Of a DNA stretch of 59,580 nucleotides, positions 1 through 59,580 are shown piece by piece (positions within the stretch are counted from its first letter, which is position 1; each line of letters starts with the position of its first letter). The position numbers were made by a program, and so were the translations under genes. Below the pieces are notes generated by a model that was given only the letters and a program-made list of their open reading frames with translations, did not search any database and was not told where the DNA came from. The stretch is from Halothiobacillus sp. Lineage in GTDB: Bacteria; Pseudomonadota; Gammaproteobacteria; JAAZVP01. The stretch spans positions 1 to 59,580 of the forward strand of contig JAAZVP010000010.1 of the NCBI GenBank assembly GCA_018623495.1. The letters are read 5' to 3'.

Positions 1-485
1 ATCACCGCCAGGTCCTGGAACAGGAGCACGCCCACCGCCGAGCGGCCGTGGCGGGAGTTGAGCTCCACCTGCTCGCGCAGCTGCTTGATCACGATGGCCG
101 TGGAGGACAGCGCCAGCACCGCGCCGACGACGAAGGCGGCCTCGGCGGAAAGCCCCAGCGACCAGGCGACCACGGCGGCGATGCCGAGGCTCGCCAGCAC
201 CTGGGTGCTGCCCAGGCCCAGCACCGCCTGGCGCATGGCCACCAGCTTGGCCAGCGAGAATTCCAGGCCCAGGGTGAACAGCAGGAAGACCACGCCGAAC
301 TCGGCCAGAAAGCGGGTGTCCTCGGTGTCCGAGATCCAGCCCAGGGCATGCGGGCCCACCAGCATCCCCACCAGCAGGTAGGCCAGTACCGGGGTGAGGT
401 TGAGGCGACGGAAGAGGGCCACGCCGACCACCGAGGCGGCAAGCAGGATCAGGCTGTTGCCGAGGATGTCGGCTTCGTGGTGCAT
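1..485 (-). CDS. Kef-type cation:proton antiporter, N-terminal part (cut by window edge)
   Basis: The first 161 residues of a membrane antiporter of the CPA2 (KefB/KefC/YbaL) family, which exchanges K+ or Na+ for protons across the inner membrane. The ATG at 485-483 starts MHHEADILGN. Hydrophobic helices follow, with family-like segments TPVLAYLLVGMLVGP, FLLFTLGLEFSLAKL and LALSSTAIVIKQL. The rest, including any TrkA-N/RCK domain, lies left of position 1, so the subfamily cannot be fixed. It is divergent from trpS, with a repeat element between them. Confidence 0.85.
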   Translation of the reverse strand, partial: MHHEADILGNSLILLAASVVGVALFRRLNLTPVLAYLLVGMLVGPHALGWISDTEDTRFLAEFGVVFLLFTLGLEFSLAKLVAMRQAVLGLGSTQVLASLGIAAVVAWSLGLSAEAAFVVGAVLALSSTAIVIKQLREQVELNSRHGRSAVGVLLFQDLAV

Positions 486-506
486 GGTGCTCCCCCGGGC
501 CCGCAA

Positions 507-873
507 GGAAACCTCTGTACGAATCGATCGTGCCTCTGCGGGATCGCCAAGGGTCCTGCTCGCGGCGCGCAGCTCGCAGTGAATGGCCGTCGTTCCAGCT
601 CCGCTGCGCTCCGCGCTCCGGCAGCGTGCGGAGCAACCGGTGTTGCTCCGGTCTGCCTGCGCCCTTTACCAGGGCTGCACAAATCCGCCGGGACCGATTC
701 GCCGGGAGCGAATCGGGTCGTCCACGGGACGCCCGGAGGGCGAGCCCCGGGGACGGGGCGAGACAGCGGATTGGAACAGCCGGCAGGCTGGCCCGAAGGG
801 TGGATGCCACGGATGGCATCCGTAATCTGCATATGGGCCCTTGGCGGCCTGCCCGATTCGTACAGAGGTTCCC
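507..873. repeat. Dispersed inverted-repeat element, copy 1 (MITE-like)
   Basis: Fills most of the 510-base gap between the antiporter gene and trpS. The ends are inverted: left ggaaacctctgtacgaatcg at 507-526, right cgattcgtacagaggttccc at 854-873. Just inside lies a second inverted pair, cgccaagggtcc (about 545-556) and gggcccttggcgg (about 836-848). The core shares cgcagctcgcagtgaatggc and a gccctttac-ag-gctgca segment with the copy at 17836-18111. Two strong hairpins lie in the filler: stem ccgattcgc/gcgaatcgg at 694-716 and ggatgcca/tggcatcc at 802-821. No convincing gene is inside, so it looks like a non-autonomous element. Confidence 0.75.
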
Positions 874-888
874 GGTCGCGGTGACAAA

Positions 889-917
889 TTTCGACGTAAA
901 CCTGCAAATGGTATCAT
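889..917 (+). promoter_or_regulatory. Possible trpS promoter
   Basis: TTTCGA (889-894), 17-base spacer, TATCAT (912-917), just downstream of the repeat element and about 80 bases before trpS. The -10 matches four of six consensus bases; the -35 is weak. Confidence 0.25.
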
Positions 918-995
918 GCGGCTCCCCGGTGTCGTGCCGCAAGGATGGCCGCGCCGGGCGCTCGCCACCGACCAATCCCAACGACAAGCGACCCC

Positions 996-2009
996 ATGCA
1001 TCAGTCCGACAACCGACCGGTCCTGCTCAGCGGAATCCAGCCCTCCGGCAACCTGCTCATCGGCCACTACGTGGGGGCCATGCGCAACTGGGTGCGCCTG
1101 CAGCACGAATACGACAGCCTGTTCATGCTGGTGGACCTGCACGCCATCACCGTGCGCCAGGACCCCGAGGCCCTGCGGGCGCGCTGCAAGGACTTCGTCG
1201 CCCTCTACATCGCCTGCGGCATCGACCCCGACCAGAGCGACATCTTCATCCAGTCGCACCTGCCCGAGCACTCCGAGCTGGCCTGGGTCCTCAACTGCTA
1301 CACCTACATGGGCGAGCTCAACCGGATGACCCAGTTCAAGGACAAGTCCCAGCGCCACTCGGCCAACATCAACGTGGGGCTGTTCGACTACCCGGTGCTG
1401 ATGGCCGCCGACATCCTGCTCTACGGCACCGACCTGGTGCCGGTGGGCCACGACCAGAAGCAGCACCTGGAGCTCACCCGCGACCTCGCCGAGCGCTTCA
1501 ACAACCTCTACGGCGAGGTCTTCAAGGTGCCCGAGCCCTTCATCCCCGAGCACGGCGGGCGGATCATGAGCCTCCAGGACCCCACCGCCAAGATGTCCAA
1601 GTCGGACGACAACGAATCCAACGTCATCGGCCTGCTCGACCCGCCCAACCGCGTGCGCAAGAAGATCCGCCGGGCGGTCACCGACTCGGACATGGAGATC
1701 CGCTTCGATCCCGAGGAAAAGCCCGGTGTGTCCAACCTCATCAGCCTGATGTCGGCGGTCACCGACCGCAGCGTGGCCGAGGTGGAGGCCGACTACCAGG
1801 GCGAGGGCTACGGCACCCTGAAAAAGGACCTGGGCGAGGCCATGGTGGCCTTCCTCGAGCCCATCCAGGCCCGCTTCGAGGAGATCCGCGGCGACGACGC
1901 CGAGATGACGCGCATCCTCAAGAAGGGGGCCGACCGGGCCCGCGAGCGTGCCCAGCCGGTGATGCGGCGGGTGCGCGACGCGGTCGGCCTGGTGGCCCCG
2001 GGGAGCTGA
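996..2009 (+). CDS. trpS: Tryptophan--tRNA ligase
   Basis: Class I aminoacyl-tRNA synthetase that charges tRNA-Trp in the cytoplasm. It has 337 residues, close to the roughly 334 of E. coli TrpS. The HIGH-type region is [12 protein letters not shown] near residues 14-25 and the KMSKS loop is at residues 199-203 (AKMSKSDDN). The ATG at 996 is chosen because the family begins right before the LLSGIQPSG strand; the frame is open further upstream but that sequence is not conserved. No good ribosome binding site is visible. nnr follows after 4 bases. Confidence 0.97.
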
Positions 2010-2013
2010 TCGG

Positions 2014-3471
2014 GTGGTCGACGGGCTCTGCTCGGTGGCCCAGGTGCGCAGTCGCGAGCACTGGGCCATGGAAACGCTGGGGCTGGCCGGCGACACCCTG
2101 ATGGAGCGTGCCGGCGCGGCGGCCTTCGCCTCCTTGCGCCGGCACTGGCCGGATACCCGCTCCATCGCCGTGGCCTGCGGCGTGGGCAACAACGCCGGGG
2201 ACGGTTTCGTGGTCGCCCGGCTGGCCCGCGAGGCGGGGCTCGAGGCCGAGGTGTTGCTGGCCGGCGACCCGGCCCGGTTGCAGGGCGATGCCGCGACCAA
2301 CCTGGAGCGCTGGCGGGGGCTCGGCGGTCCCGTCCGCGCGTGGTCGGGCGAGGCCCCGCCGGCGGTGGACGTGTTGGTGGACGCCTTGTTCGGCATCGGC
2401 CTCGACCGGCCGGTGAGCGGGGTGTTCGCCGCCTGTGTCGAGGCCCTCGATGCCGCCCCGGCACCGGTGCTCGCCCTGGACGTGCCCAGCGGCCTGGACG
2501 CCGACGGCGGGGAGGTCCTGGGTGCCGCGGTCCATGCCGCGGCCACCGTCACCTTCATCGCCCCCAAGCGCGGCCTGTTCACCGGTGACGGCCCCGATTG
2601 CGCCGGAGCGGTGGAGTGCAGCGACCTCGGTCTGCCCGCCGACCGGGGGCCGGGGCTCGACCCGGTCGTCGACCGCCTGGATGCGGGCCTGCTCGACGCC
2701 CTTCCCCCGCGCCCGCGCAACAGCCACAAGGGGCTGTTCGGCCACGTGCTGGTGGTGGGCGGCAACGTCGGCATGGGCGGGGCCGCGCGCATGGCCGCCG
2801 AGGCCGCGCTGCGCGCGGGCGCCGGGCGGGTCTCCGTGGCCACCCATCCCGACCATGCTGCCACCCTGGGGATCGGCCGGCCCGAGCTGATGGTCCACGG
2901 TATCGACAACGAGCGGGCCCTGATCCGGCTGCTGGCCCGGGCCTCGGTGGTGGCGGTGGGCCCGGGGCTGGGGCTGGATGGCTGGACGCGCACCGTCTGG
3001 CGGGCCTGCTGGGGCTCGGAGCTGCCGTTGGTGGTGGACGCCGATGCCCTGGGCCTGCTGCCACGGCGCTCGGGACGCGACGCGCTGGTGCTCACCCCGC
3101 ACCCCGGCGAGTCGCGCCGGATGCTCGAGGGCGAGCCGGCGCCCGCCCACCGATTCGAGGAAATCGAGCGGCTCCACGCCCTGTACGGCGGCACGGTGGT
3201 GCTCAAGGGCTGCGGCAGCCTGGTGGCCGACGCCGAGGGCGGCACGGCACTCTGCGAGGCCGGCAACGCCGGCATGAGCACCGGCGGTACCGGCGATCTG
3301 CTCACCGGCGTGATCGCCGCCCTGATGGCCCAGGGGCTGCCCCCCGGCAGGGCCGCGCGGGCCGGGGTCTGGGCCCACGCCACCGCCGGGGACCGGGCCG
3401 CCGCCGACGGCGAGCGCGGCATGGCGGCCACCGACCTGCTGCCCCACCTGCGGGCGGTACTCAACCCGTGA
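2014..3471 (+). CDS. nnr: Bifunctional NAD(P)H-hydrate epimerase / ADP-dependent dehydratase
   Basis: Repairs hydrated NADH and NADPH: the N-terminal YjeF_N domain epimerises R- and S-NAD(P)HX and the C-terminal ribokinase-fold domain dehydrates S-NAD(P)HX using ADP. 485 residues, GTG start. The N-terminal half has GVGNNAGDGFVVARLA near residues 60-75. The C-terminal half has VLTPHPGE and the GNAGMSTGGTGDLLTGVIAA signature near residues 415-435. The stop overlaps the GTG start of tsaE, as in the common gammaproteobacterial order nnr-tsaE-amiB-mutL. Confidence 0.95.
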   Translation: MVDGLCSVAQVRSREHWAMETLGLAGDTLMERAGAAAFASLRRHWPDTRSIAVACGVGNNAGDGFVVARLAREAGLEAEVLLAGDPARLQGDAATNLERWRGLGGPVRAWSGEAPPAVDVLVDALFGIGLDRPVSGVFAACVEALDAAPAPVLALDVPSGLDADGGEVLGAAVHAAATVTFIAPKRGLFTGDGPDCAGAVECSDLGLPADRGPGLDPVVDRLDAGLLDALPPRPRNSHKGLFGHVLVVGGNVGMGGAARMAAEAALRAGAGRVSVATHPDHAATLGIGRPELMVHGIDNERALIRLLARASVVAVGPGLGLDGWTRTVWRACWGSELPLVVDADALGLLPRRSGRDALVLTPHPGESRRMLEGEPAPAHRFEEIERLHALYGGTVVLKGCGSLVADAEGGTALCEAGNAGMSTGGTGDLLTGVIAALMAQGLPPGRAARAGVWAHATAGDRAAADGERGMAATDLLPHLRAVLNP

Positions 3472-3944
3472 GGCTGCGCGTTGCCGGCGAAGCGGCCATG
3501 GAGGCCCTGGGCCGCGCCCTGGGCCGGGCCGCCCGGCCGGGCACGGTGATCTTCCTGCACGGCGACCTGGGCGCCGGCAAGACCACGCTCAGCCGCGGGT
3601 TTCTCCGCGGGCGCGGACACCCGGGCGCGGTCAAGAGCCCCACCTACACCCTGGTCGAGCCCTACGCCCTGCCTGCCGGGCCGTGCTACCACTTCGATCT
3701 CTACCGCCTGGGCGACCCCGAGGAGCTGGAGCTCATCGGCGCCCGCGATTACTTCGCGCCCGATGCCCTGTGCCTGGTGGAGTGGCCCGAGCGGGGCGGC
3801 GACCGGCTGCCCCCGCCCGACGTCGAGGTCCGCATCGGGCACGGCGATGGCTGGCGGGAGGTCGACCTGCTCGGCCACACCCCGCGAGGCCGGGCGCTGA
3901 TCGGGCGGCTTCCCGAGATCGACCACGTCCAGCGGCCGGGTTGA
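3468..3944 (+). CDS. tsaE: tRNA t6A biosynthesis ATPase TsaE
   Basis: ATPase partner of the TsaBD complex that makes N6-threonylcarbamoyladenosine at position 37 of ANN-decoding tRNAs. 158 residues from a GTG at 3468 that overlaps the nnr stop (GTGA), giving the usual family length. Walker A is GDLGAGKTT at about residues 32-40. Further family motifs are SPTYTLVEPY, HFDLYRL and LVEWPERGG. The frame is open upstream through nnr, but homology begins only at the chosen start. Confidence 0.95.
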   Translation: MRLRVAGEAAMEALGRALGRAARPGTVIFLHGDLGAGKTTLSRGFLRGRGHPGAVKSPTYTLVEPYALPAGPCYHFDLYRLGDPEELELIGARDYFAPDALCLVEWPERGGDRLPPPDVEVRIGHGDGWREVDLLGHTPRGRALIGRLPEIDHVQRPG

Positions 3945-3950
3945 CGGCTG

Positions 3951-3979
3951 TTGCGTGGGCGGGCGCGCTGGGCTATAAC
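3951..3979 (+). promoter_or_regulatory. Possible amiB promoter
   Basis: TTGCGT (3951-3956), 17-base spacer, TATAAC (3974-3979; five of six -10 bases), right after the tsaE stop and about 90 bases before amiB. Confidence 0.4.
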
Positions 3980-4068
3980 TAGAATCAACTTTAAGTTCGT
4001 TCCTGTTCTTGCTGAAACGGTCGGTTCCTCGCCGGGTCCGGCCTGGATGGACAGGGGAGGGTGAGCCG

Positions 4069-5433
4069 ATGAGCAGCGCAGATTCCGACGGCCCGTCCGG
4101 GCGCCGGCGCTTCTTGCGTCTGCTGGGCCAGTGCGGCCTGGCCACGATCGGCCTGGGTGCCGCGGGCGGGGCCCGGGCAGCGGGTACCCGCGTCACCGGC
4201 CTGCGCCTGTCGGCCCACGGTGGCCGGACGCGGCTGGTCTTCGACCTCGACCGCCCGGCGCGCTACAAGCTGTTCACCCTCGACGATCCCGAGCGGGTGG
4301 TCATCGACCTCGACGACGCCCGGCTGGCCGACCGCCTCGATCCCGTCATCCCCCGCGATGCCCTGGTGTCGGCGATCCGCTCCGGCGTGCGTGACGGCAA
4401 TGACCTGCGCCTGGTGCTCGATCTCCGGGGAACGGCCACTCCCGACAGCTTCCAGCTCGGGCCGCGCGGCCCCTACGGCCACCGCCTGGTGGTGGACCTG
4501 GAGAGCCAGGCCGCCCGCGATGCCGGGCCTCGCACGGTCAAGCGGGCCGCCGACCACCACGGCGAAGGCATGCGCGAGCTGGTGGTCGCCATCGACGCGG
4601 GCCACGGCGGCAAGGATCCCGGTGCGGTGGGCAACCGCGGCACGCTGGAAAAGGACGTTACCCTGGCCATCGCCCGCAAGCTCTACGCCATGCTCGAGGA
4701 CGAGCCCGGCGTGCGGCCGGTGCTGGTGCGCAGCCGCGACCGGTTCATCTCGCTGAGAGAGCGCACCCGCATCGCCCGGCGCAACAAGGCCGACCTGTTC
4801 GTTTCCATCCACGCCGACGGTTTCCACGATCCGCGGGCCCGCGGCGCCTCGGTCTATGCCCTGTCGCTGCGCGGGGCCAGTTCCGAGGCCGCGCGCTGGC
4901 TGGCCCAGCGGGAGAACGCCGCCGACCTCAAGGGCGGGGTCAAGCTCTCCGACAAGGACGACCTGGTGGCGTCGGTGCTGCTGGACCTGTCGCAGACGGC
5001 CACCATCCAGCACAGCCTGGAGGTGGGGGACCACGTGCTCGACAACCTCGGCCGCCACAATCGCCTGCACAAGAAGACCGTCCAGCAGGCCGGTTTTCGC
5101 GTGCTCAAGTCGCCCGACATCCCCTCGATCCTGGTGGAAGGGGCCTTCATCACCAACCCCACCGAGGAACGCAAGCTGCGCACGGCCCGCTACCAGCGGG
5201 CGGTGGCCGCCTCCATCCGTGACGGCATGCGCCAGTACTTCGTCGCCAAGGCCCCCGAGGGCACCATCTTCGCCCGCCGCGGGGGCAGCCACCGGGTGCG
5301 CCCGGGCGAGACGCTCTCCGAGATCGCCCAGCGCTACAGCGTCCGGGTCTCGGACATCAAGGGCGCCAACGGCCTGCAGGGCGACCGCATCCTGCCGGGC
5401 AGAGAGCTGGTGATCCCCCGGCTCGACAGCTGA
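4069..5433 (+). CDS. amiB: N-acetylmuramoyl-L-alanine amidase (AmiB-type, with LysM)
   Basis: Periplasmic zinc amidase that cleaves the lactyl-amide bond of peptidoglycan to split daughter cells. 454 residues; ATG 4069 is preceded by ggggaggg. Order: twin-arginine-like signal (GRRRFLRLLG at about residues 10-19, then a hydrophobic stretch ending GARAAG), AMIN domain about 32-140, Amidase_3 domain from about 170 (AIDAGHGGKDPGAVG, SIHADGF, VEGAFITN), LysM at about 408-452 (HRVRPGETLSEIAQRYSV). Position between tsaE and mutL and the LysM tail match AmiB. The apparent Tat signal is noteworthy, since E. coli AmiB uses Sec and AmiA/AmiC use Tat. Confidence 0.93.
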   Translation: MSSADSDGPSGRRRFLRLLGQCGLATIGLGAAGGARAAGTRVTGLRLSAHGGRTRLVFDLDRPARYKLFTLDDPERVVIDLDDARLADRLDPVIPRDALVSAIRSGVRDGNDLRLVLDLRGTATPDSFQLGPRGPYGHRLVVDLESQAARDAGPRTVKRAADHHGEGMRELVVAIDAGHGGKDPGAVGNRGTLEKDVTLAIARKLYAMLEDEPGVRPVLVRSRDRFISLRERTRIARRNKADLFVSIHADGFHDPRARGASVYALSLRGASSEAARWLAQRENAADLKGGVKLSDKDDLVASVLLDLSQTATIQHSLEVGDHVLDNLGRHNRLHKKTVQQAGFRVLKSPDIPSILVEGAFITNPTEERKLRTARYQRAVAASIRDGMRQYFVAKAPEGTIFARRGGSHRVRPGETLSEIAQRYSVRVSDIKGANGLQGDRILPGRELVIPRLDS

Positions 5434-5581
5434 GGGTGGCAGTCGCCGGGCGGGGTGGCTCGTCGTTGCGTGGGTCATGCATCGGCGGCGTTGACGCATG
5501 TCGTTGGCCCATGCGGTAGAATGCGCGCCAGTGCCGGTCCTTCCGGGCCGGGGCCACCCTCACTCCCGCAAGCGTGCATCC

Positions 5582-7396
5582 ATGGGCTCGATTCGTCCCC
5601 TTCCCGCTCATCTCGTCAACCAGATCGCCGCCGGCGAGGTCGTCGAGCGCCCGGCCTCGGTGGTCAAGGAACTGGTGGAAAACAGCCTCGATGCCGGGGC
5701 CGGGCGCATCGAGGTGGAAGTGGAGCAGGGCGGGGTGCGCCTGATCCGCGTGCGTGACGACGGCGGCGGGATCGGCCGTGACGAGCTCGCCCTGGCGCTC
5801 GCCAGCCATGCCACCAGCAAGATCGAGACCCTCGACGACCTCGAGCGCGTCGCCAGCATGGGCTTTCGTGGCGAGGCCCTGGCGAGCATCGCCTCGGTGG
5901 CCCGGGTGCGCATCGCCAGCCGGGCCACCGGGGCGGAGCGGGGCTGGGCCCTGGAGGCCGACCACGGGCGGGTCGCGGCGGAGCCGGAACCGGCCCGCCA
6001 GCCGGCCGGTACCACCATCGAGGTCCGCGACCTGTTCCACCAGGTGCCGGCGCGGCGCAAGTTCCTGCGCACCGAGCGCACCGAGTTCGGTCACCTCGAG
6101 GGCGTGGTGCGTCGCATCGCGCTGGCCCGGCCGCAGGTGGCGTTTCGCCTGGTGCACAACGGTCGCGAGGTGTTCTCGCTGGCCGCCGCCGACGACCGCT
6201 GCGGCCAGGAGCGGCGGTTGGCGAAGCTGCTGGGCCAGGCCTTTCTCGACAATGCCTTCCACGTGGACCACGAGCGGGCCGGGCTGCACCTGCACGGCTG
6301 GGTGGCCCAGCCGACCTTCTCGCGCAGCCAGGCCGACATGCAGCATTTCTTCGTCAACGGCCGCGGCGTGCGCGACCGGCTGGTGACCCACGCGGTCCGC
6401 CGTGGCTTCCAGGATGTCCTCCACCACGGCCGTCACCCGGCCTTCGTGCTGTTTCTCTCCCTCGATCCCGCCGGCGTGGACGTCAACGTCCATCCCGCCA
6501 AGCACGAGGTGCGCTTCCGCGAGTCGCGCCTGGTGCACGACTTCATCTACCGCACCCTGCACCAGGTGCTGGAAAGCGCCCGCCCCGGCGAGGCCGAGGA
6601 CCTGCGCCCGGCGGCCGCCGAACGGCTGCTGCAGCCGGCGGGCCGCGTCACGGACAGTGCCCCGGCCGCGCCGCAGCGCCAGCATGCCATGGGGCTGGGG
6701 GTGGGCGAGCAGATGGCGGCCTATGCCGAGCTCGCCCGCCCGTCCGACCCGCGCCCGCCCCGGCCGGCCGCCTCCGGCGACCCGGCCACGGCGCGGGAGG
6801 CGGTCGACGAGGTGCCGCCGCTGGGCTTTGCCGTGGCCCAGCTCCACGGTGTCTACGTGCTGGCCCAGAACGCCGAGGGCCTGGTGATCGTGGACATGCA
6901 TGCCGCCGCCGAGCGGATCACCTACGAACGCCTGAAGGCGGGCTTCGATGAAGGCGGCGTGCGCGGCCAGCCCCTGCTGATGCCGGTGGCCATGGCGGTC
7001 GGCCCGCGCGAGGCCGAGGCCGCCGAGGCCCACGCCGAGACCTTCGCCGGGCTGGGCTTCGAGGTCACCCGCCAGGGGCCGGAGAGCCTGAGCATCCGCC
7101 AGGTGCCGGCGATCCTCGCCGATGCCGACAGCGAGGCGCTGGTGCGCGACGTGCTCGCCGACCTGGTGGTGGCCGACGACGCCTCGCGGCTGCGCGAGGC
7201 GGTCAATGCCGTGCTCTCCACCATGGCCTGTCACGGCTCGGTGCGGGCCAACCGCCAGCTGAGCGTGCCGGAGATGAACGCCCTGCTGCGCGACATGGAA
7301 CGCACCGAGCGCAGCGGGCAGTGCAACCACGGTCGGCCCACCTGGACCCAGCTCTCCATGGCCGAGCTCGACCGCCTGTTCCAGCGGGGGCGCTGA
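5582..7396 (+). CDS. mutL: DNA mismatch repair protein MutL with endonuclease motif
   Basis: Links mismatch recognition by MutS to strand incision and excision. 604 residues from ATG 5582 ([21 protein letters not shown]). N-terminal GHKL ATPase motifs are present: [23 protein letters not shown] and [13 protein letters not shown]. The C-terminal domain has [12 protein letters not shown] beginning at D438, matching the metal-binding pattern D-x-H-A-x2-E-x4-E, plus ACHGSVRA and CNHGRP (C581). These features mark MutL proteins that cut DNA themselves; E. coli MutL, which relies on MutH, lacks them. The stop overlaps the miaA start by one base (TGATG). Confidence 0.96.
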
Positions 7397-8331
7397 TGGA
7401 AGACCTCCGCGCCATCTGCCTGATGGGCCCGACGGCCTCGGGCAAGACCGACCTGGCCGTCGAGCTGGTGCGCCGGCTGCCGGTGGAGATCGTCAGCGTG
7501 GACTCGGCGATGGTCTACCGCGGCATGGACGTCGGCACCGCCAAGCCCGGAGCCGACGTGCTGGCCGAGGCGCCCCACCGGCTGATCGACATCTGCGACC
7601 CCGCCGATCCCTATTCCGCCGCCCGTTTCCGCGAGGATGCCCTGGCGGCCATGGAGGCGATCCGCGCCGCCGGGCGGGTGCCCCTGCTGGTGGGCGGGAC
7701 GATGCTCTATTTCCATGCCCTGACCCGCGGCCTGGCCCGGCTGCCCGAGGCCGACGCGGCGCTGCGCGACGAGCTCGCCGGGCGGGCCCGGCGCGCGGGC
7801 TGGCCGGCCCTGCATGCCGAGCTCGCCCGTTTCGATGCCGAGGCGGCCGCGCGTATCCACCCCAACGACCTCCAGCGCATCCAGCGGGCCATCGAGGTCT
7901 ACCGGCTCACCGGCCGCCCGCTCTCCGCCCTCCAGCGCGAGGCCCGGCGGGCCGGCTCGGGGTGGCGGTTTTTGCGGCGGGTGCTGGCGCCGCCGGCGCG
8001 TTCCGAGTTGCACCGGCGCATTGCCCGGCGCTTCGACGCCATGCTGGCGCAGGGACTGGTCGAGGAGGTCGAGGCCCTGCATGCCCGCGGCGACCTCTCG
8101 CCGCGGCTCCCCTCGATCCGCTCGGTGGGCTATCGTCAGTGCTGGGACTACCTCGAGGGCCGGCTGGACCGCGAGGGGCTGCGCGAACGCGGCATCGTGG
8201 CCACGCGCCAGCTGGCCAAGCGACAGGTCACCTGGCTGCGCAAGGAGGCCGGTGCCGAATGGTGGGACGCAAGTGAACCCATCGTGGATCGTGCTGTCTC
8301 CGAGGTGGAGCGCTTCGTGGCCGCGGGTTGA
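7396..8331 (+). CDS. miaA: tRNA dimethylallyltransferase MiaA
   Basis: Adds a dimethylallyl group to A37 of tRNAs reading UNN codons, the first step to ms2i6A. 311 residues, close to the E. coli length. The P-loop [15 protein letters not shown] lies at about residues 10-24. Other signatures are [37 protein letters not shown] and [16 protein letters not shown]. It is translationally coupled to mutL and followed by hfq, as in E. coli. Confidence 0.97.
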
Positions 8332-8413
8332 AACCGCCCAGCCGGGCCCGCACGTTGTAAACTGATAACCATGCCGGCGCGGCCGGCCTTGTCACCGATT
8401 CCGGAGTCCGATC

Positions 8414-8650
8414 ATGCCAAAAGGGCAGACCCTACAAGAACCCTTCCTCAACACCCTGCGCAAGGAGCGCGTCCCCGTCTCCATCTACCTGGTCAACGGC
8501 ATCAAGCTGCAGGGCCAGATCGACTCCTTCGACCAGTTCGTCATCGTGTTGCGCAACGCGGTGAGCCAGATGGTCTACAAGCATGCCATTTCCACCATCG
8601 TCCCCGCCCGGGAGGTCTCGCTGCCGGTGGGCGAGGACAGCTCCGCCTAG
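8414..8650 (+). CDS. hfq: RNA chaperone Hfq
   Basis: Sm-like hexameric RNA-binding protein that pairs small RNAs with mRNAs. 78 residues with an almost standard Sm core: [20 protein letters not shown], then [16 protein letters not shown], then the Sm2 motif [10 protein letters not shown]. The C-terminal tail is short (about 12 residues), unlike the long disordered tail of E. coli Hfq. The stop codon directly abuts the hflX start. Confidence 0.98.
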
Positions 8651-9934
8651 ATGGAGTTGTTCGAACGCCCGACGGGCGGCGAGAAGGCCCTGCTGGTCCA
8701 CCTGGACCTGCCGCGCGAGCGCGACCGGGAGGACCTCGACGAATTCCGCGACCTGGCCGATTCCGCCGGCGCCGACGTCTGCGGCGCGGTGGTCAGCAGT
8801 CGCCACACCCCCGAGCCGCGTTTCTTCGTCGGCAGCGGCAAGGCGCAGGAGATCGCCGACCGCGTGCTCGCCGAGGGCGTCGAGCTGGTGCTGTTCAACC
8901 ACGATCTCTCCCCCAGCCAGGAGCGCAACCTGGAGGCGCTGCTCAAGTGCCGGGTGCTCGACCGCACCGGCCTGATCCTCGACATCTTCGCCCAGCGTGC
9001 CCGCTCCTTCGAGGGCCAGCTGCAGGTGGAGCTCGCCCAGCTGCGCCACCTCGCCTCGCGGCTGGTTCGCGGCTGGACCCACCTGGAGCGCCAGAAGGGC
9101 GGGATCGGCCTGCGCGGTCCCGGGGAGACCCAGCTGGAGACCGACCGGCGCCTGATCGGCCAGCGGATCAAGCAGCTCAACCGGCGGCTGGAGAAGGTCC
9201 AGCGCCAGCGCTTCGAGAGCCGCAAGAGCCGCTCGCGGGCCGAGGTGCCCACCGTCGCCCTGGTGGGGTATACCAACGCCGGCAAGTCCACGCTCTTCAA
9301 CCGCCGCACGGCCTCCGGTGTCTACGCCGCCGACCAGCTGTTCGCCACCCTCGATCCCACCATGCGCCGGGCCGAGCTGCCCGACGGCCGCCGGCTGGTG
9401 CTGGCCGATACCGTGGGATTCATCCGCCACCTGCCCCACGACCTGGTGGCGGCCTTCCACGCCACCCTGGAGGAGGCCCGCGAGGCCGACCTGGTGGTGC
9501 ACGTGGTGGATGCCAGCAGCGAGGACCGCGATGAGCGGATCCGCGAGGTGGAGTCCGTCCTCGGCGAGATCGGTGCGCAGGAGACCCCGCGCATCGAGCT
9601 CTTCAACAAGATCGATCGCCTCGATGTCGGCCCCCGCGTGGACCGTGACGACGAGGGCGAGATCCGCCGGGTATGGCTGTCGGCGGCCACCGGCGAGGGC
9701 CTCGAGCTCTTCGACGACACCCTCGCCGAGTTCTTCCGCCAGCAGACGGTGCATGCCCGCCTGCGCCTGCCCCCCAGTGGCGGTCGGCTGCGATCGCTGC
9801 TGTTTGCCGAGGGCGCGGTGATCAACGAGGATATCGACGAGCAGGGGCGCTTTCTGCTCGAGATCGACATGCCCGAGGTGCGCTACCGCCAGCTCTGCTC
9901 GCGCGAGCCGGCGCTGGCCGAATACGTGCGCTGA
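8651..9934 (+). CDS. hflX: Ribosome-associated GTPase HflX
   Basis: GTPase that binds and splits stalled or heat-damaged ribosomes. 427 residues. The N-terminal HflX domain has the signature GIGLRGPGETQLETDRRLI near residue 155. The GTPase domain starts with G1 GYTNAGKSTLFN near residue 206, then DTVGFIRHLPHDLV (G3) and FNKIDRL (G4). The segment after G1 reads RRTAS where many homologues have ALT; the effect is unknown. It starts with no gap after hfq. Confidence 0.96.
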   Translation: MELFERPTGGEKALLVHLDLPRERDREDLDEFRDLADSAGADVCGAVVSSRHTPEPRFFVGSGKAQEIADRVLAEGVELVLFNHDLSPSQERNLEALLKCRVLDRTGLILDIFAQRARSFEGQLQVELAQLRHLASRLVRGWTHLERQKGGIGLRGPGETQLETDRRLIGQRIKQLNRRLEKVQRQRFESRKSRSRAEVPTVALVGYTNAGKSTLFNRRTASGVYAADQLFATLDPTMRRAELPDGRRLVLADTVGFIRHLPHDLVAAFHATLEEAREADLVVHVVDASSEDRDERIREVESVLGEIGAQETPRIELFNKIDRLDVGPRVDRDDEGEIRRVWLSAATGEGLELFDDTLAEFFRQQTVHARLRLPPSGGRLRSLLFAEGAVINEDIDEQGRFLLEIDMPEVRYRQLCSREPALAEYVR

Positions 9935-10055
9935 GCCGAACTCCCGCAAGGGCTGCTCGGTTGCCATCATCCCGGACTGTCAATAGAATTCGCCTTCCCT
10001 AGTCCACAGATGTCGTGCGTCCATGCGGCGGCGACACAACGCGTCGGAGCACACA

Positions 10056-11222
10056 ATGGCTTGGAACGAGCCGGGCGGAAACAATCAGGATCCCTGGAAC
10101 CGGCCCCAGGGCCAGAAGGGGCCACCCGATCTGGACGAGCTGCTCAAGAAGCTGAGCCGTCGTTTCGGCGGTTTCAAGGGCGGTGGCGGCGGCTCCGGCA
10201 AGGCCGGCGGGGTTGCCTTCGGCATGGTGCTGGCCGCCGCGGTGGTAGTCTGGCTGCTCTCGGGTATCTACATCGTCAACGACGGCGAACGCGGCGTGGT
10301 TCTCGAGTTCGGCAAATACGCCGAGACCACCATGCCCGGTCCGCACTGGCACTTCCCGGCACCCATCGCCACGGTCGAGGTGGTGGACGTGGCCCAGTTC
10401 CGCTCCACGCAGCACAAGGCGCAGATGCTCACCGGCGACGAGAACATCGTCCAGGTGGACATGGCCGTGCAGTACACCGTCCGGGACCCGGCCAAGTACC
10501 TGTTCAACGTGCGCGAGCCCGATCTCACCATGAACCAGGTGAGCGAGAGTGCCCTGCGCGAGGTGGTGGGCAAGAGCGAGATGGAGTACGTGCTCACCCA
10601 GGGCCGCGCCGAGATCGCCGCCCGGGTCGAGAAGCTGATGCAGGAGATTCTCGATTCCTACGACACCGGCCTGGTGATCCGCTCGGTCAACCTCCAGGAC
10701 ACCCAGCCGCCGGAAGAGGTGCAGGGCGCCTTCGAGGACGCGATCAAGGCCCGCGAGGACAAGCAGCGCTACATCAACGAGGCCGAGGCCTACGCCAACG
10801 ACATCATCCCGCGGGCCCGGGGCGAGGCGCTCAAGATCGTCGAGGAGGCGCGCGGTTACAAGGCGCGGGTGATCAATTCCGCCCAGGGTGAGGCACAGCG
10901 CTTCATCGACCTGCTCGCCGAGTACCGGAAGGCCCCCGAGGTGACCCGTGAGCGCCTCTACATCGACACCGTCCAGGAGGTCCTTTCCAACAGCTCCAAG
11001 GTGCTGATGGGCGTCGAGGGTGGCAACAACCTGACCTACCTGCCCCTCGACCGGATCATCGGCCAGGGTACGGTTGGCGCCAACCCGCCCCAGAGCAACC
11101 GGGACAGCGGCGGCAGCCGGGGCGGGTCCGACACCACGGCCGACCGTTCCGCCTCCGGCGCGAGCAGCCGCACGCCGACCAGCCGCTCACGTATCGATTT
11201 CCGCTCCCGGGAGGTGCGCTAA
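10056..11222 (+). CDS. hflK: FtsH protease modulator HflK
   Basis: With HflC it forms the SPFH-family cage around the membrane protease FtsH. 388 residues; the ATG at 10056 (MAWNEPGGNNQDPW) is the conserved family start and has ggag just upstream. The N-terminus is Gly/Asn-rich and cytoplasmic, a single helix follows (GMVLAAAVVVWLLSGIYIV, about residues 57-75), then the SPFH domain and a long helical stretch. The C-terminal tail is rich in Ser, Gly and Arg. The TAA stop is followed immediately by the hflC ATG. Confidence 0.96.
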   Translation: MAWNEPGGNNQDPWNRPQGQKGPPDLDELLKKLSRRFGGFKGGGGGSGKAGGVAFGMVLAAAVVVWLLSGIYIVNDGERGVVLEFGKYAETTMPGPHWHFPAPIATVEVVDVAQFRSTQHKAQMLTGDENIVQVDMAVQYTVRDPAKYLFNVREPDLTMNQVSESALREVVGKSEMEYVLTQGRAEIAARVEKLMQEILDSYDTGLVIRSVNLQDTQPPEEVQGAFEDAIKAREDKQRYINEAEAYANDIIPRARGEALKIVEEARGYKARVINSAQGEAQRFIDLLAEYRKAPEVTRERLYIDTVQEVLSNSSKVLMGVEGGNNLTYLPLDRIIGQGTVGANPPQSNRDSGGSRGGSDTTADRSASGASSRTPTSRSRIDFRSREVR

Positions 11223-12101
11223 ATGCCCCGTTCGAGCCTGATCCTCATCCCACTGGTCATTCTCGGGCTGCTGGTCTGGGCCTCCACCTTCATCGTCGAC
11301 GAGCGCGAGCTGGCCATCAAGTTCCGCCTCGGTGAGATCGTCGATACCGAGTTCGAGCCCGGGCTGCACTTCAAGCTGCCGTTCGTGAACAACGTGCGCT
11401 TCTTCGACAGCCGCATCCTCACGCTGGATGCGCCGCCCGAGCGCTACCTCACCAGCGAGAAGAAGAACCTGGTGGTGGATGCCTTCATCAAGTGGCGCAT
11501 CATCGACGCGGCCGACTACTATCGCACCACGACCGGCGACGAGCGCCGCGCGGGCACGCGCCTGAGCCAGATCATCAAGAACGCCCTGCGCAACCAGTTC
11601 GGCAACCGCACCATCCAGGAAGCGATCTCCGGCGAGCGCCGCCAGATCATGGACATCGTGCGCAAGCGGGCGAATGCCGAGGCCAAGGACCTGGGTGTCG
11701 AGATCGTCGACGTGCGCATCAAGCGGGCGGACCTGCCCCCGCAGGTGAGCACCTCGGTGTTCCAGCGCATGGAGAAGGAGCGGGCCGCTGTGGCCAAGCA
11801 GTTCCGCTCCGAGGGCCAGGAAAAGGCCAAGGGCATCCGTGCGGATGCCGAGCGCCAGCGTTCCGAGATCCTCTCCAAGGCCTACGCCGAGGGGCAGAAG
11901 ATCCGCGGTGAGGGCGATGCCCGGGCCACCGCGATCTACAATGATGCGTTCACCCGCGACGAGGAGTTCTACGCCTTCTATCGCAGCCTGGACGCCTACC
12001 GGCAGGCCTTCTCCAACAAGAACGACCTGCTCGTGCTCGAACCGGACAGCGACTTCTTCCGCTACTTCGGGGACAGCCGCGGGCAAGCCGAGCAACCGTG
12101 A
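11223..12101 (+). CDS. hflC: FtsH protease modulator HflC
   Basis: Partner of HflK in the FtsH-HflKC membrane complex. 292 residues. One N-terminal helix (LILIPLVILGLLVWAST) is followed by the SPFH domain, with VVDAFIKWRIIDAADYY and VEIVDVRIKRADLP, and a charged C-terminal helix. The C-terminus has FYAFYRSLDAYRQAF, typical of the family. Confidence 0.96.
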   Translation: MPRSSLILIPLVILGLLVWASTFIVDERELAIKFRLGEIVDTEFEPGLHFKLPFVNNVRFFDSRILTLDAPPERYLTSEKKNLVVDAFIKWRIIDAADYYRTTTGDERRAGTRLSQIIKNALRNQFGNRTIQEAISGERRQIMDIVRKRANAEAKDLGVEIVDVRIKRADLPPQVSTSVFQRMEKERAAVAKQFRSEGQEKAKGIRADAERQRSEILSKAYAEGQKIRGEGDARATAIYNDAFTRDEEFYAFYRSLDAYRQAFSNKNDLLVLEPDSDFFRYFGDSRGQAEQP

Positions 12102-12158
12102 GCGCACGGTGGGTCGGCGGGGCGGAGTCCCTGATCCCGGCAAGGGCGATGGTTCGCC

Positions 12159-14848
<2,690 letters not shown>

Positions 14849-14874
14849 GCACGAATCGTTGGGTCCGGCGGTTC

Positions 14875-14956
14875 GTGGAAGCGACCTGCCGGTCGCGATT
14901 GGCGGCGGGTCGGCCTGTTCGGTCCTGGCGATTCGCGGCGGGGACGTCGCGCCCGC
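14875..14956. repeat. Degenerate REP-like inverted pair
   Basis: In the purA/tRNA-Leu gap, gtggaagcgacctgccggtc at 14875 resembles the REP half gtgggagcgacctcccggtc seen at 57217. The partner ttcgcggcggggacgtcgcg at 14932 resembles the opposite half. This appears to be a decayed copy of the REP pairs at 33490-33752 and 57217-57630. The rest of this 345-base gap holds only the tRNA gene and its likely promoter. Confidence 0.5.
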
Positions 14957-15055
14957 GGCCGGGCAAGGTCGCGCAGTGAGCGACTGCGGCGCTGCTGGAT
15001 GGCGGCTGTTGCGGTGGGTCCGGGAGCGGTCCGGGCGATCGGCAGGGAGAGGAGA

Positions 15056-15142
15056 TGGTACCGGGGGCGGGACTCGAACCCGCACGCCCTCGCGGGCAAG
15101 GGATTTTGAATCCCTCGTGTCTACCAGTTTCACCACCCCGGC
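15056..15142 (-). tRNA. tRNA-Leu (anticodon CAA)
   Basis: Read on the minus strand from 15142: acceptor GCCGGGG, D-arm with TGGTAGACAC, anticodon stem GGGAT around a TTCAAAA loop (anticodon CAA, reading UUG), a long variable arm TTGCCCGCGAGGGCGT as expected of class II tRNA-Leu, T-arm GGGTTCGAGTCCC, then CCCCGGT, discriminator A and an encoded CCA at 15058-15056. Length is 87 bases. Confidence 0.96.
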
Positions 15143-15153
15143 AGGGGACCAGA

Positions 15154-15182
15154 AGTTTAATCCACTTCACCCCCGCGCACAA
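15154..15182 (-). promoter_or_regulatory. Probable tRNA-Leu promoter
   Basis: On the minus strand TTGTGC (15182-15177), 17-base spacer, TAAACT (15159-15154), then a GC-rich run of 11 bases to the tRNA 5' end. It lies just upstream of queA on the other strand. Confidence 0.45.
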
Positions 15183-15193
15183 ACGCACCCCGC

Positions 15194-17370
<2,177 letters not shown>

Positions 17371-17420
17371 CCCCTCGGGCGAGCGCGACCCCGCCGGTGG
17401 CCGCGAATCCCTCCGACGGG

Positions 17421-17449
17421 TTAAAACTTGTCCCGGTTTCCGCGATAAT
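17421..17449 (+). promoter_or_regulatory. Likely yajC promoter
   Basis: TTAAAA (17421-17426; four of six), 17-base spacer, GATAAT (17444-17449; five of six), 39 bases before the yajC start. Confidence 0.5.
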
Positions 17450-17488
17450 GCGGGGCTGCTTTCAACCTTCCAGAGGATGACGCGACCG

Positions 17489-17824
17489 ATGAGCTTCTTC
17501 ATTTCCGATGCGATGGCCCAGGCCGCGCCCCAGGCGGGCCAGGAACCCAGCCTGCTGGCGAGCTTCCTGCCGCTGATCCTGATTTTCGCGTTGATGTACT
17601 TCCTGCTGATCCGGCCGCAGACCAAGCGCGCCAAGCAGCACCGCGAGATGGTGGAGAATCTCTCCAAGGGCGACGAGGTGGTCACCAACGGCGGCGTGCT
17701 GGGTCGCATCACCCACCTGGGGGAGACCTTCCTCACCGTGGAGATCGCCGAGGGCACCGAGATCAAGGTGCAGCGCCAGGCCGTCGCCAGCGTCATGCCC
17801 AAGGGGACCCTCAAGGAAGCCTGA
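17489..17824 (+). CDS. yajC: Sec translocon accessory protein YajC
   Basis: Small inner-membrane protein of the SecDF-YajC complex that assists protein export. 111 residues from ATG 17489 (MSFFISDAMAQAAPQ). That start fits the family and leaves about 11 bases after the agagga element; an in-frame ATG at 17477 overlaps that element and is less likely. One helix (FLPLILIFALMYFLLIRPQ, about residues 27-45) precedes a soluble domain with GDEVVTNGGVLGRI. secD is normally directly downstream, but here a 276-base inverted-repeat element intervenes. Confidence 0.93.
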   Translation: MSFFISDAMAQAAPQAGQEPSLLASFLPLILIFALMYFLLIRPQTKRAKQHREMVENLSKGDEVVTNGGVLGRITHLGETFLTVEIAEGTEIKVQRQAVASVMPKGTLKEA

Positions 17825-17835
17825 TCCCCGAATTC

Positions 17836-18111
17836 GCTAGGGAGTCTCTGCACGAATCAATAATGTCTCTGCGGGACCGCCAAGGGTCCAGGTGCAAGGC
17901 GCAGCTCGCAGTGAATGGCCGTCGCCCTTTACAAGAGCTGCAACGCAGCAGATGGGCCCTTGGCGGCCCGCCCTGGCGGGGTTTGCGGGTTTGCCCGCAC
18001 TCTTTGTTGCCGGTCCTCGACGGGCAGCCAGCCCGCCTTCGGACCGGCGCCTCGATTGCGAACAAACCCGCAAGCCAGAGGCGCCATTGATTCGTGCAGA
18101 GGCTCCCTAGA
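17836..18111. repeat. Dispersed inverted-repeat element, copy 2, between yajC and secD
   Basis: Terminal inverted repeats of 25 bases match at 24 positions: the left end begins ctagggagtctctgcacgaa at 17836, the right end finishes gattcgtgcagaggctcccta(g) at 18111. As in copy 1, an inner pair cgccaagggtcc / gggcccttggcgg and the core gcagctcgcagtgaatggcc are present, but the filler on the right differs and holds another hairpin built from gcgggtttgcccgc-like sequence. No gene is convincing. It accounts for almost all of the 352 bases between yajC and secD. Confidence 0.8.
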
Positions 18112-18176
18112 CGCGGGCCGCCGGCCCGCGTTCCGCTTTCGGCCAGGAAACGAAGGAATCAACGAGTGCTGGCGCA

Positions 18177-20051
18177 ATGATCAATCGCTACCCGCTATGG
18201 AAATACCTCCTGATCCTCGCCGTGGTGCTGGTCGGGGTGGTCTACGCCTTGCCCAACCTCTACGGCCAGGACCCGGCCCTGCAGGTCTCCAATCGCGTGG
18301 ACCAGGTGGACGCCGCCGACCTGGCCACCGTCAAGTCGACGCTGGAGGAGGCCGGCATCGAGTACCGCTCCATCGCCATCGAGGAGGGGCGGCTGCTGGT
18401 GCGCTTCGGCGACACCGAGGCCCAGCTCGAGGCCGCCGACGTGGTCAAGGATGCCCTGGACAACACCTACGTGACCGCGCTCTCGCTGGCCCCGGCCACC
18501 CCGGGCTGGCTGCGTTCGCTCAACGCCAAGCCCATGTACCTGGGGCTCGACCTGCGCGGCGGGGTGCATTTCCTGCTGCAGGTGGACATGGAGGCCGCCG
18601 TGGACCAGGCCTACGAGCGCTTCGTCGACGAGCTGCGCACCTTCATGCGCGGCGAGAAGATCCGCTACGTGGGCGTGACCCATGACGCCGACGGCCTGGA
18701 GGTCCGCTTCCGCGATGCCGAGACACGCGACAAGGCCGAGACGATGCTCTCCCGCCAGTACGAGGAGCTCGAGTTCGAGTCGCTGGATGCCGACGGCAAG
18801 GCCTACCTGCGGGCCCGGCTGACCGAGGACGCCCTGCTGGCCGAGCGCAAGGCGGCGGTCAAGCAGAACATCACCACCCTGCGCAACCGGGTCAACGAGC
18901 TGGGCGTGGCCGAGCCGGTGATCCAGCGCCAGGGGGACTCGCGCATCGTCGTCCAGCTTCCCGGGGTGCAGGATACCGCCCGTGCCAAGGAGATCCTCGG
19001 CGCCACCGCCACCCTGGAGTTCCGCCTGGTGCACGGCTCCCGGGCGGACTGGCAGGAGGCCGAGCGCACCGGCCATGCGCCCGTGGGCACGCGCCTCTAC
19101 TCGCAGCGCAACGGTGAGCCGGTGTTGCTCAAGCGCCGCGTGATCGTCACCGGCGACCAGATCACCGACGCCTCCTCGGGCATCGAGCAGCAGAGCGGCA
19201 CGCCGGCGGTGTTCGTCACGCTCAACGGTGAGGGGGCGCGGCGCATGAGCGACGTGACCTCCGAGAACATCGGCAAGCCCATGGCCGTGGTCTTCATCGA
19301 GAACAAGGTAAAGACCGTCGAGCGGGACGGCAAGGAAGAGCAGGTGCGGCGCACCGTGGAGGAGGTGATCAACATCGCCACCATCCGCGACCAGCTCTCC
19401 AAGCGCTTCCAGATCTCGGGGCTGGACAACACCCGGGAGGCCCGCGACCTGGCGCTGCTGCTGCGTGCCGGTGCCCTGCGTGCCCCGGTGCAGATCGTCG
19501 AGGAGCGTACCGTGGGCCCGAGCCTGGGGCAGCAGAACATCAACCAGGGCTTCATGTCCGTGATCATCGGTTTCTTGCTGGTGCTGGTGTTCATGGCCGC
19601 CTACTACCGGGTCTTCGGCCTGTTCGCCAACGCCGCGCTGGCGCTCAACCTGGTGATGATCGTGGCCGTGCTGTCGATGATCCAGGCCACGCTCACCCTG
19701 CCGGGCATCGCCGGTATCGTGCTCACGGTGGGCATGGCGGTGGACGCCAACGTGCTGATCTTCGAGCGCATCCGCGAGGAATTGCGTAACGGCAACAGCC
19801 CGCACGCCTCCATCGCCTCGGGCTACGGCAAGGCGGTGGCCACCATCGCCGACGCCAACATCACCACCCTGATCGCGGCGGTGGTGCTGTTCTCCTTCGG
19901 CACCGGCCCGATCAAGGGCTTCGCGGTGACGCTCTCCATCGGCATCCTGACGTCGATGTTCACCGCGATCATGCTCACCCGGGCGCTGGTCAACCTGAGC
20001 TACGGGCGCAAGCCGCGCATCCACTCGCTTTCCATCGGAGGGGTCAAATGA
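18177..20051 (+). CDS. secD: Protein translocase subunit SecD
   Basis: Proton-motive-force driven subunit that pulls exported proteins through SecYEG on the periplasmic side. 624 residues (E. coli 615). An N-terminal helix (LLILAVVLVGVVYALPNL) is followed by a large periplasmic region with LGLDLRGGVHFLLQVDM, and then about five C-terminal helices carrying GIVLTVGMAVDANVLIFERI and IADANITTLIAAVVLFSFG. The last four bases (ATGA) overlap the secF start. Confidence 0.97.
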   Translation: MINRYPLWKYLLILAVVLVGVVYALPNLYGQDPALQVSNRVDQVDAADLATVKSTLEEAGIEYRSIAIEEGRLLVRFGDTEAQLEAADVVKDALDNTYVTALSLAPATPGWLRSLNAKPMYLGLDLRGGVHFLLQVDMEAAVDQAYERFVDELRTFMRGEKIRYVGVTHDADGLEVRFRDAETRDKAETMLSRQYEELEFESLDADGKAYLRARLTEDALLAERKAAVKQNITTLRNRVNELGVAEPVIQRQGDSRIVVQLPGVQDTARAKEILGATATLEFRLVHGSRADWQEAERTGHAPVGTRLYSQRNGEPVLLKRRVIVTGDQITDASSGIEQQSGTPAVFVTLNGEGARRMSDVTSENIGKPMAVVFIENKVKTVERDGKEEQVRRTVEEVINIATIRDQLSKRFQISGLDNTREARDLALLLRAGALRAPVQIVEERTVGPSLGQQNINQGFMSVIIGFLLVLVFMAAYYRVFGLFANAALALNLVMIVAVLSMIQATLTLPGIAGIVLTVGMAVDANVLIFERIREELRNGNSPHASIASGYGKAVATIADANITTLIAAVVLFSFGTGPIKGFAVTLSIGILTSMFTAIMLTRALVNLSYGRKPRIHSLSIGGVK

Positions 20052-20992
20052 TCAAAGCGCTCAAGGGACAGTCCAACCTGGACTTCATGGGCCGGCGCAA
20101 GCTGGCCGTGGGCCTTTCGCTGGCGCTGATCCTGCTCTCGCTGGTCAGCCTGGCCACGCGCGGCCTCGACCTGGGGATCGACTTCACCGGCGGCACGCTG
20201 ATCGAGGTGGGCTACCCTGAGGCGGTGGACCTGGCCGGCGTGCGCGGGGCCCTGGAGACGGGGGGCATCGAGGATGCCACGGTACAGCACTTCGGTACCT
20301 CCCACGAGGTGCTGGTGCGCATGCCCCCGCAGCCCGAGGCCGAGGCCCGCGCCCAGCTCTCCAACGAGGTCCTCGACACCCTCCAGGCCCACGGGCCGGC
20401 CGGGGCCGAGATGCGCCGGGTGGAGTTCGTCGGCCCGGCGGTGGGCGACGAGCTCACCAACGACGGCGGGCTGGCAGTGCTCTACGCCCTGATCGGCATC
20501 CTGATCTATGTCGCCTTCCGTTTCGAGTTCCGCTTCGCCATCGGCTCGGTGATGGCCCTGGTGCACGACGTGATCATCACCCTGGGCATCCTCTCGGCGC
20601 TGCAGGTGAAGTTCGACCTGTCGGTGGTGGCCGCCCTGCTGGCGGTGATCGGCTACTCGCTCAACGACACGATCGTGGTCTTCGACCGCATCCGTGAGAA
20701 CTTCCGCAAGCTGCGCAAGACCGACAGCGAGGGGATCATCAACGTTTCCCTCAACCACACCCTGGCGCGCACGCTGATGACCTCCGTGACCACCCTGCTG
20801 GTGCTGCTGGCGCTGTTCGTGCTCGGCGGCGAGGTGATCAACGCCTTCGCCTTGACGCTGATCATCGGCGTGCTGGTGGGGACCTACTCCTCGATCTTCG
20901 TGGCCTCGAGCTCGGCGCTCATGCTGGGCGTGAGCAAGGCCGACCTGATGCCCCCCGAGAAGGAGGGCGCGGAGGCCGAGCAAGGGCCCTGA
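20048..20992 (+). CDS. secF: Protein translocase subunit SecF
   Basis: Partner of SecD. 314 residues. One N-terminal helix precedes GIDFTGGTLIEV, then a periplasmic region, then five helices with AVIGYSLNDTIVVFDRIREN and ARTLMTSVTTLLVLLALF. It is translationally coupled to secD. A clear terminator follows 34 bases after the stop. Confidence 0.97.
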   Translation: MIKALKGQSNLDFMGRRKLAVGLSLALILLSLVSLATRGLDLGIDFTGGTLIEVGYPEAVDLAGVRGALETGGIEDATVQHFGTSHEVLVRMPPQPEAEARAQLSNEVLDTLQAHGPAGAEMRRVEFVGPAVGDELTNDGGLAVLYALIGILIYVAFRFEFRFAIGSVMALVHDVIITLGILSALQVKFDLSVVAALLAVIGYSLNDTIVVFDRIRENFRKLRKTDSEGIINVSLNHTLARTLMTSVTTLLVLLALFVLGGEVINAFALTLIIGVLVGTYSSIFVASSSALMLGVSKADLMPPEKEGAEAEQGP

Positions 20993-21025
20993 GCAGCGGC
21001 ACGACGACCGCCGGACGCCGGGAGA

Positions 21026-21050
21026 GGGGGCCGCATCGGCCCCCTTTCTT
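21026..21050 (+). terminator. Rho-independent terminator after secF
   Basis: Perfect 8-bp stem GGGGGCCG / CGGCCCCC around loop CAT, followed by TTTCTT. It closes the secDF unit before convergent suhB. The 164 bases between it and suhB show nothing recognisable. Confidence 0.85.
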
Positions 21051-21214
21051 GTGGTGCTTGCATTTTGCCGTGAAGCAGGCGGTCTGTGAGCGACGTGATC
21101 GGGCGTTCGCGCACCTTCGGGGCCGATGTTCTTCCTCTGCGCTTGCTGCCGGGGGTTGCCGGGCGAGCGGTGGGCGATCCGGTCCGCCCTGAAGACCCCG
21201 GCGGGGAAGGGGGA

Positions 21215-22024
21215 TCAGCCGCGTTCTTCGGGGGCGAGCTCGTCCTGGAGGGTCTGGAGCATCTGGTGGAAGAGCTTGGGGTTGGCGCAGAGGACGTTGC
21301 CGGAATCGAAGTAGCCGGCCTCGCCGGTGAAGTCGGCCACCAGCCCGCCGGCCTCGCGGATCAGCAGTACCCCGGCGGCCAGGTCCCAGGGCTTGAGACC
21401 GAACTCCCAGAAGCCGTCCAGGCGACCGGCGGCGACATAGGCCAGGTCCAGTGCCGCGGAGCCGGCCCGGCGGATGCCCGCCGTGCCCGGGTAGAGCGCG
21501 CGGAAGGTGCGCAGGTAGCGGTCGAGATCCTGGTCGTCGCGGAAGGTGAAGCCGGTGCCCAGCAGGGCGGCTTCCAGCGTGCGCCGGGTGGAGACCCGCA
21601 GGCGGCGGTTGTTGAGGAAGGCGCCGCCGCCCCTGGAGGCGGTGAACATCTCCTCGGTGAGCGGGTCGTAGACTACCGCCTGGTCGAGCCGGCCGTTCTT
21701 GCGCAGGGCGATGGAGACGGCGAACTGCGGGAAGCCGTGGAGGAAGTTTGTGGTACCATCGAGCGGGTCGATGACCCACTGGTATTCCGCCTCAGGCGAG
21801 CCATGGTGGCCGGACTCCTCGGCGAGGATCGCGTGCTCGGGATAGGCCCGGGCAATGCGCTCGACGACGGCGGCTTCGGCCTTGCGGTCCACCTCGGTGA
21901 CGAAGTCGTTGCGCCGCTTGGTCTCCACCGACAGCGTGTCGCCCCGCTCCACCGAGCGAAGAATGATCCGGCCGGCGTCGCGTGCGGCCCGCACGGCGGT
22001 GTTAAGCATCGGGTGGATGGCCAT
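21215..22024 (-). CDS. suhB: Inositol-1-monophosphatase family protein SuhB
   Basis: Mg-dependent, lithium-sensitive-type phosphatase; in E. coli SuhB also joins the rRNA antitermination complex. 269 residues. Metal-site motifs: LAEESGHHG, WVIDPLDGTTNFLHGFP and KPWDLAAGVLLIREAGG. ATG 22024 (MAIHPMLNTAVRAARDAG) is the usual start. It is divergent from trmJ, as in many gammaproteobacteria. Confidence 0.95.
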   Translation of the reverse strand: MAIHPMLNTAVRAARDAGRIILRSVERGDTLSVETKRRNDFVTEVDRKAEAAVVERIARAYPEHAILAEESGHHGSPEAEYQWVIDPLDGTTNFLHGFPQFAVSIALRKNGRLDQAVVYDPLTEEMFTASRGGGAFLNNRRLRVSTRRTLEAALLGTGFTFRDDQDLDRYLRTFRALYPGTAGIRRAGSAALDLAYVAAGRLDGFWEFGLKPWDLAAGVLLIREAGGLVADFTGEAGYFDSGNVLCANPKLFHQMLQTLQDELAPEERG

Positions 22025-22037
22025 GGATTGCGCCTGG

Positions 22038-22067
22038 TTGCGTTTTTGCGGGACGCCGGATTATACC
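22038..22067. promoter_or_regulatory. Divergent suhB/trmJ promoter region with shared -10
   Basis: The bases attata at 22060-22065 read TATAAT on the minus strand, a perfect -10 located 36 bases before suhB. On the plus strand the same spot gives TATACC (22062-22067) with TTGCGT 18 bases upstream (22038-22043) for trmJ. No good -35 was found for suhB. Confidence 0.4.
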
Positions 22068-22103
22068 GCCGTTGCCACCTGCAAGGCCATAGCGCCCATC
22101 TCC

Positions 22104-22880
22104 ATGACCCGTGATACCCGCGAACTGCCCCGAACCGACGCCCTGGGCGACATCCGCGTGGTCCTGGTGGGGACCTCCCACCCGGGCAACATCGGTGCCG
22201 CGGCGCGGGCGATGAAGACCATGGGCCTGGAGCGGCTGGTGCTGGTGGCGCCGGAGCGCTTTCCCGACGCCGAGGCGACCGCCCGGGCCTCGGGGGCCGA
22301 CGACCTGCTGGGGCGGGCCGAGGTGGTGGCGACGCTGGACGAGGCACTCGCCGGCTGCGGCCTGGTGTTCGGCGCCAGCGCCCGGCTGCGCAGCCTGCCG
22401 CTGCCGCTGCTCGACCCCCGGGCCGCGGCGGGCCGGGCGCTGGAAGCGGCTGCCGCCACGCCGGTGGCGCTGGTCTTCGGGCGGGAGGATTCGGGGCTCG
22501 CCAACGACGAGCTGGATCGCTGCCACTACCTGCTCAACATCCCCACGGTGGCCGGCTTCGGCTCGCTCAATCTCGGCGCGGCGGTCCAGGTGGTGGCCTA
22601 CGAGCTGCGCATGGCGGCGCTGGCCGGCGATCGACCGGCGTCGCCGCGGATCGATGCCCAGGCGGCCACCGCCGAGCAGATGGCGGGTTTCTATGCCCAT
22701 CTCGAGGCCACCCTGGCGCGCATCGAGTTCCTCGACCGCGACAACCCGGGGCCGGTGCTGCGCAAGTTCCGCCGGCTGTTCAACCGGGTGCGCGTCAATC
22801 GCAACGAGCTGGCCATGCTGCGCGGGGTGCTCAGCGCCGCCGATCGCATGGCGCGGCTGGCCGGCAAGCACGAGGACTGA
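22104..22880 (+). CDS. trmJ: tRNA (cytidine/uridine-2'-O-)-methyltransferase TrmJ
   Basis: SPOUT-fold enzyme that methylates the 2'-OH of nucleotide 32 in tRNAs. 258 residues from ATG 22104 ([16 protein letters not shown]). Motifs: [35 protein letters not shown] and the knotted SAM site [21 protein letters not shown]-terminal helical extension follows ([16 protein letters not shown]). cysE begins 4 bases after the stop. Confidence 0.95.
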
Positions 22881-22884
22881 GCGA

Positions 22885-23691
22885 ATGTTCGAGCGGCTGA
22901 AGGAAGACATCGGCGTGGTGTTCGAGCGCGACCCGGCGGCGCGTAGCGTCTTCGAGGTGCTCACCACCTACCCGGGGATCCACGCGGTCCTCGCCCACCG
23001 CCTGGCCCACGGGTTGTGGTCCCGGCGCCTGCGCTGGCTGGCGCGGGTGATCGCCAACGTCGCGCGGCTGTTCACCGGCATCGAGATCCATCCCGGGGCG
23101 CGCATCGGCCGGCGGTTCTTCATCGACCACGGCATGGGCGTGGTGATCGGGGAGACCGCCGAGATCGGCGACGACTGCACCCTCTACCACGGCGTGACCC
23201 TGGGCGGGACCTCCTGGAGCCGGGGCAAGCGCCACCCGACCCTGGGCGACGACGTGGTGGTGGGCGCCGGCGCCAAGATCCTCGGTCCCATCGAGCTGGG
23301 CAGCGGGGCGCGGGTGGGGTCCAACGCGGTGGTGCTCAAGGACGTGCCGGAGGGCACCACGGTGGTGGGCATCCCCGGCCGGCTGGTGAAGAAGCGCACG
23401 CGCGACGAGCGCCGCGAGGCGCTGGCCCGCAAGATGGGTTTCGATGCCTACGGCATCAGCCGCGACATGCCCGACCCCGTGGCCCACGCCATCAACTGCA
23501 TGCTCGACCACATCCACGCGCTGGACGACAAGGTGATGCGCATGTCCTCCACCATCCGCGAGCTGGGCGGTACGGTGGACGAGTCCGAACTGCCCACCCT
23601 GGATGCCTGCGAGCTGGGGGACGGCGCCGACGACGAGCCGGCCCGGTCGGGCACGCAAGCCGATCCGGCGAGCGGCGAGCGGCGGGACTGA
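22885..23691 (+). CDS. cysE: Serine O-acetyltransferase CysE
   Basis: Acetylates serine for cysteine synthesis. 268 residues from ATG 22885. The N-terminal helical part has [19 protein letters not shown]; the left-handed beta-helix has [59 protein letters not shown] hydrophilic C-terminal tail of about 40 residues (ending ASGERRD) extends past the usual end. It lies directly before iscR, the usual arrangement outside the enterics. Confidence 0.95.
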
Positions 23692-23693
23692 TG

Positions 23694-23723
23694 TTGTCCG
23701 GTCGCCGGGGCCTTGCCTATACT
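23694..23723 (+). promoter_or_regulatory. Likely iscR promoter
   Basis: TTGTCC (23694-23699), 18-base spacer, TATACT (23718-23723), 31 bases before iscR. No convincing type 1 IscR operator (GACT-WWW-AGTC type) overlaps it. Confidence 0.5.
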
Positions 23724-23753
23724 CCAAGCAACTGATTCGCGCGGATAATAACG

Positions 23754-24257
23754 ATGAAGCTGACCACCAAGGGCCGCTACGCGGTGACGGCCATCCTCGA
23801 TCTCGCCCTGCACGAGGGCGAGGGGCCGATCGCCCTGGCCGACATCTCCCGCCGCCAGGGCATCTCGCTGTCCTATCTCGAGCAGCTCTTCGCCCGCCTG
23901 CGGCGCAACGGCCTGGTGACGAGCACGCGAGGGCCCGGGGGCGGCTACACGCTCAGTCGGCGGGCCGACCAGATCGACGTCGCCTCGGTGGTGGCCTCCG
24001 TGGACGAGTCCATGGACACCACCCGTTGCGGAGGCAATCTCGATTGCCAGCGCAACCTGCAGTGCCTGACCCACGACCTGTGGATGGATCTTACCGAGCA
24101 GATCTATCGTTTCCTCTCGGGCATCAGCCTGCAGGACCTCATGGACCGCAAGGGCGTGCGCGAGGTCGCCCGTCGCCAGGACAACGGCGGCGGCTGGCGG
24201 GCCTGCCCGGGCTCCGGAAAGAACGAACTTCCGGACTGCATCAAGGTCGAAGATTGA
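23754..24257 (+). CDS. iscR: Rrf2-family iron-sulfur cluster regulator IscR
   Basis: Transcription factor that senses Fe-S status through a [2Fe-2S] cluster. 167 residues. The winged helix starts [20 protein letters not shown] and has [19 protein letters not shown] and [10 protein letters not shown]. Cluster ligands are at C92, C98 and C104 with H107 ([17 protein letters not shown]), identical in position to E. coli IscR, so cluster binding should be intact. The C-terminal tail is longer than needed. Unlike usual, no iscS, iscU or iscA follows: the next gene is ndk. Confidence 0.95.
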
Positions 24258-24364
24258 TTCGGGTACCCGGGGACCACCCGGCCGGGATCACGGGCGAGGG
24301 CCCGCGGACGGCGGCGGGTTTCATCCGTCCTGCCGGGGCTATAGAATTGCCCACCTCATTGAAT

Positions 24365-24394
24365 CGGGCCGCCGGGAGGCGGTCCGGGTTTTTT
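24365..24394 (+). terminator. Terminator-like hairpin in the iscR-ndk gap
   Basis: Stem CGGGCCGCC / GGCGGTCCG (one G-T pair) with loop GGGA, then GG and six T. It ends 23 bases before the ndk start. It may terminate iscR transcription. A TAGAAT box at 24342-24347, a possible ndk -10, lies upstream of it, so it could instead act as an attenuator in the ndk leader. Confidence 0.55.
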
Positions 24395-24417
24395 CAGCGA
24401 TCTGGAGACTGACAACC

Positions 24418-24846
24418 ATGGCCGTGGAACGCACCCTGTCCATCATCAAGCCCGATGCCGTCGCCAAGAACGTGATCGGCGAGATCTATTCCCGCTTCGA
24501 GAAGGCGGGCCTGGAGATCGTCGCCGCGCGCATGACCCACCTGACCCGCGAGCAGGCCGAGGGCTTCTACGCCGTGCACAAGGAGCGCCCCTTCTTCAAC
24601 GCGCTGGTGGACTTCATGATCTCCGGCCCGGTGATGGTCCAGGTCCTCGAAGGCGACAACGCCATCGCCAAGAACCGCGAGCTGATGGGCGCCACCAACC
24701 CCGAAGAAGCCGAGAAGGGCACCATCCGCGGCGATTTCGCCGAGACCATCGACGCCAACGCGGTACACGGCTCCGACAGCCCCGAGACCGCGGCGACCGA
24801 GGTGGCCTTCTTCTTCAAGCCCGACGAGATCTTCTCGCGCAGCTGA
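24418..24846 (+). CDS. ndk: Nucleoside diphosphate kinase
   Basis: Balances NTP and dNTP pools by phosphate transfer through a histidine. 142 residues. Motifs: [15 protein letters not shown], the [16 protein letters not shown] segment and the active-site region [12 protein letters not shown] with the phosphorylated His. rlmN starts 6 bases downstream. In E. coli and relatives ndk also precedes rlmN, so the right flank of the lost isc region is conventional. Confidence 0.98.
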
Positions 24847-24852
24847 TTCGCC

Positions 24853-25944
24853 ATGTCCAAGGTCAACCTTCTCGGGCTGTCCCGGGAGTCCCTCGAGGCC
24901 TTCTTCGCCGAGCAGGGCGAGAAGGCCTTTCGTGCCACCCAGGTGATGAAGTGGATCCATCACCGGGGCGTCACCGATTTCGCCGCCATGACCGACCTCA
25001 GCAAGTCGCTGCGGGAACGGCTGGAGGCAGTGGCCGAGGTGCGCCTGCCCACGGTGGAATTCGACCAGGCGTCCGCCGACGGCACCCGCAAGTGGGTCTT
25101 CCGCCTGGACTCGGGCAACAGCGTCGAGACGGTCTACATCCCCGAGGAGAAGCGTGCCACGCTGTGCGTCTCCTCCCAGGTGGGCTGCTCGCTCACCTGC
25201 CGTTTCTGCTCCACGGCCCGCCAGGGCTTCAACCGCAACCTGCGGGCCGAGGAAATCGTCGCCCAGGTGTTTCTCGCCAACCGGCTCCTCGAGCACGAGG
25301 TGGTGCCCGGGCGCAAGATCACCAACGTGGTGTTCATGGGCATGGGCGAGCCCCTGCTCAACTTCGACGCGGTGGTCGAGGCCGCCCGCGTGCTGGTGGA
25401 CGATCTCGCCTACGGGCTCTCCAAGCGCCGCGTGACCATCTCCACTGCCGGGGTGGTGCCGGCCATCGACCGGTTGGCCGAGGCCGTCGACGTGAGCCTC
25501 GCGGTCTCGCTGCACGCCCCCAACAACGCCGTTCGCGACGAGCTGGTGCCGCTCAACCGCAAGTACCCGCTCGAGGTGCTGATGCCGGCACTGGACCGCT
25601 TCTCGCCGCGCTCGTCGATCGAGACCATCACCTACGAGTACGTCATGCTCGAGGGGGTCAACGACAGCGATGACCACGCCCGCGAGCTCGCCGACCTCTT
25701 GCGTGATCGGCCGGTAAAGGTCAACCTAATCCCCTTCAACCCGTTCCCGGGTTCCGGCTACGCCTGCTCCAGCAACAACCGGATGCACGCCTTCGGCCGG
25801 ATCCTGCTGGCCAACGGCCTGTGCACCACCATCCGCAAGACGCGTGGCGAGGACATCAGCGCGGCCTGCGGTCAGCTGGTGGGCGAGGTCGAGGACCGCA
25901 GTCGCCGGGAACAACGCCTGCAGCGGATGAATATCGGGGCCTGA
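24853..25944 (+). CDS. rlmN: Dual-specificity 23S rRNA/tRNA adenine-C2 methyltransferase RlmN
   Basis: Radical SAM enzyme that methylates C2 of A2503 in 23S rRNA and A37 of some tRNAs. 363 residues. Radical SAM cysteines are in CSLTCRFCSTARQG (CxxxCxxC). Other motifs: ATQVMKWIHHRG, TLCVSSQVG, VVFMGMGEPLLN, VSLHAPNN and IPFNPFPGS. A late cysteine in EDISAACGQL supplies the methyl-carrying residue expected near the C-terminus. The stop overlaps the pilF start (ATGA). Confidence 0.97.
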   Translation: MSKVNLLGLSRESLEAFFAEQGEKAFRATQVMKWIHHRGVTDFAAMTDLSKSLRERLEAVAEVRLPTVEFDQASADGTRKWVFRLDSGNSVETVYIPEEKRATLCVSSQVGCSLTCRFCSTARQGFNRNLRAEEIVAQVFLANRLLEHEVVPGRKITNVVFMGMGEPLLNFDAVVEAARVLVDDLAYGLSKRRVTISTAGVVPAIDRLAEAVDVSLAVSLHAPNNAVRDELVPLNRKYPLEVLMPALDRFSPRSSIETITYEYVMLEGVNDSDDHARELADLLRDRPVKVNLIPFNPFPGSGYACSSNNRMHAFGRILLANGLCTTIRKTRGEDISAACGQLVGEVEDRSRREQRLQRMNIGA

Positions 25945-26708
25945 TGATGCGCATAGCGGTTCTGGCGGTGGTGGTGCTCTGGCTCGCGGGATGCGCGAGT
26001 ACCCCGGTGCCGGAGTCGGGGCGCAACACCGAGGCCGCCATGCTCAACGTCCAGCTGGGCACCGGCTACATGCAGCGGGGCGACCTGGAAGTGGCCAAGC
26101 GCAAGCTCGAGCGGGCCCTCGGCCAGGACCCCCGGCTGGCCGCGGCCCACCATGCCTATGCCCTGCTGCTGGAACGCCTGGGCGAGCCGGGCAAGGCGGG
26201 CGAGGCCTTTCGCCGGGCGCTGGAACTCGACCCCGACGCCCCCAAGTTGCACAACAACTACGGTGGTTTCCTCTGCCGCCAGGGCAAGCGGGATGCCGCC
26301 GAAAAGCAGTTTCTCGCCGCGGCCGGGAACCCGCTCTACAAGACCCCGCAGAACGCCCTGGTCAACGCCGGGATCTGCGTGCTGGAGGACGGACGCAAGG
26401 CCGACGCGCGCGAATACTTCGAGCGTGCGCTCGAGGCCGACCCGCGCCATCCGGGCGCGCTCTTCCGGCTGGCCCGGCTGACCGCCGAGGCCGGCGAGCA
26501 CGAGCGTACGCGGGCGCTCTTGAGACGCTTCCACGAGGTGCGGGGGCATACCCCCGAGAGCCTCGCGATGGCGATCCGCGCCGAGCGCGCCATGGGCAAC
26601 ACGTCCGCCGTCGAGAGCCTCATCCTCCTCCTGCGGGGCAAATTCCCGGGTTCCCCGCAGGCCGAGCAATTCAAGGAGACCGCCGGAGCGGTCCGAGACG
26701 AGCCATGA
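25944..26708 (+). CDS. pilF: Type IV pilus biogenesis lipoprotein PilF (TPR)
   Basis: TPR lipoprotein of the pilotin type that helps the outer-membrane secretin PilQ assemble. 254 residues from ATG 25944 (MMRIAVLAVVVLWLAGCAS), with lipobox LAGC and the lipidated Cys at residue 17. TPR units follow, for example GYMQRGDLEVAKRKLERAL, AEAFRRALELDPDAPKLHNN and the C-terminal RALLRRFHEVRG region. Location between rlmN and rodZ is the standard one. It implies type IV pili together with pilBCD at the right edge. Confidence 0.9.
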   Translation: MMRIAVLAVVVLWLAGCASTPVPESGRNTEAAMLNVQLGTGYMQRGDLEVAKRKLERALGQDPRLAAAHHAYALLLERLGEPGKAGEAFRRALELDPDAPKLHNNYGGFLCRQGKRDAAEKQFLAAAGNPLYKTPQNALVNAGICVLEDGRKADAREYFERALEADPRHPGALFRLARLTAEAGEHERTRALLRRFHEVRGHTPESLAMAIRAERAMGNTSAVESLILLLRGKFPGSPQAEQFKETAGAVRDEP

Positions 26709-27889
26709 GCAGCGACGAGCGCAAGCCGGAGGAAACCCGCGCCGCCAGCGCCGAGGCGGCGGGGGACGTGCTCCGGGCCGCCCACGAGCAGGGGCACTAC
26801 AGCCAGCTCGGCGACACCGCCGCCGAGGCCGAGGAGCCGGCCCTGTCCACCGCCGGCCTGCTGACCGACATCGACGCCGACGACGACGAGGAACACGCCC
26901 CGGTGGCGCCGTCCTCGGGCCCGGGTCGGATGCTGCGGGCCGCCCGCGAGCGTCACGGCCTCAGCCAGGCGGCGCTGGCCCAGTATCTCAATCTCAACGT
27001 CGAGCGGGTGCGGGCGCTGGAGGAAGAGGATTTCGACCAGCTGCCCGGGGCCACCTACGTGCGCGGCTACCTGCGCGCCTGGGCACGCCAGCTGGGCGAG
27101 GACGAACGGCCGTTGCTGGCGGCCTACAACCAGATGGCGGGCGTCGAGGCGCCCGCGCGGCATCGCCCGGTGGGCTCGGGCAGCGTGTCCGGGTCGGGCA
27201 CCACGCGCCGGCGCAAGGGGCCGGCCGTCGCCCTCGGCCTGGTCGTGGTCCTGGCCGGGGCAGGCGGCTGGTATGCCTGGCAGCAACTGGCCGGCGAGTC
27301 GCCCTCGGCGCCGCCGGAATCGGCTTCGGCGGTTGGCCAGGCAGACGAGCAGGGCCCGGGTGACGGCTCGGCGGGCGCCCCCGAGTCCGCGGCGGCCACC
27401 GAGCCCGGCGCCGCCGCCCGGCCCACCCCGGCCGCCCCCGAGCGGGAAGCGCCGGTGGTCGAGGAGCCCGAGGCGCTGGCCGAGGTGGGACAGCCGGAGA
27501 CCACCGAGACGGCGCCGGGCACGGCCGGGGAAGGGCCGCAGGCGTCATCCACCGCGGCCGCGCCGCCGGCCGAGACCCCCGGCAACGGGGCGGCGCCGGC
27601 GGCCGAGCCGACCCCGGAGGCGGCACCCCCGGGGCCCAGCCGGCTGAGCGTGGCCGCCACCGGGGCCGACTCCTGGGTGGAGATCGAGGACGCCGAGGGT
27701 GAGCGGCTGATGTTCGACATTCTCAAGGCCGGCGAGGAGCGTGCGCTCGAGGGCGTGCCACCCTTCGAGGTCTTTCTCGGCAACGCGCCGGCGGTCGTCA
27801 TCGAGCACGAGGGCGAACCCTTCGACCACGGCGCGTTCACCAAGGAAAATCGCACCGCGCGTTTCACCGTGGGCGACGACGAGGGCTGA
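26705..27889 (+). CDS. rodZ: Cytoskeleton protein RodZ
   Basis: Membrane protein linking MreB filaments to the wall machinery for rod shape. 394 residues, overlapping pilF by four bases. An acidic N-terminal extension of about 75 residues precedes the helix-turn-helix (GRMLRAARERHGLSQAALA, VERVRALEEEDFDQLP). One helix (AVALGLVVVLAGAGGWYAW) lies near residue 180. A long Ala/Pro/Glu-rich periplasmic linker follows, then the C-terminal DUF4115 domain (TGADSWVEIEDAEGERLMF). The N-terminal extension is longer than in E. coli. Confidence 0.92.
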   Translation: MSSDERKPEETRAASAEAAGDVLRAAHEQGHYSQLGDTAAEAEEPALSTAGLLTDIDADDDEEHAPVAPSSGPGRMLRAARERHGLSQAALAQYLNLNVERVRALEEEDFDQLPGATYVRGYLRAWARQLGEDERPLLAAYNQMAGVEAPARHRPVGSGSVSGSGTTRRRKGPAVALGLVVVLAGAGGWYAWQQLAGESPSAPPESASAVGQADEQGPGDGSAGAPESAAATEPGAAARPTPAAPEREAPVVEEPEALAEVGQPETTETAPGTAGEGPQASSTAAAPPAETPGNGAAPAAEPTPEAAPPGPSRLSVAATGADSWVEIEDAEGERLMFDILKAGEERALEGVPPFEVFLGNAPAVVIEHEGEPFDHGAFTKENRTARFTVGDDEG

Positions 27890-27895
27890 TCCCCG

Positions 27896-28990
27896 ATGCA
27901 GTACCTGCACACCATTCGCCGGCGCAAGTCGCGGCGCATCCAGCTGGGTGACGTCCCCGTGGGTGGGGGAGCGCCCATCGCCGTCCAGAGCATGACCAAC
28001 ACCGACACCCTGGACGTCGAGGCCACCGTGGGCCAGGTGCGGGCACTGGCCGATGCCGGTGCCGACATCGTGCGCGTCTCGGTGCCCACGCTGGACGCCG
28101 CCGAGGCCTTCGGCCGCATCCGCGCGGCGGTGGACGTGCCGCTGGTGGCCGACATCCACTTCGATCACCGCATCGCCCTGCGGGTGGCCGAGCTGGGCGT
28201 GGACTGCCTGCGGATCAACCCCGGCAACATCGGCCGGGAGGACCGTGTGCGCGCGGTGGTCGACAGCGCCCGGGACCGGGGCATCCCCATCCGGATCGGC
28301 GTCAATGCCGGTTCGCTGGAGAAGGACCTGCAGAAGAAGTACGGCGAGCCCACGCCCGCGGCGCTGGTGGAGTCCGCCCTGCGCCACATCGACATCCTCG
28401 ACCGCCTGGACTACCCCGACTTCAAGGTCAGCCTGAAGGCCTCGGACGTATTCATGACCGTGGACGCCTACCGCGAACTGGCCGGGCAGATCGAGCAGCC
28501 CCTGCACCTGGGGATCACCGAGGCCGGCGGGATGCGCAGCGGCTCGGTGAAGTCGGCCATCGGCCTGGGCATGCTGCTGGCCGAGGGCATCGGCGACACG
28601 CTGCGGGTATCGCTGGCCGCCGACCCGGTGGAGGAGGTCAAGGTGGGTTTCGATATCCTCAAGAGCTTGGGCATCCGCTCGCGCGGCATCAACCTGATCG
28701 CCTGCCCCTCCTGCTCGCGCCAGGAGTTCGACGTGATCAAGACCGTCAACGAGCTCGAGGCGCGCCTGGACGACATCAACACCAACATGGACGTGGCCGT
28801 GATCGGCTGCGTCGTCAACGGGCCCGGCGAGGCCCGCGAGGCGCGGGTGGGCCTGACCGGCGGGACGCCCAACCTGCTCTACGTCGACGGTCGCCCGGAC
28901 CACAAGGTGGGCAACGAGACCCTGGTCGACGAGCTCGAACGCGCGATCCGCGACAAGGCCCGCGAGATCGAGGCCGCGGGCCGGTCCTGA
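27896..28990 (+). CDS. ispG: 4-hydroxy-3-methylbut-2-enyl diphosphate synthase (flavodoxin) IspG
   Basis: [4Fe-4S] enzyme of the MEP isoprenoid pathway that converts MEcPP to HMBPP. 364 residues. Motifs: [42 protein letters not shown] and [18 protein letters not shown]. Cluster cysteines are in [11 protein letters not shown] and [13 protein letters not shown]. Its need for an Fe-S cluster matters because the isc assembly genes are missing from their usual place upstream. Confidence 0.97.
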
Positions 28991-29030
28991 GCCCGGCCGC
29001 AACCCATTCCCAGCGACGCAAAGGGAGCCG

Positions 29031-30317
29031 ATGGCAAAGACCGTGCAAAGCATCCGCGGGATGCACGACATCCTGCCCCCCGAGACCGCCGCCTGGCAGT
29101 TCGTGGAGGGCCGCCTGCGCGAGCTCATGGAGGCCTACGCCTACCACGAGATCCGCATGCCCCTGGTGGAGCAGACCGGCCTGTTCGCCCGCTCCATCGG
29201 CGAGGTGACCGACATCGTGGAAAAGGAGATGTACACCTTCGAGGACCGCAACGGCGACAGCCTCAGCCTGCGGCCCGAGGGGACCGCCTCCTGCGTGCGT
29301 GCCGGCGTCGAGCACGGCATCCTGCACAACCAGCAGCAGCGGCTCTGGTACATGGGCCCCATGTTCCGCCACGAGCGCCCGCAGAAGGGTCGCTACCGGC
29401 AGTTCCACCAGATCGGCGTGGAGGCCTTCGGCATGACCGGGCCGGACGTGGACGCCGAGATCATCCTCATGGCCGCGCGCCTCTGGCAGCGCCTGGGGCT
29501 GGCCGACGAGGTCCGCCTGGAGATCAACACCCTGGGGAGCGCCGAGGCCCGGGCCGTGTACCGCCGCCACCTGGTGGACTACTTTGCCTACCACGAGTCG
29601 CAGCTGGACGACGAGAGTCGCGAGCGCCTGCACCGCAACCCCATGCGGATCCTCGACAGCAAGAACCCCGACATGCAGGACCTGGTCGAGGGGGCGCCGC
29701 GGCTGGCCGACCACCTCGACACCGAGTCACGCGAGCACTTCGACGGCCTGCTCGCGCTGCTCGACGCCCTGGGCGTGGACTACCGCGTGAACCACCGCCT
29801 GGTGCGCGGGCTGGACTACTACAACCGCACCGTCTTCGAGTGGGTCACGGACCACCTCGGGGCCCAGGGCACGGTCTGCGCCGGCGGCCGCTACGACGGC
29901 CTGGTCCGGCAGCTCGGCGGCCGGGCCACGCCGGCCGCGGGATTCGCCATCGGCCTCGAGCGACTGATCAGCCTGGTGGCCGAGCATGGCTTCGACACCC
30001 CCGCCGGCGAACCTCACTGCTACCTCGGGCTGCTCGGCGAGGAGGCGGTGGCCAGCGGCCACCGCCTGGCCGAGGGCCTGCGCGACGCGCTGCCCGGCCT
30101 GCGCCTGCAGGTGAACTGCGGCGGAGGCGGCATGAAGGCGCAGATGAAGCGCGCCGACAAGAGCGGCGCCGAGTTCGCCCTGATCCTCGGCGCCGACGAG
30201 GTCCGCGAGGGGCGCGTCACCCTCAAGCCGCTGCGGGGCGGCGAACAAGTCAACCTGGCGCGGGACGCCGTGGCGAATGAACTGGCGACCCGCCTGCAGC
30301 TGGAGAGCAAGGCATGA
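29031..30317 (+). CDS. hisS: Histidine--tRNA ligase
   Basis: Class II synthetase for tRNA-His. 428 residues with catalytic core and C-terminal anticodon-binding domain. Motifs: [27 protein letters not shown], motif 2 [16 protein letters not shown], the histidine loop [16 protein letters not shown] and [15 protein letters not shown] with motif 3 near AIGLERLI. It differs clearly from hisZ. The stop overlaps yfgM by four bases. Confidence 0.98.
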
Positions 30318-30967
30318 ATACCATGACCGAAGAGGAAAAGGTCGAGGCGATCAAGCGCTGGTGGCAGGAGAACGGCAAGTCCGTGCTCGCCGGCCTGGTG
30401 GTCGCCGTGGTCGCCGTGAGCGGCTGGAAGTACTGGCAGACCAGCCAGGAGAACCGGGCCATGCAGGCCTCGGTGGTCTACGCCCAGATGCTCGACCGCC
30501 TGGACGCGCCCGCCGAGGCCCGCGGCCTGGCCGAGCAGCTCCAGGCCGACTACGCCGGCACCCCCTATGCCGATCTCGGGCGCCTGGCGCTGGCCCGGAT
30601 GGCCGTCGACGGGGGCGAATTCGAGGCCGCCGAGGCCCGGCTGTCGGCGGTGGCCGAGGGCGCCGACCTCGAGGCCATCCGAGAGCTGGCTCACCTGCGC
30701 CGGGCCCGGCTGCTGCTGCAGATGGAGCGCCCCGAGGCCGCGCTGACCGCGCTCGACCGCGTCGACGACGAGGCCTTCGGTGCTGCCGCCGCCGAACTGC
30801 GTGGCGACATCGAGCTGGCCCGCGGTAACCGGGTCGCCGCCCGCGATGCCTACGACATGGCGCTGGCCGCTAGCCTCGCGGAAGGGCGCGACACCCGTTG
30901 GTTGCGCCTCAAGCGCGACGACCTGGCCGACGCCGGGGCCGGCAAGGAGGCCTCCGCCGATGGTTGA
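30314..30967 (+). CDS. yfgM: YfgM-family ancillary SecYEG translocon protein
   Basis: Single-pass membrane protein with a periplasmic TPR-like domain; in E. coli YfgM works with PpiD at the Sec translocon. 217 residues. The N-terminus [20 protein letters not shown] precedes the helix [17 protein letters not shown] (about residues 25-41). Helical repeats follow. An ATG nine bases later (MTEEEK) is a plausible alternative start. Position between hisS and bamB is conserved. Confidence 0.92.
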
Positions 30968-32123
30968 CCGGATCCTCGAGCGCTGGCTGTTGGCGCTGCT
31001 CGGCCTGTTCGCCCTGGCCGGCTGCAGCGGGGTCGAGGACACCACCGAGCCGCCCACGCCGCTGGAGAAACTGGAGACCGTCCAGGTCGAACCCGAGGTG
31101 CTCTGGCGGCGCTCGGTGGGCTCGGGCGCGCCGGGGCGCCTGCTGCGACTCGAGCCGTTCGTCGCCGGCGAGCGGGTCTTCGCCGCGGGTCGCGACGGCC
31201 GGGTGACCGCCTTTGCCGTCGCCAGCGGCAAGCGGCTCTGGGAACGGGACCTGGAGATGCCCGTCACCGCCGGGGTCGGCGGCGGGGCCGGGCTGGTGCT
31301 GGTGGCCGGCGGCGAGCGAGAGCTGGTGGCGCTGGATGCCGGGACCGGCGAGACGCGCTGGCGCCACCGGCTCACCAGCCCGGCCTATGCCCCGGCCACC
31401 GCCGATCGCGGGCGGGTGGCGGTGCGCACCCAGGACGGGCGCATCAACGTGCTCGACGCCGCCGACGGCAGCGAGATCTGGGCCGACTCGCGCAAGGTCC
31501 CGTCGCTCTCCCTGCAGGGCAGCGCCACGCCAAGGATCCTTGCCGAGGGCCTGCTCGTCGGGTTCGACAACGGCAAGCTGGCGCTGTTCGACCTGGAGGA
31601 CGGGCGCCTGAAGTGGGAGGTCAACGTCGCCCAGCCCAGTGGACGTTCCGCGCTGGAGCGGATGGTGGACGTGGACGGCGAGCCCTGGGTGGGCGACGGC
31701 GTGATCTACGCGCTGGCCTACCAGGGCCGCCTGGTGGCCGTGGACGCCGCCCGCGGCCAGCTGCTGTGGGCCCGCGAACTGTCCGGCTACCACGGCCTGG
31801 TCGGGGATGCCCGCCGCATCTACGTCATTGACGCCGACGGCCTCGTCTGGACCATCGACAAGTCCAACGGCGCGGCCATCTGGCGCCAGAACGGCCTGCG
31901 CGGGCGCCAGCCCTCCGCCCCGGCCTTCCACGACGGCCACCTGGTGGTGGGCGACCTGGAGGGCTATGTCCACTGGATCGACCCGGTCAGTGGCCAGCTG
32001 GTGGGGCGCCACCGCGTCGGTTCCGAGGCGGTGGGCGGCCGCCCGGTGGCGGCCGGCGGTCGCCTGTTCGTGCTGGACGACGGCGGCCGCCTGACGGCCC
32101 TGGCCGCCGATAGCGGCGGGTGA
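30960..32123 (+). CDS. bamB: Outer membrane assembly lipoprotein BamB
   Basis: Eight-bladed propeller lipoprotein of the BAM complex that inserts beta-barrel proteins. 387 residues from ATG 30960, overlapping yfgM by eight bases. The signal [20 protein letters not shown] ends in lipobox LAGC. PQQ-like blades recur, for example [42 protein letters not shown] and [14 protein letters not shown] conserved loop [18 protein letters not shown] is present. Confidence 0.95.
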
Positions 32124-32125
32124 CC

Positions 32126-33463
32126 ATGAGCGTCAAGCCCGTCGTCGCCCTGGTGGGCCGGCCCAACGTGGGCAAGTCCACCCTGTTCAACCGGCTCACG
32201 CGCACCCGCGACGCGCTGGTCGCCGACCTGCCCGGCGTCACCCGCGACCGGCAGTACGGCACCGCCGAGATCGACGGCCGGGCGTTCATCGTGGTCGACA
32301 CCGGTGGGCTGAGCGGCGACGAGGCCGGCCTGGACAGCCTGATGGCCGAGCAGACCCGCCAGGCCGTGGAGGAGGCCGACGTGGTGCTGTTCATGGTCGA
32401 CGGCCGCGACGGCGTGCTGCCCGCCGACGAGCAGATCGCCGGGCAGCTTCGGCGCCTGGGCAAGCCCGTGCGGCTGGTGGTCAACAAGATCGACGGTCTC
32501 GACCCCGATGCCGTGATCGCCGACTTCTACGGCCTGGGCCTGGGCGAGCCCGCACCCATCGCTGCCGCCCAGGGGCGGGGCGTGGCCGCGCTCCTGGACG
32601 GGCTCGAGGGGGTCCTGCCGAGTGCGGCGGGGCAGGGACCCGAGGACGAGATGGCCCTCGGCACGCGGGTGGCCGTGGTCGGCCGGCCCAACGTGGGCAA
32701 GTCCACGCTGGTGAACCGGCTGCTGGGCGAGGAGCGCATGGTCGCCTTCGACGAGGCCGGCACCACCCGGGACGCCGTGGAGATCCCCTTCGAGCGGGAC
32801 GGCCGCCCCTACACCCTGGTGGACACCGCCGGGGTGCGCCGCCGGGCCCGGGTGCGCCAGGGCGTGGAAAAGTTCTCGGTGGTCAAGACGCTGCAGGCCA
32901 TCGAACGGGCCCACGTGGTGGTGATGGTGATCGATGCCCGCGAAGGCGTCACCGAGCAGGACCTGCACCTGCTGGGCCACGTGATCGAGTCCGGCCGGGC
33001 GCTGGTGGTCGCGGTCAACAAGTGGGACCACATGGACGCCGACCAGCGCGATGCCACCCGCCGGGGCCTGGACCGTCGCATGGCCTTCGCCCGCTTTGCC
33101 GAGACCCACTTCATTTCCGCCCTGCACGGCACCGGCGTGGGGCTCCTGATGGAGGCCGTGGACCGGGCCCACGCGGCGGCCACCCGCAAGATCTCCACCG
33201 GCGTGCTCACCCGGGCACTGGTGGAGGCGGTAGAGGCCCACCAGCCGCCGCTGGTTCGCGGCCGGCGGATCAAGTTGCGCTACGCCCACCAGGGAGGCTC
33301 CAATCCGCCACGGATCGTGGTCCACGGCAAGCAGACCGGGCGCCTGCCCGGCGCCTACCGGCGCTACCTGGAAAACCACTTCCGCCGGACCTTCGACCTC
33401 CAGGGCACGCCCGTGCGGCTGGAATTCCGCACCGACGAGAACCCCTACGCGGGAAAGCGATAG
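32126..33463 (+). CDS. der: Ribosome biogenesis GTPase Der (EngA)
   Basis: Tandem-GTPase factor for 50S subunit maturation. 445 residues. The first G domain has [20 protein letters not shown] near residues 10-29 and [11 protein letters not shown]; the second has [19 protein letters not shown] near residue 188, [11 protein letters not shown] and NKWDHMD. The C-terminal KH-like domain has [16 protein letters not shown]. The ATG at 32126 is chosen over a GTG six bases upstream. A REP cluster follows and this plus-strand series ends here. Confidence 0.97.
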
Positions 33464-33489
33464 CCGGCTCGGCCCCCGGCCGGTTGGTC

Positions 33490-33752
33490 GTGGGAGCGGC
33501 GGCGTCGCCGCGAACTTCCCGAACGGCCCGGAGGCAACCCCCGTTCGCGACCGGGAGGTCGCTCCCACGGTGGATGGGGCTCCGGGAGGGCGGAGCGGCA
33601 CCCGGGCCGTGGGAGCGGCGTCCCCGCCGCGAATCTCCCCGGGTGGCCGGGGGCCCTCCCGTTCGCGACCGGGAGGTCGCTCCCACGGTAGCCGGGGTCC
33701 GGGAGGGCGGAACGCGGTACCCTGTCCGTGGGAGCGGCGTCCCCGCCGCGAA
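33490..33752. repeat. REP-like palindrome cluster (five alternating units)
   Basis: Five copies of a hairpin half-unit alternate in direction. gtgggagcggcgtccccgcc-type units are at 33490, 33609 and 33728; their partners, cgttcgcgaccgggaggtcg...cccac, are at 33542-33568 and about 33660-33686. Each unit can fold on itself. Links share ccgggagggcgg-like sequence. The cluster fills most of the 355 bases between der and the minus-strand cluster; nothing else is visible there. Confidence 0.85.
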
Positions 33753-33818
33753 TGTCCGTCCAGGCGTTCGCCCTGCGCAAAGGAACCGAAGTGGGGCAGC
33801 CGCAGCCGTGAAAGGTTC

Positions 33819-34565
33819 CTAGGCCCCGAGGGTGTCCATGAGGTCGATCATGAACTCGGTGTCTTCCTGCTCGATGGGTTCCCAGGCATCGAAGCCCAGG
33901 GTGTCGAGCACGCCGCGCCCCTTCTCGTCCTCGCTCATCTCCACCAGCCGTTGCTGGATCTCCTCGCGCCGCCCGGCCAGGCGGGGCCCCACCAACAGGC
34001 TGTGGTGGATGACGCTGATCTGGCTCTCGATCAGCGGCCGCAGCCTGGAGCGGACCATCCTGGAGAGGTCCTGGTAGGCCTCGGCGAGGAAGAATCCCAC
34101 GTCGGCCTGGCCGCGGAAGAGCTCCTTGGCCACCAGTACGTAGTTCTGTACCTGCTTGAGCTCGATGTTGTCCCGGGTGAGATCGGCGGGCTCGAGCATG
34201 ATCATGCCCATCAGGTGCACCTCGGGGTCCTCGGCGGAGACCACGGTGATGCCCGGGGACAGCTCTTCGACGTCGTTGATGTCGCTGTCTTCACTGACGG
34301 CGACGATGGCTTCGTCGGCCTTGCCACCGGGGCGTGCCACGGCGGAAAAGCCCTTCTCCCGGACCAGCATGGCGGCGTCGAAGGGATTGGCGTAGATCAG
34401 GTCGATCTCGTCGTTGGCGATCGCCTTGCGCTGCTCGTCGAACCCCGAGTACAGCTCCAGGTGGATGCCCGTGTCCAGGCGTCGCTGGAGACAGGTGTTG
34501 AAGATGTACCAGTCGGAGATGTGGTCCGGCGAGAAGTCCGGGCTCACCGTCATGGTCAGGGACAT
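33819..34565 (-). CDS. Cytoplasmic PhnD-like binding protein A (unknown function)
   Basis: 248 residues with the fold signs of phosphate/phosphonate solute-binding proteins (PhnD type II periplasmic-binding fold), especially DEIDLIYANPFDAAMLV and a PGITVVSAEDPEVHL lobe. It starts MSLTMTVSPDFSPDH and has no signal peptide or lipobox, so it should stay in the cytoplasm, and no ABC permease or ATPase is nearby. The C-terminal signature DEKGRGVLDTLGFDAW is shared with the protein at 35483. Ribosome site GGAGGA lies just before the start. It is the last gene of the cluster. Role as a sensor is inferred, not shown. Confidence 0.8.
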   Translation of the reverse strand: MSLTMTVSPDFSPDHISDWYIFNTCLQRRLDTGIHLELYSGFDEQRKAIANDEIDLIYANPFDAAMLVREKGFSAVARPGGKADEAIVAVSEDSDINDVEELSPGITVVSAEDPEVHLMGMIMLEPADLTRDNIELKQVQNYVLVAKELFRGQADVGFFLAEAYQDLSRMVRSRLRPLIESQISVIHHSLLVGPRLAGRREEIQQRLVEMSEDEKGRGVLDTLGFDAWEPIEQEDTEFMIDLMDTLGA

Positions 34566-35051
34566 TTAATCCTCCTCTCCCCGCATGCTGGCGTAGAGCG
34601 CCTCGCTCTCCTCCACCTTGCGTCGCGAGGGTTTGCGGCGCACGGAAGTGTAACCCACGATCTCGCCGTCGCGAACGTTGGGGATCACGGTGGCATAGAC
34701 CCAGTAGTGGCAGCCGTCCTTGCGCAGGTTCTTGACGTAGCCGTGCCATTGCTGGCGGTTCTCGACCACGTTCCAGAGGTCGGCGAAGGCCTCGCGCGGC
34801 ATGTCCGGGTGGCGCAGGATGTAGTGGGGCTGGCCCACCAACTCGTCCTCGGTGTAGCCGGACATGTCCACGAAGGCCTGGTTGGCGTGGGTGATGACCC
34901 CCTTGGTGTCGGTGCGCGAGACGATCAGCTTGCCGTCCGGGTAGGGGACTTCTTCGTCGGTCACCAGCACCTTGCGCCGGGTGCCGTCGTAGAACGTGAG
35001 TTCGGCCTCGCGGTAGTCGCCGCTCACGTCTTCGGGGCGCATGTCCTCCAT
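34566..35051 (-). CDS. Stand-alone Aer-like PAS domain protein
   Basis: 161 residues with one PAS domain at about residues 40-140, close in sequence to the FAD-binding PAS of the aerotaxis receptor Aer. TDTKGVITHANQAFVDMSGY, GQPHYILRHPDMPREAFADL and NLRKDGCHYWVYATVIP retain the Arg-His and Asp of the Aer GQPH-RHPDMP loop. There is no membrane segment, HAMP, kinase or MCP signalling domain, so its output must be through partners. Ribosome site GAGGAG is 6 bases before ATG 35051. The stop abuts the next start at 34565. FAD binding is inferred from similarity. Confidence 0.85.
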   Translation of the reverse strand: MEDMRPEDVSGDYREAELTFYDGTRRKVLVTDEEVPYPDGKLIVSRTDTKGVITHANQAFVDMSGYTEDELVGQPHYILRHPDMPREAFADLWNVVENRQQWHGYVKNLRKDGCHYWVYATVIPNVRDGEIVGYTSVRRKPSRRKVEESEALYASMRGEED

Positions 35052-35072
35052 GGGCTTCTCCTCGAGAGTCGA

Positions 35073-35435
35073 TCAGAGCAGTTTGGTGATTTCCTCGGCC
35101 GCCCGCTTGACGTCGAGGAAGATCAGGCCGAGCTTGGCGGTGGGCTTGGCCATGACCGTGACCACGGCCTCCTCGCCGGCGTGGGTCATCAGCACGTAGC
35201 CCTGGTCGCCCTTGATCAGGACCTGGTCGAGCTCGCCCCGGGCGAGTTCGCTGGCCGTGCGGTCACCCAGCGAGAGCATGGCCGCGCTCATGGCGCCGAC
35301 GCGGTCCTCGTCCATGCCGGAAGGCAGCAGGGCGGCCATCATCAGGCCGTCGGTGGAGATCACGGCGGAGGCCTCGATATCGGCGGAGGTGCCGTTGAGC
35401 TCGCTCAGGATGGAATTCATGGTTTCTTCGCGCAT
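35073..35435 (-). CDS. Roadblock/LC7 domain protein
   Basis: 120 residues forming one Roadblock/LC7 (MglB-like) domain: DIEASAVISTDGLMMAALLP, MSAAMLSLGDRTASELARG, QVLIKGDQGYVLMTHAG and VVTVMAKPTAKLGLIFLDVK. In bacteria such proteins often dimerise and regulate Ras-like GTPases such as MglA, but no GTPase gene of that type is in this window. GAGGAG lies 7 bases before ATG 35435; a second ATG at 35420 is possible. It sits between the PAS and the second PhnD-like gene, suggesting a shared complex. Confidence 0.88.
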   Translation of the reverse strand: MREETMNSILSELNGTSADIEASAVISTDGLMMAALLPSGMDEDRVGAMSAAMLSLGDRTASELARGELDQVLIKGDQGYVLMTHAGEEAVVTVMAKPTAKLGLIFLDVKRAAEEITKLL

Positions 35436-35482
35436 GGCGTCGCTCCTCGTTTTCTTGTTGGTGGTGCGTGGTGCCTCAGGCG

Positions 35483-36217
35483 TCAGGCGTAGCGCTCACG
35501 GATCGTCTGGATGATATCCCAGTGTTCTTCCTCGACCAGGCGGAAGGCGTCCATCCCCAGGTCCTCGAGCACGGCGCGGCCGCGTTCCGAGTCGGCCATT
35601 CCCGAGAGGATCCCGGCGAGCGCGTCGGCATGGATGGCCTGCTGCGGATGCAGCATGAACATGTGGAAGGCGGTTTGCTCGCCGGATTCGTGCAGGACCT
35701 CGATGGACTTGCGGTTCAGACCGTTGAGGTCGTTGAAGAAGTCGCGGTAGAGAAAGCCGTAGGGCACCTCCTCGCGGTAGACGCTGTTGAGCACGGCCAG
35801 CCAGCTGGGCTTGTCGACGATCTCGCCCGGCCGGATGCCCTCGCGCTCGAGGACGTGGCGGGCGATGTTGGTCGGCAGCATGCTGGTGACCGAGGCCACG
35901 GGCTGGCCCTCCAGGGCCTTCAGTCCCCCCTCGTGGCGGGCCGAGGGCGAGGCGATGAAGACGGTCTCGTCGAACAGGTTGGTGGCCCGGCACAGGGGGA
36001 TGAAGCCGTGTCCCTCCAGCAGCCGCAATGCATCCTGCGGGTTGGCGTAGATCAGGTCCGCCTCGTGCATGCCCTGGTGGAACTCGGCGAAGTCCATGGC
36101 CTGGTCGAAACGGATCGCGGCGTCGAGTTGCTGGCCGAGGTACTGGGCCAGCGCGAACCAGCGCTCGGGTCGCTTGGCGGTGTCGTGCGGGCAGACGCGC
36201 AGGGACCATTTCTCCAT
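35483..36217 (-). CDS. Cytoplasmic PhnD-like binding protein B (paralogue of A)
   Basis: 244 residues, again PhnD-like and without a signal peptide (starts MEKWSLRVCPHDTAKRPERW). Shared with protein A: EADLIYANPQDALRLL and the C-terminal SERGRAVLEDLGMDAF. The ligand-facing regions between these differ greatly, so the two likely recognise different things or one has lost binding. A strong ribosome site AAGGAG precedes ATG 36217. No transporter genes are near. Confidence 0.8.
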   Translation of the reverse strand: MEKWSLRVCPHDTAKRPERWFALAQYLGQQLDAAIRFDQAMDFAEFHQGMHEADLIYANPQDALRLLEGHGFIPLCRATNLFDETVFIASPSARHEGGLKALEGQPVASVTSMLPTNIARHVLEREGIRPGEIVDKPSWLAVLNSVYREEVPYGFLYRDFFNDLNGLNRKSIEVLHESGEQTAFHMFMLHPQQAIHADALAGILSGMADSERGRAVLEDLGMDAFRLVEEEHWDIIQTIRERYA

Positions 36218-36234
36218 GGGGGGACTCCTTCGAA

Positions 36235-36876
36235 TCAGGCGGGGCTTTCGCCGTAACGCTGGGTCAGGACCCAGGCCAGGTCGACCAGCGCCGGCTGGTT
36301 GAGGTTGGGCAGGCCGCTCAGGATCAGCACGAAACGGTGTGCACCGATGAACAGCGGCCAGAAGCCCAGTTCGCTGTTGCCGCCGGCGTTGACCAGCGCC
36401 CAGTTGTGGCTGTCCACGCCCATGTGCTCGGCCAGCAGGCGGTGGTGCCGGCTCTGCAGGGTGCCGATGTCGGCCGAGAGGGCCGACAGGGCCTCGGCGA
36501 TGTCGTGCTCGAAGCCCTGGTTGGCCAGCTGCAGGCCGTGGGTGTCGGCGAGCAGGGCCTGCTGGTCGCCGGCGAGTTCGCGCACCAGCTTGGTCAGTAC
36601 CGTGTCCAGGGTCCCCTCGGGCACCCGTCGCGACTCCTCCAGGCCCTGGATGAATTCCAGGCTCTGCAGGTGGTGGAGCAGCTCCATGCCCTCCTCGCCT
36701 TCACGGCCGGTGATCTGGCCCACGCTCGTCTCGGTGAGCCGCGGGGTGGCATCGGCGGAGAGCATGCGCAGCAGTGTCTCGCGCGCGGGGTCGGCCTCGG
36801 GCCTGGACACGGCGTGGTAGGCGCCGGCGGGCGTGGGCAGCAGGTGGTATTCTCCGAGCAGCTCGAAGTCGCTCAT
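36235..36876 (-). CDS. Unknown protein, possibly Roadblock-like at its C-terminus
   Basis: 213 residues, not confidently recognised. The N-terminal half (about 1-95) is helical with TETSVGQITGREGEEGMELL, resembling a small winged-helix or DUF4388-type module. The C-terminal half has LADTHGLQLANQGF, MGVDSHNWALVNAGGNSELG and HRFVLILSGLPNLNQPALVD, in the order and spacing expected of a Roadblock/LC7 fold. The resemblance is read by eye and is tentative. It sits 17 bases upstream of the PhnD-like B gene in the same operon. Confidence 0.65.
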   Translation of the reverse strand: MSDFELLGEYHLLPTPAGAYHAVSRPEADPARETLLRMLSADATPRLTETSVGQITGREGEEGMELLHHLQSLEFIQGLEESRRVPEGTLDTVLTKLVRELAGDQQALLADTHGLQLANQGFEHDIAEALSALSADIGTLQSRHHRLLAEHMGVDSHNWALVNAGGNSELGFWPLFIGAHRFVLILSGLPNLNQPALVDLAWVLTQRYGESPA

Positions 36877-36939
36877 GGTCTCTCGTCCCTGTTGGCGGTG
36901 TGCGAAGCGTGATGGATCCCGTGTCTGTCCGTCGTGGTG

Positions 36940-38313
36940 TCAGCGCCCCAGCCAGCGCCGGATCAGGCCGCCGCGCTCGCCGCCGGCCGCGGCCTCCGAG
37001 CCCGCATCGAGGGCCACCATGTCCAGCACCAGCAGGGCGCTGAACAGGCCGAAGACATGCCGCAGCGGCACGCCGAGCACGCTCCCGGTCTCGATCAGCG
37101 AGGCGTGACTGTCGCGCCAGAATTGCGCCACCCGCGGCCCGTCGGGTACCGGGTGGAACCGCTCGAGGTCGGGCCAGTGGCGCAGCCGGACCGGCTGGCG
37201 GGGGTCGATGCCGTAGGGCACGCGGCCGCGGGCACTCCAGAGCGTGACCCGCCACAGGAGGGCATCCGCCTGTTCCCGGCGATGGCCTTCCTCCTGCAGG
37301 CGCTCCCATTCTTCCATGGTGATCTCCCGGCCACGCACCTGGCCGGAGGAGAGCGGCGCACGACACAGCGGCCGCAGCAGGGCATCGGGCATGTCGTTGA
37401 TGACCTCCCCGTTGCCCGGCCCCACCACCAGCAGCCGGTTGGTGCCGGTGAGGCGCTGCGGGCGCCGGTTGCGCCGGGCGGTGGCCAGGGTGGCGGCGAG
37501 CACCCCCTGGAGATAGCGTTCCGGGGCGTAGTGGATGTCGGTCTTGCGCGCCGGGTCGGTGTAGGCCGCGTCTTCCAGTTCCCCGCAGCAGTCCGTGCCG
37601 TTGCCGCCGTTGCCGCCGTTGCGCCGGGGTGCCGGCGACGGCTCCGGGGCGTGGCCGGCGGATGCCGGGCGCAGCCCCTGGGCGCCGGGGAGTTCCAGGC
37701 CCATGCTGGCGGTTGCCCCGGCCTTGCGGTTCTCGGCCAGTTCGGGTTCGGCCGCGGCGGCCGGCGCCTCGGCCTCCGGGGCTTTCGCAGCCGGGGTCTC
37801 GGCCGGCGCGGGTTCGGCGGGTGCCTCGGCCGCGGTCGGGGTCCCGGTTTCCGCCGAGGCCGGTTCGGGCTCGGGTTCGGGCTCGGGTTCGGGCTCGGGC
37901 CCGGGCTTCGGCTCCGGTGGGGTAGGCGCGGGGGCCTGTTCGGGCCGGGGTCGTGACGGGGCGGGTTTCTCCTCGGCCCGTGCCTGTCGTTGCTCTTCCA
38001 CCAGGGGCCGGAGCTCGTCGAGCGCGGCCAGGAACTGTTCCTTGTTGAAGGGCTTTTGCAGCCAGATCCCGCGGTCGATGGACTTCTCGCGCACCGACAT
38101 CACCAGCGCCGGCTTGCGCACGTTGAGGCAGTAGTCGGCCCAGACGTCCCGGCCCTCGGGGGCGTCGAGGTCGACCGCCCCGATCTCGGCCGCGTCGCTG
38201 GAGACGATCTCGCAGCAGCCGCGTGCCGGACCGTCGAGGAACATGCGGAACATGCGCTCACCGCGCTCGGTGAAGCCGTGAATGGAAATCTTGACGGGGT
38301 CACGTTGGGGCAT
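36940..38313 (-). CDS. Degenerate receiver protein with Glu-Pro linker and unknown C-terminal domain
   Basis: 457 residues from ATG 38313 (a TTG two codons upstream is possible). Residues about 5-105 look like a CheY-type receiver: KISIHGFTERGERMF, an acidic strand end AVDLDAPEGRDVW, PALVMSV, and the Lys-Pro loop WLQKPFNKEQFLAALDEL. The acidic pocket is not canonical, so phosphorylation is doubtful. Residues about 110-250 are a Pro/Glu/Ala linker with EP repeats and an NGGNGGNG run. The C-terminal domain (about 255-457) has APERYLQGVLAATLATA, VTLWSARGRVPYGID and PVRLRHWPDLERF; I do not recognise it. It is the largest member of the cluster. Confidence 0.75.
   Translation of the reverse strand: MPQRDPVKISIHGFTERGERMFRMFLDGPARGCCEIVSSDAAEIGAVDLDAPEGRDVWADYCLNVRKPALVMSVREKSIDRGIWLQKPFNKEQFLAALDELRPLVEEQRQARAEEKPAPSRPRPEQAPAPTPPEPKPGPEPEPEPEPEPEPASAETGTPTAAEAPAEPAPAETPAAKAPEAEAPAAAAEPELAENRKAGATASMGLELPGAQGLRPASAGHAPEPSPAPRRNGGNGGNGTDCCGELEDAAYTDPARKTDIHYAPERYLQGVLAATLATARRNRRPQRLTGTNRLLVVGPGNGEVINDMPDALLRPLCRAPLSSGQVRGREITMEEWERLQEEGHRREQADALLWRVTLWSARGRVPYGIDPRQPVRLRHWPDLERFHPVPDGPRVAQFWRDSHASLIETGSVLGVPLRHVFGLFSALLVLDMVALDAGSEAAAGGERGGLIRRWLGR
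37862..37905. repeat. Short tandem repeat in the linker coding region
   Basis: Alternating gggttc/gggctc units repeat about seven times and encode the Glu-Pro repeat of the receiver protein on the minus strand. A second short repeat of ccgttgccg units at about 37598-37621 encodes NGGNGGNG. Both are likely to vary in length between strains. Confidence 0.7.
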
Positions 38314-38319
38314 CGGCAA

Positions 38320-39063
38320 TCACCGCTCGGCGTTCGGTTGCTGTGACGAGGCAGGCCAGCCGTCCGGCAGGGGCAGTCCCTGGCGCTCGAACCACGCGGT
38401 CATTCGATCACGGGCGACGTTGCCCGTCGAGCGCCCGTAGATCGCCAGCAGCTCGGCGGCGATGGCGGCATCGGCCGGGCTCTCCCTGAGGGCGGCCTCC
38501 AGCCGCTTGCGGGCCGCCTCGATCTGGCCGACACGGGCCAGTCGCGCGGCCTCCCGGCGGTCCGGGTCGGCGAAGGCCGTGGGCGTCCGTGCGTCTCGCC
38601 GGAGGATCTCCAGCCGGCCGGTGACGCCCTGGGTGAGCATGGTGTGGCGGATCCGCGCCAGGCCCGGGTCGTCGCTGCCCAGGCCGTCGTCGAGCCGCCG
38701 GCGAAGGAAGATGGCGGCCGTTTTCGGCAGGAACGGTTCGGCCTCGGCCAGCAGGCGCTCGCGCAACGGGCGACCGTAACGACCCAGGGCGATGAACAGA
38801 TCCGCCATGGCGCCGGAGACCATCGACTTGGTGCCGTGCTCCTCGAGCAACCGGATTCGATGGAGATGCGCATGCAGGTCGCCGGGGCGGTCGTGGATGC
38901 GCTGGCCCAGCGAGCGGATGGTCGCCATGGGGTCCACGGGGTGGTCGCCCGTGGCCGGCATCGAACGGGCCACGGCAAGGGCGAAATGGGGATCCACCCT
39001 GCCGATCCCGCGGATGGCAGGGGGAGTACCGGTGGCCCGTATCAGGCGTTTTCCGTCATGCAT
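38320..39063 (-). CDS. TPR-like helical protein, first gene of the sensory cluster
   Basis: 247 residues, soluble and helical, with no signal peptide. The C-terminal part has a TPR-like pair, AARLARVGQIEAARKRLEAA then DAAIAAELLAIYGRSTGN. The middle contains GAMADLFIALGRYGRPLRER. No enzyme motif is visible. ATG 39063 is preceded by GGGAG at 7 bases, which supports this start. The stop is 6 bases before the receiver-protein start, so the two are probably cotranscribed. A scaffold role is a guess. Confidence 0.65.
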   Translation of the reverse strand: MHDGKRLIRATGTPPAIRGIGRVDPHFALAVARSMPATGDHPVDPMATIRSLGQRIHDRPGDLHAHLHRIRLLEEHGTKSMVSGAMADLFIALGRYGRPLRERLLAEAEPFLPKTAAIFLRRRLDDGLGSDDPGLARIRHTMLTQGVTGRLEILRRDARTPTAFADPDRREAARLARVGQIEAARKRLEAALRESPADAAIAAELLAIYGRSTGNVARDRMTAWFERQGLPLPDGWPASSQQPNAER

Positions 39064-39128
39064 CCTGCATCTCCCGGATCGTGCGGTCGACCGTCGGCGC
39101 GGGTGAGCGTCGGCCGGTCACCATGACA

Positions 39129-39158
39129 AACATAAGGTTTTGGAGTGGTCCGCGGCAA
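39129..39158 (-). promoter_or_regulatory. Possible promoter of the sensory cluster
   Basis: On the minus strand TTGCCG (39158-39153), 18-base spacer, TATGTT (39134-39129), about 65 bases before the first gene. Match is modest. Confidence 0.3.
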
Positions 39159-39234
39159 CCCCTGCGTACATCGGCCGCCCTGTCCGAGGGATGCACGGGG
39201 GCGACCTGCTGCCCGGGCGACCGGCGCTCGCGCA

Positions 39235-40050
39235 TCACTCGCCGGCGGCCAGCAGCAGGCGCGGGTCCACCCACTGGCGGTTGAGCGCCAGGCCCCAGTG
39301 CAGGTGCGCCCCGGTGACCCGCCCGGTGGCCCCCACCGTGCCCAGCACCTCGCCCCGGGCCAGGGTGTCGCCCTCGCTCACGCGGGGTTGGTCGAGATGG
39401 GCGTAGAAACTGACCACGCCCTGGCCGTGGTCGACGTAGACGCAGTTGCCGGAAAAGAAGAAGTCGCCCACCAGGGCCACCCGGCCGGGGGCCGGCGCAC
39501 GGATCGGGGTACCCCGGGGGGCGGCGATGTCCACGCCGGAGTGCGGGCTGCGGGGCTTGTCGTTGAAGAAACGACGGGTGCCGAACTCGCCGCTGATCCG
39601 GCCCTTCACCGGCCATTGGAAGGCCAGGTGCGCCCGGTCCTCGCGGAACGTTTCCAGGACCGCTGCCTTCTGGCGGTGCTCGCGGGCGATGCGCTCGAGG
39701 TCGCTGGCGTTGGGCGTGACCTTGCGGCGGTTCTTGATGGTGATGTACTCGGCCCCGTACTCGTGGGGTTCGACCTCGAAAAAGCGTTTGGCCAGCGCGC
39801 CGTTGTGGCTGCGGACCTCGACGTGGTGCTCGCCCGGCTCGGCGTCCAGGGCGATGCCCACCACCGCCTGCCAGTGCCCGCCGTCGCGTTGCACGGTCAC
39901 GGGGTTGCCGGCATAGCTCACCTCGGCCGGGGCACCGCCGAGGTCGGGCAGGGTGACGACGGCGATGCCGCCGGGCACCGGCCGGTTCTGGGGCAGGCCC
40001 CAGGCCGGCAGGCTCAGCATCAGCGACAGCAGCAGGAGGAGGCGGAGCAT
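39235..40050 (-). CDS. M23-family peptidoglycan endopeptidase (LytM domain), exported
   Basis: 271 residues. Signal peptide MLRLLLLLSLMLSLPAWG, then an N-terminal region of about 120 residues with immunoglobulin-like strands, then a LytM domain at about 140-265. Zinc ligands are intact: HSGVDIAAPRGTPI (H-x3-D), YAHLDQ and GAHLHWGL (HxH). GEFGTRRFFNDKPRSPHSG is typical of gammaproteobacterial M23 hydrolases. It should act on peptide cross-links in the periplasm. ATG 40050 was chosen for the signal peptide. It is probably separate from the sensory cluster. Confidence 0.9.
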   Translation of the reverse strand: MLRLLLLLSLMLSLPAWGLPQNRPVPGGIAVVTLPDLGGAPAEVSYAGNPVTVQRDGGHWQAVVGIALDAEPGEHHVEVRSHNGALAKRFFEVEPHEYGAEYITIKNRRKVTPNASDLERIAREHRQKAAVLETFREDRAHLAFQWPVKGRISGEFGTRRFFNDKPRSPHSGVDIAAPRGTPIRAPAPGRVALVGDFFFSGNCVYVDHGQGVVSFYAHLDQPRVSEGDTLARGEVLGTVGATGRVTGAHLHWGLALNRQWVDPRLLLAAGE

Positions 40051-40338
40051 GGTCTTTTTCCCCGTGGTGATCGATCGGTCCGCCCGGCCGGGCGGCGCAG
40101 TCCTCAAACTAGCATCCCCCGGGCCGGCGGGCCAGCCGGGGGCGCTGCTCGTGCTAACCTCGCATGGATTCGGGGCGCGCGCCGTGCCTGCCGCTTGCCG
40201 GGCCCCGCGCGTGGTGCGATTCACGGGGCGCGGTGTGGATGGGGCGGGAGGCCGCGGGCGTCGGGGATGCCGGCATCCCGTTGCGGGCCGTGTCCCCGGC
40301 GGCCGCGACCCGACCGGTAACGCGACAGGGAGGAGGCC

Positions 40339-41046
40339 ATGGCGGATTTCCTGCTGGGACTGCGAACGGTGTTGGAGGCGCTGGGGCTCTTGCGTGCCCC
40401 GGGGCTGCGACGTTTCGTGCTCGTCCCCCTGCTGGTGAACATCCTGCTCTTCACGGGCGCCATCGTCTTCGCCTGGCAGGGCCTGGATGCCTGGCTGGAC
40501 ACCCTCCTGCCCCAGTGGCTGGAATGGGCGGCGTTCGTGCTGCTGCCGCTGCTGGCCCTGGTGCTGCTGATCGTGGTGTTTTTCAGCTTCACCTTCGTCG
40601 CCCAGTTCATCGCCGGGCCCTTCAACGGCCTGCTGGCCGCCCGGGTGGAGGCGCGCGAGACCGGTCGGCGCCCGCCGCAGGGCGAGGCGGGACTGCTGCG
40701 CGAGCTGGTCGCGGGGCTCGGCGGCGAGTTGCGCCGGCTGGGCTTCGGCCTGGCCTGGATGGTGGGACTGCTGCTGTTGTCGCTGATCCCGGTGGTCAAC
40801 CTGCTGGCGGTGGTCTTCGGTGCCTGGTTGCTGGCCGTGGAATACGCCGACGCGCCCATGGGCAATCACGGCATCGGGTTTCGCCAGCAACGCGAGCGGC
40901 TCCGGCAGCGACGCATGCTCTCGCTCGGCATGGGCGCCGGGATCATGGTGCTCACGCTGGTGCCCGTGCTCAACTTCTTCGCCATGCCCGCCGGCGTGGT
41001 GGCGGCCACGCTGGTCTGGAGCCGCGAGCTGGCGCCGGCGGAGTGA
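40339..41046 (+). CDS. cysZ: CysZ-family (EI24) sulfate transport membrane protein
   Basis: 235 residues (E. coli CysZ about 253), a membrane protein mediating sulfate uptake for cysteine synthesis. It starts MADFLLGLRTVLEALGLL with the typical LRAPGLRRFVLVPLLVNILL. Four main hydrophobic stretches are visible, including LLPLLALVLLIVVFFSFTFV and VGLLLLSLIPVVNLLAVVFG. The PFNGLLAARVE motif marks the family. ggaggc lies just before the ATG. The 288-base gap upstream holds a GC-rich hairpin near 40115-40140 and nothing else clear. Confidence 0.88.
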   Translation: MADFLLGLRTVLEALGLLRAPGLRRFVLVPLLVNILLFTGAIVFAWQGLDAWLDTLLPQWLEWAAFVLLPLLALVLLIVVFFSFTFVAQFIAGPFNGLLAARVEARETGRRPPQGEAGLLRELVAGLGGELRRLGFGLAWMVGLLLLSLIPVVNLLAVVFGAWLLAVEYADAPMGNHGIGFRQQRERLRQRRMLSLGMGAGIMVLTLVPVLNFFAMPAGVVAATLVWSRELAPAE

Positions 41047-41104
41047 GGCCGGTGAGTGGTCGAGTGGAGAAGGGGCGGGTGCGGCGGCTCGTGGCCTCAC
41101 CCGC

Positions 41105-42373
41105 TCATCGATCGGCACCGCCCCGGGCCAGCAGGGCGGCGCCATAGGCCGCCTCGGTCTGTTCGGCGGGCCGCAGGGCCGTGCCCAGCAGGCGTCCGCG
41201 GATGATCGTCCACTGCGGATTGCTCGCCCCGCCGCCGACGCTGCGCACGCTCTCCGGCCAGGGGGCGCCCAGGGCCCGGAGCCTGCGGTAGCCGTCGCGC
41301 TCGATGCGGGCGATGCCCTCCAGCAGGCCGTGGAGAAAGCGGGCATCGTCGCGGGGGCGAGGGGTGAGCTTCGGCCGGCGGTCGGGGTCGGCCACGGGGA
41401 AACGCTCGCCGATGCCGTCGAGAGGGTCGTATTCCAGGCAGCTGCGCCGGGTGGGGTCGATGCGCCGGCTGAGCGCGGCCAGCTGCCGATCGTCGAAGAA
41501 GCGCCGCAGGACCGCGCCGCCGGTGTTGGAGGCGCCGCCGGCGAGCCAGAGCCGGCCCAGGCGGTGGGAGTAGGCGCCGTGGGCCGGCGAGAAGACCGGC
41601 TCGCTGCTGATCAGCTTGATCGCCAGCGTGCTGCCCAGCGAGGTCACCGCCTCGCCGGGGCAGCGGGCCCCGGTGGCCAGCGTGGCGGCGATGCTGTCGG
41701 TGGTGCCGGCGACCACCGCGGCCGAGGCCGGCAGGCCGTAGCGGGCCGTGGCGGCCGCGCCGACCGGGCCGATGGGCTCGCCCGGGTCGATCACCGCCGG
41801 CAGCCGTGCCCGGTCGACGCCAAGCCCCTCCAGCCAGTCCGGCCAGCGGTCGGCGACGGGGTCGAAGCCCGTCTTCAGGGCATTGTTGGTGTCGGTCACG
41901 TCGAAGGTGCCGGTGAGCTGGCCGACCACCCAGTCGGCCTGGTGGAGCAGCCGCCAGTCGCCGTCCAGCGGTCTCGACTGCAGCCAGAGCAGCTTGGCCA
42001 GGCCGCCGGTCGCCCCGTGGGCGCCGGAGTCGGTGGGGGCAGCCCCGGCGATGCGCCGGGCCTCGTCGGTGGCGCGGGCGTCGGCGTACATCAGCGCCGG
42101 GGTCAGCGCCCTGCCGGCGGCATCGGCCAGCAGCACGCTGCCGGAGGTGGCGTCCACCGCCACCCGGCGCACGTCGGCCAGCGGGTGGTGGGCGCGCAGG
42201 TCGGCGAAGGCGCGCTCCAGGGCGGTCGCCCAGGTCGCCGGGTCCTGCTCGCGGCAGGGGCCCTCGCCGCGGGGCGGGGGCAGGGGGGCGCGGCCCCAGC
42301 CGCGGATCGCCGCCCCTTCGTCGATCAGGCACAGGCGGACGCCCGAGGTGCCGACGTCGATGCCCAAGAACAT
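41105..42373 (-). CDS. FGGY-family sugar kinase (D-ribulose kinase-like)
   Basis: 422 residues of the FGGY kinase family, which phosphorylates sugars with ATP. N-terminal phosphate motif: FLGIDVGTSGVRLCLID; then AVDATSGSVLLAD, VAGTTDSIAATLATG, VTSLGSTLAIKLIS and the late SVGGGASNPQW. The pattern and the short length fit the cyanobacterial/plant XK1-like D-ribulose kinases better than XylB or GlpK, but substrate cannot be fixed by eye. The start is 7 bases after the queF stop on the same strand. Confidence 0.85.
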   Translation of the reverse strand: MFLGIDVGTSGVRLCLIDEGAAIRGWGRAPLPPPRGEGPCREQDPATWATALERAFADLRAHHPLADVRRVAVDATSGSVLLADAAGRALTPALMYADARATDEARRIAGAAPTDSGAHGATGGLAKLLWLQSRPLDGDWRLLHQADWVVGQLTGTFDVTDTNNALKTGFDPVADRWPDWLEGLGVDRARLPAVIDPGEPIGPVGAAATARYGLPASAAVVAGTTDSIAATLATGARCPGEAVTSLGSTLAIKLISSEPVFSPAHGAYSHRLGRLWLAGGASNTGGAVLRRFFDDRQLAALSRRIDPTRRSCLEYDPLDGIGERFPVADPDRRPKLTPRPRDDARFLHGLLEGIARIERDGYRRLRALGAPWPESVRSVGGGASNPQWTIIRGRLLGTALRPAEQTEAAYGAALLARGGADR

Positions 42374-42380
42374 CAGCGAG

Positions 42381-42770
42381 TCACGGCAGCTGGACGGGGG
42401 TGGGCGGCTGCCAGTCCGGGGCGCGGTGTTCCACCACCACGTTGGTGTAGATCCCGCCGCGCACGTTCCACTCGCCGGTCACGCGCATGAAGCGGGGCGC
42501 GGTGGCGGCCACCAGGTCGGCGAGGATGCCGTTGGTCATGGCCTCATGGAAGCCGCCTTCCTCGCGAAACGACCACATGTAGAGCTTGAGTGCCTTGAGC
42601 TCGACGCACTTCTCGTCGGGCACGTAGTCGATGTGGATGGTGGCGAAGTCCGGCTGGCCGGTCTTGGGGCACAGGCAGGTGAACTCGGGCACCCGGATGC
42701 GGATGGTATAATCGCGCTCCGGATGGGGGTTGTCGAAGGTTTCCAGTGTCTTGCTGGGACGGGTGGACAT
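42381..42770 (-). CDS. queF: NADPH-dependent 7-cyano-7-deazaguanine reductase QueF (short form)
   Basis: Reduces preQ0 to preQ1, the base that Tgt inserts into tRNA. 129 residues, unimodular YkvM type. The catalytic Cys34 and Asp41 are in [14 protein letters not shown], the QueF motif [20 protein letters not shown] follows, and [10 protein letters not shown] closes the domain. With queA and tgt at 15194-17370 this window holds the final steps of queuosine synthesis except QueG/QueH. Confidence 0.96.
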
Positions 42771-42868
42771 GGGATGACCTCTTCATTTTGCGCCGGCCGC
42801 CGGCGGTGGGTTCGCGGCCCCTTGGTTGTCCCGGGGCGCGGCGAGTTCCCCGTCGCGGGCGGCGCCGC

Positions 42869-42876
42869 ATTATAAC
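42869..42876. promoter_or_regulatory. Symmetric -10 between queF and smc
   Basis: The bases attataac read TATAAT on the minus strand (42874-42869, toward queF, 99 bases upstream) and TATAAC on the plus strand (42871-42876, 12 bases before smc). No convincing -35 is seen for either direction. If used for smc, the leader would be only a few bases. Confidence 0.35.
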
Positions 42877-42888
42877 CAAACCGCCGGG

Positions 42889-45800
42889 ATGCGCCTTAAG
42901 ACCATCAAGCTCGCCGGGTTCAAGTCGTTCGTCGACCCCACGCAGATCCACTTCCCCTCCAACCGGGTGGGGATCGTGGGGCCCAACGGCTGCGGCAAGT
43001 CCAATACCATCGACGCCGTGCGCTGGGTGATGGGCGAGTCCTCGGCCCGCCACCTGCGCGGCCAGAACCTCGAGGACGTGATCTTTTCCGGCGCCGCCAC
43101 CCGCCAGCCCGTGGGGCAGGCCTCGGTGGAGCTGGTCTTCGACAACAGCGAGGGACGCTGCGGCGGGGAATACGCCCGCTTCAACGAGATCTCGGTCAAG
43201 CGGGTGGCCACCCGCGAGGGCCAGTCCAGGTACTTTCTCAACAACACCCGCTGCCGCCGGCGCGACATCGCCGACATCTTCCTGGGGACCGGCCTCGGGC
43301 CGCGCAGCTACGCCATCATCGAGCAGGGCATGATCTCCCGGCTGGTGGAGGCCCGTCCCGAGGACATCCGCGTCTACGTCGAGGAGGCCGCGGGCATCTC
43401 CAAGTACAAGGCCCGCCGGCGCGAGACCGAGAACCGCATCCGCCACACCCGCGAGAACCTCGAGCGCCTGGAGGACATCCGCGGCGAGCTGGCCGAGCGC
43501 CTCCAGCGCCTGGAACAGCAGGCCCGCACCGCCGAGCGCTACCGCGAACTCAAGCGCGAGCTGGCCACGCTGCGGGCCCGGCTGCTGGCGACGCGCTGGC
43601 GCGACATCGAGGCCGAGCGGGAAAGCCGCATCGCCGGCATCCGCGAGACCGCCCGCGAGCACGAGCGCCACCTCACCGAGCAGCGTCGCCTGGAGGCCGA
43701 ACTGGAAGCCGGCCGCGAGGCGCTGGAGGCGCGCAACGAGGCCGTGGACCGGGCCCAGGCCGCCTTCTACCAGGCCGGTGCCGAGGTCTCCCGGCTGGAG
43801 GCGCGCATCGAGCACCGCCGCGAGCTCGACCGTCGCCAGGCGGCCGACCGCGACGAGGCCCGCGCGGCGCTGGAAGAGACCCGGGAGGCGCTCGAGGCCG
43901 AGCGCGAACGGAGCGAGGAACTGGCCGAGACCCTCGAGGAGCGCGAGGAGGCCCGGGAGATCGCCGCCGAGACCCTGGAGACCGCCGAGGCCTCGCTGGA
44001 GCAGGCCGAGGCCGGGATGGAGGCCTGGTCGGCCGACTGGGAGGCCTTCCGCGAGGCCCAGGCCGAGCCGGTGCGGGTCCAGGAGGTGGAGCGCCGCCAG
44101 GTGAGCACCCTGGCCGCCCAGGTGGAGCGCCACCGCCAGCAGCTCGCCGAGCTCGAGGACGTCGTCGAGGACGGGCCCGCGGCCGGCGAGCTCGCCGACC
44201 TGGAGGCAGCCCTGGAGGAGGCGGGCGAGCGGCGCGCCGAGCTCGAGGCCGAGCGCGAGAGTCGCCAGGCCCGGCTGGCGGAAGCCCGTCAGCGCCTCGA
44301 AACCGCCCGGCGCGAGCGCGAGGCCCGCGCCGAGGCCGTGCAGCAGGACCGCGCCCGGCTGGCCTCGCTCAACACCCTGCAGGAGGCCGCGCTGGCACCG
44401 GAGGACGAGGCCCTGGCCGATTGGCTGGCCGAGGCGGGCATCGACGGCAACCGGCGCCTGGCCCAGGTGCTGACGGTGGAGGATGGCTGGGAGCGCGCGG
44501 TGGAGCTGGTGCTGGGGCACTGGCTGGACGCACCGCTGGTGGATGCCCTGGCACCGGAACCGTCGCCGGCGGCCGGCCTGGCGCTGATCCGGCGGGGCGA
44601 GGCGGAGGCGGCCGGGGCCGGCATGCTGGCCGCCCGCGTGCGCGCCCCGGCGCGCCTCGCGCAGTGGCTGGCCGGCGTGCAGGCGGTGGCGGATGCCGAG
44701 ACCGCCTGGGCCCGGCGCGAGACCCTGGGGCCGGGCGAGTCGGTGATCACCCCGGACGGCCTGTGGCTGGGGCCGGACTGGCTGCGCACCGCCGAGGCCG
44801 GTGACTCGGATGCCGGCGTGCTGGCCCGCGAACGGGCCATCACCGAGCTCGAGTCGCGTATCGAGTCCGGCGAGGCGGCGCTGGCGGCCGCCGAGGCCGA
44901 GGTGGACGCGGCGGCCGAGGCCGTGGAGGCGGCCGAGGCCGGCGAGCGGGCGGCGCAGGCGCGGGTCAACCGTGCCCACGGCGAGGAGAGCACGGCCCGC
45001 TCCGAGCTGCACGCGGCCCGGGTGGAGGCCGAGCAGGCCCGCCTGCGCGAAGAGGAGCGCCGGCGGCGCGCGGCGGAGCTGGCCGAGCGCATCGCCGAGG
45101 ACGAGGCCGCCCTGGAGGAGAGCCGGGAGCGGGTGGAGGCGGCCGAGGAGCGCCTGGAGACCCTGGCCGAGGAACGCGAGGCCCTGGAGCAGCGGCGCGA
45201 GCGGTTGCGCATCACCCTCGAGGAGACCCGCGGCCGGGTGCGCGAGGTGCGTGGCCGCAGCCATGACCTCACCGTGGCCGTGGAGGGCCTGCGCCGCGAC
45301 CGCCAGGCCGCGGTCGAGGGTCTGCGCCGGCTGGAGGCGCAGCGCGCCCGCCAGGCCGAGCGCCTCGAGCGGCTGGCGGCCGCCGAGAGCGCCGACGACA
45401 CGCCGGTGGCCGAACTCGAAGCCGAGCTGGAGGCCCTGCTCGAGGGCCGGCTGGCGGCCGAGAAGACCCTGGAGGCCGCGCGCCGGGAGCAGGCGGAGAC
45501 CGAGACCGCGCAGCGTGAGCGCGAGTCCTCCCGTTCGGCCGAGGAACAGGCGGTGGCCGCGCTGCGCGACGAGATCGAGGCCGCCAAGCTCGCCGAGCAG
45601 GAACTGCGGGTGCGGGCCCAGACGGTGCGCGAGCAGCTGGTCGAGGAGGCCGAGGCCGAACCTGCCGAGGTGCTCGCCGGCATGGACATTGATGCCTCCG
45701 CCGAGGCGCTGGGCGCGGAGGTGGAGCGCCTGGAAGGCCGGATCAGGCGCCTGGGCAACATCAACCTCGCCGCCATCGACGAGTTCCGCGAGCAGAGCGA

Positions 45801-46365
45801 ACGCAAGACCTACCTCGACGAGCAGCACGCCGATCTCGAACAGGCCCTGGCGACGCTGGAATCGGCCATCGCCCGCATCGACCGCGAGACCCGCTCGCGC
45901 TTTCGCGAGACCTTCGAGCGGATCAACACCAACCTGCGCGAGATCTTCCCCAAGCTCTTCGGCGGCGGCGAGGGCTTTCTCGAGATGACCGGCGAGGACC
46001 TGCTGGACACCGGTGTGGCCATCATGGCCCGTCCACCGGGCAAGCGCATCACCCACATCCACCTGATGTCGGGCGGCGAGAAGGCGCTCACCGCGGTGGC
46101 CATGGTCTTCTCCATCTTCCGCCTCAACCCGGCGCCGTTCTGCCTGCTCGACGAGGTGGACGCGCCGCTCGACGATGCCAACGTCGGCCGCTTCTCGGAG
46201 ATGGTTCGCGAGATGTCCGAGCAGGTACAATTCATCTTCATTACCCACAACAAGGTCACGATGGAGCTCTCCTCCCATCTGACCGGGGTCACCATGCGCG
46301 AACCGGGGGTCTCGCGGGTGGTGGCCGTGGATGTCGAGGAGGCGGTCCGTATCGCCGGCAGCTGA
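42889..46365 (+). CDS. smc: Chromosome partition protein SMC
   Basis: Long coiled-coil ATPase that compacts and organises the chromosome with ScpA/ScpB. 1158 residues. N-terminal head: RLKTIKLAGFKSFVDPTQI and Walker A GPNGCGKSNT near residues 30-40. Coiled coil follows, hinge at about 500-640 (ALADWLAEAGIDGNRRLAQV, GPGESVITPDGLWLGP), a second coil, and the C-terminal head with LMSGGEKALTAVAMVFSIF and Walker B LLDEVDAPLDDANV. Coil regions are extremely rich in Glu, Ala and Arg. Enterics use MukB instead; smc-zipA-ligA order is typical of other gammaproteobacteria. Confidence 0.97.
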   Translation: MRLKTIKLAGFKSFVDPTQIHFPSNRVGIVGPNGCGKSNTIDAVRWVMGESSARHLRGQNLEDVIFSGAATRQPVGQASVELVFDNSEGRCGGEYARFNEISVKRVATREGQSRYFLNNTRCRRRDIADIFLGTGLGPRSYAIIEQGMISRLVEARPEDIRVYVEEAAGISKYKARRRETENRIRHTRENLERLEDIRGELAERLQRLEQQARTAERYRELKRELATLRARLLATRWRDIEAERESRIAGIRETAREHERHLTEQRRLEAELEAGREALEARNEAVDRAQAAFYQAGAEVSRLEARIEHRRELDRRQAADRDEARAALEETREALEAERERSEELAETLEEREEAREIAAETLETAEASLEQAEAGMEAWSADWEAFREAQAEPVRVQEVERRQVSTLAAQVERHRQQLAELEDVVEDGPAAGELADLEAALEEAGERRAELEAERESRQARLAEARQRLETARREREARAEAVQQDRARLASLNTLQEAALAPEDEALADWLAEAGIDGNRRLAQVLTVEDGWERAVELVLGHWLDAPLVDALAPEPSPAAGLALIRRGEAEAAGAGMLAARVRAPARLAQWLAGVQAVADAETAWARRETLGPGESVITPDGLWLGPDWLRTAEAGDSDAGVLARERAITELESRIESGEAALAAAEAEVDAAAEAVEAAEAGERAAQARVNRAHGEESTARSELHAARVEAEQARLREEERRRRAAELAERIAEDEAALEESRERVEAAEERLETLAEEREALEQRRERLRITLEETRGRVREVRGRSHDLTVAVEGLRRDRQAAVEGLRRLEAQRARQAERLERLAAAESADDTPVAELEAELEALLEGRLAAEKTLEAARREQAETETAQRERESSRSAEEQAVAALRDEIEAAKLAEQELRVRAQTVREQLVEEAEAEPAEVLAGMDIDASAEALGAEVERLEGRIRRLGNINLAAIDEFREQSERKTYLDEQHADLEQALATLESAIARIDRETRSRFRETFERINTNLREIFPKLFGGGEGFLEMTGEDLLDTGVAIMARPPGKRITHIHLMSGGEKALTAVAMVFSIFRLNPAPFCLLDEVDAPLDDANVGRFSEMVREMSEQVQFIFITHNKVTMELSSHLTGVTMREPGVSRVVAVDVEEAVRIAGS

Positions 46366-46417
46366 GCGGCGGGCCGCCCGTCCGGGTGCGAACGCAGTTA
46401 TCGGGTCGAATATCGGT

Positions 46418-49559
<3,142 letters not shown>

Positions 49560-49579
49560 GCGGTTCATCCACCCCTCAC

Positions 49580-49940
49580 CCCATCCCCTCTCCCGGGGGG
49601 AGAGGGGCCGGGCGCGGCCGGTCTGCACGGCATGCCGATGCGCTTGTGCCGTCCTTTTGACGAGGGGACGCGCTGCCTCTCCCGAGGAGAGCGGCCGGGC
49701 GTCACTCCCGGGGGCTTGATGATGCACCCGGCTCCCCTCTCCCCCCGGAAAGGGGCCGGCCTCGGCCCCGGCGGCACGGCGATGCCCTCGCTCCCCCGGG
49801 GAAAGGGGCCGGGCGTCACTCCCGGGGGCTGGGCGATGCACCCGGCTCCCCTCTCCCCCCGGGAAAGGGGCCGGGCGTCACTCCCAGGGACTGGGCGCTG
49901 CACCCGGCTCCCCTCTCCCTCCGGGAGAGGGGTCGGGGGT
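49580..49940. repeat. Array of GC-rich hairpin repeats downstream of ligA
   Basis: Six or more irregular copies of a ctctccc-ggg-gagaggggcc hairpin unit, linked by gcgtcactcccgggggctgg and gatgcacccggctcccctct. Clear units start near 49590, 49677, 49732, 49790, 49850 and 49908. Units keep one orientation and vary in length. No coding sequence is credible inside. With the ygfZ fragment this explains the 628 bases between ligA and ygfZ. Confidence 0.75.
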
Positions 49941-50067
49941 GAGGGCGATCTCGGAACCGGGTAGGGCAGCTCGCGGAATTCCAGTGCCGGGCCGTCTTCG
50001 TCCAGGTGGAAGGGGCCGCCCGCGTCGAAGGGCTTGAGCTTCATCACCGCCAGCACGGCCTGGCCGC
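49891..50067 (-). pseudogene. Duplicated 3' end of ygfZ (fragment)
   Basis: About 177 bases are nearly identical to 50133-50309, at a constant offset of 242 bases. The copy includes one hairpin repeat plus the last ~40 codons of ygfZ on the minus strand (VLAVMKLKPFDAGGPFHL then ELPYPVPR). The ygfZ stop TAG is TCG in the copy, so the frame runs on into the repeats. It has no start region or domain of its own and is a by-product of tandem duplication. Confidence 0.85.
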
Positions 50068-50187
50068 CAGGGCTTGCCGGTGCCCCGGGCTCCCTCTCCC
50101 GAGGCGAACGGGCCCGGCCTCGGCCCCGGGGGCTGGGCGATGCACCCGGCTCCCCTCTCCCTCCGGGAGAGGGGTCGGGGGTGAGGG

Positions 50188-51225
50188 CTATCTCGGAACC
50201 GGGTAGGGCAGCTCGCGGAATTCCAGCGCCGGGCCGTCTTCGCCCAGGTGGAAGGGGCCGCCCGCGTCGAAGGGCTTGAGCTTCATCACCGCCAGCACGG
50301 CCTGGCCGCTGTCGGGGTGGGGCGCGGCGGAGACCACTTCCCCGGCCGGCTTGCCGTCCTCGCCCACCACGGCGGTGTCCGGTGCCGGGGTCTCCTCGGT
50401 GTCGGCGACGGCGAGGAACATGCGCCGGTTGGGCTTGCCCAGGTAGTGCATCCGGGCGATGACCTCCTGGCCCGGGTAGCAGCCCTTCTTGAAGCTCACG
50501 GCATTGATCAGGTCGAGGTTGGCCATCTGCGGGACGAAGGCCTCCTGCGTGGCCGCGAAGACGTTCGGCAGGCCGGCCAGGATGTCGAGCAGGCGCCAGT
50601 TGTCGGCGCCCACCGGTGCCCCGCGGACGTTGAAGCGCTCCCAGAGCTGCTGCATGGTCTCCAGCTCGCCGTAGAGCTCGAAGCGCGGGTGCGGGGCCCC
50701 GGGCACGCGCACCGCGGAAACGTCGGCGAGTTCCACGGCCTCGTCGACGTCGCCGGGCATCCGGCCCAGGGCCGCCTCCAGCTCCGCCTCGGCGTCCGGG
50801 CCCGCCAGGCCGAAGCGCACCAGGGAGTCGTCGGCGTCTTCGAGCGTGACCTGGCTGCGCAGGACGAACATCCGCAGGCGCTTGAGCGTGCTTTCCAGGA
50901 TCTCGCGGGGCAGGCGCAGGTAGAAGGCCTCCTGGCGCATGAACAGGCGCATGAAGGCGATCATCCGGCCCTTGGGCGAGCAGTAGGCGCTCAGCTGGCT
51001 GAGGTCGGGGCCGACGGCGTTGACGTCGCTGGTCAGCTGGTTGTGGAGGAAGTCCCGGGTGTCGTTGCCGTAGGCGCTGATCAGCCCGGTGTGGCTGAGA
51101 TCGCAGATCACGGTGCCGGTGGTGCTGATCTGGCGTTCACGGTTGGGGTTGCCGAAGCTCTGCACCCGCTCGTCCACGAATTCGGCTCCGGCGTCGGTGA
51201 GAAACGCTCGCCATTCCGGTTTCAT
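50188..51225 (-). CDS. ygfZ: Folate-binding Fe-S cluster repair/assembly protein YgfZ
   Basis: Folate-binding protein of the GcvT-like/IBA57 family, needed for activity of several Fe-S enzymes such as MiaB. 345 residues from ATG 51225 (MKPEWRAFLTDAGAEFVDER). Core signs: LSHTGLISAYGNDTRDFLHN, SAYCSPKGRMIAFMRLF, and the diagnostic KGCYPGQEVIARMHYLG with the conserved Cys. It is divergent from sdhC, whose SdhB partner is an Fe-S protein. Its 3' end has been copied into the adjacent repeat array. Confidence 0.93.
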   Translation of the reverse strand: MKPEWRAFLTDAGAEFVDERVQSFGNPNRERQISTTGTVICDLSHTGLISAYGNDTRDFLHNQLTSDVNAVGPDLSQLSAYCSPKGRMIAFMRLFMRQEAFYLRLPREILESTLKRLRMFVLRSQVTLEDADDSLVRFGLAGPDAEAELEAALGRMPGDVDEAVELADVSAVRVPGAPHPRFELYGELETMQQLWERFNVRGAPVGADNWRLLDILAGLPNVFAATQEAFVPQMANLDLINAVSFKKGCYPGQEVIARMHYLGKPNRRMFLAVADTEETPAPDTAVVGEDGKPAGEVVSAAPHPDSGQAVLAVMKLKPFDAGGPFHLGEDGPALEFRELPYPVPR

Positions 51226-51447
51226 GATCGGCCTCCGATGGTTGCGCCCCGGCGCGCCGGGGAAATCGAGTCCCAATATAGCATGGAGGGCCGGGCGCCC
51301 CGCGAGGGCCACGCCCGCCGGGGAAACGCGGGATTCACGGCGGGGCGGGGCCGCCTTCCCGGGGGCAGCGGGGATGGCCCGGACGGGCTATACTGGGGCT
51401 GTGTCGATCGTCCGGCCACCGTTTCCCCGGGAGGAGCCTTGCCAGGA

Positions 51448-51843
51448 ATGCGCCCGCAACCCCCGAGCCAGCCCCGCCGACGCCCGGTCTATCTCGACCT
51501 GTTCCAGATCCGTTTCCCGTTGATGGCGATCACCTCCATCGCCCACCGCATCAGCGGCGTGCTGATGATCCTGGCGATCGGTCCGGCGGTCTACGCCCTG
51601 TCGTTGAGCCTCTCCGGGCCCGCGGGCTTCCAGCGGGTGCAGGCCGCGCTGGACAGCGGGCCGGCGTGGTTGGTGCTGGTGGTGATCGGCTGGGGTTTCG
51701 CCCACCACTTCTTTGCCGGCCTGCGCTATCTGCTGATGGACATCGGCCGCGGCATGGAGCGTGAGACGGCACGCCGGAGCGCGCTGGCCACGCTGGTGCT
51801 CGGGGTGGCGGGGGCCATCGCGATCGGGTGGTGGCTGGCATGA
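51448..51843 (+). CDS. sdhC: Succinate dehydrogenase cytochrome b556 subunit
   Basis: Membrane anchor binding haem b and ubiquinone with SdhD. 131 residues from ATG 51448, with ggagga upstream. Conserved RPVYLDLFQIRFPLMAITSI and AHRISGVLM precede helix 1; helix 2 ends FAHHFFAGLRYLLMDIGRG, whose first His is in the place of the haem ligand. A third helix is at the C-terminus. A weak TATACT box at 51389-51394 could be the operon -10. It overlaps sdhD (ATGA). Confidence 0.92.
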   Translation: MRPQPPSQPRRRPVYLDLFQIRFPLMAITSIAHRISGVLMILAIGPAVYALSLSLSGPAGFQRVQAALDSGPAWLVLVVIGWGFAHHFFAGLRYLLMDIGRGMERETARRSALATLVLGVAGAIAIGWWLA

Positions 51844-52169
51844 GCGGGTTTTCCGGCATGGGGGCCTGGCTGCTCCAGCGGCTGACGGCGGTCTACCTGG
51901 TGGTGTTCACGGTCTGGGCCGGTATCCGCCTGGCCCTGGCCGATCCGTGGAGTTACGCCGCCTGGTCGGGCTGGCTGGGCGAGCCGGTCAACGCGGCGCT
52001 GGCCTGGCTGTTCGGGGTGAGCCTGCTGGCCCACGCCTGGGTGGGCGGGCGCGACGTGCTCATCGACTACATTCACCCGCTGGGGCTGCGCCTGGCGCTG
52101 CTGAGCCTGCTGGCCGGCTGGCTGCTGGGTTCGGGCCTGGTGTTCACGGCATTGGTGGTATCGGCATGA
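51840..52169 (+). CDS. sdhD: Succinate dehydrogenase membrane anchor subunit SdhD
   Basis: Second membrane anchor of complex II. 109 residues with three helices: LLQRLTAVYLVVFTVWAGIR, the middle AALAWLFGVSLLAHAWVGGR and the last LALLSLLAGWLLGSGLV. The segment LAHAWVGGRDVLIDYIHPLG holds the family haem-ligand His and the quinone-site Asp-Tyr. Overlaps sdhC upstream and sdhA downstream by four bases each. Confidence 0.92.
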   Translation: MSGFSGMGAWLLQRLTAVYLVVFTVWAGIRLALADPWSYAAWSGWLGEPVNAALAWLFGVSLLAHAWVGGRDVLIDYIHPLGLRLALLSLLAGWLLGSGLVFTALVVSA

Positions 52170-53926
52170 GACCCGAGAGGCGACGTTTCGACGCCCTGGT
52201 GATCGGCGCCGGCGGGGGCGGGCTGCGCGCGGCCCTGCAGCTGGCCAACGCCGAGGCCACGGTGGCGGTGGTGTCCAAGGTGTTTCCCACCCGCTCGCAC
52301 ACGGTCGCGGCCCAGGGCGGGGTGAACGCCTCGCTGGCCAACGTGCTGCCGGACAACTGGCACTGGCACATGTTCGACACCATCAAGGGCAGCGACTACC
52401 TGGGCGACCAGGACGCCATCGAGTACATGTGCCGGGCCGCGCCCAAGGCGGTCTACGAGCTGGAGCACTTCGGCGTGCCGTTCTCCCGGCTGGAGAACGG
52501 GCGCATCTACCAGCGGGCCTTCGGCGGCCAGAGCCAGCATTTCGGCGGCGAGCAGGCCGCGCGCACCTGTGCCGCCGCCGACCGCACGGGGCATGCGATC
52601 CTCCACTCGCTCTACCAGCAGAACATCCGCGCCCGCACCCACTTCTTCGACGAGCACTTTGCCCTCGACCTGCTGCGCGACGAGTCCGGGCGGGTGCTGG
52701 GCGCGCTGGTCTTCGACATCGCCACCGGCGAGTCGGTGGTCATCGAGGCCAAGGTGACGCTGCTGGCCACCGGCGGTGCGGCACAGGTCTATCGCACCAA
52801 CACCAACGCCCTGATCAACACCGGCGACGGCATGGCCATGGCGCTGCGCGCCGGCGTGCCGCTGCAGGACATGGAGTTCGTCCAGTTCCATCCCACCGGC
52901 ATTGCCGGCAAGGGGATGCTGATTACCGAGGGCGTGCGCGGCGAGGGCGGCTACCTGGTCAACGGCGAGGGCGAGCGCTTCATGGAGCGCTACGCGCCCA
53001 ACGCCCGGGACCTGGCCAGCCGCGACGTGGTCAGCCGGGCCATCGTCACCGAGATCCGCGAGGGGCGGGGTTGCGGCCCGCGCAGGGACCACGTCCTGCT
53101 CAAGCTCGACCACCTGGGCGAGGCGCTCATCAACCGCCGGCTGCCGGCGATCCGGGAGACGGCCCGCACCTTCGTCAACGCCGACCCGGTGCGCGATCCC
53201 ATCCCGGTGTTTCCCACCGCGCACTACACCATGGGCGGCATCCCCACCAACCGCCACGGCCAGGTGGTGGCCCCCACCGCGGACGCTCCCGAGGAGCCGG
53301 TGGAGGGGCTCTACGCGGTGGGCGAGTGTGCCTGCGTGTCGGTGCATGGTGCCAACCGGCTGGGCGGCAACTCGCTGCTCGACATCGTGGTCTTCGGCCG
53401 GGCGGCGGCCAACCACATGATCGACTACCTCGCCGAGCACCGTTACCACCGTCCCCTGCCCGAGGCGGCCGTCGAGGGGCCCAGGGCCCGGCTGGATCGC
53501 TGGGACGAGGCCCGGGGCGAGGCCTCGGTGCCGGAACTGCGCCGGGAACTGCAGCGCACCATGGAAGAGTACGCCGGCGTGTTCCGCGAGCAGGAGAGCC
53601 TGGACGAGGGCGTGGCCCGGGTCCGGGCCATCCGCGAGCAGCTGGAGCTGGCGGCGATCGGGGACCACAGCCGGGTGTTCAACACCGCCCGGGTGGAGGC
53701 CCTGGAGCTGGTCAACCTCGCCGACGTGGCACTGGCGGTGGTCACCTCGGCGGCCGCCCGCCGCGAGAGTCGCGGGGCGCATTCCCGGGTGGACCATCCC
53801 GACCGCGACGATGCCCGCTGGCTCAAGCACAGCCTGTTCTCGCTCGCCGAGGGCATGGACTACAAGCCGGTGCGCATCAAGCCGCTGACCGTGGACAGTT
53901 TCCCGCCCAAGGAACGGACCTACTGA
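52166..53926 (+). CDS. sdhA: Succinate dehydrogenase flavoprotein subunit
   Basis: Catalytic subunit oxidising succinate to fumarate. 586 residues. FAD dinucleotide motif DALVIGAGGGGLRAALQLA, covalent flavin His in TRSHTVAAQGGVNASLAN, substrate site HPTGIAGKGMLITEGVRGEG, the HYTMGGIPTN segment and the C-terminal RWLKHSLFSLAEG. Coupled to sdhD by ATGA. Flavinylation would depend on sdhE at 54904. Confidence 0.98.
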   Translation: MRPERRRFDALVIGAGGGGLRAALQLANAEATVAVVSKVFPTRSHTVAAQGGVNASLANVLPDNWHWHMFDTIKGSDYLGDQDAIEYMCRAAPKAVYELEHFGVPFSRLENGRIYQRAFGGQSQHFGGEQAARTCAAADRTGHAILHSLYQQNIRARTHFFDEHFALDLLRDESGRVLGALVFDIATGESVVIEAKVTLLATGGAAQVYRTNTNALINTGDGMAMALRAGVPLQDMEFVQFHPTGIAGKGMLITEGVRGEGGYLVNGEGERFMERYAPNARDLASRDVVSRAIVTEIREGRGCGPRRDHVLLKLDHLGEALINRRLPAIRETARTFVNADPVRDPIPVFPTAHYTMGGIPTNRHGQVVAPTADAPEEPVEGLYAVGECACVSVHGANRLGGNSLLDIVVFGRAAANHMIDYLAEHRYHRPLPEAAVEGPRARLDRWDEARGEASVPELRRELQRTMEEYAGVFREQESLDEGVARVRAIREQLELAAIGDHSRVFNTARVEALELVNLADVALAVVTSAAARRESRGAHSRVDHPDRDDARWLKHSLFSLAEGMDYKPVRIKPLTVDSFPPKERTY

Positions 53927-53936
53927 GGAGCCGAGC

Positions 53937-54689
53937 ATGGCCGACTGGCAGCCGCTCAGATTCATGCAGGCGCCGGGCCCGAAGGCGGGCCGGATGCGCT
54001 TCTCCGTCTACCGTTTCGACCCCGAGGGGGACGCCGGCCCGGGCACGCAGGAGTACGTGCTCGACGATCTCACTCCCGACATGATGCTCCTCGATGCCCT
54101 GCTGCGGATCAAGGAGCAGGACGAGACCCTGGGCTTTCGCCGCTCCTGCGGCGAGGGGGTCTGCGGTTCGGATGCCATGAACATCAACGGCCGCAACGGC
54201 CTGGCCTGCATCACCCGCCTGGGCGAGCTGGTGGAGCCGGTGAAGCTGCGACCGCTGCCCGGCATCCCGGTGATCCGCGACCTGATCGTGGACATGGACA
54301 ACTTCTACCGCCAGTACCGCGAGGTGGAGCCCTGGCTGCAGGCCCGCGAGGCCCAGCCCGAGGTGGAGCGCTTCCAGCTCCCCGAGGAACGCGAGCGGCT
54401 GGACGGGCTCTACGAGTGCATCCTCTGCGGCTGCTGCTCGGCGGCCTGTCCCTCCTACTGGTGGAACCCCGACCGCTTCCTCGGGCCGGCGGCGCTGCTG
54501 CAGGCCGCTCGTTTCATCGAGGACAGCCGCGACGAGGCCTGCGACAAGCGCCTCGACCAGCTCGACGACGCCTACAAGCTCTTCCGGTGCCACAGCATCA
54601 TGAACTGCGTCGACGTCTGCCCCAAGGGCCTCAACCCCACCGAGGCCATCGAGCGCATCCGCAAGCGGATGCTGCGCAACTCGACGTAG
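53937..54689 (+). CDS. sdhB: Succinate dehydrogenase iron-sulfur subunit
   Basis: Carries electrons from SdhA to ubiquinone. 250 residues; ATG 53937 with gaggag upstream. The [2Fe-2S] site is CGEGVCGSDAMNINGRNGLAC; the [4Fe-4S] site is CILCGCCSAACPS; the [3Fe-4S] site uses CHSIMNCVDVCPKGLNP. All cysteines are present. Slightly longer N-terminus than in E. coli. A 30-base tandem repeat follows before sdhE. Confidence 0.98.
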   Translation: MADWQPLRFMQAPGPKAGRMRFSVYRFDPEGDAGPGTQEYVLDDLTPDMMLLDALLRIKEQDETLGFRRSCGEGVCGSDAMNINGRNGLACITRLGELVEPVKLRPLPGIPVIRDLIVDMDNFYRQYREVEPWLQAREAQPEVERFQLPEERERLDGLYECILCGCCSAACPSYWWNPDRFLGPAALLQAARFIEDSRDEACDKRLDQLDDAYKLFRCHSIMNCVDVCPKGLNPTEAIERIRKRMLRNST

Positions 54690-54720
54690 CGGGTGTGCGT
54701 GGGCGAGGGCGGGCCGCATC

Positions 54721-54840
54721 GATGATGCGGTTCGTTTCGCGCACCGCTTCAGCGAATGGGCTCGTTTGGTGCACCCCGGCATCGATGCGGTTGGTTTTCT
54801 TCACCCCATCATCGATGCGGTTCGCTTCGCTCACCGCATC
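54721..54840. repeat. Four 30-base tandem repeats between sdhB and sdhE
   Basis: Four head-to-tail units start at 54721, 54751, 54781 and 54811, each variants of atcgatgcggttcgcttcgc...caccgcatc. Units 3 and 4 are closest and unit 2 most diverged. The period is a multiple of three, so both strands stay open, but no gene is credible. Such gatgcggttcgc sequences occur as dispersed intergenic repeats in other proteobacteria. Confidence 0.8.
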
Positions 54841-54903
54841 CTACGGGGTGGGAGGGGTGAGCGCCGATCGGAGCAACACTGAATACTGGACAATCGATTG
54901 ACC

Positions 54904-55161
54904 ATGGCCCGTGACGCCCGCATCGACCCTGCCCGCCTGCGTTTCCGCTGTCGACGCGGAATGCGCGAGCTCGACCTGATGCTGGTGCCCTTCGCGGAGC
55001 GGGCCCTGGACGGGCTGGACGCGCGGGAGCGGGGCGCGTTCGCCGAGCTGCTGGAGGCCGAGGACGCGGTCCTGCTGGGGTGGCTGCTGGGCCGGGAAGA
55101 ACCGGAGGACAGGGATGTCGCCGCGATCGTCGAGCGGATACGCCACGCCGCTGGTTCTTGA
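54904..55161 (+). CDS. sdhE: FAD assembly factor SdhE
   Basis: Small protein that helps attach FAD covalently to SdhA. 85 residues from ATG 54904; a TTG six bases upstream is in frame. The signature RRGMRELDLML is at residues 17-27, followed by PFAERALDGLDARERGAFAE and the acidic FAELLEAEDAVLLGWLLG. Location after sdhB fits. It overlaps the next gene by 47 bases. Confidence 0.94.
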   Translation: MARDARIDPARLRFRCRRGMRELDLMLVPFAERALDGLDARERGAFAELLEAEDAVLLGWLLGREEPEDRDVAAIVERIRHAAGS

Positions 55162-55582
55162 GCCGCGGCCCTCGCGCTGGCTGCTGGGCCCGGTGTTCGC
55201 GGGGCACGCCGCGATCATGCTCCTGCTGCCGTTCACCACGCTGCCGACCGGGCTCTGGCTGCTGGCCGAGGGGCTGGTCGGCTGGAGCCTCTGGCGGATC
55301 GATCGCTGCCATCGCCGGCAGGACTGCGATCACTCGGTGATTCGCCTGGAGTGGCGCCGCGGCAACAGCTGGCTGGTGGGGCAGGCCGACGGCACCACCT
55401 GGATGGCCGAGCTGGGACCGGGGACCCTTCTCACGCCCTATCTCGTCGGCCTCGACCTGCGCCTGGACACGGGCCGCCGCATCGACGTCATCCTGCCACC
55501 CGACGCCCTGCCGGCCGACGCGTTCCGGCGGCTGAAGGTGCGGCTCAGGATCGAGGGGCGCGGGCGCCGGGAAGGGCCGTGA
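55115..55582 (+). CDS. ygfX: YgfX (CptA-like) inner-membrane protein
   Basis: 155 residues, the usual partner of sdhE (CptAB/YgfXY). Two membrane helices are likely at about residues 22-60 (WLLGPVFAGHAAIMLLLPFT, PTGLWLLAEGLVGW). A soluble domain follows (LEWRRGNSWLVGQADGTTWM, PDALPADAFRRLKVRLR). E. coli YgfX was proposed as a toxin acting on FtsZ/MreB, with SdhE as its partner; the more secure role of SdhE is flavinylation. The start at 55115 lies within sdhE and could be further downstream. Confidence 0.75.
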   Translation: MSPRSSSGYATPLVLEPRPSRWLLGPVFAGHAAIMLLLPFTTLPTGLWLLAEGLVGWSLWRIDRCHRRQDCDHSVIRLEWRRGNSWLVGQADGTTWMAELGPGTLLTPYLVGLDLRLDTGRRIDVILPPDALPADAFRRLKVRLRIEGRGRREGP

Positions 55583-55617
55583 AGCCGCGGCCCGGTTCGC
55601 CCGGGTGCAAGGGCGGG

Positions 55618-56217
55618 TCAGGCGCTCGCGGCCAGGGCCCGGTACCGGTCGTGGAGATCGTTCACCCGCTCCTCGAGTGCGGAGAGGTCGCCGGTATTGT
55701 CGATGCGGTCATCCGCCCGGGCACGGCGTGCCTCGTCGGTGGCCTGGGCGGCCATGATGCGCCGGACCTGCCCGGCGTCGACCGCGTCGCGCTCGATCAC
55801 CCGCCGTTCCCGCACCGTCGCCGGTGCATCGACCAGCAGCACGCGGTCCACCCAGTCGTAGCCGCCGGTCTCCACCAGCAGCGGCACCACCACGAGGCAG
55901 TAGGGCGCATCCAGGGTCCGGATGCGTTGCCTGACCGTCTCGCGGATGCGCGGGTGGAGGATGGCCTCCAGGTCGCGACGGGCCGACTCGTCGGCAAAGA
56001 CCCGCTCGCGCAGGCGGCGCCGGTCGAGCCGCCCGTCCGCGTCCAGAACCGCCTCGCCGAAGCGCTCGACGATGGCGGCCAGGGCCGGCTGGCCGGGTTC
56101 CACCAGTTCGCGGGCGAGTACGTCCGTGTCCAGCACCGGCACCCCCCGTTCCGCGAACAACGCGGCCACGCGCGACTTGCCGCTGCCGATGCCGCCGGTG
56201 AGGGCCACCACGAGCAC
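55618..56217 (-). CDS. coaE: Dephospho-CoA kinase
   Basis: Last step of coenzyme A synthesis. 199 residues. P-loop VALTGGIGSGKSRVAALFA at residues 4-22, VLDTDVLARELVEPG, HPRIRETV and VPLLVETGGYDWVDRVLLVD. It follows pilD on the same strand with 3 bases between, the typical pilBCD-coaE order of gammaproteobacteria with type IV pili. Confidence 0.96.
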   Translation of the reverse strand: MLVVALTGGIGSGKSRVAALFAERGVPVLDTDVLARELVEPGQPALAAIVERFGEAVLDADGRLDRRRLRERVFADESARRDLEAILHPRIRETVRQRIRTLDAPYCLVVVPLLVETGGYDWVDRVLLVDAPATVRERRVIERDAVDAGQVRRIMAAQATDEARRARADDRIDNTGDLSALEERVNDLHDRYRALAASA

Positions 56218-56220
56218 GGC

Positions 56221-57114
56221 TCAGGCCAGCCCGGCGAAGTGCAGGTAGGCCTGGTTGAGGGCACCCCCCCAGAGCAGCGTGATCCAGCCGGCGGCGGCGA
56301 GGTAGGGGCCGAAGGGAATGGGCACGCCCCGTTCGTGGCCGCGGAACAGGATCATGCTCACGCCGACCACCGCGCCGACGAACGACGAGAGCAGGATCAC
56401 CAGCGGCAGCGACTGCCAGCCCAGCCAGGCCCCCAGCAGGGCGAGCAGCTTGAAGTCACCGTAGCCCATGCCCTCCTTGCCGGTGAGCAGGCGAAAGGCG
56501 TGGTAGACCAGCCACAGGGCCAGGTAGCCGAATACCGCGCCGAGCACGCTGGCCTGGAGGTCGACGAAGAGCGCGGGGATGGCCAGCAGGATGCCGAGCC
56601 AGAGCAGGGGCAGCGTGATGTCGTCGGGGAGCAGGGTGGTGCGCAGGTCGATCACGCTCAGCGCGACCAGCGCCCAGGTCAGGACCAGGGCCGCCACTGC
56701 CTGCCAGGAGGGGCCGAAATGGTAGGCGACCAGGACACTCAGGATGCCGGTGACGAGCTCCACCAGGGGGTACTGGATGCTGATGCGCGTGCCGCACTCG
56801 CGGCAGCGGCCGCGCAGGAACAGGTAGCTCAGCAGCGGGATGTTCTCCAGCGCGGAAATCGCGTGGCCGCACTCGGGGCAGCGGGAACGGGGCCGGGAGA
56901 GCGAGACCGTTTCGTCCATGGCTTCCCCGTCGTCGATCTCCAGCAGCTCCCGGCACTGCGATCGCCACTGCTGCTCGAGCATCCGCGGCAGACGCAGGAT
57001 GACCACGTTCAGGAAGCTGCCCACCGTCAGGCCCACGAGCAGCGTGACGAGATACCAGAGCCACGGCATCGACTCGAAGAGCGCCATCCAGGCGTTTGCG
57101 TTCAGAGACTCCAA
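56221..57114 (-). CDS. pilD: Prepilin peptidase / N-methyltransferase PilD
   Basis: Inner-membrane aspartyl protease that trims type IV prepilins and type II secretion pseudopilins and methylates the new N-terminus. 297 residues. The zinc module has CPECGH and CRECGTRI; catalytic Asp motifs are SVIDLRTTLLPDDIT and GMGYGDFKLLALLGAWLG. Eight or so membrane helices. The start at 57114 (MESLNANAWMALFESMPWLW) is reasonable. A REP array and a Uma2-family gene separate it from pilC. Confidence 0.95.
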   Translation of the reverse strand: MESLNANAWMALFESMPWLWYLVTLLVGLTVGSFLNVVILRLPRMLEQQWRSQCRELLEIDDGEAMDETVSLSRPRSRCPECGHAISALENIPLLSYLFLRGRCRECGTRISIQYPLVELVTGILSVLVAYHFGPSWQAVAALVLTWALVALSVIDLRTTLLPDDITLPLLWLGILLAIPALFVDLQASVLGAVFGYLALWLVYHAFRLLTGKEGMGYGDFKLLALLGAWLGWQSLPLVILLSSFVGAVVGVSMILFRGHERGVPIPFGPYLAAAGWITLLWGGALNQAYLHFAGLA

Positions 57115-57216
57115 GGGGCCCTCGCGGGTTGATGTGGATCAGGCGGCAGTATAGCGCGTGGGTTCCGGTCGGGTGTCGTTGGAGCGCTCCATTCCGCCCT
57201 CCCGGCCCCGGCCACC

Positions 57217-57630
57217 GTGGGAGCGACCTCCCGGTCGCGAACGGGGGGGCTCCTTCCGCCCGGGGATTTCGCGGCGAGGACGCCGCTCCCACGGCCCGGG
57301 TGCCGCGCTCCACCCTCCCGGACCCCGGCTGTTGTGGGAGCGACCTCCCGGTCGCGAACGGGGGTTGCCTCCTGGCCGCCCGGGAGGTTCGCGGCGGGGA
57401 CGCCGCTCCCACAGGGAACGCGGGGCTCCCGGACCCCGGCCACCGTGGGAGCGACCTCCCGGTCGCGAACGGGGGGCTCCTTCCGCCCGGGGATTTCGCG
57501 GCGAGGACGCCGCTCCCACAGGGAACGCGGGGCTCCCGGACCCCATCCACCGTGGGAGCGACCTCCCGGTCGCGAACGGCGGTTGCCTCCCGACGGTTCG
57601 GGAAGTTCGCGGCGGGGACGCCGCTCCCAC
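57217..57630. repeat. REP-like palindrome array (four inverted pairs)
   Basis: Eight alternating units: gtgggagcgacctcccggtc... at 57217, 57334, 57445 and 57552, each followed by ttcgcggcg-ggacgccgctcccac at 57268, 57388, 57494 and 57606. Pairs repeat every 107-117 bases, with links such as gggctcccggaccccggcca. Same family as 33490-33752. The array fills most of the 600 bases between pilD and the Uma2-family gene. Confidence 0.88.
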
Positions 57631-57714
57631 GGCCAACCTGCCCGGTCGATGCCGATCCGCCATCCCGGATTCCGGGTCGCGCAGTGCTGGGTCCGAACTG
57701 CCGATTGCCCGGGT

Positions 57715-58281
57715 TCAGGTTGCCATGCCGATATCTTCGTAGATGTTCTCGAAGGGCAGCTGGGTATCCAGGCATTCGACGCGCACGCTGCCCGAGGTGT
57801 GTTCCTCGCGGTGCCAGCGATTGCTCCGGCGGAATACTTCCACCCGGGGACGCTCCTGGGAAACGAGCAGGTATTCGCGCAGCGAAGGGATGGCCTGGTA
57901 GGCGAAAAGCTTTTCCCGCCGGTCGATTCTCTCGGTCGCCTGCGAGAGGACCTCGATGATCAGGCAGGGGCTTTCCCGGTAATAAGTTGCCCGGTCATCC
58001 GGCTCGCAGGAAAGGACGAGGTCGGGGTAATAGAAGTAATCCTGGTCATTGAGCCGCAAGCGGACCTTCATGTCGGCAATGAAGAGCTGGCAGCCGGCCT
58101 TGCGTGCTCGTGGCCGGATGAGGGCAAACAGGTTTCCGGCGATCAACCCGTGTCGATCACTGGCACCGACCATGGCGTAGACTTCGCCTGCCGCGTACTC
58201 GTGGCGAACGTCACTGTACAACTCGCCCTCGAGGTATTCCTCGACGCCGATGCCTGTGCGCTCGGCCGTCAGCGGGTTCAT
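57715..58281 (-). CDS. Uma2-family (DUF820) predicted PD-(D/E)XK nuclease
   Basis: 188 residues. Family motifs: GVEEYLEGELYSDVRHEYAA, MVGASDRHGLIAGNLF, YPDLVLSCEPDD and the active-site region CLIIEVLSQATERIDRREKL, followed by YQAIPSLREYLLVSQERP. Asp, Glu and downstream basic residues of the PD-(D/E)XK fold appear in place. Function of the family is unclear; many copies occur in cyanobacteria and some in proteobacteria. ATG 58281 overlaps the pilC stop by one base, so it would be translated with pilC. It interrupts the usual pilC-pilD adjacency and may be acquired. Confidence 0.88.
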   Translation of the reverse strand: MNPLTAERTGIGVEEYLEGELYSDVRHEYAAGEVYAMVGASDRHGLIAGNLFALIRPRARKAGCQLFIADMKVRLRLNDQDYFYYPDLVLSCEPDDRATYYRESPCLIIEVLSQATERIDRREKLFAYQAIPSLREYLLVSQERPRVEVFRRSNRWHREEHTSGSVRVECLDTQLPFENIYEDIGMAT

Positions 58282-59504
58282 CAGACCACGGAGCCCAGCT
58301 TGAAGATGGGCAGGTACATGGCGATGACCAGGCCGCCGACGACGATACCGAGAAAGGCCATGATCATCGGCTCGAGCAGGCTGCTGAGGCCGTCGACCAT
58401 GTTGTCGACCTCTTCCTCGTAGAAGTCGGCCACCTTGGCGAGCATGGAATCCACCTCGCCGGTCTCTTCGCCGATGCCCACCATCTGGATGACCATGGCC
58501 GGGAAGAGCCCGGCGCTCTTCATGGTCACCTGGAGTGGCTGGCCCGTGGCGGTCTGGTCGCGCATGTCGGCGATGGCGTTCTCGAAGACCACGTTGCCCG
58601 TCGCGCCGGACACCGAGTCGAGCGCCTCGACCATGGGTACGCCGGCGGCGAACATGGTCGAGAGGGTGCGGGCGAAGCGGGCGAGGGCCGCCTTTTCTGC
58701 CAGTTCACCGAAGATGGGCAGCTTGAGTACCAGCCGATCGAGGAAGTCCTGGAAACGCTTCGATCGTTTCTTGAAATAGATGAATGCCGCGATGGCCGCC
58801 CCCAGGCCGCCGAAGATGGCCCACCAGTACTTCTGGAAAGCCTCCGATATGGCAATCACGAAGAGGGTGAAGCCCGGCAGGTCCGCGCCGAATCCCTGGA
58901 AGAGGTCCTGGAACTGGGGGATGACGAAGATCAGCAGGATGGCCGTCACGATGAAGGCGACGACCACCACGGCGGTGGGATAGAACATCGCCTTCTTGAT
59001 CTTGCCCTTGAGGCTCTCGGTCTTTTCCTTGTAGGTGGCGATCCGGTCGAGCACCGCCTCGAGGTTGCCCGACTCCTCGCCGGCCCGGACCAGGTTGACG
59101 AACAGGTCGTCGAAATAGACCCGGCGCTTGGCCAGTGCGTCGGCGAAGGGCGTGCCGCCCTCCACGTCGGCCCGGATGCCGTTGACGAGATCCCGCATGC
59201 TCGGGTTGTCGGCCCCCTGGGCGATGATCTCCAGCGACTGGACCAGGGGCACGCCGGAGGACGTCATCGTCGCGGCCTGGCGTGCAAAGCCCGCGATGTC
59301 GGCGGGACGGATCTTTTTCTTGCTGGCGCCGAACAGGGGCTTGGGCTTCTTGCGAACCTTGAGGGGAACGGTCCCTTCCCGGCGCAGCTGGGCACGGACC
59401 ATGGCCTCGTTGGCCGCCCATTGCTCGCCCTTGACGCGTTTGCCGTTGCTGTCCTTGCCTTCCCAGACGAAGGCGACCTTGTCGGTGCTCGCTGCTTGTG
59501 CCAC
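58281..59504 (-). CDS. pilC: Type IV pilus inner-membrane platform protein PilC
   Basis: Platform protein of the pilus machine that couples to PilB and PilT. 407 residues from a GTG at 59504 (MAQAASTDKVAFVWEGKDSN). Two T2SF domains: RPADIAGFARQAATMTSSGV near residue 65 and ALARFARTLSTMFAAGVPMV near 270; membrane helices include AVVVVAFIVTAILLIFVIPQ and a C-terminal IMAFLGIVVGGLVIAMYLPI. It starts 3 bases after the pilB stop. Confidence 0.96.
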   Translation of the reverse strand: MAQAASTDKVAFVWEGKDSNGKRVKGEQWAANEAMVRAQLRREGTVPLKVRKKPKPLFGASKKKIRPADIAGFARQAATMTSSGVPLVQSLEIIAQGADNPSMRDLVNGIRADVEGGTPFADALAKRRVYFDDLFVNLVRAGEESGNLEAVLDRIATYKEKTESLKGKIKKAMFYPTAVVVVAFIVTAILLIFVIPQFQDLFQGFGADLPGFTLFVIAISEAFQKYWWAIFGGLGAAIAAFIYFKKRSKRFQDFLDRLVLKLPIFGELAEKAALARFARTLSTMFAAGVPMVEALDSVSGATGNVVFENAIADMRDQTATGQPLQVTMKSAGLFPAMVIQMVGIGEETGEVDSMLAKVADFYEEEVDNMVDGLSSLLEPMIMAFLGIVVGGLVIAMYLPIFKLGSVV

Positions 59505-59507
59505 GTC

Positions 59508-59580
59508 TTAATCCTTGGTTACGCGGTTGAGTTCCTCGAGGCCCAGGACGCCCTGGCGGACCTTGTCGAGCCCTGCCTCC
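59508..59580 (-). CDS. pilB: Type IV pilus assembly ATPase PilB, C-terminal end (cut by window edge)
   Basis: Only the last 24 codons are present, ending TAA at 59508. They read EAGLDKVRQGVLGLEELNRV then TKD, matching the conserved end of PilB-type assembly ATPases, and lie directly upstream of pilC. ATP-binding motifs are outside the window. Confidence 0.85.
   Translation of the reverse strand, partial: EAGLDKVRQGVLGLEELNRVTKD

Follow-up and report, generated by a model that had tools for sequence, protein, structure and literature searches.

The current understanding of bacterial Roadblock proteins is that they regulate Ras-like GTPases. The Group 3 MglA GTPases of beta- and gammaproteobacteria have been described by Wuichet & Sogaard-Andersen 2014 (PMC4316618); their neighborhood comprises a receiver/winged-helix protein and one or two MglB, and the hallmarks of the GTPase are GTPGQ (G3), DAR (G5) and a mostly lysine-less G4. 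In Snodgrassella, the mutation of a Group 3 orphan mglB results in colony flares, which were ascribed to type IV pili (T4P; PMC11112851). Here we analyzed a 59,580-nucleotide stretch of DNA (the window), which represents the entire contig C67 of a gammaproteobacterial genome. This genome comprises 2.46 Mb in 110 contigs, is 98.97% complete and has no kin below class level in the genome collection used. The seven-gene operon of the window is probably a derived system of the little-characterized Group 3 MglA type, composed of a known core and a new sensor module and deprived of its GTPase, and we assign a probability of about 0.6 to this reading.

Gene layout and the Group 3 core

The seven intact and co-directional ORFs are located on the minus strand (window 33819-39063), with intergenic gaps of 6, 63, 17, 47, 21 and 0 bp from the first to the last gene, and purine-rich ribosome sites precede most of them. 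An earlier note on this DNA had proposed an operon of seven minus-strand genes with short gaps, which is confirmed by the observed range of 0-63 bp, and its domain calls were borne out by Pfam, AlphaFold models and PDB matches. The operon is flanked by an M23 peptidase gene upstream and the convergent der gene downstream. REP-like palindromic repeats form two clusters (33480-33760 and 57217-57630), whose units (GTGGGAGCG...CGCGAA) alternate in orientation at about 60-bp steps, and one of them sits between the operon end and der.

The first gene (38320..39063, minus strand) encodes a protein of 247 aa that is TPR-like at most, with weak TPR matches only. Nearly all of its 70 collected homologs are likewise first in their operon. 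Weak matches to FimV_Cterm and PilW were found in 4/32 and 9/32 members, respectively, and an identification as FimV was rejected given the few and weak matches. The second gene (36940..38313 with an ATG start, minus strand; 457 aa) encodes a receiver/winged-helix-like protein, the Group 3 Mgl associated protein. Its AlphaFold model exhibits a degenerate CheY-like fold at the N-terminus, for which receiver matches reach a probability of 1.0 though with E>1e-3, and a disordered proline/alanine linker that leads to a C-terminal domain with a pLDDT mostly >90 but weak winged-helix-like matches and no confident PDB or fold match. The acidic site of the receiver is degenerate in the window protein. 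The homologs of this protein stand between the TPR gene and the GTPase or RB2 gene, and it is homologous to the GTPase-adjacent gene of the relatives.

Two Roadblock proteins are encoded downstream on the same strand. RB2 (36235..36876, minus; 213 aa) matches Pfam Roadblock at only 0.043, i.e. below the cutoff, but its AlphaFold model (pLDDT 93.2) consists of a winged helix followed by an MglB/Roadblock fold, with the MglB proteins of M. xanthus and Thermus as top Foldseek matches. RB1 (35073..35435, minus; 120 aa) is a single-domain, MglB-like protein with a Pfam Roadblock match of 1.6e-14 and is 70-82% identical across orders. Between the receiver gene and RB2 lies a GTPase-free gap of 63 bp (36877..36939, minus), at which most relatives carry the gene of a MglA-type GTPase of about 180 aa. 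Their operon order is TPR - receiver/winged-helix - small GTPase - RB2 - RB1 - Aer-like PAS - PhnD-like, and their GTPase harbors GTPGQ in 70/70 and DAR in 67/70 sequences together with a mostly lysine-less G4. Hallmarks and neighborhood thus match Group 3 MglA, and the core of the operon is already known. The earlier view that the set belongs to no described system does not hold for this core, since the combination of receiver-winged-helix protein, GTPase and one or two MglB has been published as Group 3 MglA. PADLOC models gave no match to any of the seven proteins, and an identity as anti-phage defense system was rejected on this basis.

Distribution of the operon and loss of the GTPase

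A single-sequence search with RB2 against the collected genome contigs retrieved nothing. The PhnD2 alignment search of the contigs yielded 431 relatives, the best 80 of which were examined; these loci were picked for PhnD2 similarity, and co-occurrence is therefore inflated among them. The best 80 of the 431 comprise Methylococcales, Oceanospirillales, Thiotrichaceae, chemosynthetic symbionts, a Halothiobacillaceae MAG and Anaerolineae- or Ardenticatenaceae-labelled MAGs, and the system is present in cultured methanotrophs (Methylotuvimicrobium buryatense, Methylomonas) as well as in Marinobacterium and Amphritea isolates. The gene set recurs elsewhere, a point raised by the earlier note: dozens of genomes from several orders share its arrangement, far more than chance would produce. 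In nine further genomes that carry a close PhnD2, this arrangement includes the GTPase between receiver and RB2. Among the loci with receiver, RB2 and RB1, 52 contain GTPase and sensors (9/52 with protoglobin), 18 contain sensors without GTPase (17 Oceanospirillales and the window) and 10 contain the GTPase without sensors. A further locus (L147) combines receiver, RB2 and RB1 with protoglobin and harbors neither GTPase nor PAS/PhnD. One locus encodes a single protein that fuses a MglA-type GTPase with a Roadblock domain (L112:2114-3037), convergent to a PAS-PhnD pair.

The GTPase model has no match at E<=10 anywhere in the host genome as assembled, and the same model matches in 47/274 genomes of the class. 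With respect to Group 3 membership, MglB-like Roadblock proteins are present in the window, and a GTPGQ/DAR GTPase is absent from both window and genome. The earlier description of Roadblock proteins without a GTPase is correct for the window, but it captures a derived state, as nearly all relatives outside the Oceanospirillales possess the GTPase. In the RB1+RB2 tree, the window falls into a group of 15 taxa that is GTPase-positive apart from the window itself (UFBoot 99), L147 belongs to a 3-taxon group with two GTPase-positive members (94), and the sampled Oceanospirillales form one clade (100). The three separate placements are indicative of at least three losses, namely in the window, in the sampled Oceanospirillales and in the further family of L147. 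L082, whose contig begins at RB2, and G066/G197 (L149, L148), with an ambiguous ORF between receiver and RB1, were left out of this count. Seven of the 16 GTPase-less Oceanospirillales tested, among them Marinobacterium sediminicola with its complete chromosome, have no recognizable GTPase of the Group 3 kind anywhere; 9/16 carry a more distant GTPase elsewhere (159-190 bits, mostly longer ORFs), which could substitute for the lost one in these strains. The repeated loss suggests that sensors and scaffold can work without the switch.

The cytosolic sensors and their association with RB1

The last two genes of the operon encode the sensor pair. The Aer-type PAS protein (34566..35051, minus; 161 aa) matches the aerotaxis receptor structures PDB 8dik (2.9e-38) and 31cj, and the RHPDMP motif is present in 84/87 homologs. 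The domain is probably of the FAD type with predicted flavin binding. It shares the PAS sequence including RHPDMP with the Aer receptor, but the protein consists of the PAS only and lacks HAMP, membrane and chemoreceptor signaling domains, i.e. it has no transmitter. PhnD2 (33819..34565, minus; 248 aa) and PhnD1 (35483..36217, minus; 244 aa), a second PhnD-like protein encoded between RB2 and RB1, match PF12974 at 5.7e-40 and 1.3e-21, respectively. Neither carries a signal peptide, and a conserved SPD starts at residue 8 in 86/88 PhnD2 homologs, with the fold beginning within eight residues of the start Met. The cytosolic location claimed earlier is accordingly supported. The closest solved relative of PhnD2 is PtxB, with a weak match (7e-4), whose STSSH stretch is not conserved and faces other residues in the alignment with PhnD2; phosphite or phosphonate is hence an unsafe guess for the ligand. 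PhnD1 and PhnD2 resemble the periplasmic PhnD/PtxB binding proteins in their fold (PF12974) and differ from them in the missing signal peptide, the missing STSSH stretch and the lack of ABC transporter genes, since no ATPase or permease gene lies beside the PhnD genes, which have no conserved neighbors other than those of the operon. A further PhnD-like protein of the cytosol (33-35% identical) is encoded near type II secretion-like genes in two relatives (L041, L042), where it is preceded by a gene for a 128-aa SCP2 sterol-carrier-like protein (L041:10327-10713).

An ortholog of PhnD1 (204 bits) occupies the same slot beside an intact GTPase in the Halothiobacillaceae MAG L119, and other relatives harbor a protoglobin between RB2 and PAS, which identifies the RB2-to-PAS stretch as a variable sensor slot. 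This slot accommodates an extra small gene without Pfam match between PhnD1 and RB1 in L119 (L119:2895-3341). The earlier idea of multi-input sensing gains support from the addition of a protoglobin or a second PhnD at the same position in some relatives.

The sensors are associated with RB1 beyond the operon. Within 274 gammaproteobacterial genomes, a strong RB1 is present in 27 and a close PhnD2 in 10, all ten of which belong to the 27 (Fisher 1.5e-11). When PAS-PhnD2 lies apart from the core operon, 10/11 genomes retain a conserved RB1; four of the genomes with a detached pair are Chloroflexota-labelled MAGs, with an RB1 without any nearby core gene. The L111 MAG, which is possibly incomplete, contains PAS-PhnD2 without RB1. 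In Neptuniibacter (L110) the minimal RB1-PAS-PhnD2 unit stands alone, and a second locus with receiver, RB2 and RB1 is located elsewhere. The PAS-PhnD2 pairs of the Anaerolineae/Ardenticatenaceae-labelled MAGs L058, L065, L085 and L117 are about 60% identical to those of the window, with RB1 elsewhere in the bins, and reflect either cross-phylum transfer or binning.

The same association emerges from the constraint after GTPase loss. At a matched PAS/PhnD2 identity of 70-78%, in pairs that share a tree and are not independent, the identity of GTPase-less versus GTPase-bearing pairs is 91 vs 88% for RB1, 49 vs 64% for RB2 and 30 vs 47% for the receiver. RB1, PAS and PhnD2 thus stay tightly conserved, and RB2 and the receiver drift. 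This pattern suggests an orientation of RB2 and the receiver toward the GTPase and a grouping of RB1 with the sensors. Of the new findings, the strongest is that RB1 appears to track the sensors rather than the GTPase. The weaker constraint on RB2 and the receiver could also be expected from a decaying remnant, i.e. an operon that drifts after GTPase loss and will eventually disappear. This scenario is highly improbable given that RB1, PAS and PhnD2 are equally conserved before and after the loss, that all seven frames are intact, and that the loss is old and the remaining genes have been retained throughout the whole Oceanospirillales clade.

Possible outputs and comparison with known systems

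Starting from the gene set, order and folds, the repeated GTPase loss and the association of PAS-PhnD2 with RB1, we infer the following signaling steps. The Aer-like PAS would read the redox or respiratory state via FAD, and PhnD2, together with PhnD1 in the window, would read a small cytosolic solute. Both may act on RB1, whose Roadblock dimer would serve as a platform. In most species RB1 and RB2 would determine which state the small GTPase adopts; the receiver/winged-helix and TPR proteins would form the effector side, and the output would be carried by the GTPase and/or the receiver/winged-helix protein. Where the GTPase is gone, as in the window, the sampled Oceanospirillales and one other family, the RB1-sensor complex may act directly on RB2 and the receiver/winged-helix protein or on another target. 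We place the same confidence as above in this model as a whole, a Group 3 MglA operon that gained a cytosolic sensor module and lost its GTPase, with RB1 as the predicted partner of the redox/solute sensor pair. That RB1-PAS-PhnD forms a GTPase-independent module with its own output, in which a Roadblock dimer joins the inputs of a flavin redox sensor and a solute-binding protein of the cytosol, is a more tentative proposal with the odds somewhat against it. If true, bacteria would employ the Roadblock fold in a novel way. An operon that keeps Roadblock and sensors yet dropped the GTPase on at least three occasions allows stand-alone Roadblock signaling to be tested directly.

A motility output is possible, and a transcriptional output equally so. 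The earlier note had suggested, as an unproven idea, a link of the cluster to type IV pili or taxis, and the operon could belong to an ordinary Mgl polarity system that uses a different, unlinked GTPase and whose PAS/PhnD proteins tune pilus activity. Its core is homologous to MglB/receiver systems, the flares of the Snodgrassella mutant were attributed to T4P, the TPR protein is weakly FimV/PilW-like, and PilT is present in 27/27 system-bearing genomes including the host. However, 25.7 are expected from size-matched genomes (p=0.26), so that the raw association (p=0.009) vanishes after size matching and was rejected as pilus evidence; the proposed link is unsupported beyond this background. 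Moreover, no output gene and no pil gene was found among the conserved neighbors outside the operon, which show local synteny only (the aconitase side, and an opposite-strand chemoreceptor in some Amphritea), and the MglA-type GTPase is missing from the host genome and from the seven Oceanospirillales mentioned above. A pilus polarity system is consequently unlikely. Flagella, as judged by FliF, are weakly enriched (24/27 vs 19.4 expected from size-matched genomes, p=0.026), and the host genome carries PilT, FliF and CheA.

The alternative of a transcriptional circuit, in which the sensors set the Roadblock state and thereby gate the receiver/winged-helix protein on DNA, is possible but rather doubtful. 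The combination of receiver and winged helix, from which PMC4316618 argued likewise in the case of Group 3, and the winged helix of RB2 itself are in accordance with it, but winged helices frequently serve protein-protein contacts as well, the acidic site of the window receiver is degenerate, and the C-terminal domain has no confident PDB match.

The preferred reading of a derived Group 3 system can be set against other known assemblies. Actinobacterial conservons (Cvn; Mfp) likewise combine a Roadblock protein with sensor input and a small GTPase in one operon, but neither a CvnA histidine kinase nor CvnC is present among the seven proteins, and the sensors are separate cytosolic proteins. 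The Myxococcus module of MglA, MglB, RomR and SgmX is similar by analogy, in that a small GTPase works with Roadblock, receiver and TPR proteins. Homology was tested at the level of the Roadblock fold, and the window differs in lacking the GTPase and any sign of polarity. The literature searched, beyond whose reach most subscription papers lay, contained no description of the PAS-PhnD-Roadblock set. Group 3 Mgl systems would gain an input side composed of a flavin-type redox sensor, a cytosolic PhnD fold and sometimes a protoglobin. The window differs from the Group 3 MglA operons in the absence of the GTPase and in the Aer-like PAS, PhnD-like and TPR-like genes, which are undescribed in PMC4316618, and it shares with them the MglB-like Roadblock proteins and, in the same operon, a receiver-fold protein whose C-terminal domain may be the winged helix of the published description.

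Follow-up and report, generated by a model that had tools for sequence, protein, structure and literature searches.

The Group 3 MglA systems, described in 2014 by Wuichet and Sogaard-Andersen, occur almost only in beta/gamma-Proteobacteria and, in the portion of that paper available, their authors proposed a transcriptional role for an uncharacterised protein encoded with them (PMC4316618). Besides the mgl locus of Snodgrassella, no study of a Group 3 locus was found in the literature; according to the accessible part of that report, the locus is likewise group 3, contains several mglB genes and keeps one mglA, and an mglB allele changed how colonies spread on soft agar and also affected colonisation (PMC11112851). 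For the Group 2 conservons, loss of mglA with retention of the flanking conservon genes has been reported. No report of GTPase loss with kept flanks in Group 3 was found in the literature examined, some of it accessible in part, nor was an assigned function for the Group 3 receiver-winged-helix protein.

The window, i.e. the whole 59,580-nucleotide stretch of Halothiobacillus sp. DNA analysed here, encodes a member of this uncharacterised family in an operon that contains every recurring neighbour of its relatives except the MglA-like GTPase:

38320..39063, minus strand: TPR-like protein, with which the conserved operon begins (weak TPR match; neighbourhood clusters)
36940..38313, minus strand: RRX gene (457 aa; pseudo-receiver, linker and C-domain; "RRX" is a label used here)
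36877..36939, no strand: junction between RRX and ROBL2, the site of the MglA-like GTPase gene in relatives, too short for it here
36235..36876, minus strand: ROBL2, second roadblock-like protein (Robl_LC7, E 0.043; family member, E 0.0013)
35483..36217, minus strand: PhnD-like binding protein without a signal peptide evident on visual inspection (PF12974, E 1.3e-21)
35073..35435, minus strand: ROBL1, roadblock/LC7 protein, MglB-like (Robl_LC7, E 1.6e-14)
34566..35051, minus strand: PAS-domain protein (Pfam/NCBIfam search)
33819..34565, minus strand: second PhnD-like binding protein, likewise without a signal peptide evident on visual inspection

The RRX frame starts with an ATG at 38313 on the minus strand and stops at 36940-36942, giving the 457 residues that a previous sequence-only reading had assigned to it, and all seven operon genes are open frames. 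As far as the available portion of the 2014 paper describes the unknown Group 3 protein, it and RRX share a receiver-like N-terminal part, a variable linker and a winged-helix-like C-terminal part without a Pfam model, and both adjoin MglB homologues (PMC4316618). One or two coupled MglB/roadblock homologues accompany Group 3 systems, and the window has ROBL1 and, weakly by Pfam, ROBL2. In contrast to the published systems, as covered by that portion, no MglA homologue is present in the window operon or detectable in the genome (PMC4316618), and the Snodgrassella locus differs from the window in the same respect (PMC11112851, accessible part). RomR of Myxococcus xanthus resembles RRX as a receiver-domain partner of an MglA/MglB module; unlike RRX-type genes it is encoded away from mglA, and the conservon of Actinobacteria (Group 2 MglA, CvnA-D), also a GTPase/roadblock operon, differs from the window operon in having a histidine kinase but lacking a response regulator (PMC4316618, available portion).

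The operon lies among housekeeping genes, namely a Der-type GTPase (32120-33463), SMC (42826-46365), ZipA (46331-47275) and NAD-dependent DNA ligase (47265-49559). Tandem arrays of about 107-119-bp units at 33489-33757 and 57199-57630 resemble each other (GTGGGAGCG...GTCGC) and may represent an intergenic repeat element, and 49739-49978 is a tandem array of 62-bp GC-rich units.

Searches with the whole RRX protein and with its N- and C-terminal parts gave no above-threshold match in Pfam or NCBIfam, and querying solved structures with single RRX sequences likewise returned nothing. A first search matched only six of 56 class genomes, the window's own included, with some matches (in G017 and two others) covering the linker or a part of the protein only. 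An alignment of the C-domain, seeded from four good homologues (L002-L005), gave a profile that, at E <= 0.001, found the domain in 71 of 369 class genomes, or in 67 of 331 when only the better assemblies are counted; this distribution rules out an orphan domain of unknown origin. Exact peptide patterns meant for close relatives matched 42 stretches, none of which was confirmed; scanning named genomes with a pattern yielded 159 candidates, 143 of them confirmed as relatives and 80 kept, including Methylotuvimicrobium, Thiothrix, Acidithiobacillus, Zoogloea, Sphaerotilus, Thiocystis and Ectothiorhodospira.

When the reading frames of 40 neighbourhoods and the window were clustered by BLAST without labels, the clusters were found, as lower bounds among the 41 loci, in at least 38 for RRX, 35 for the GTPase, 34 for ROBL1, 21 for ROBL2, 16 for the TPR protein, 11 for PhnD and 10 for PAS. 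The typical order is TPR - RRX - GTPase - ROBL2 - ROBL1 - PAS - PhnD, and the typical GTPase of the relatives bears the GTPGQ and DAR motifs given for Group 3 in the available portion of the original description (PMC4316618). Replacement of the GTPase by the PhnD-like gene was considered and rejected: locus L128 has a PhnD-like gene between ROBL2 and ROBL1 and keeps its GTPase. A FimV-like membrane TPR protein, noticed by eye in some relatives, was dropped for want of a Pfam/NCBIfam match. A protein with HAMP and adenylate/guanylate cyclase domains lies near the operon in seven of the 41 neighbourhoods (e.g. L065:12769-14358). A single frame in some relatives encodes a Ser/Thr-kinase-like domain followed by the MglA-like GTPase, as judged by eye (L003:1590-2945, L151:7390-8961); in the latter the usual P-loop sequence of the GTPase part is no longer visible.

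A GTPase profile built from nine relatives had no match at E <= 1 in the window genome, with strong matches in other genomes in the same search, and no MglA homologue for a Group 3 system was found in the operon or elsewhere in that genome. At E <= 0.001 the GTPase was detected in 65 of the 71 C-domain-bearing genomes, leaving six without it (the window genome G000, and G097, G119, G141, G192 and G350). G373, a sister of G097 that is only 79% complete, also lacks it, and a TPR-RRX-ROBL2 arrangement with no GTPase between was likewise seen in G097, G350, G373 and one of the two G372 loci. At the G192 site there is no more than a weak match interrupted by four stops, and in G066 (L064:8534-9559) the middle part of a GTPase-like frame, including the GTPGQ stretch, is unrecognisable. 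In a ROBL2 tree, a single origin of the GTPase-less ROBL2-type operons was not rejected (p-AU 0.318); a first tree with long rows included gave five changes, and the second left out long, short and duplicate rows. Genomes of family f10 carry a second, more diverged RRX paralogue with no neighbouring GTPase (L202:199-2100, L203:349-1875, L201:289-2145); it is followed in L202 and L203 by a frame in which a TPR-like part is fused to ROBL2, and the L202 linker is a long EEPA-repeat.

It is very unlikely that the window belongs to an ordinary Group 3 system whose GTPase lies in an assembly gap or has diverged too far for the profile. The genome is in 110 contigs and the absence is profile-based, so that absence of the gene from the organism is likely rather than proven; against a hidden gene speak the completeness of 98.97%, the failure to find any match even at E <= 1, and the usual gene site, the RRX-ROBL2 junction, which measures 63 bp and lies within one contig. 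A change in the C-domain that agrees with loss points in the same direction.

This change concerns the family motif WPNLTRL, which reads WPDLERF in the window, MPDAERF in G097 and TPDSMRF in G373, and is destroyed in G350. For the motif table, the 11 of the 71 genomes with weak C-domain scores (below 55) were dropped, and the remaining 60 plus eight loci, minus four second paralogues, gave 64 rows; loci L080-L159 were not used for judging the motif because they had been found via an exact pattern that holds WPNLTRL. The WPN core is broken in all seven rows from GTPase-less genomes and in six of the 57 rows with a GTPase (Fisher p 2.8e-6, for rows that are not independent). Two of the WPN-broken GTPase rows, G066 and G291, belong to the same genus as the GTPase-less G192 and have weak or partial GTPase matches. 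Aspartate occupies the Asn position of the motif in five of six GTPase-less and in eight of 65 GTPase-bearing genomes (four of the 65 having no residue there). WPN is intact at four of the 14 loci that have no GTPase next to them (L058, L077, L204 and L208), and two of the genomes holding these four (G172, G273) have a GTPase elsewhere. When the link between motif and GTPase was examined by phylogenetic pairing, three pairs on starred branches gave a median p of 0.5, which is not significant. Of the five conserved columns within the motif, rows with a GTPase break 0.40 on average, and of 16 conserved columns elsewhere they break 2.79; the corresponding numbers are two and four in the window, three and four in G097, and five and two in G350. 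In the alignment, the motif change is thus local and beyond general divergence; its link with the GTPase is non-significant once phylogeny is allowed for. Judged from these sequences, WPNLTRL is a likely candidate for a GTPase-docking patch.

The same two observations, a lost GTPase and a changed motif, would also fit an operon that became functionless and is now drifting, and the stops at the G192 GTPase site demonstrate that decay occurs in the RRX family. Taking into account that all seven window genes are open, that RRX breaks four of the 16 conserved non-motif columns, near the mean of the GTPase-bearing rows, that both of its domains model confidently and that GTPase-less operons persist in other families, such decay is considered quite unlikely for the window. 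Our preferred account, to which we give an even chance of being right as a whole, is that RRX acts as an adaptor within a Group 3 Mgl-type operon, with WPNLTRL as the candidate GTPase-docking patch, in a lineage that lost the GTPase and kept the rest.

The RRX protein has the following parts:

37978..38313, minus strand: receiver-like N-domain, residues 1-112, with Asp48, Asp50, Ser73 and Lys87-Pro88 (AlphaFold2, Foldseek, VIA, profile)
37591..37989, minus strand: Pro/Glu/Ala low-complexity linker, residues about 109-241 (direct reading of the translation)
37862..37907, minus strand: EP tract, 6/12-bp tandem units (tandem-repeat detection)
36943..37587, minus strand: C-domain, residues 243-457, last third winged-helix-like (AlphaFold2 model; VIA)
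37156..37176, minus strand: WPDLERF, site of the family motif WPNLTRL (family alignment)
36943..36972, minus strand: basic, amphipathic-looking C-terminal tail GGLIRRWLGR (sequence reading)

The AlphaFold2 model of the N-domain (residues 1-112) has a mean pLDDT of 93.0 and finds its best matches among receivers (Foldseek probability 1.00, best E 7.2e-4; VIA Z 10.8). It contains five strands, and DSSP finds no helix between strands 2 and 3 or between strands 4 and 5. Furthermore, the profile of the N-domain alignment matches a solved receiver (E 1.5e-5), with Asp48 falling on the phospho-acceptor. The structure alignments (56 and 55 rows) were thinned from the 80 loci L080-L159. Across 55 rows, position 48 is Asp in 44, Asn in 10 and a gap in one; Asp50 is conserved in 54; position 73, the Thr/Ser site after strand 4, is Ser in 38, Thr in eight and another residue in nine, with Asp and Ser in the window at 48 and 73, respectively. 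Lys87 is found in 54 of 55 rows and Pro88 in all 55, so the CheY-like Lys-Pro loop proposed from the sequence is real. The acidic pair expected after strand 1 was not found: window positions 11-15 read I-H-G-F-T, and acidic residues occur in none of the 55 rows at position 12, two at 13, none at 14 and thirty at 15. As modelled, the N-domain is a receiver fold with a pseudo-receiver make-up.

The earlier description of a degenerate receiver therefore holds for the fold and for the missing acidic pair, which leaves the canonical DD/D/T/K set incomplete, and goes too far in that Asp48, Ser73 and Lys87 are kept. The pocket is canonical as far as the phospho-acceptor is concerned, with Asp48 in the phospho-Asp column of solved receivers, and the Asp whose conservation had been in question is common in the family and replaced by Asn in a minority. 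Since these three residues are retained, the window protein could still be phosphorylated; a phosphorylation response as the default reading is unsupported, the acidic pair being missing.

The linker of homologues spans 19 to 492 residues with a median of 71, against 154 in the window, in a rough alignment of 121 homologues. The 6/12-bp tandem units of the EP tract, noted before, were recovered by repeat detection as 3.8 copies of 12 bp with 94% match, and a run of at least four EP/AE-type repeats is present in the window and one other of these 121 homologues.

The C-domain of about 215 residues (residues 243-457) also models confidently, with a mean pLDDT of 91.3, and its last ~70 residues are winged-helix-like. 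The motifs already picked out by the sequence-only reading (W; LW-S--GR-P-GID; PV-L--WPD) lie at family-conserved positions, and the last 14 residues have a median net charge of +3 across 121 rows. The domain had been called unrecognised and unplaceable; the first term stands, as the C-domain has no strong match to a characterised domain in Pfam/NCBIfam, and the 56 family members give only scattered weak Pfam matches, mostly to HTH models and in single members (TrmB, E 0.00066). The second does not, as the family corresponds to a protein of unknown function already published for Group 3 MglA systems (PMC4316618, available portion). PF14332 (PATAN/DUF4388), which is tied to other Mgl groups, was matched by none of the 56 members at E <= 0.1. 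DUF4388 gave weak matches in four of 120 phylum genomes; by eye, three of the four loci are PilB-like ATPases and the fourth is another protein.

Comparison with solved structures gave no Foldseek match for the C-domain model at E <= 0.001 and, by sequence, nothing at E < 0.39. For the winged-helix third, the seven best VIA rows are all GATOR1/SEA complex chains (Z 8.1 to 6.8 over ~70 residues), the best being 8adl_S with Z 8.1 and 2.3 A over 70 residues. The matched chains, which we take to be of the NPRL2/NPRL3 type, belong to eukaryotic regulators of Rag GTPases and resemble RRX in the winged-helix part; with 10% identity, a Foldseek E of 0.69 and only ~70 residues aligned, the likeness is a hint from the model, and a VIA Z near 8 may reflect only a common arrangement.

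These results bear on whether RRX could be a DNA-binding response regulator, its winged helix reading promoters so that the Mgl module would control transcription. Transcriptional response regulators are usually built as a receiver followed by a winged helix, and single family members do show the weak HTH-type matches given above; this role was also suggested by Wuichet and Sogaard-Andersen, as far as the available portion of their paper goes (PMC4316618). However, the recognition position holds a neutral helix (mean net charge -0.06) that is mostly hydrophobic (63%, 68 rows), and this speaks for protein contacts over DNA without proving them; furthermore, the best winged-helix rows are chains of GTPase-regulating complexes and not DNA binders (Z about 8), and the receiver lacks the acidic pair. 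Transcriptional control through DNA binding is, on this evidence, improbable, though it deserves a serious hearing, and we infer that RRX is an adaptor and not a phosphorylation-driven transcription factor.

As an adaptor, RRX would take input through its receiver-like domain mainly by protein contact, the flexible linker would tether that domain, and the C-domain would bind the GTPase/roadblock module, with WPNLTRL as the candidate docking patch. In the window lineage the GTPase gene would have been lost from between RRX and ROBL2, after which the patch would have changed, with the TPR, roadblock, PAS and PhnD-like partners all retained. Because these partners are kept, the module probably still works without a GTP switch. 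By analogy with the mgl genes of Myxococcus and Snodgrassella, the process served would likeliest be type IV pili or surface behaviour. A bolder combination, in which roadblock, pseudo-receiver, PAS and PhnD-like proteins form a GTPase-free yet working unit, WPNLTRL, disappearing together with the GTPase, is the docking site itself and the C-domain is a bacterial counterpart of the GATOR1 type, seems unlikely.

The protein family was already known, and the GTPase-less operon is a new variant of its setting. Group 3 Mgl systems occur widely among beta/gamma-Proteobacteria, and operons that have lost only the GTPase would reveal which of their parts can stand alone, the stretch that changes with this loss being a short candidate for the GTPase contact. 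The RRX family itself would gain a Pfam-ready alignment and two confident models.
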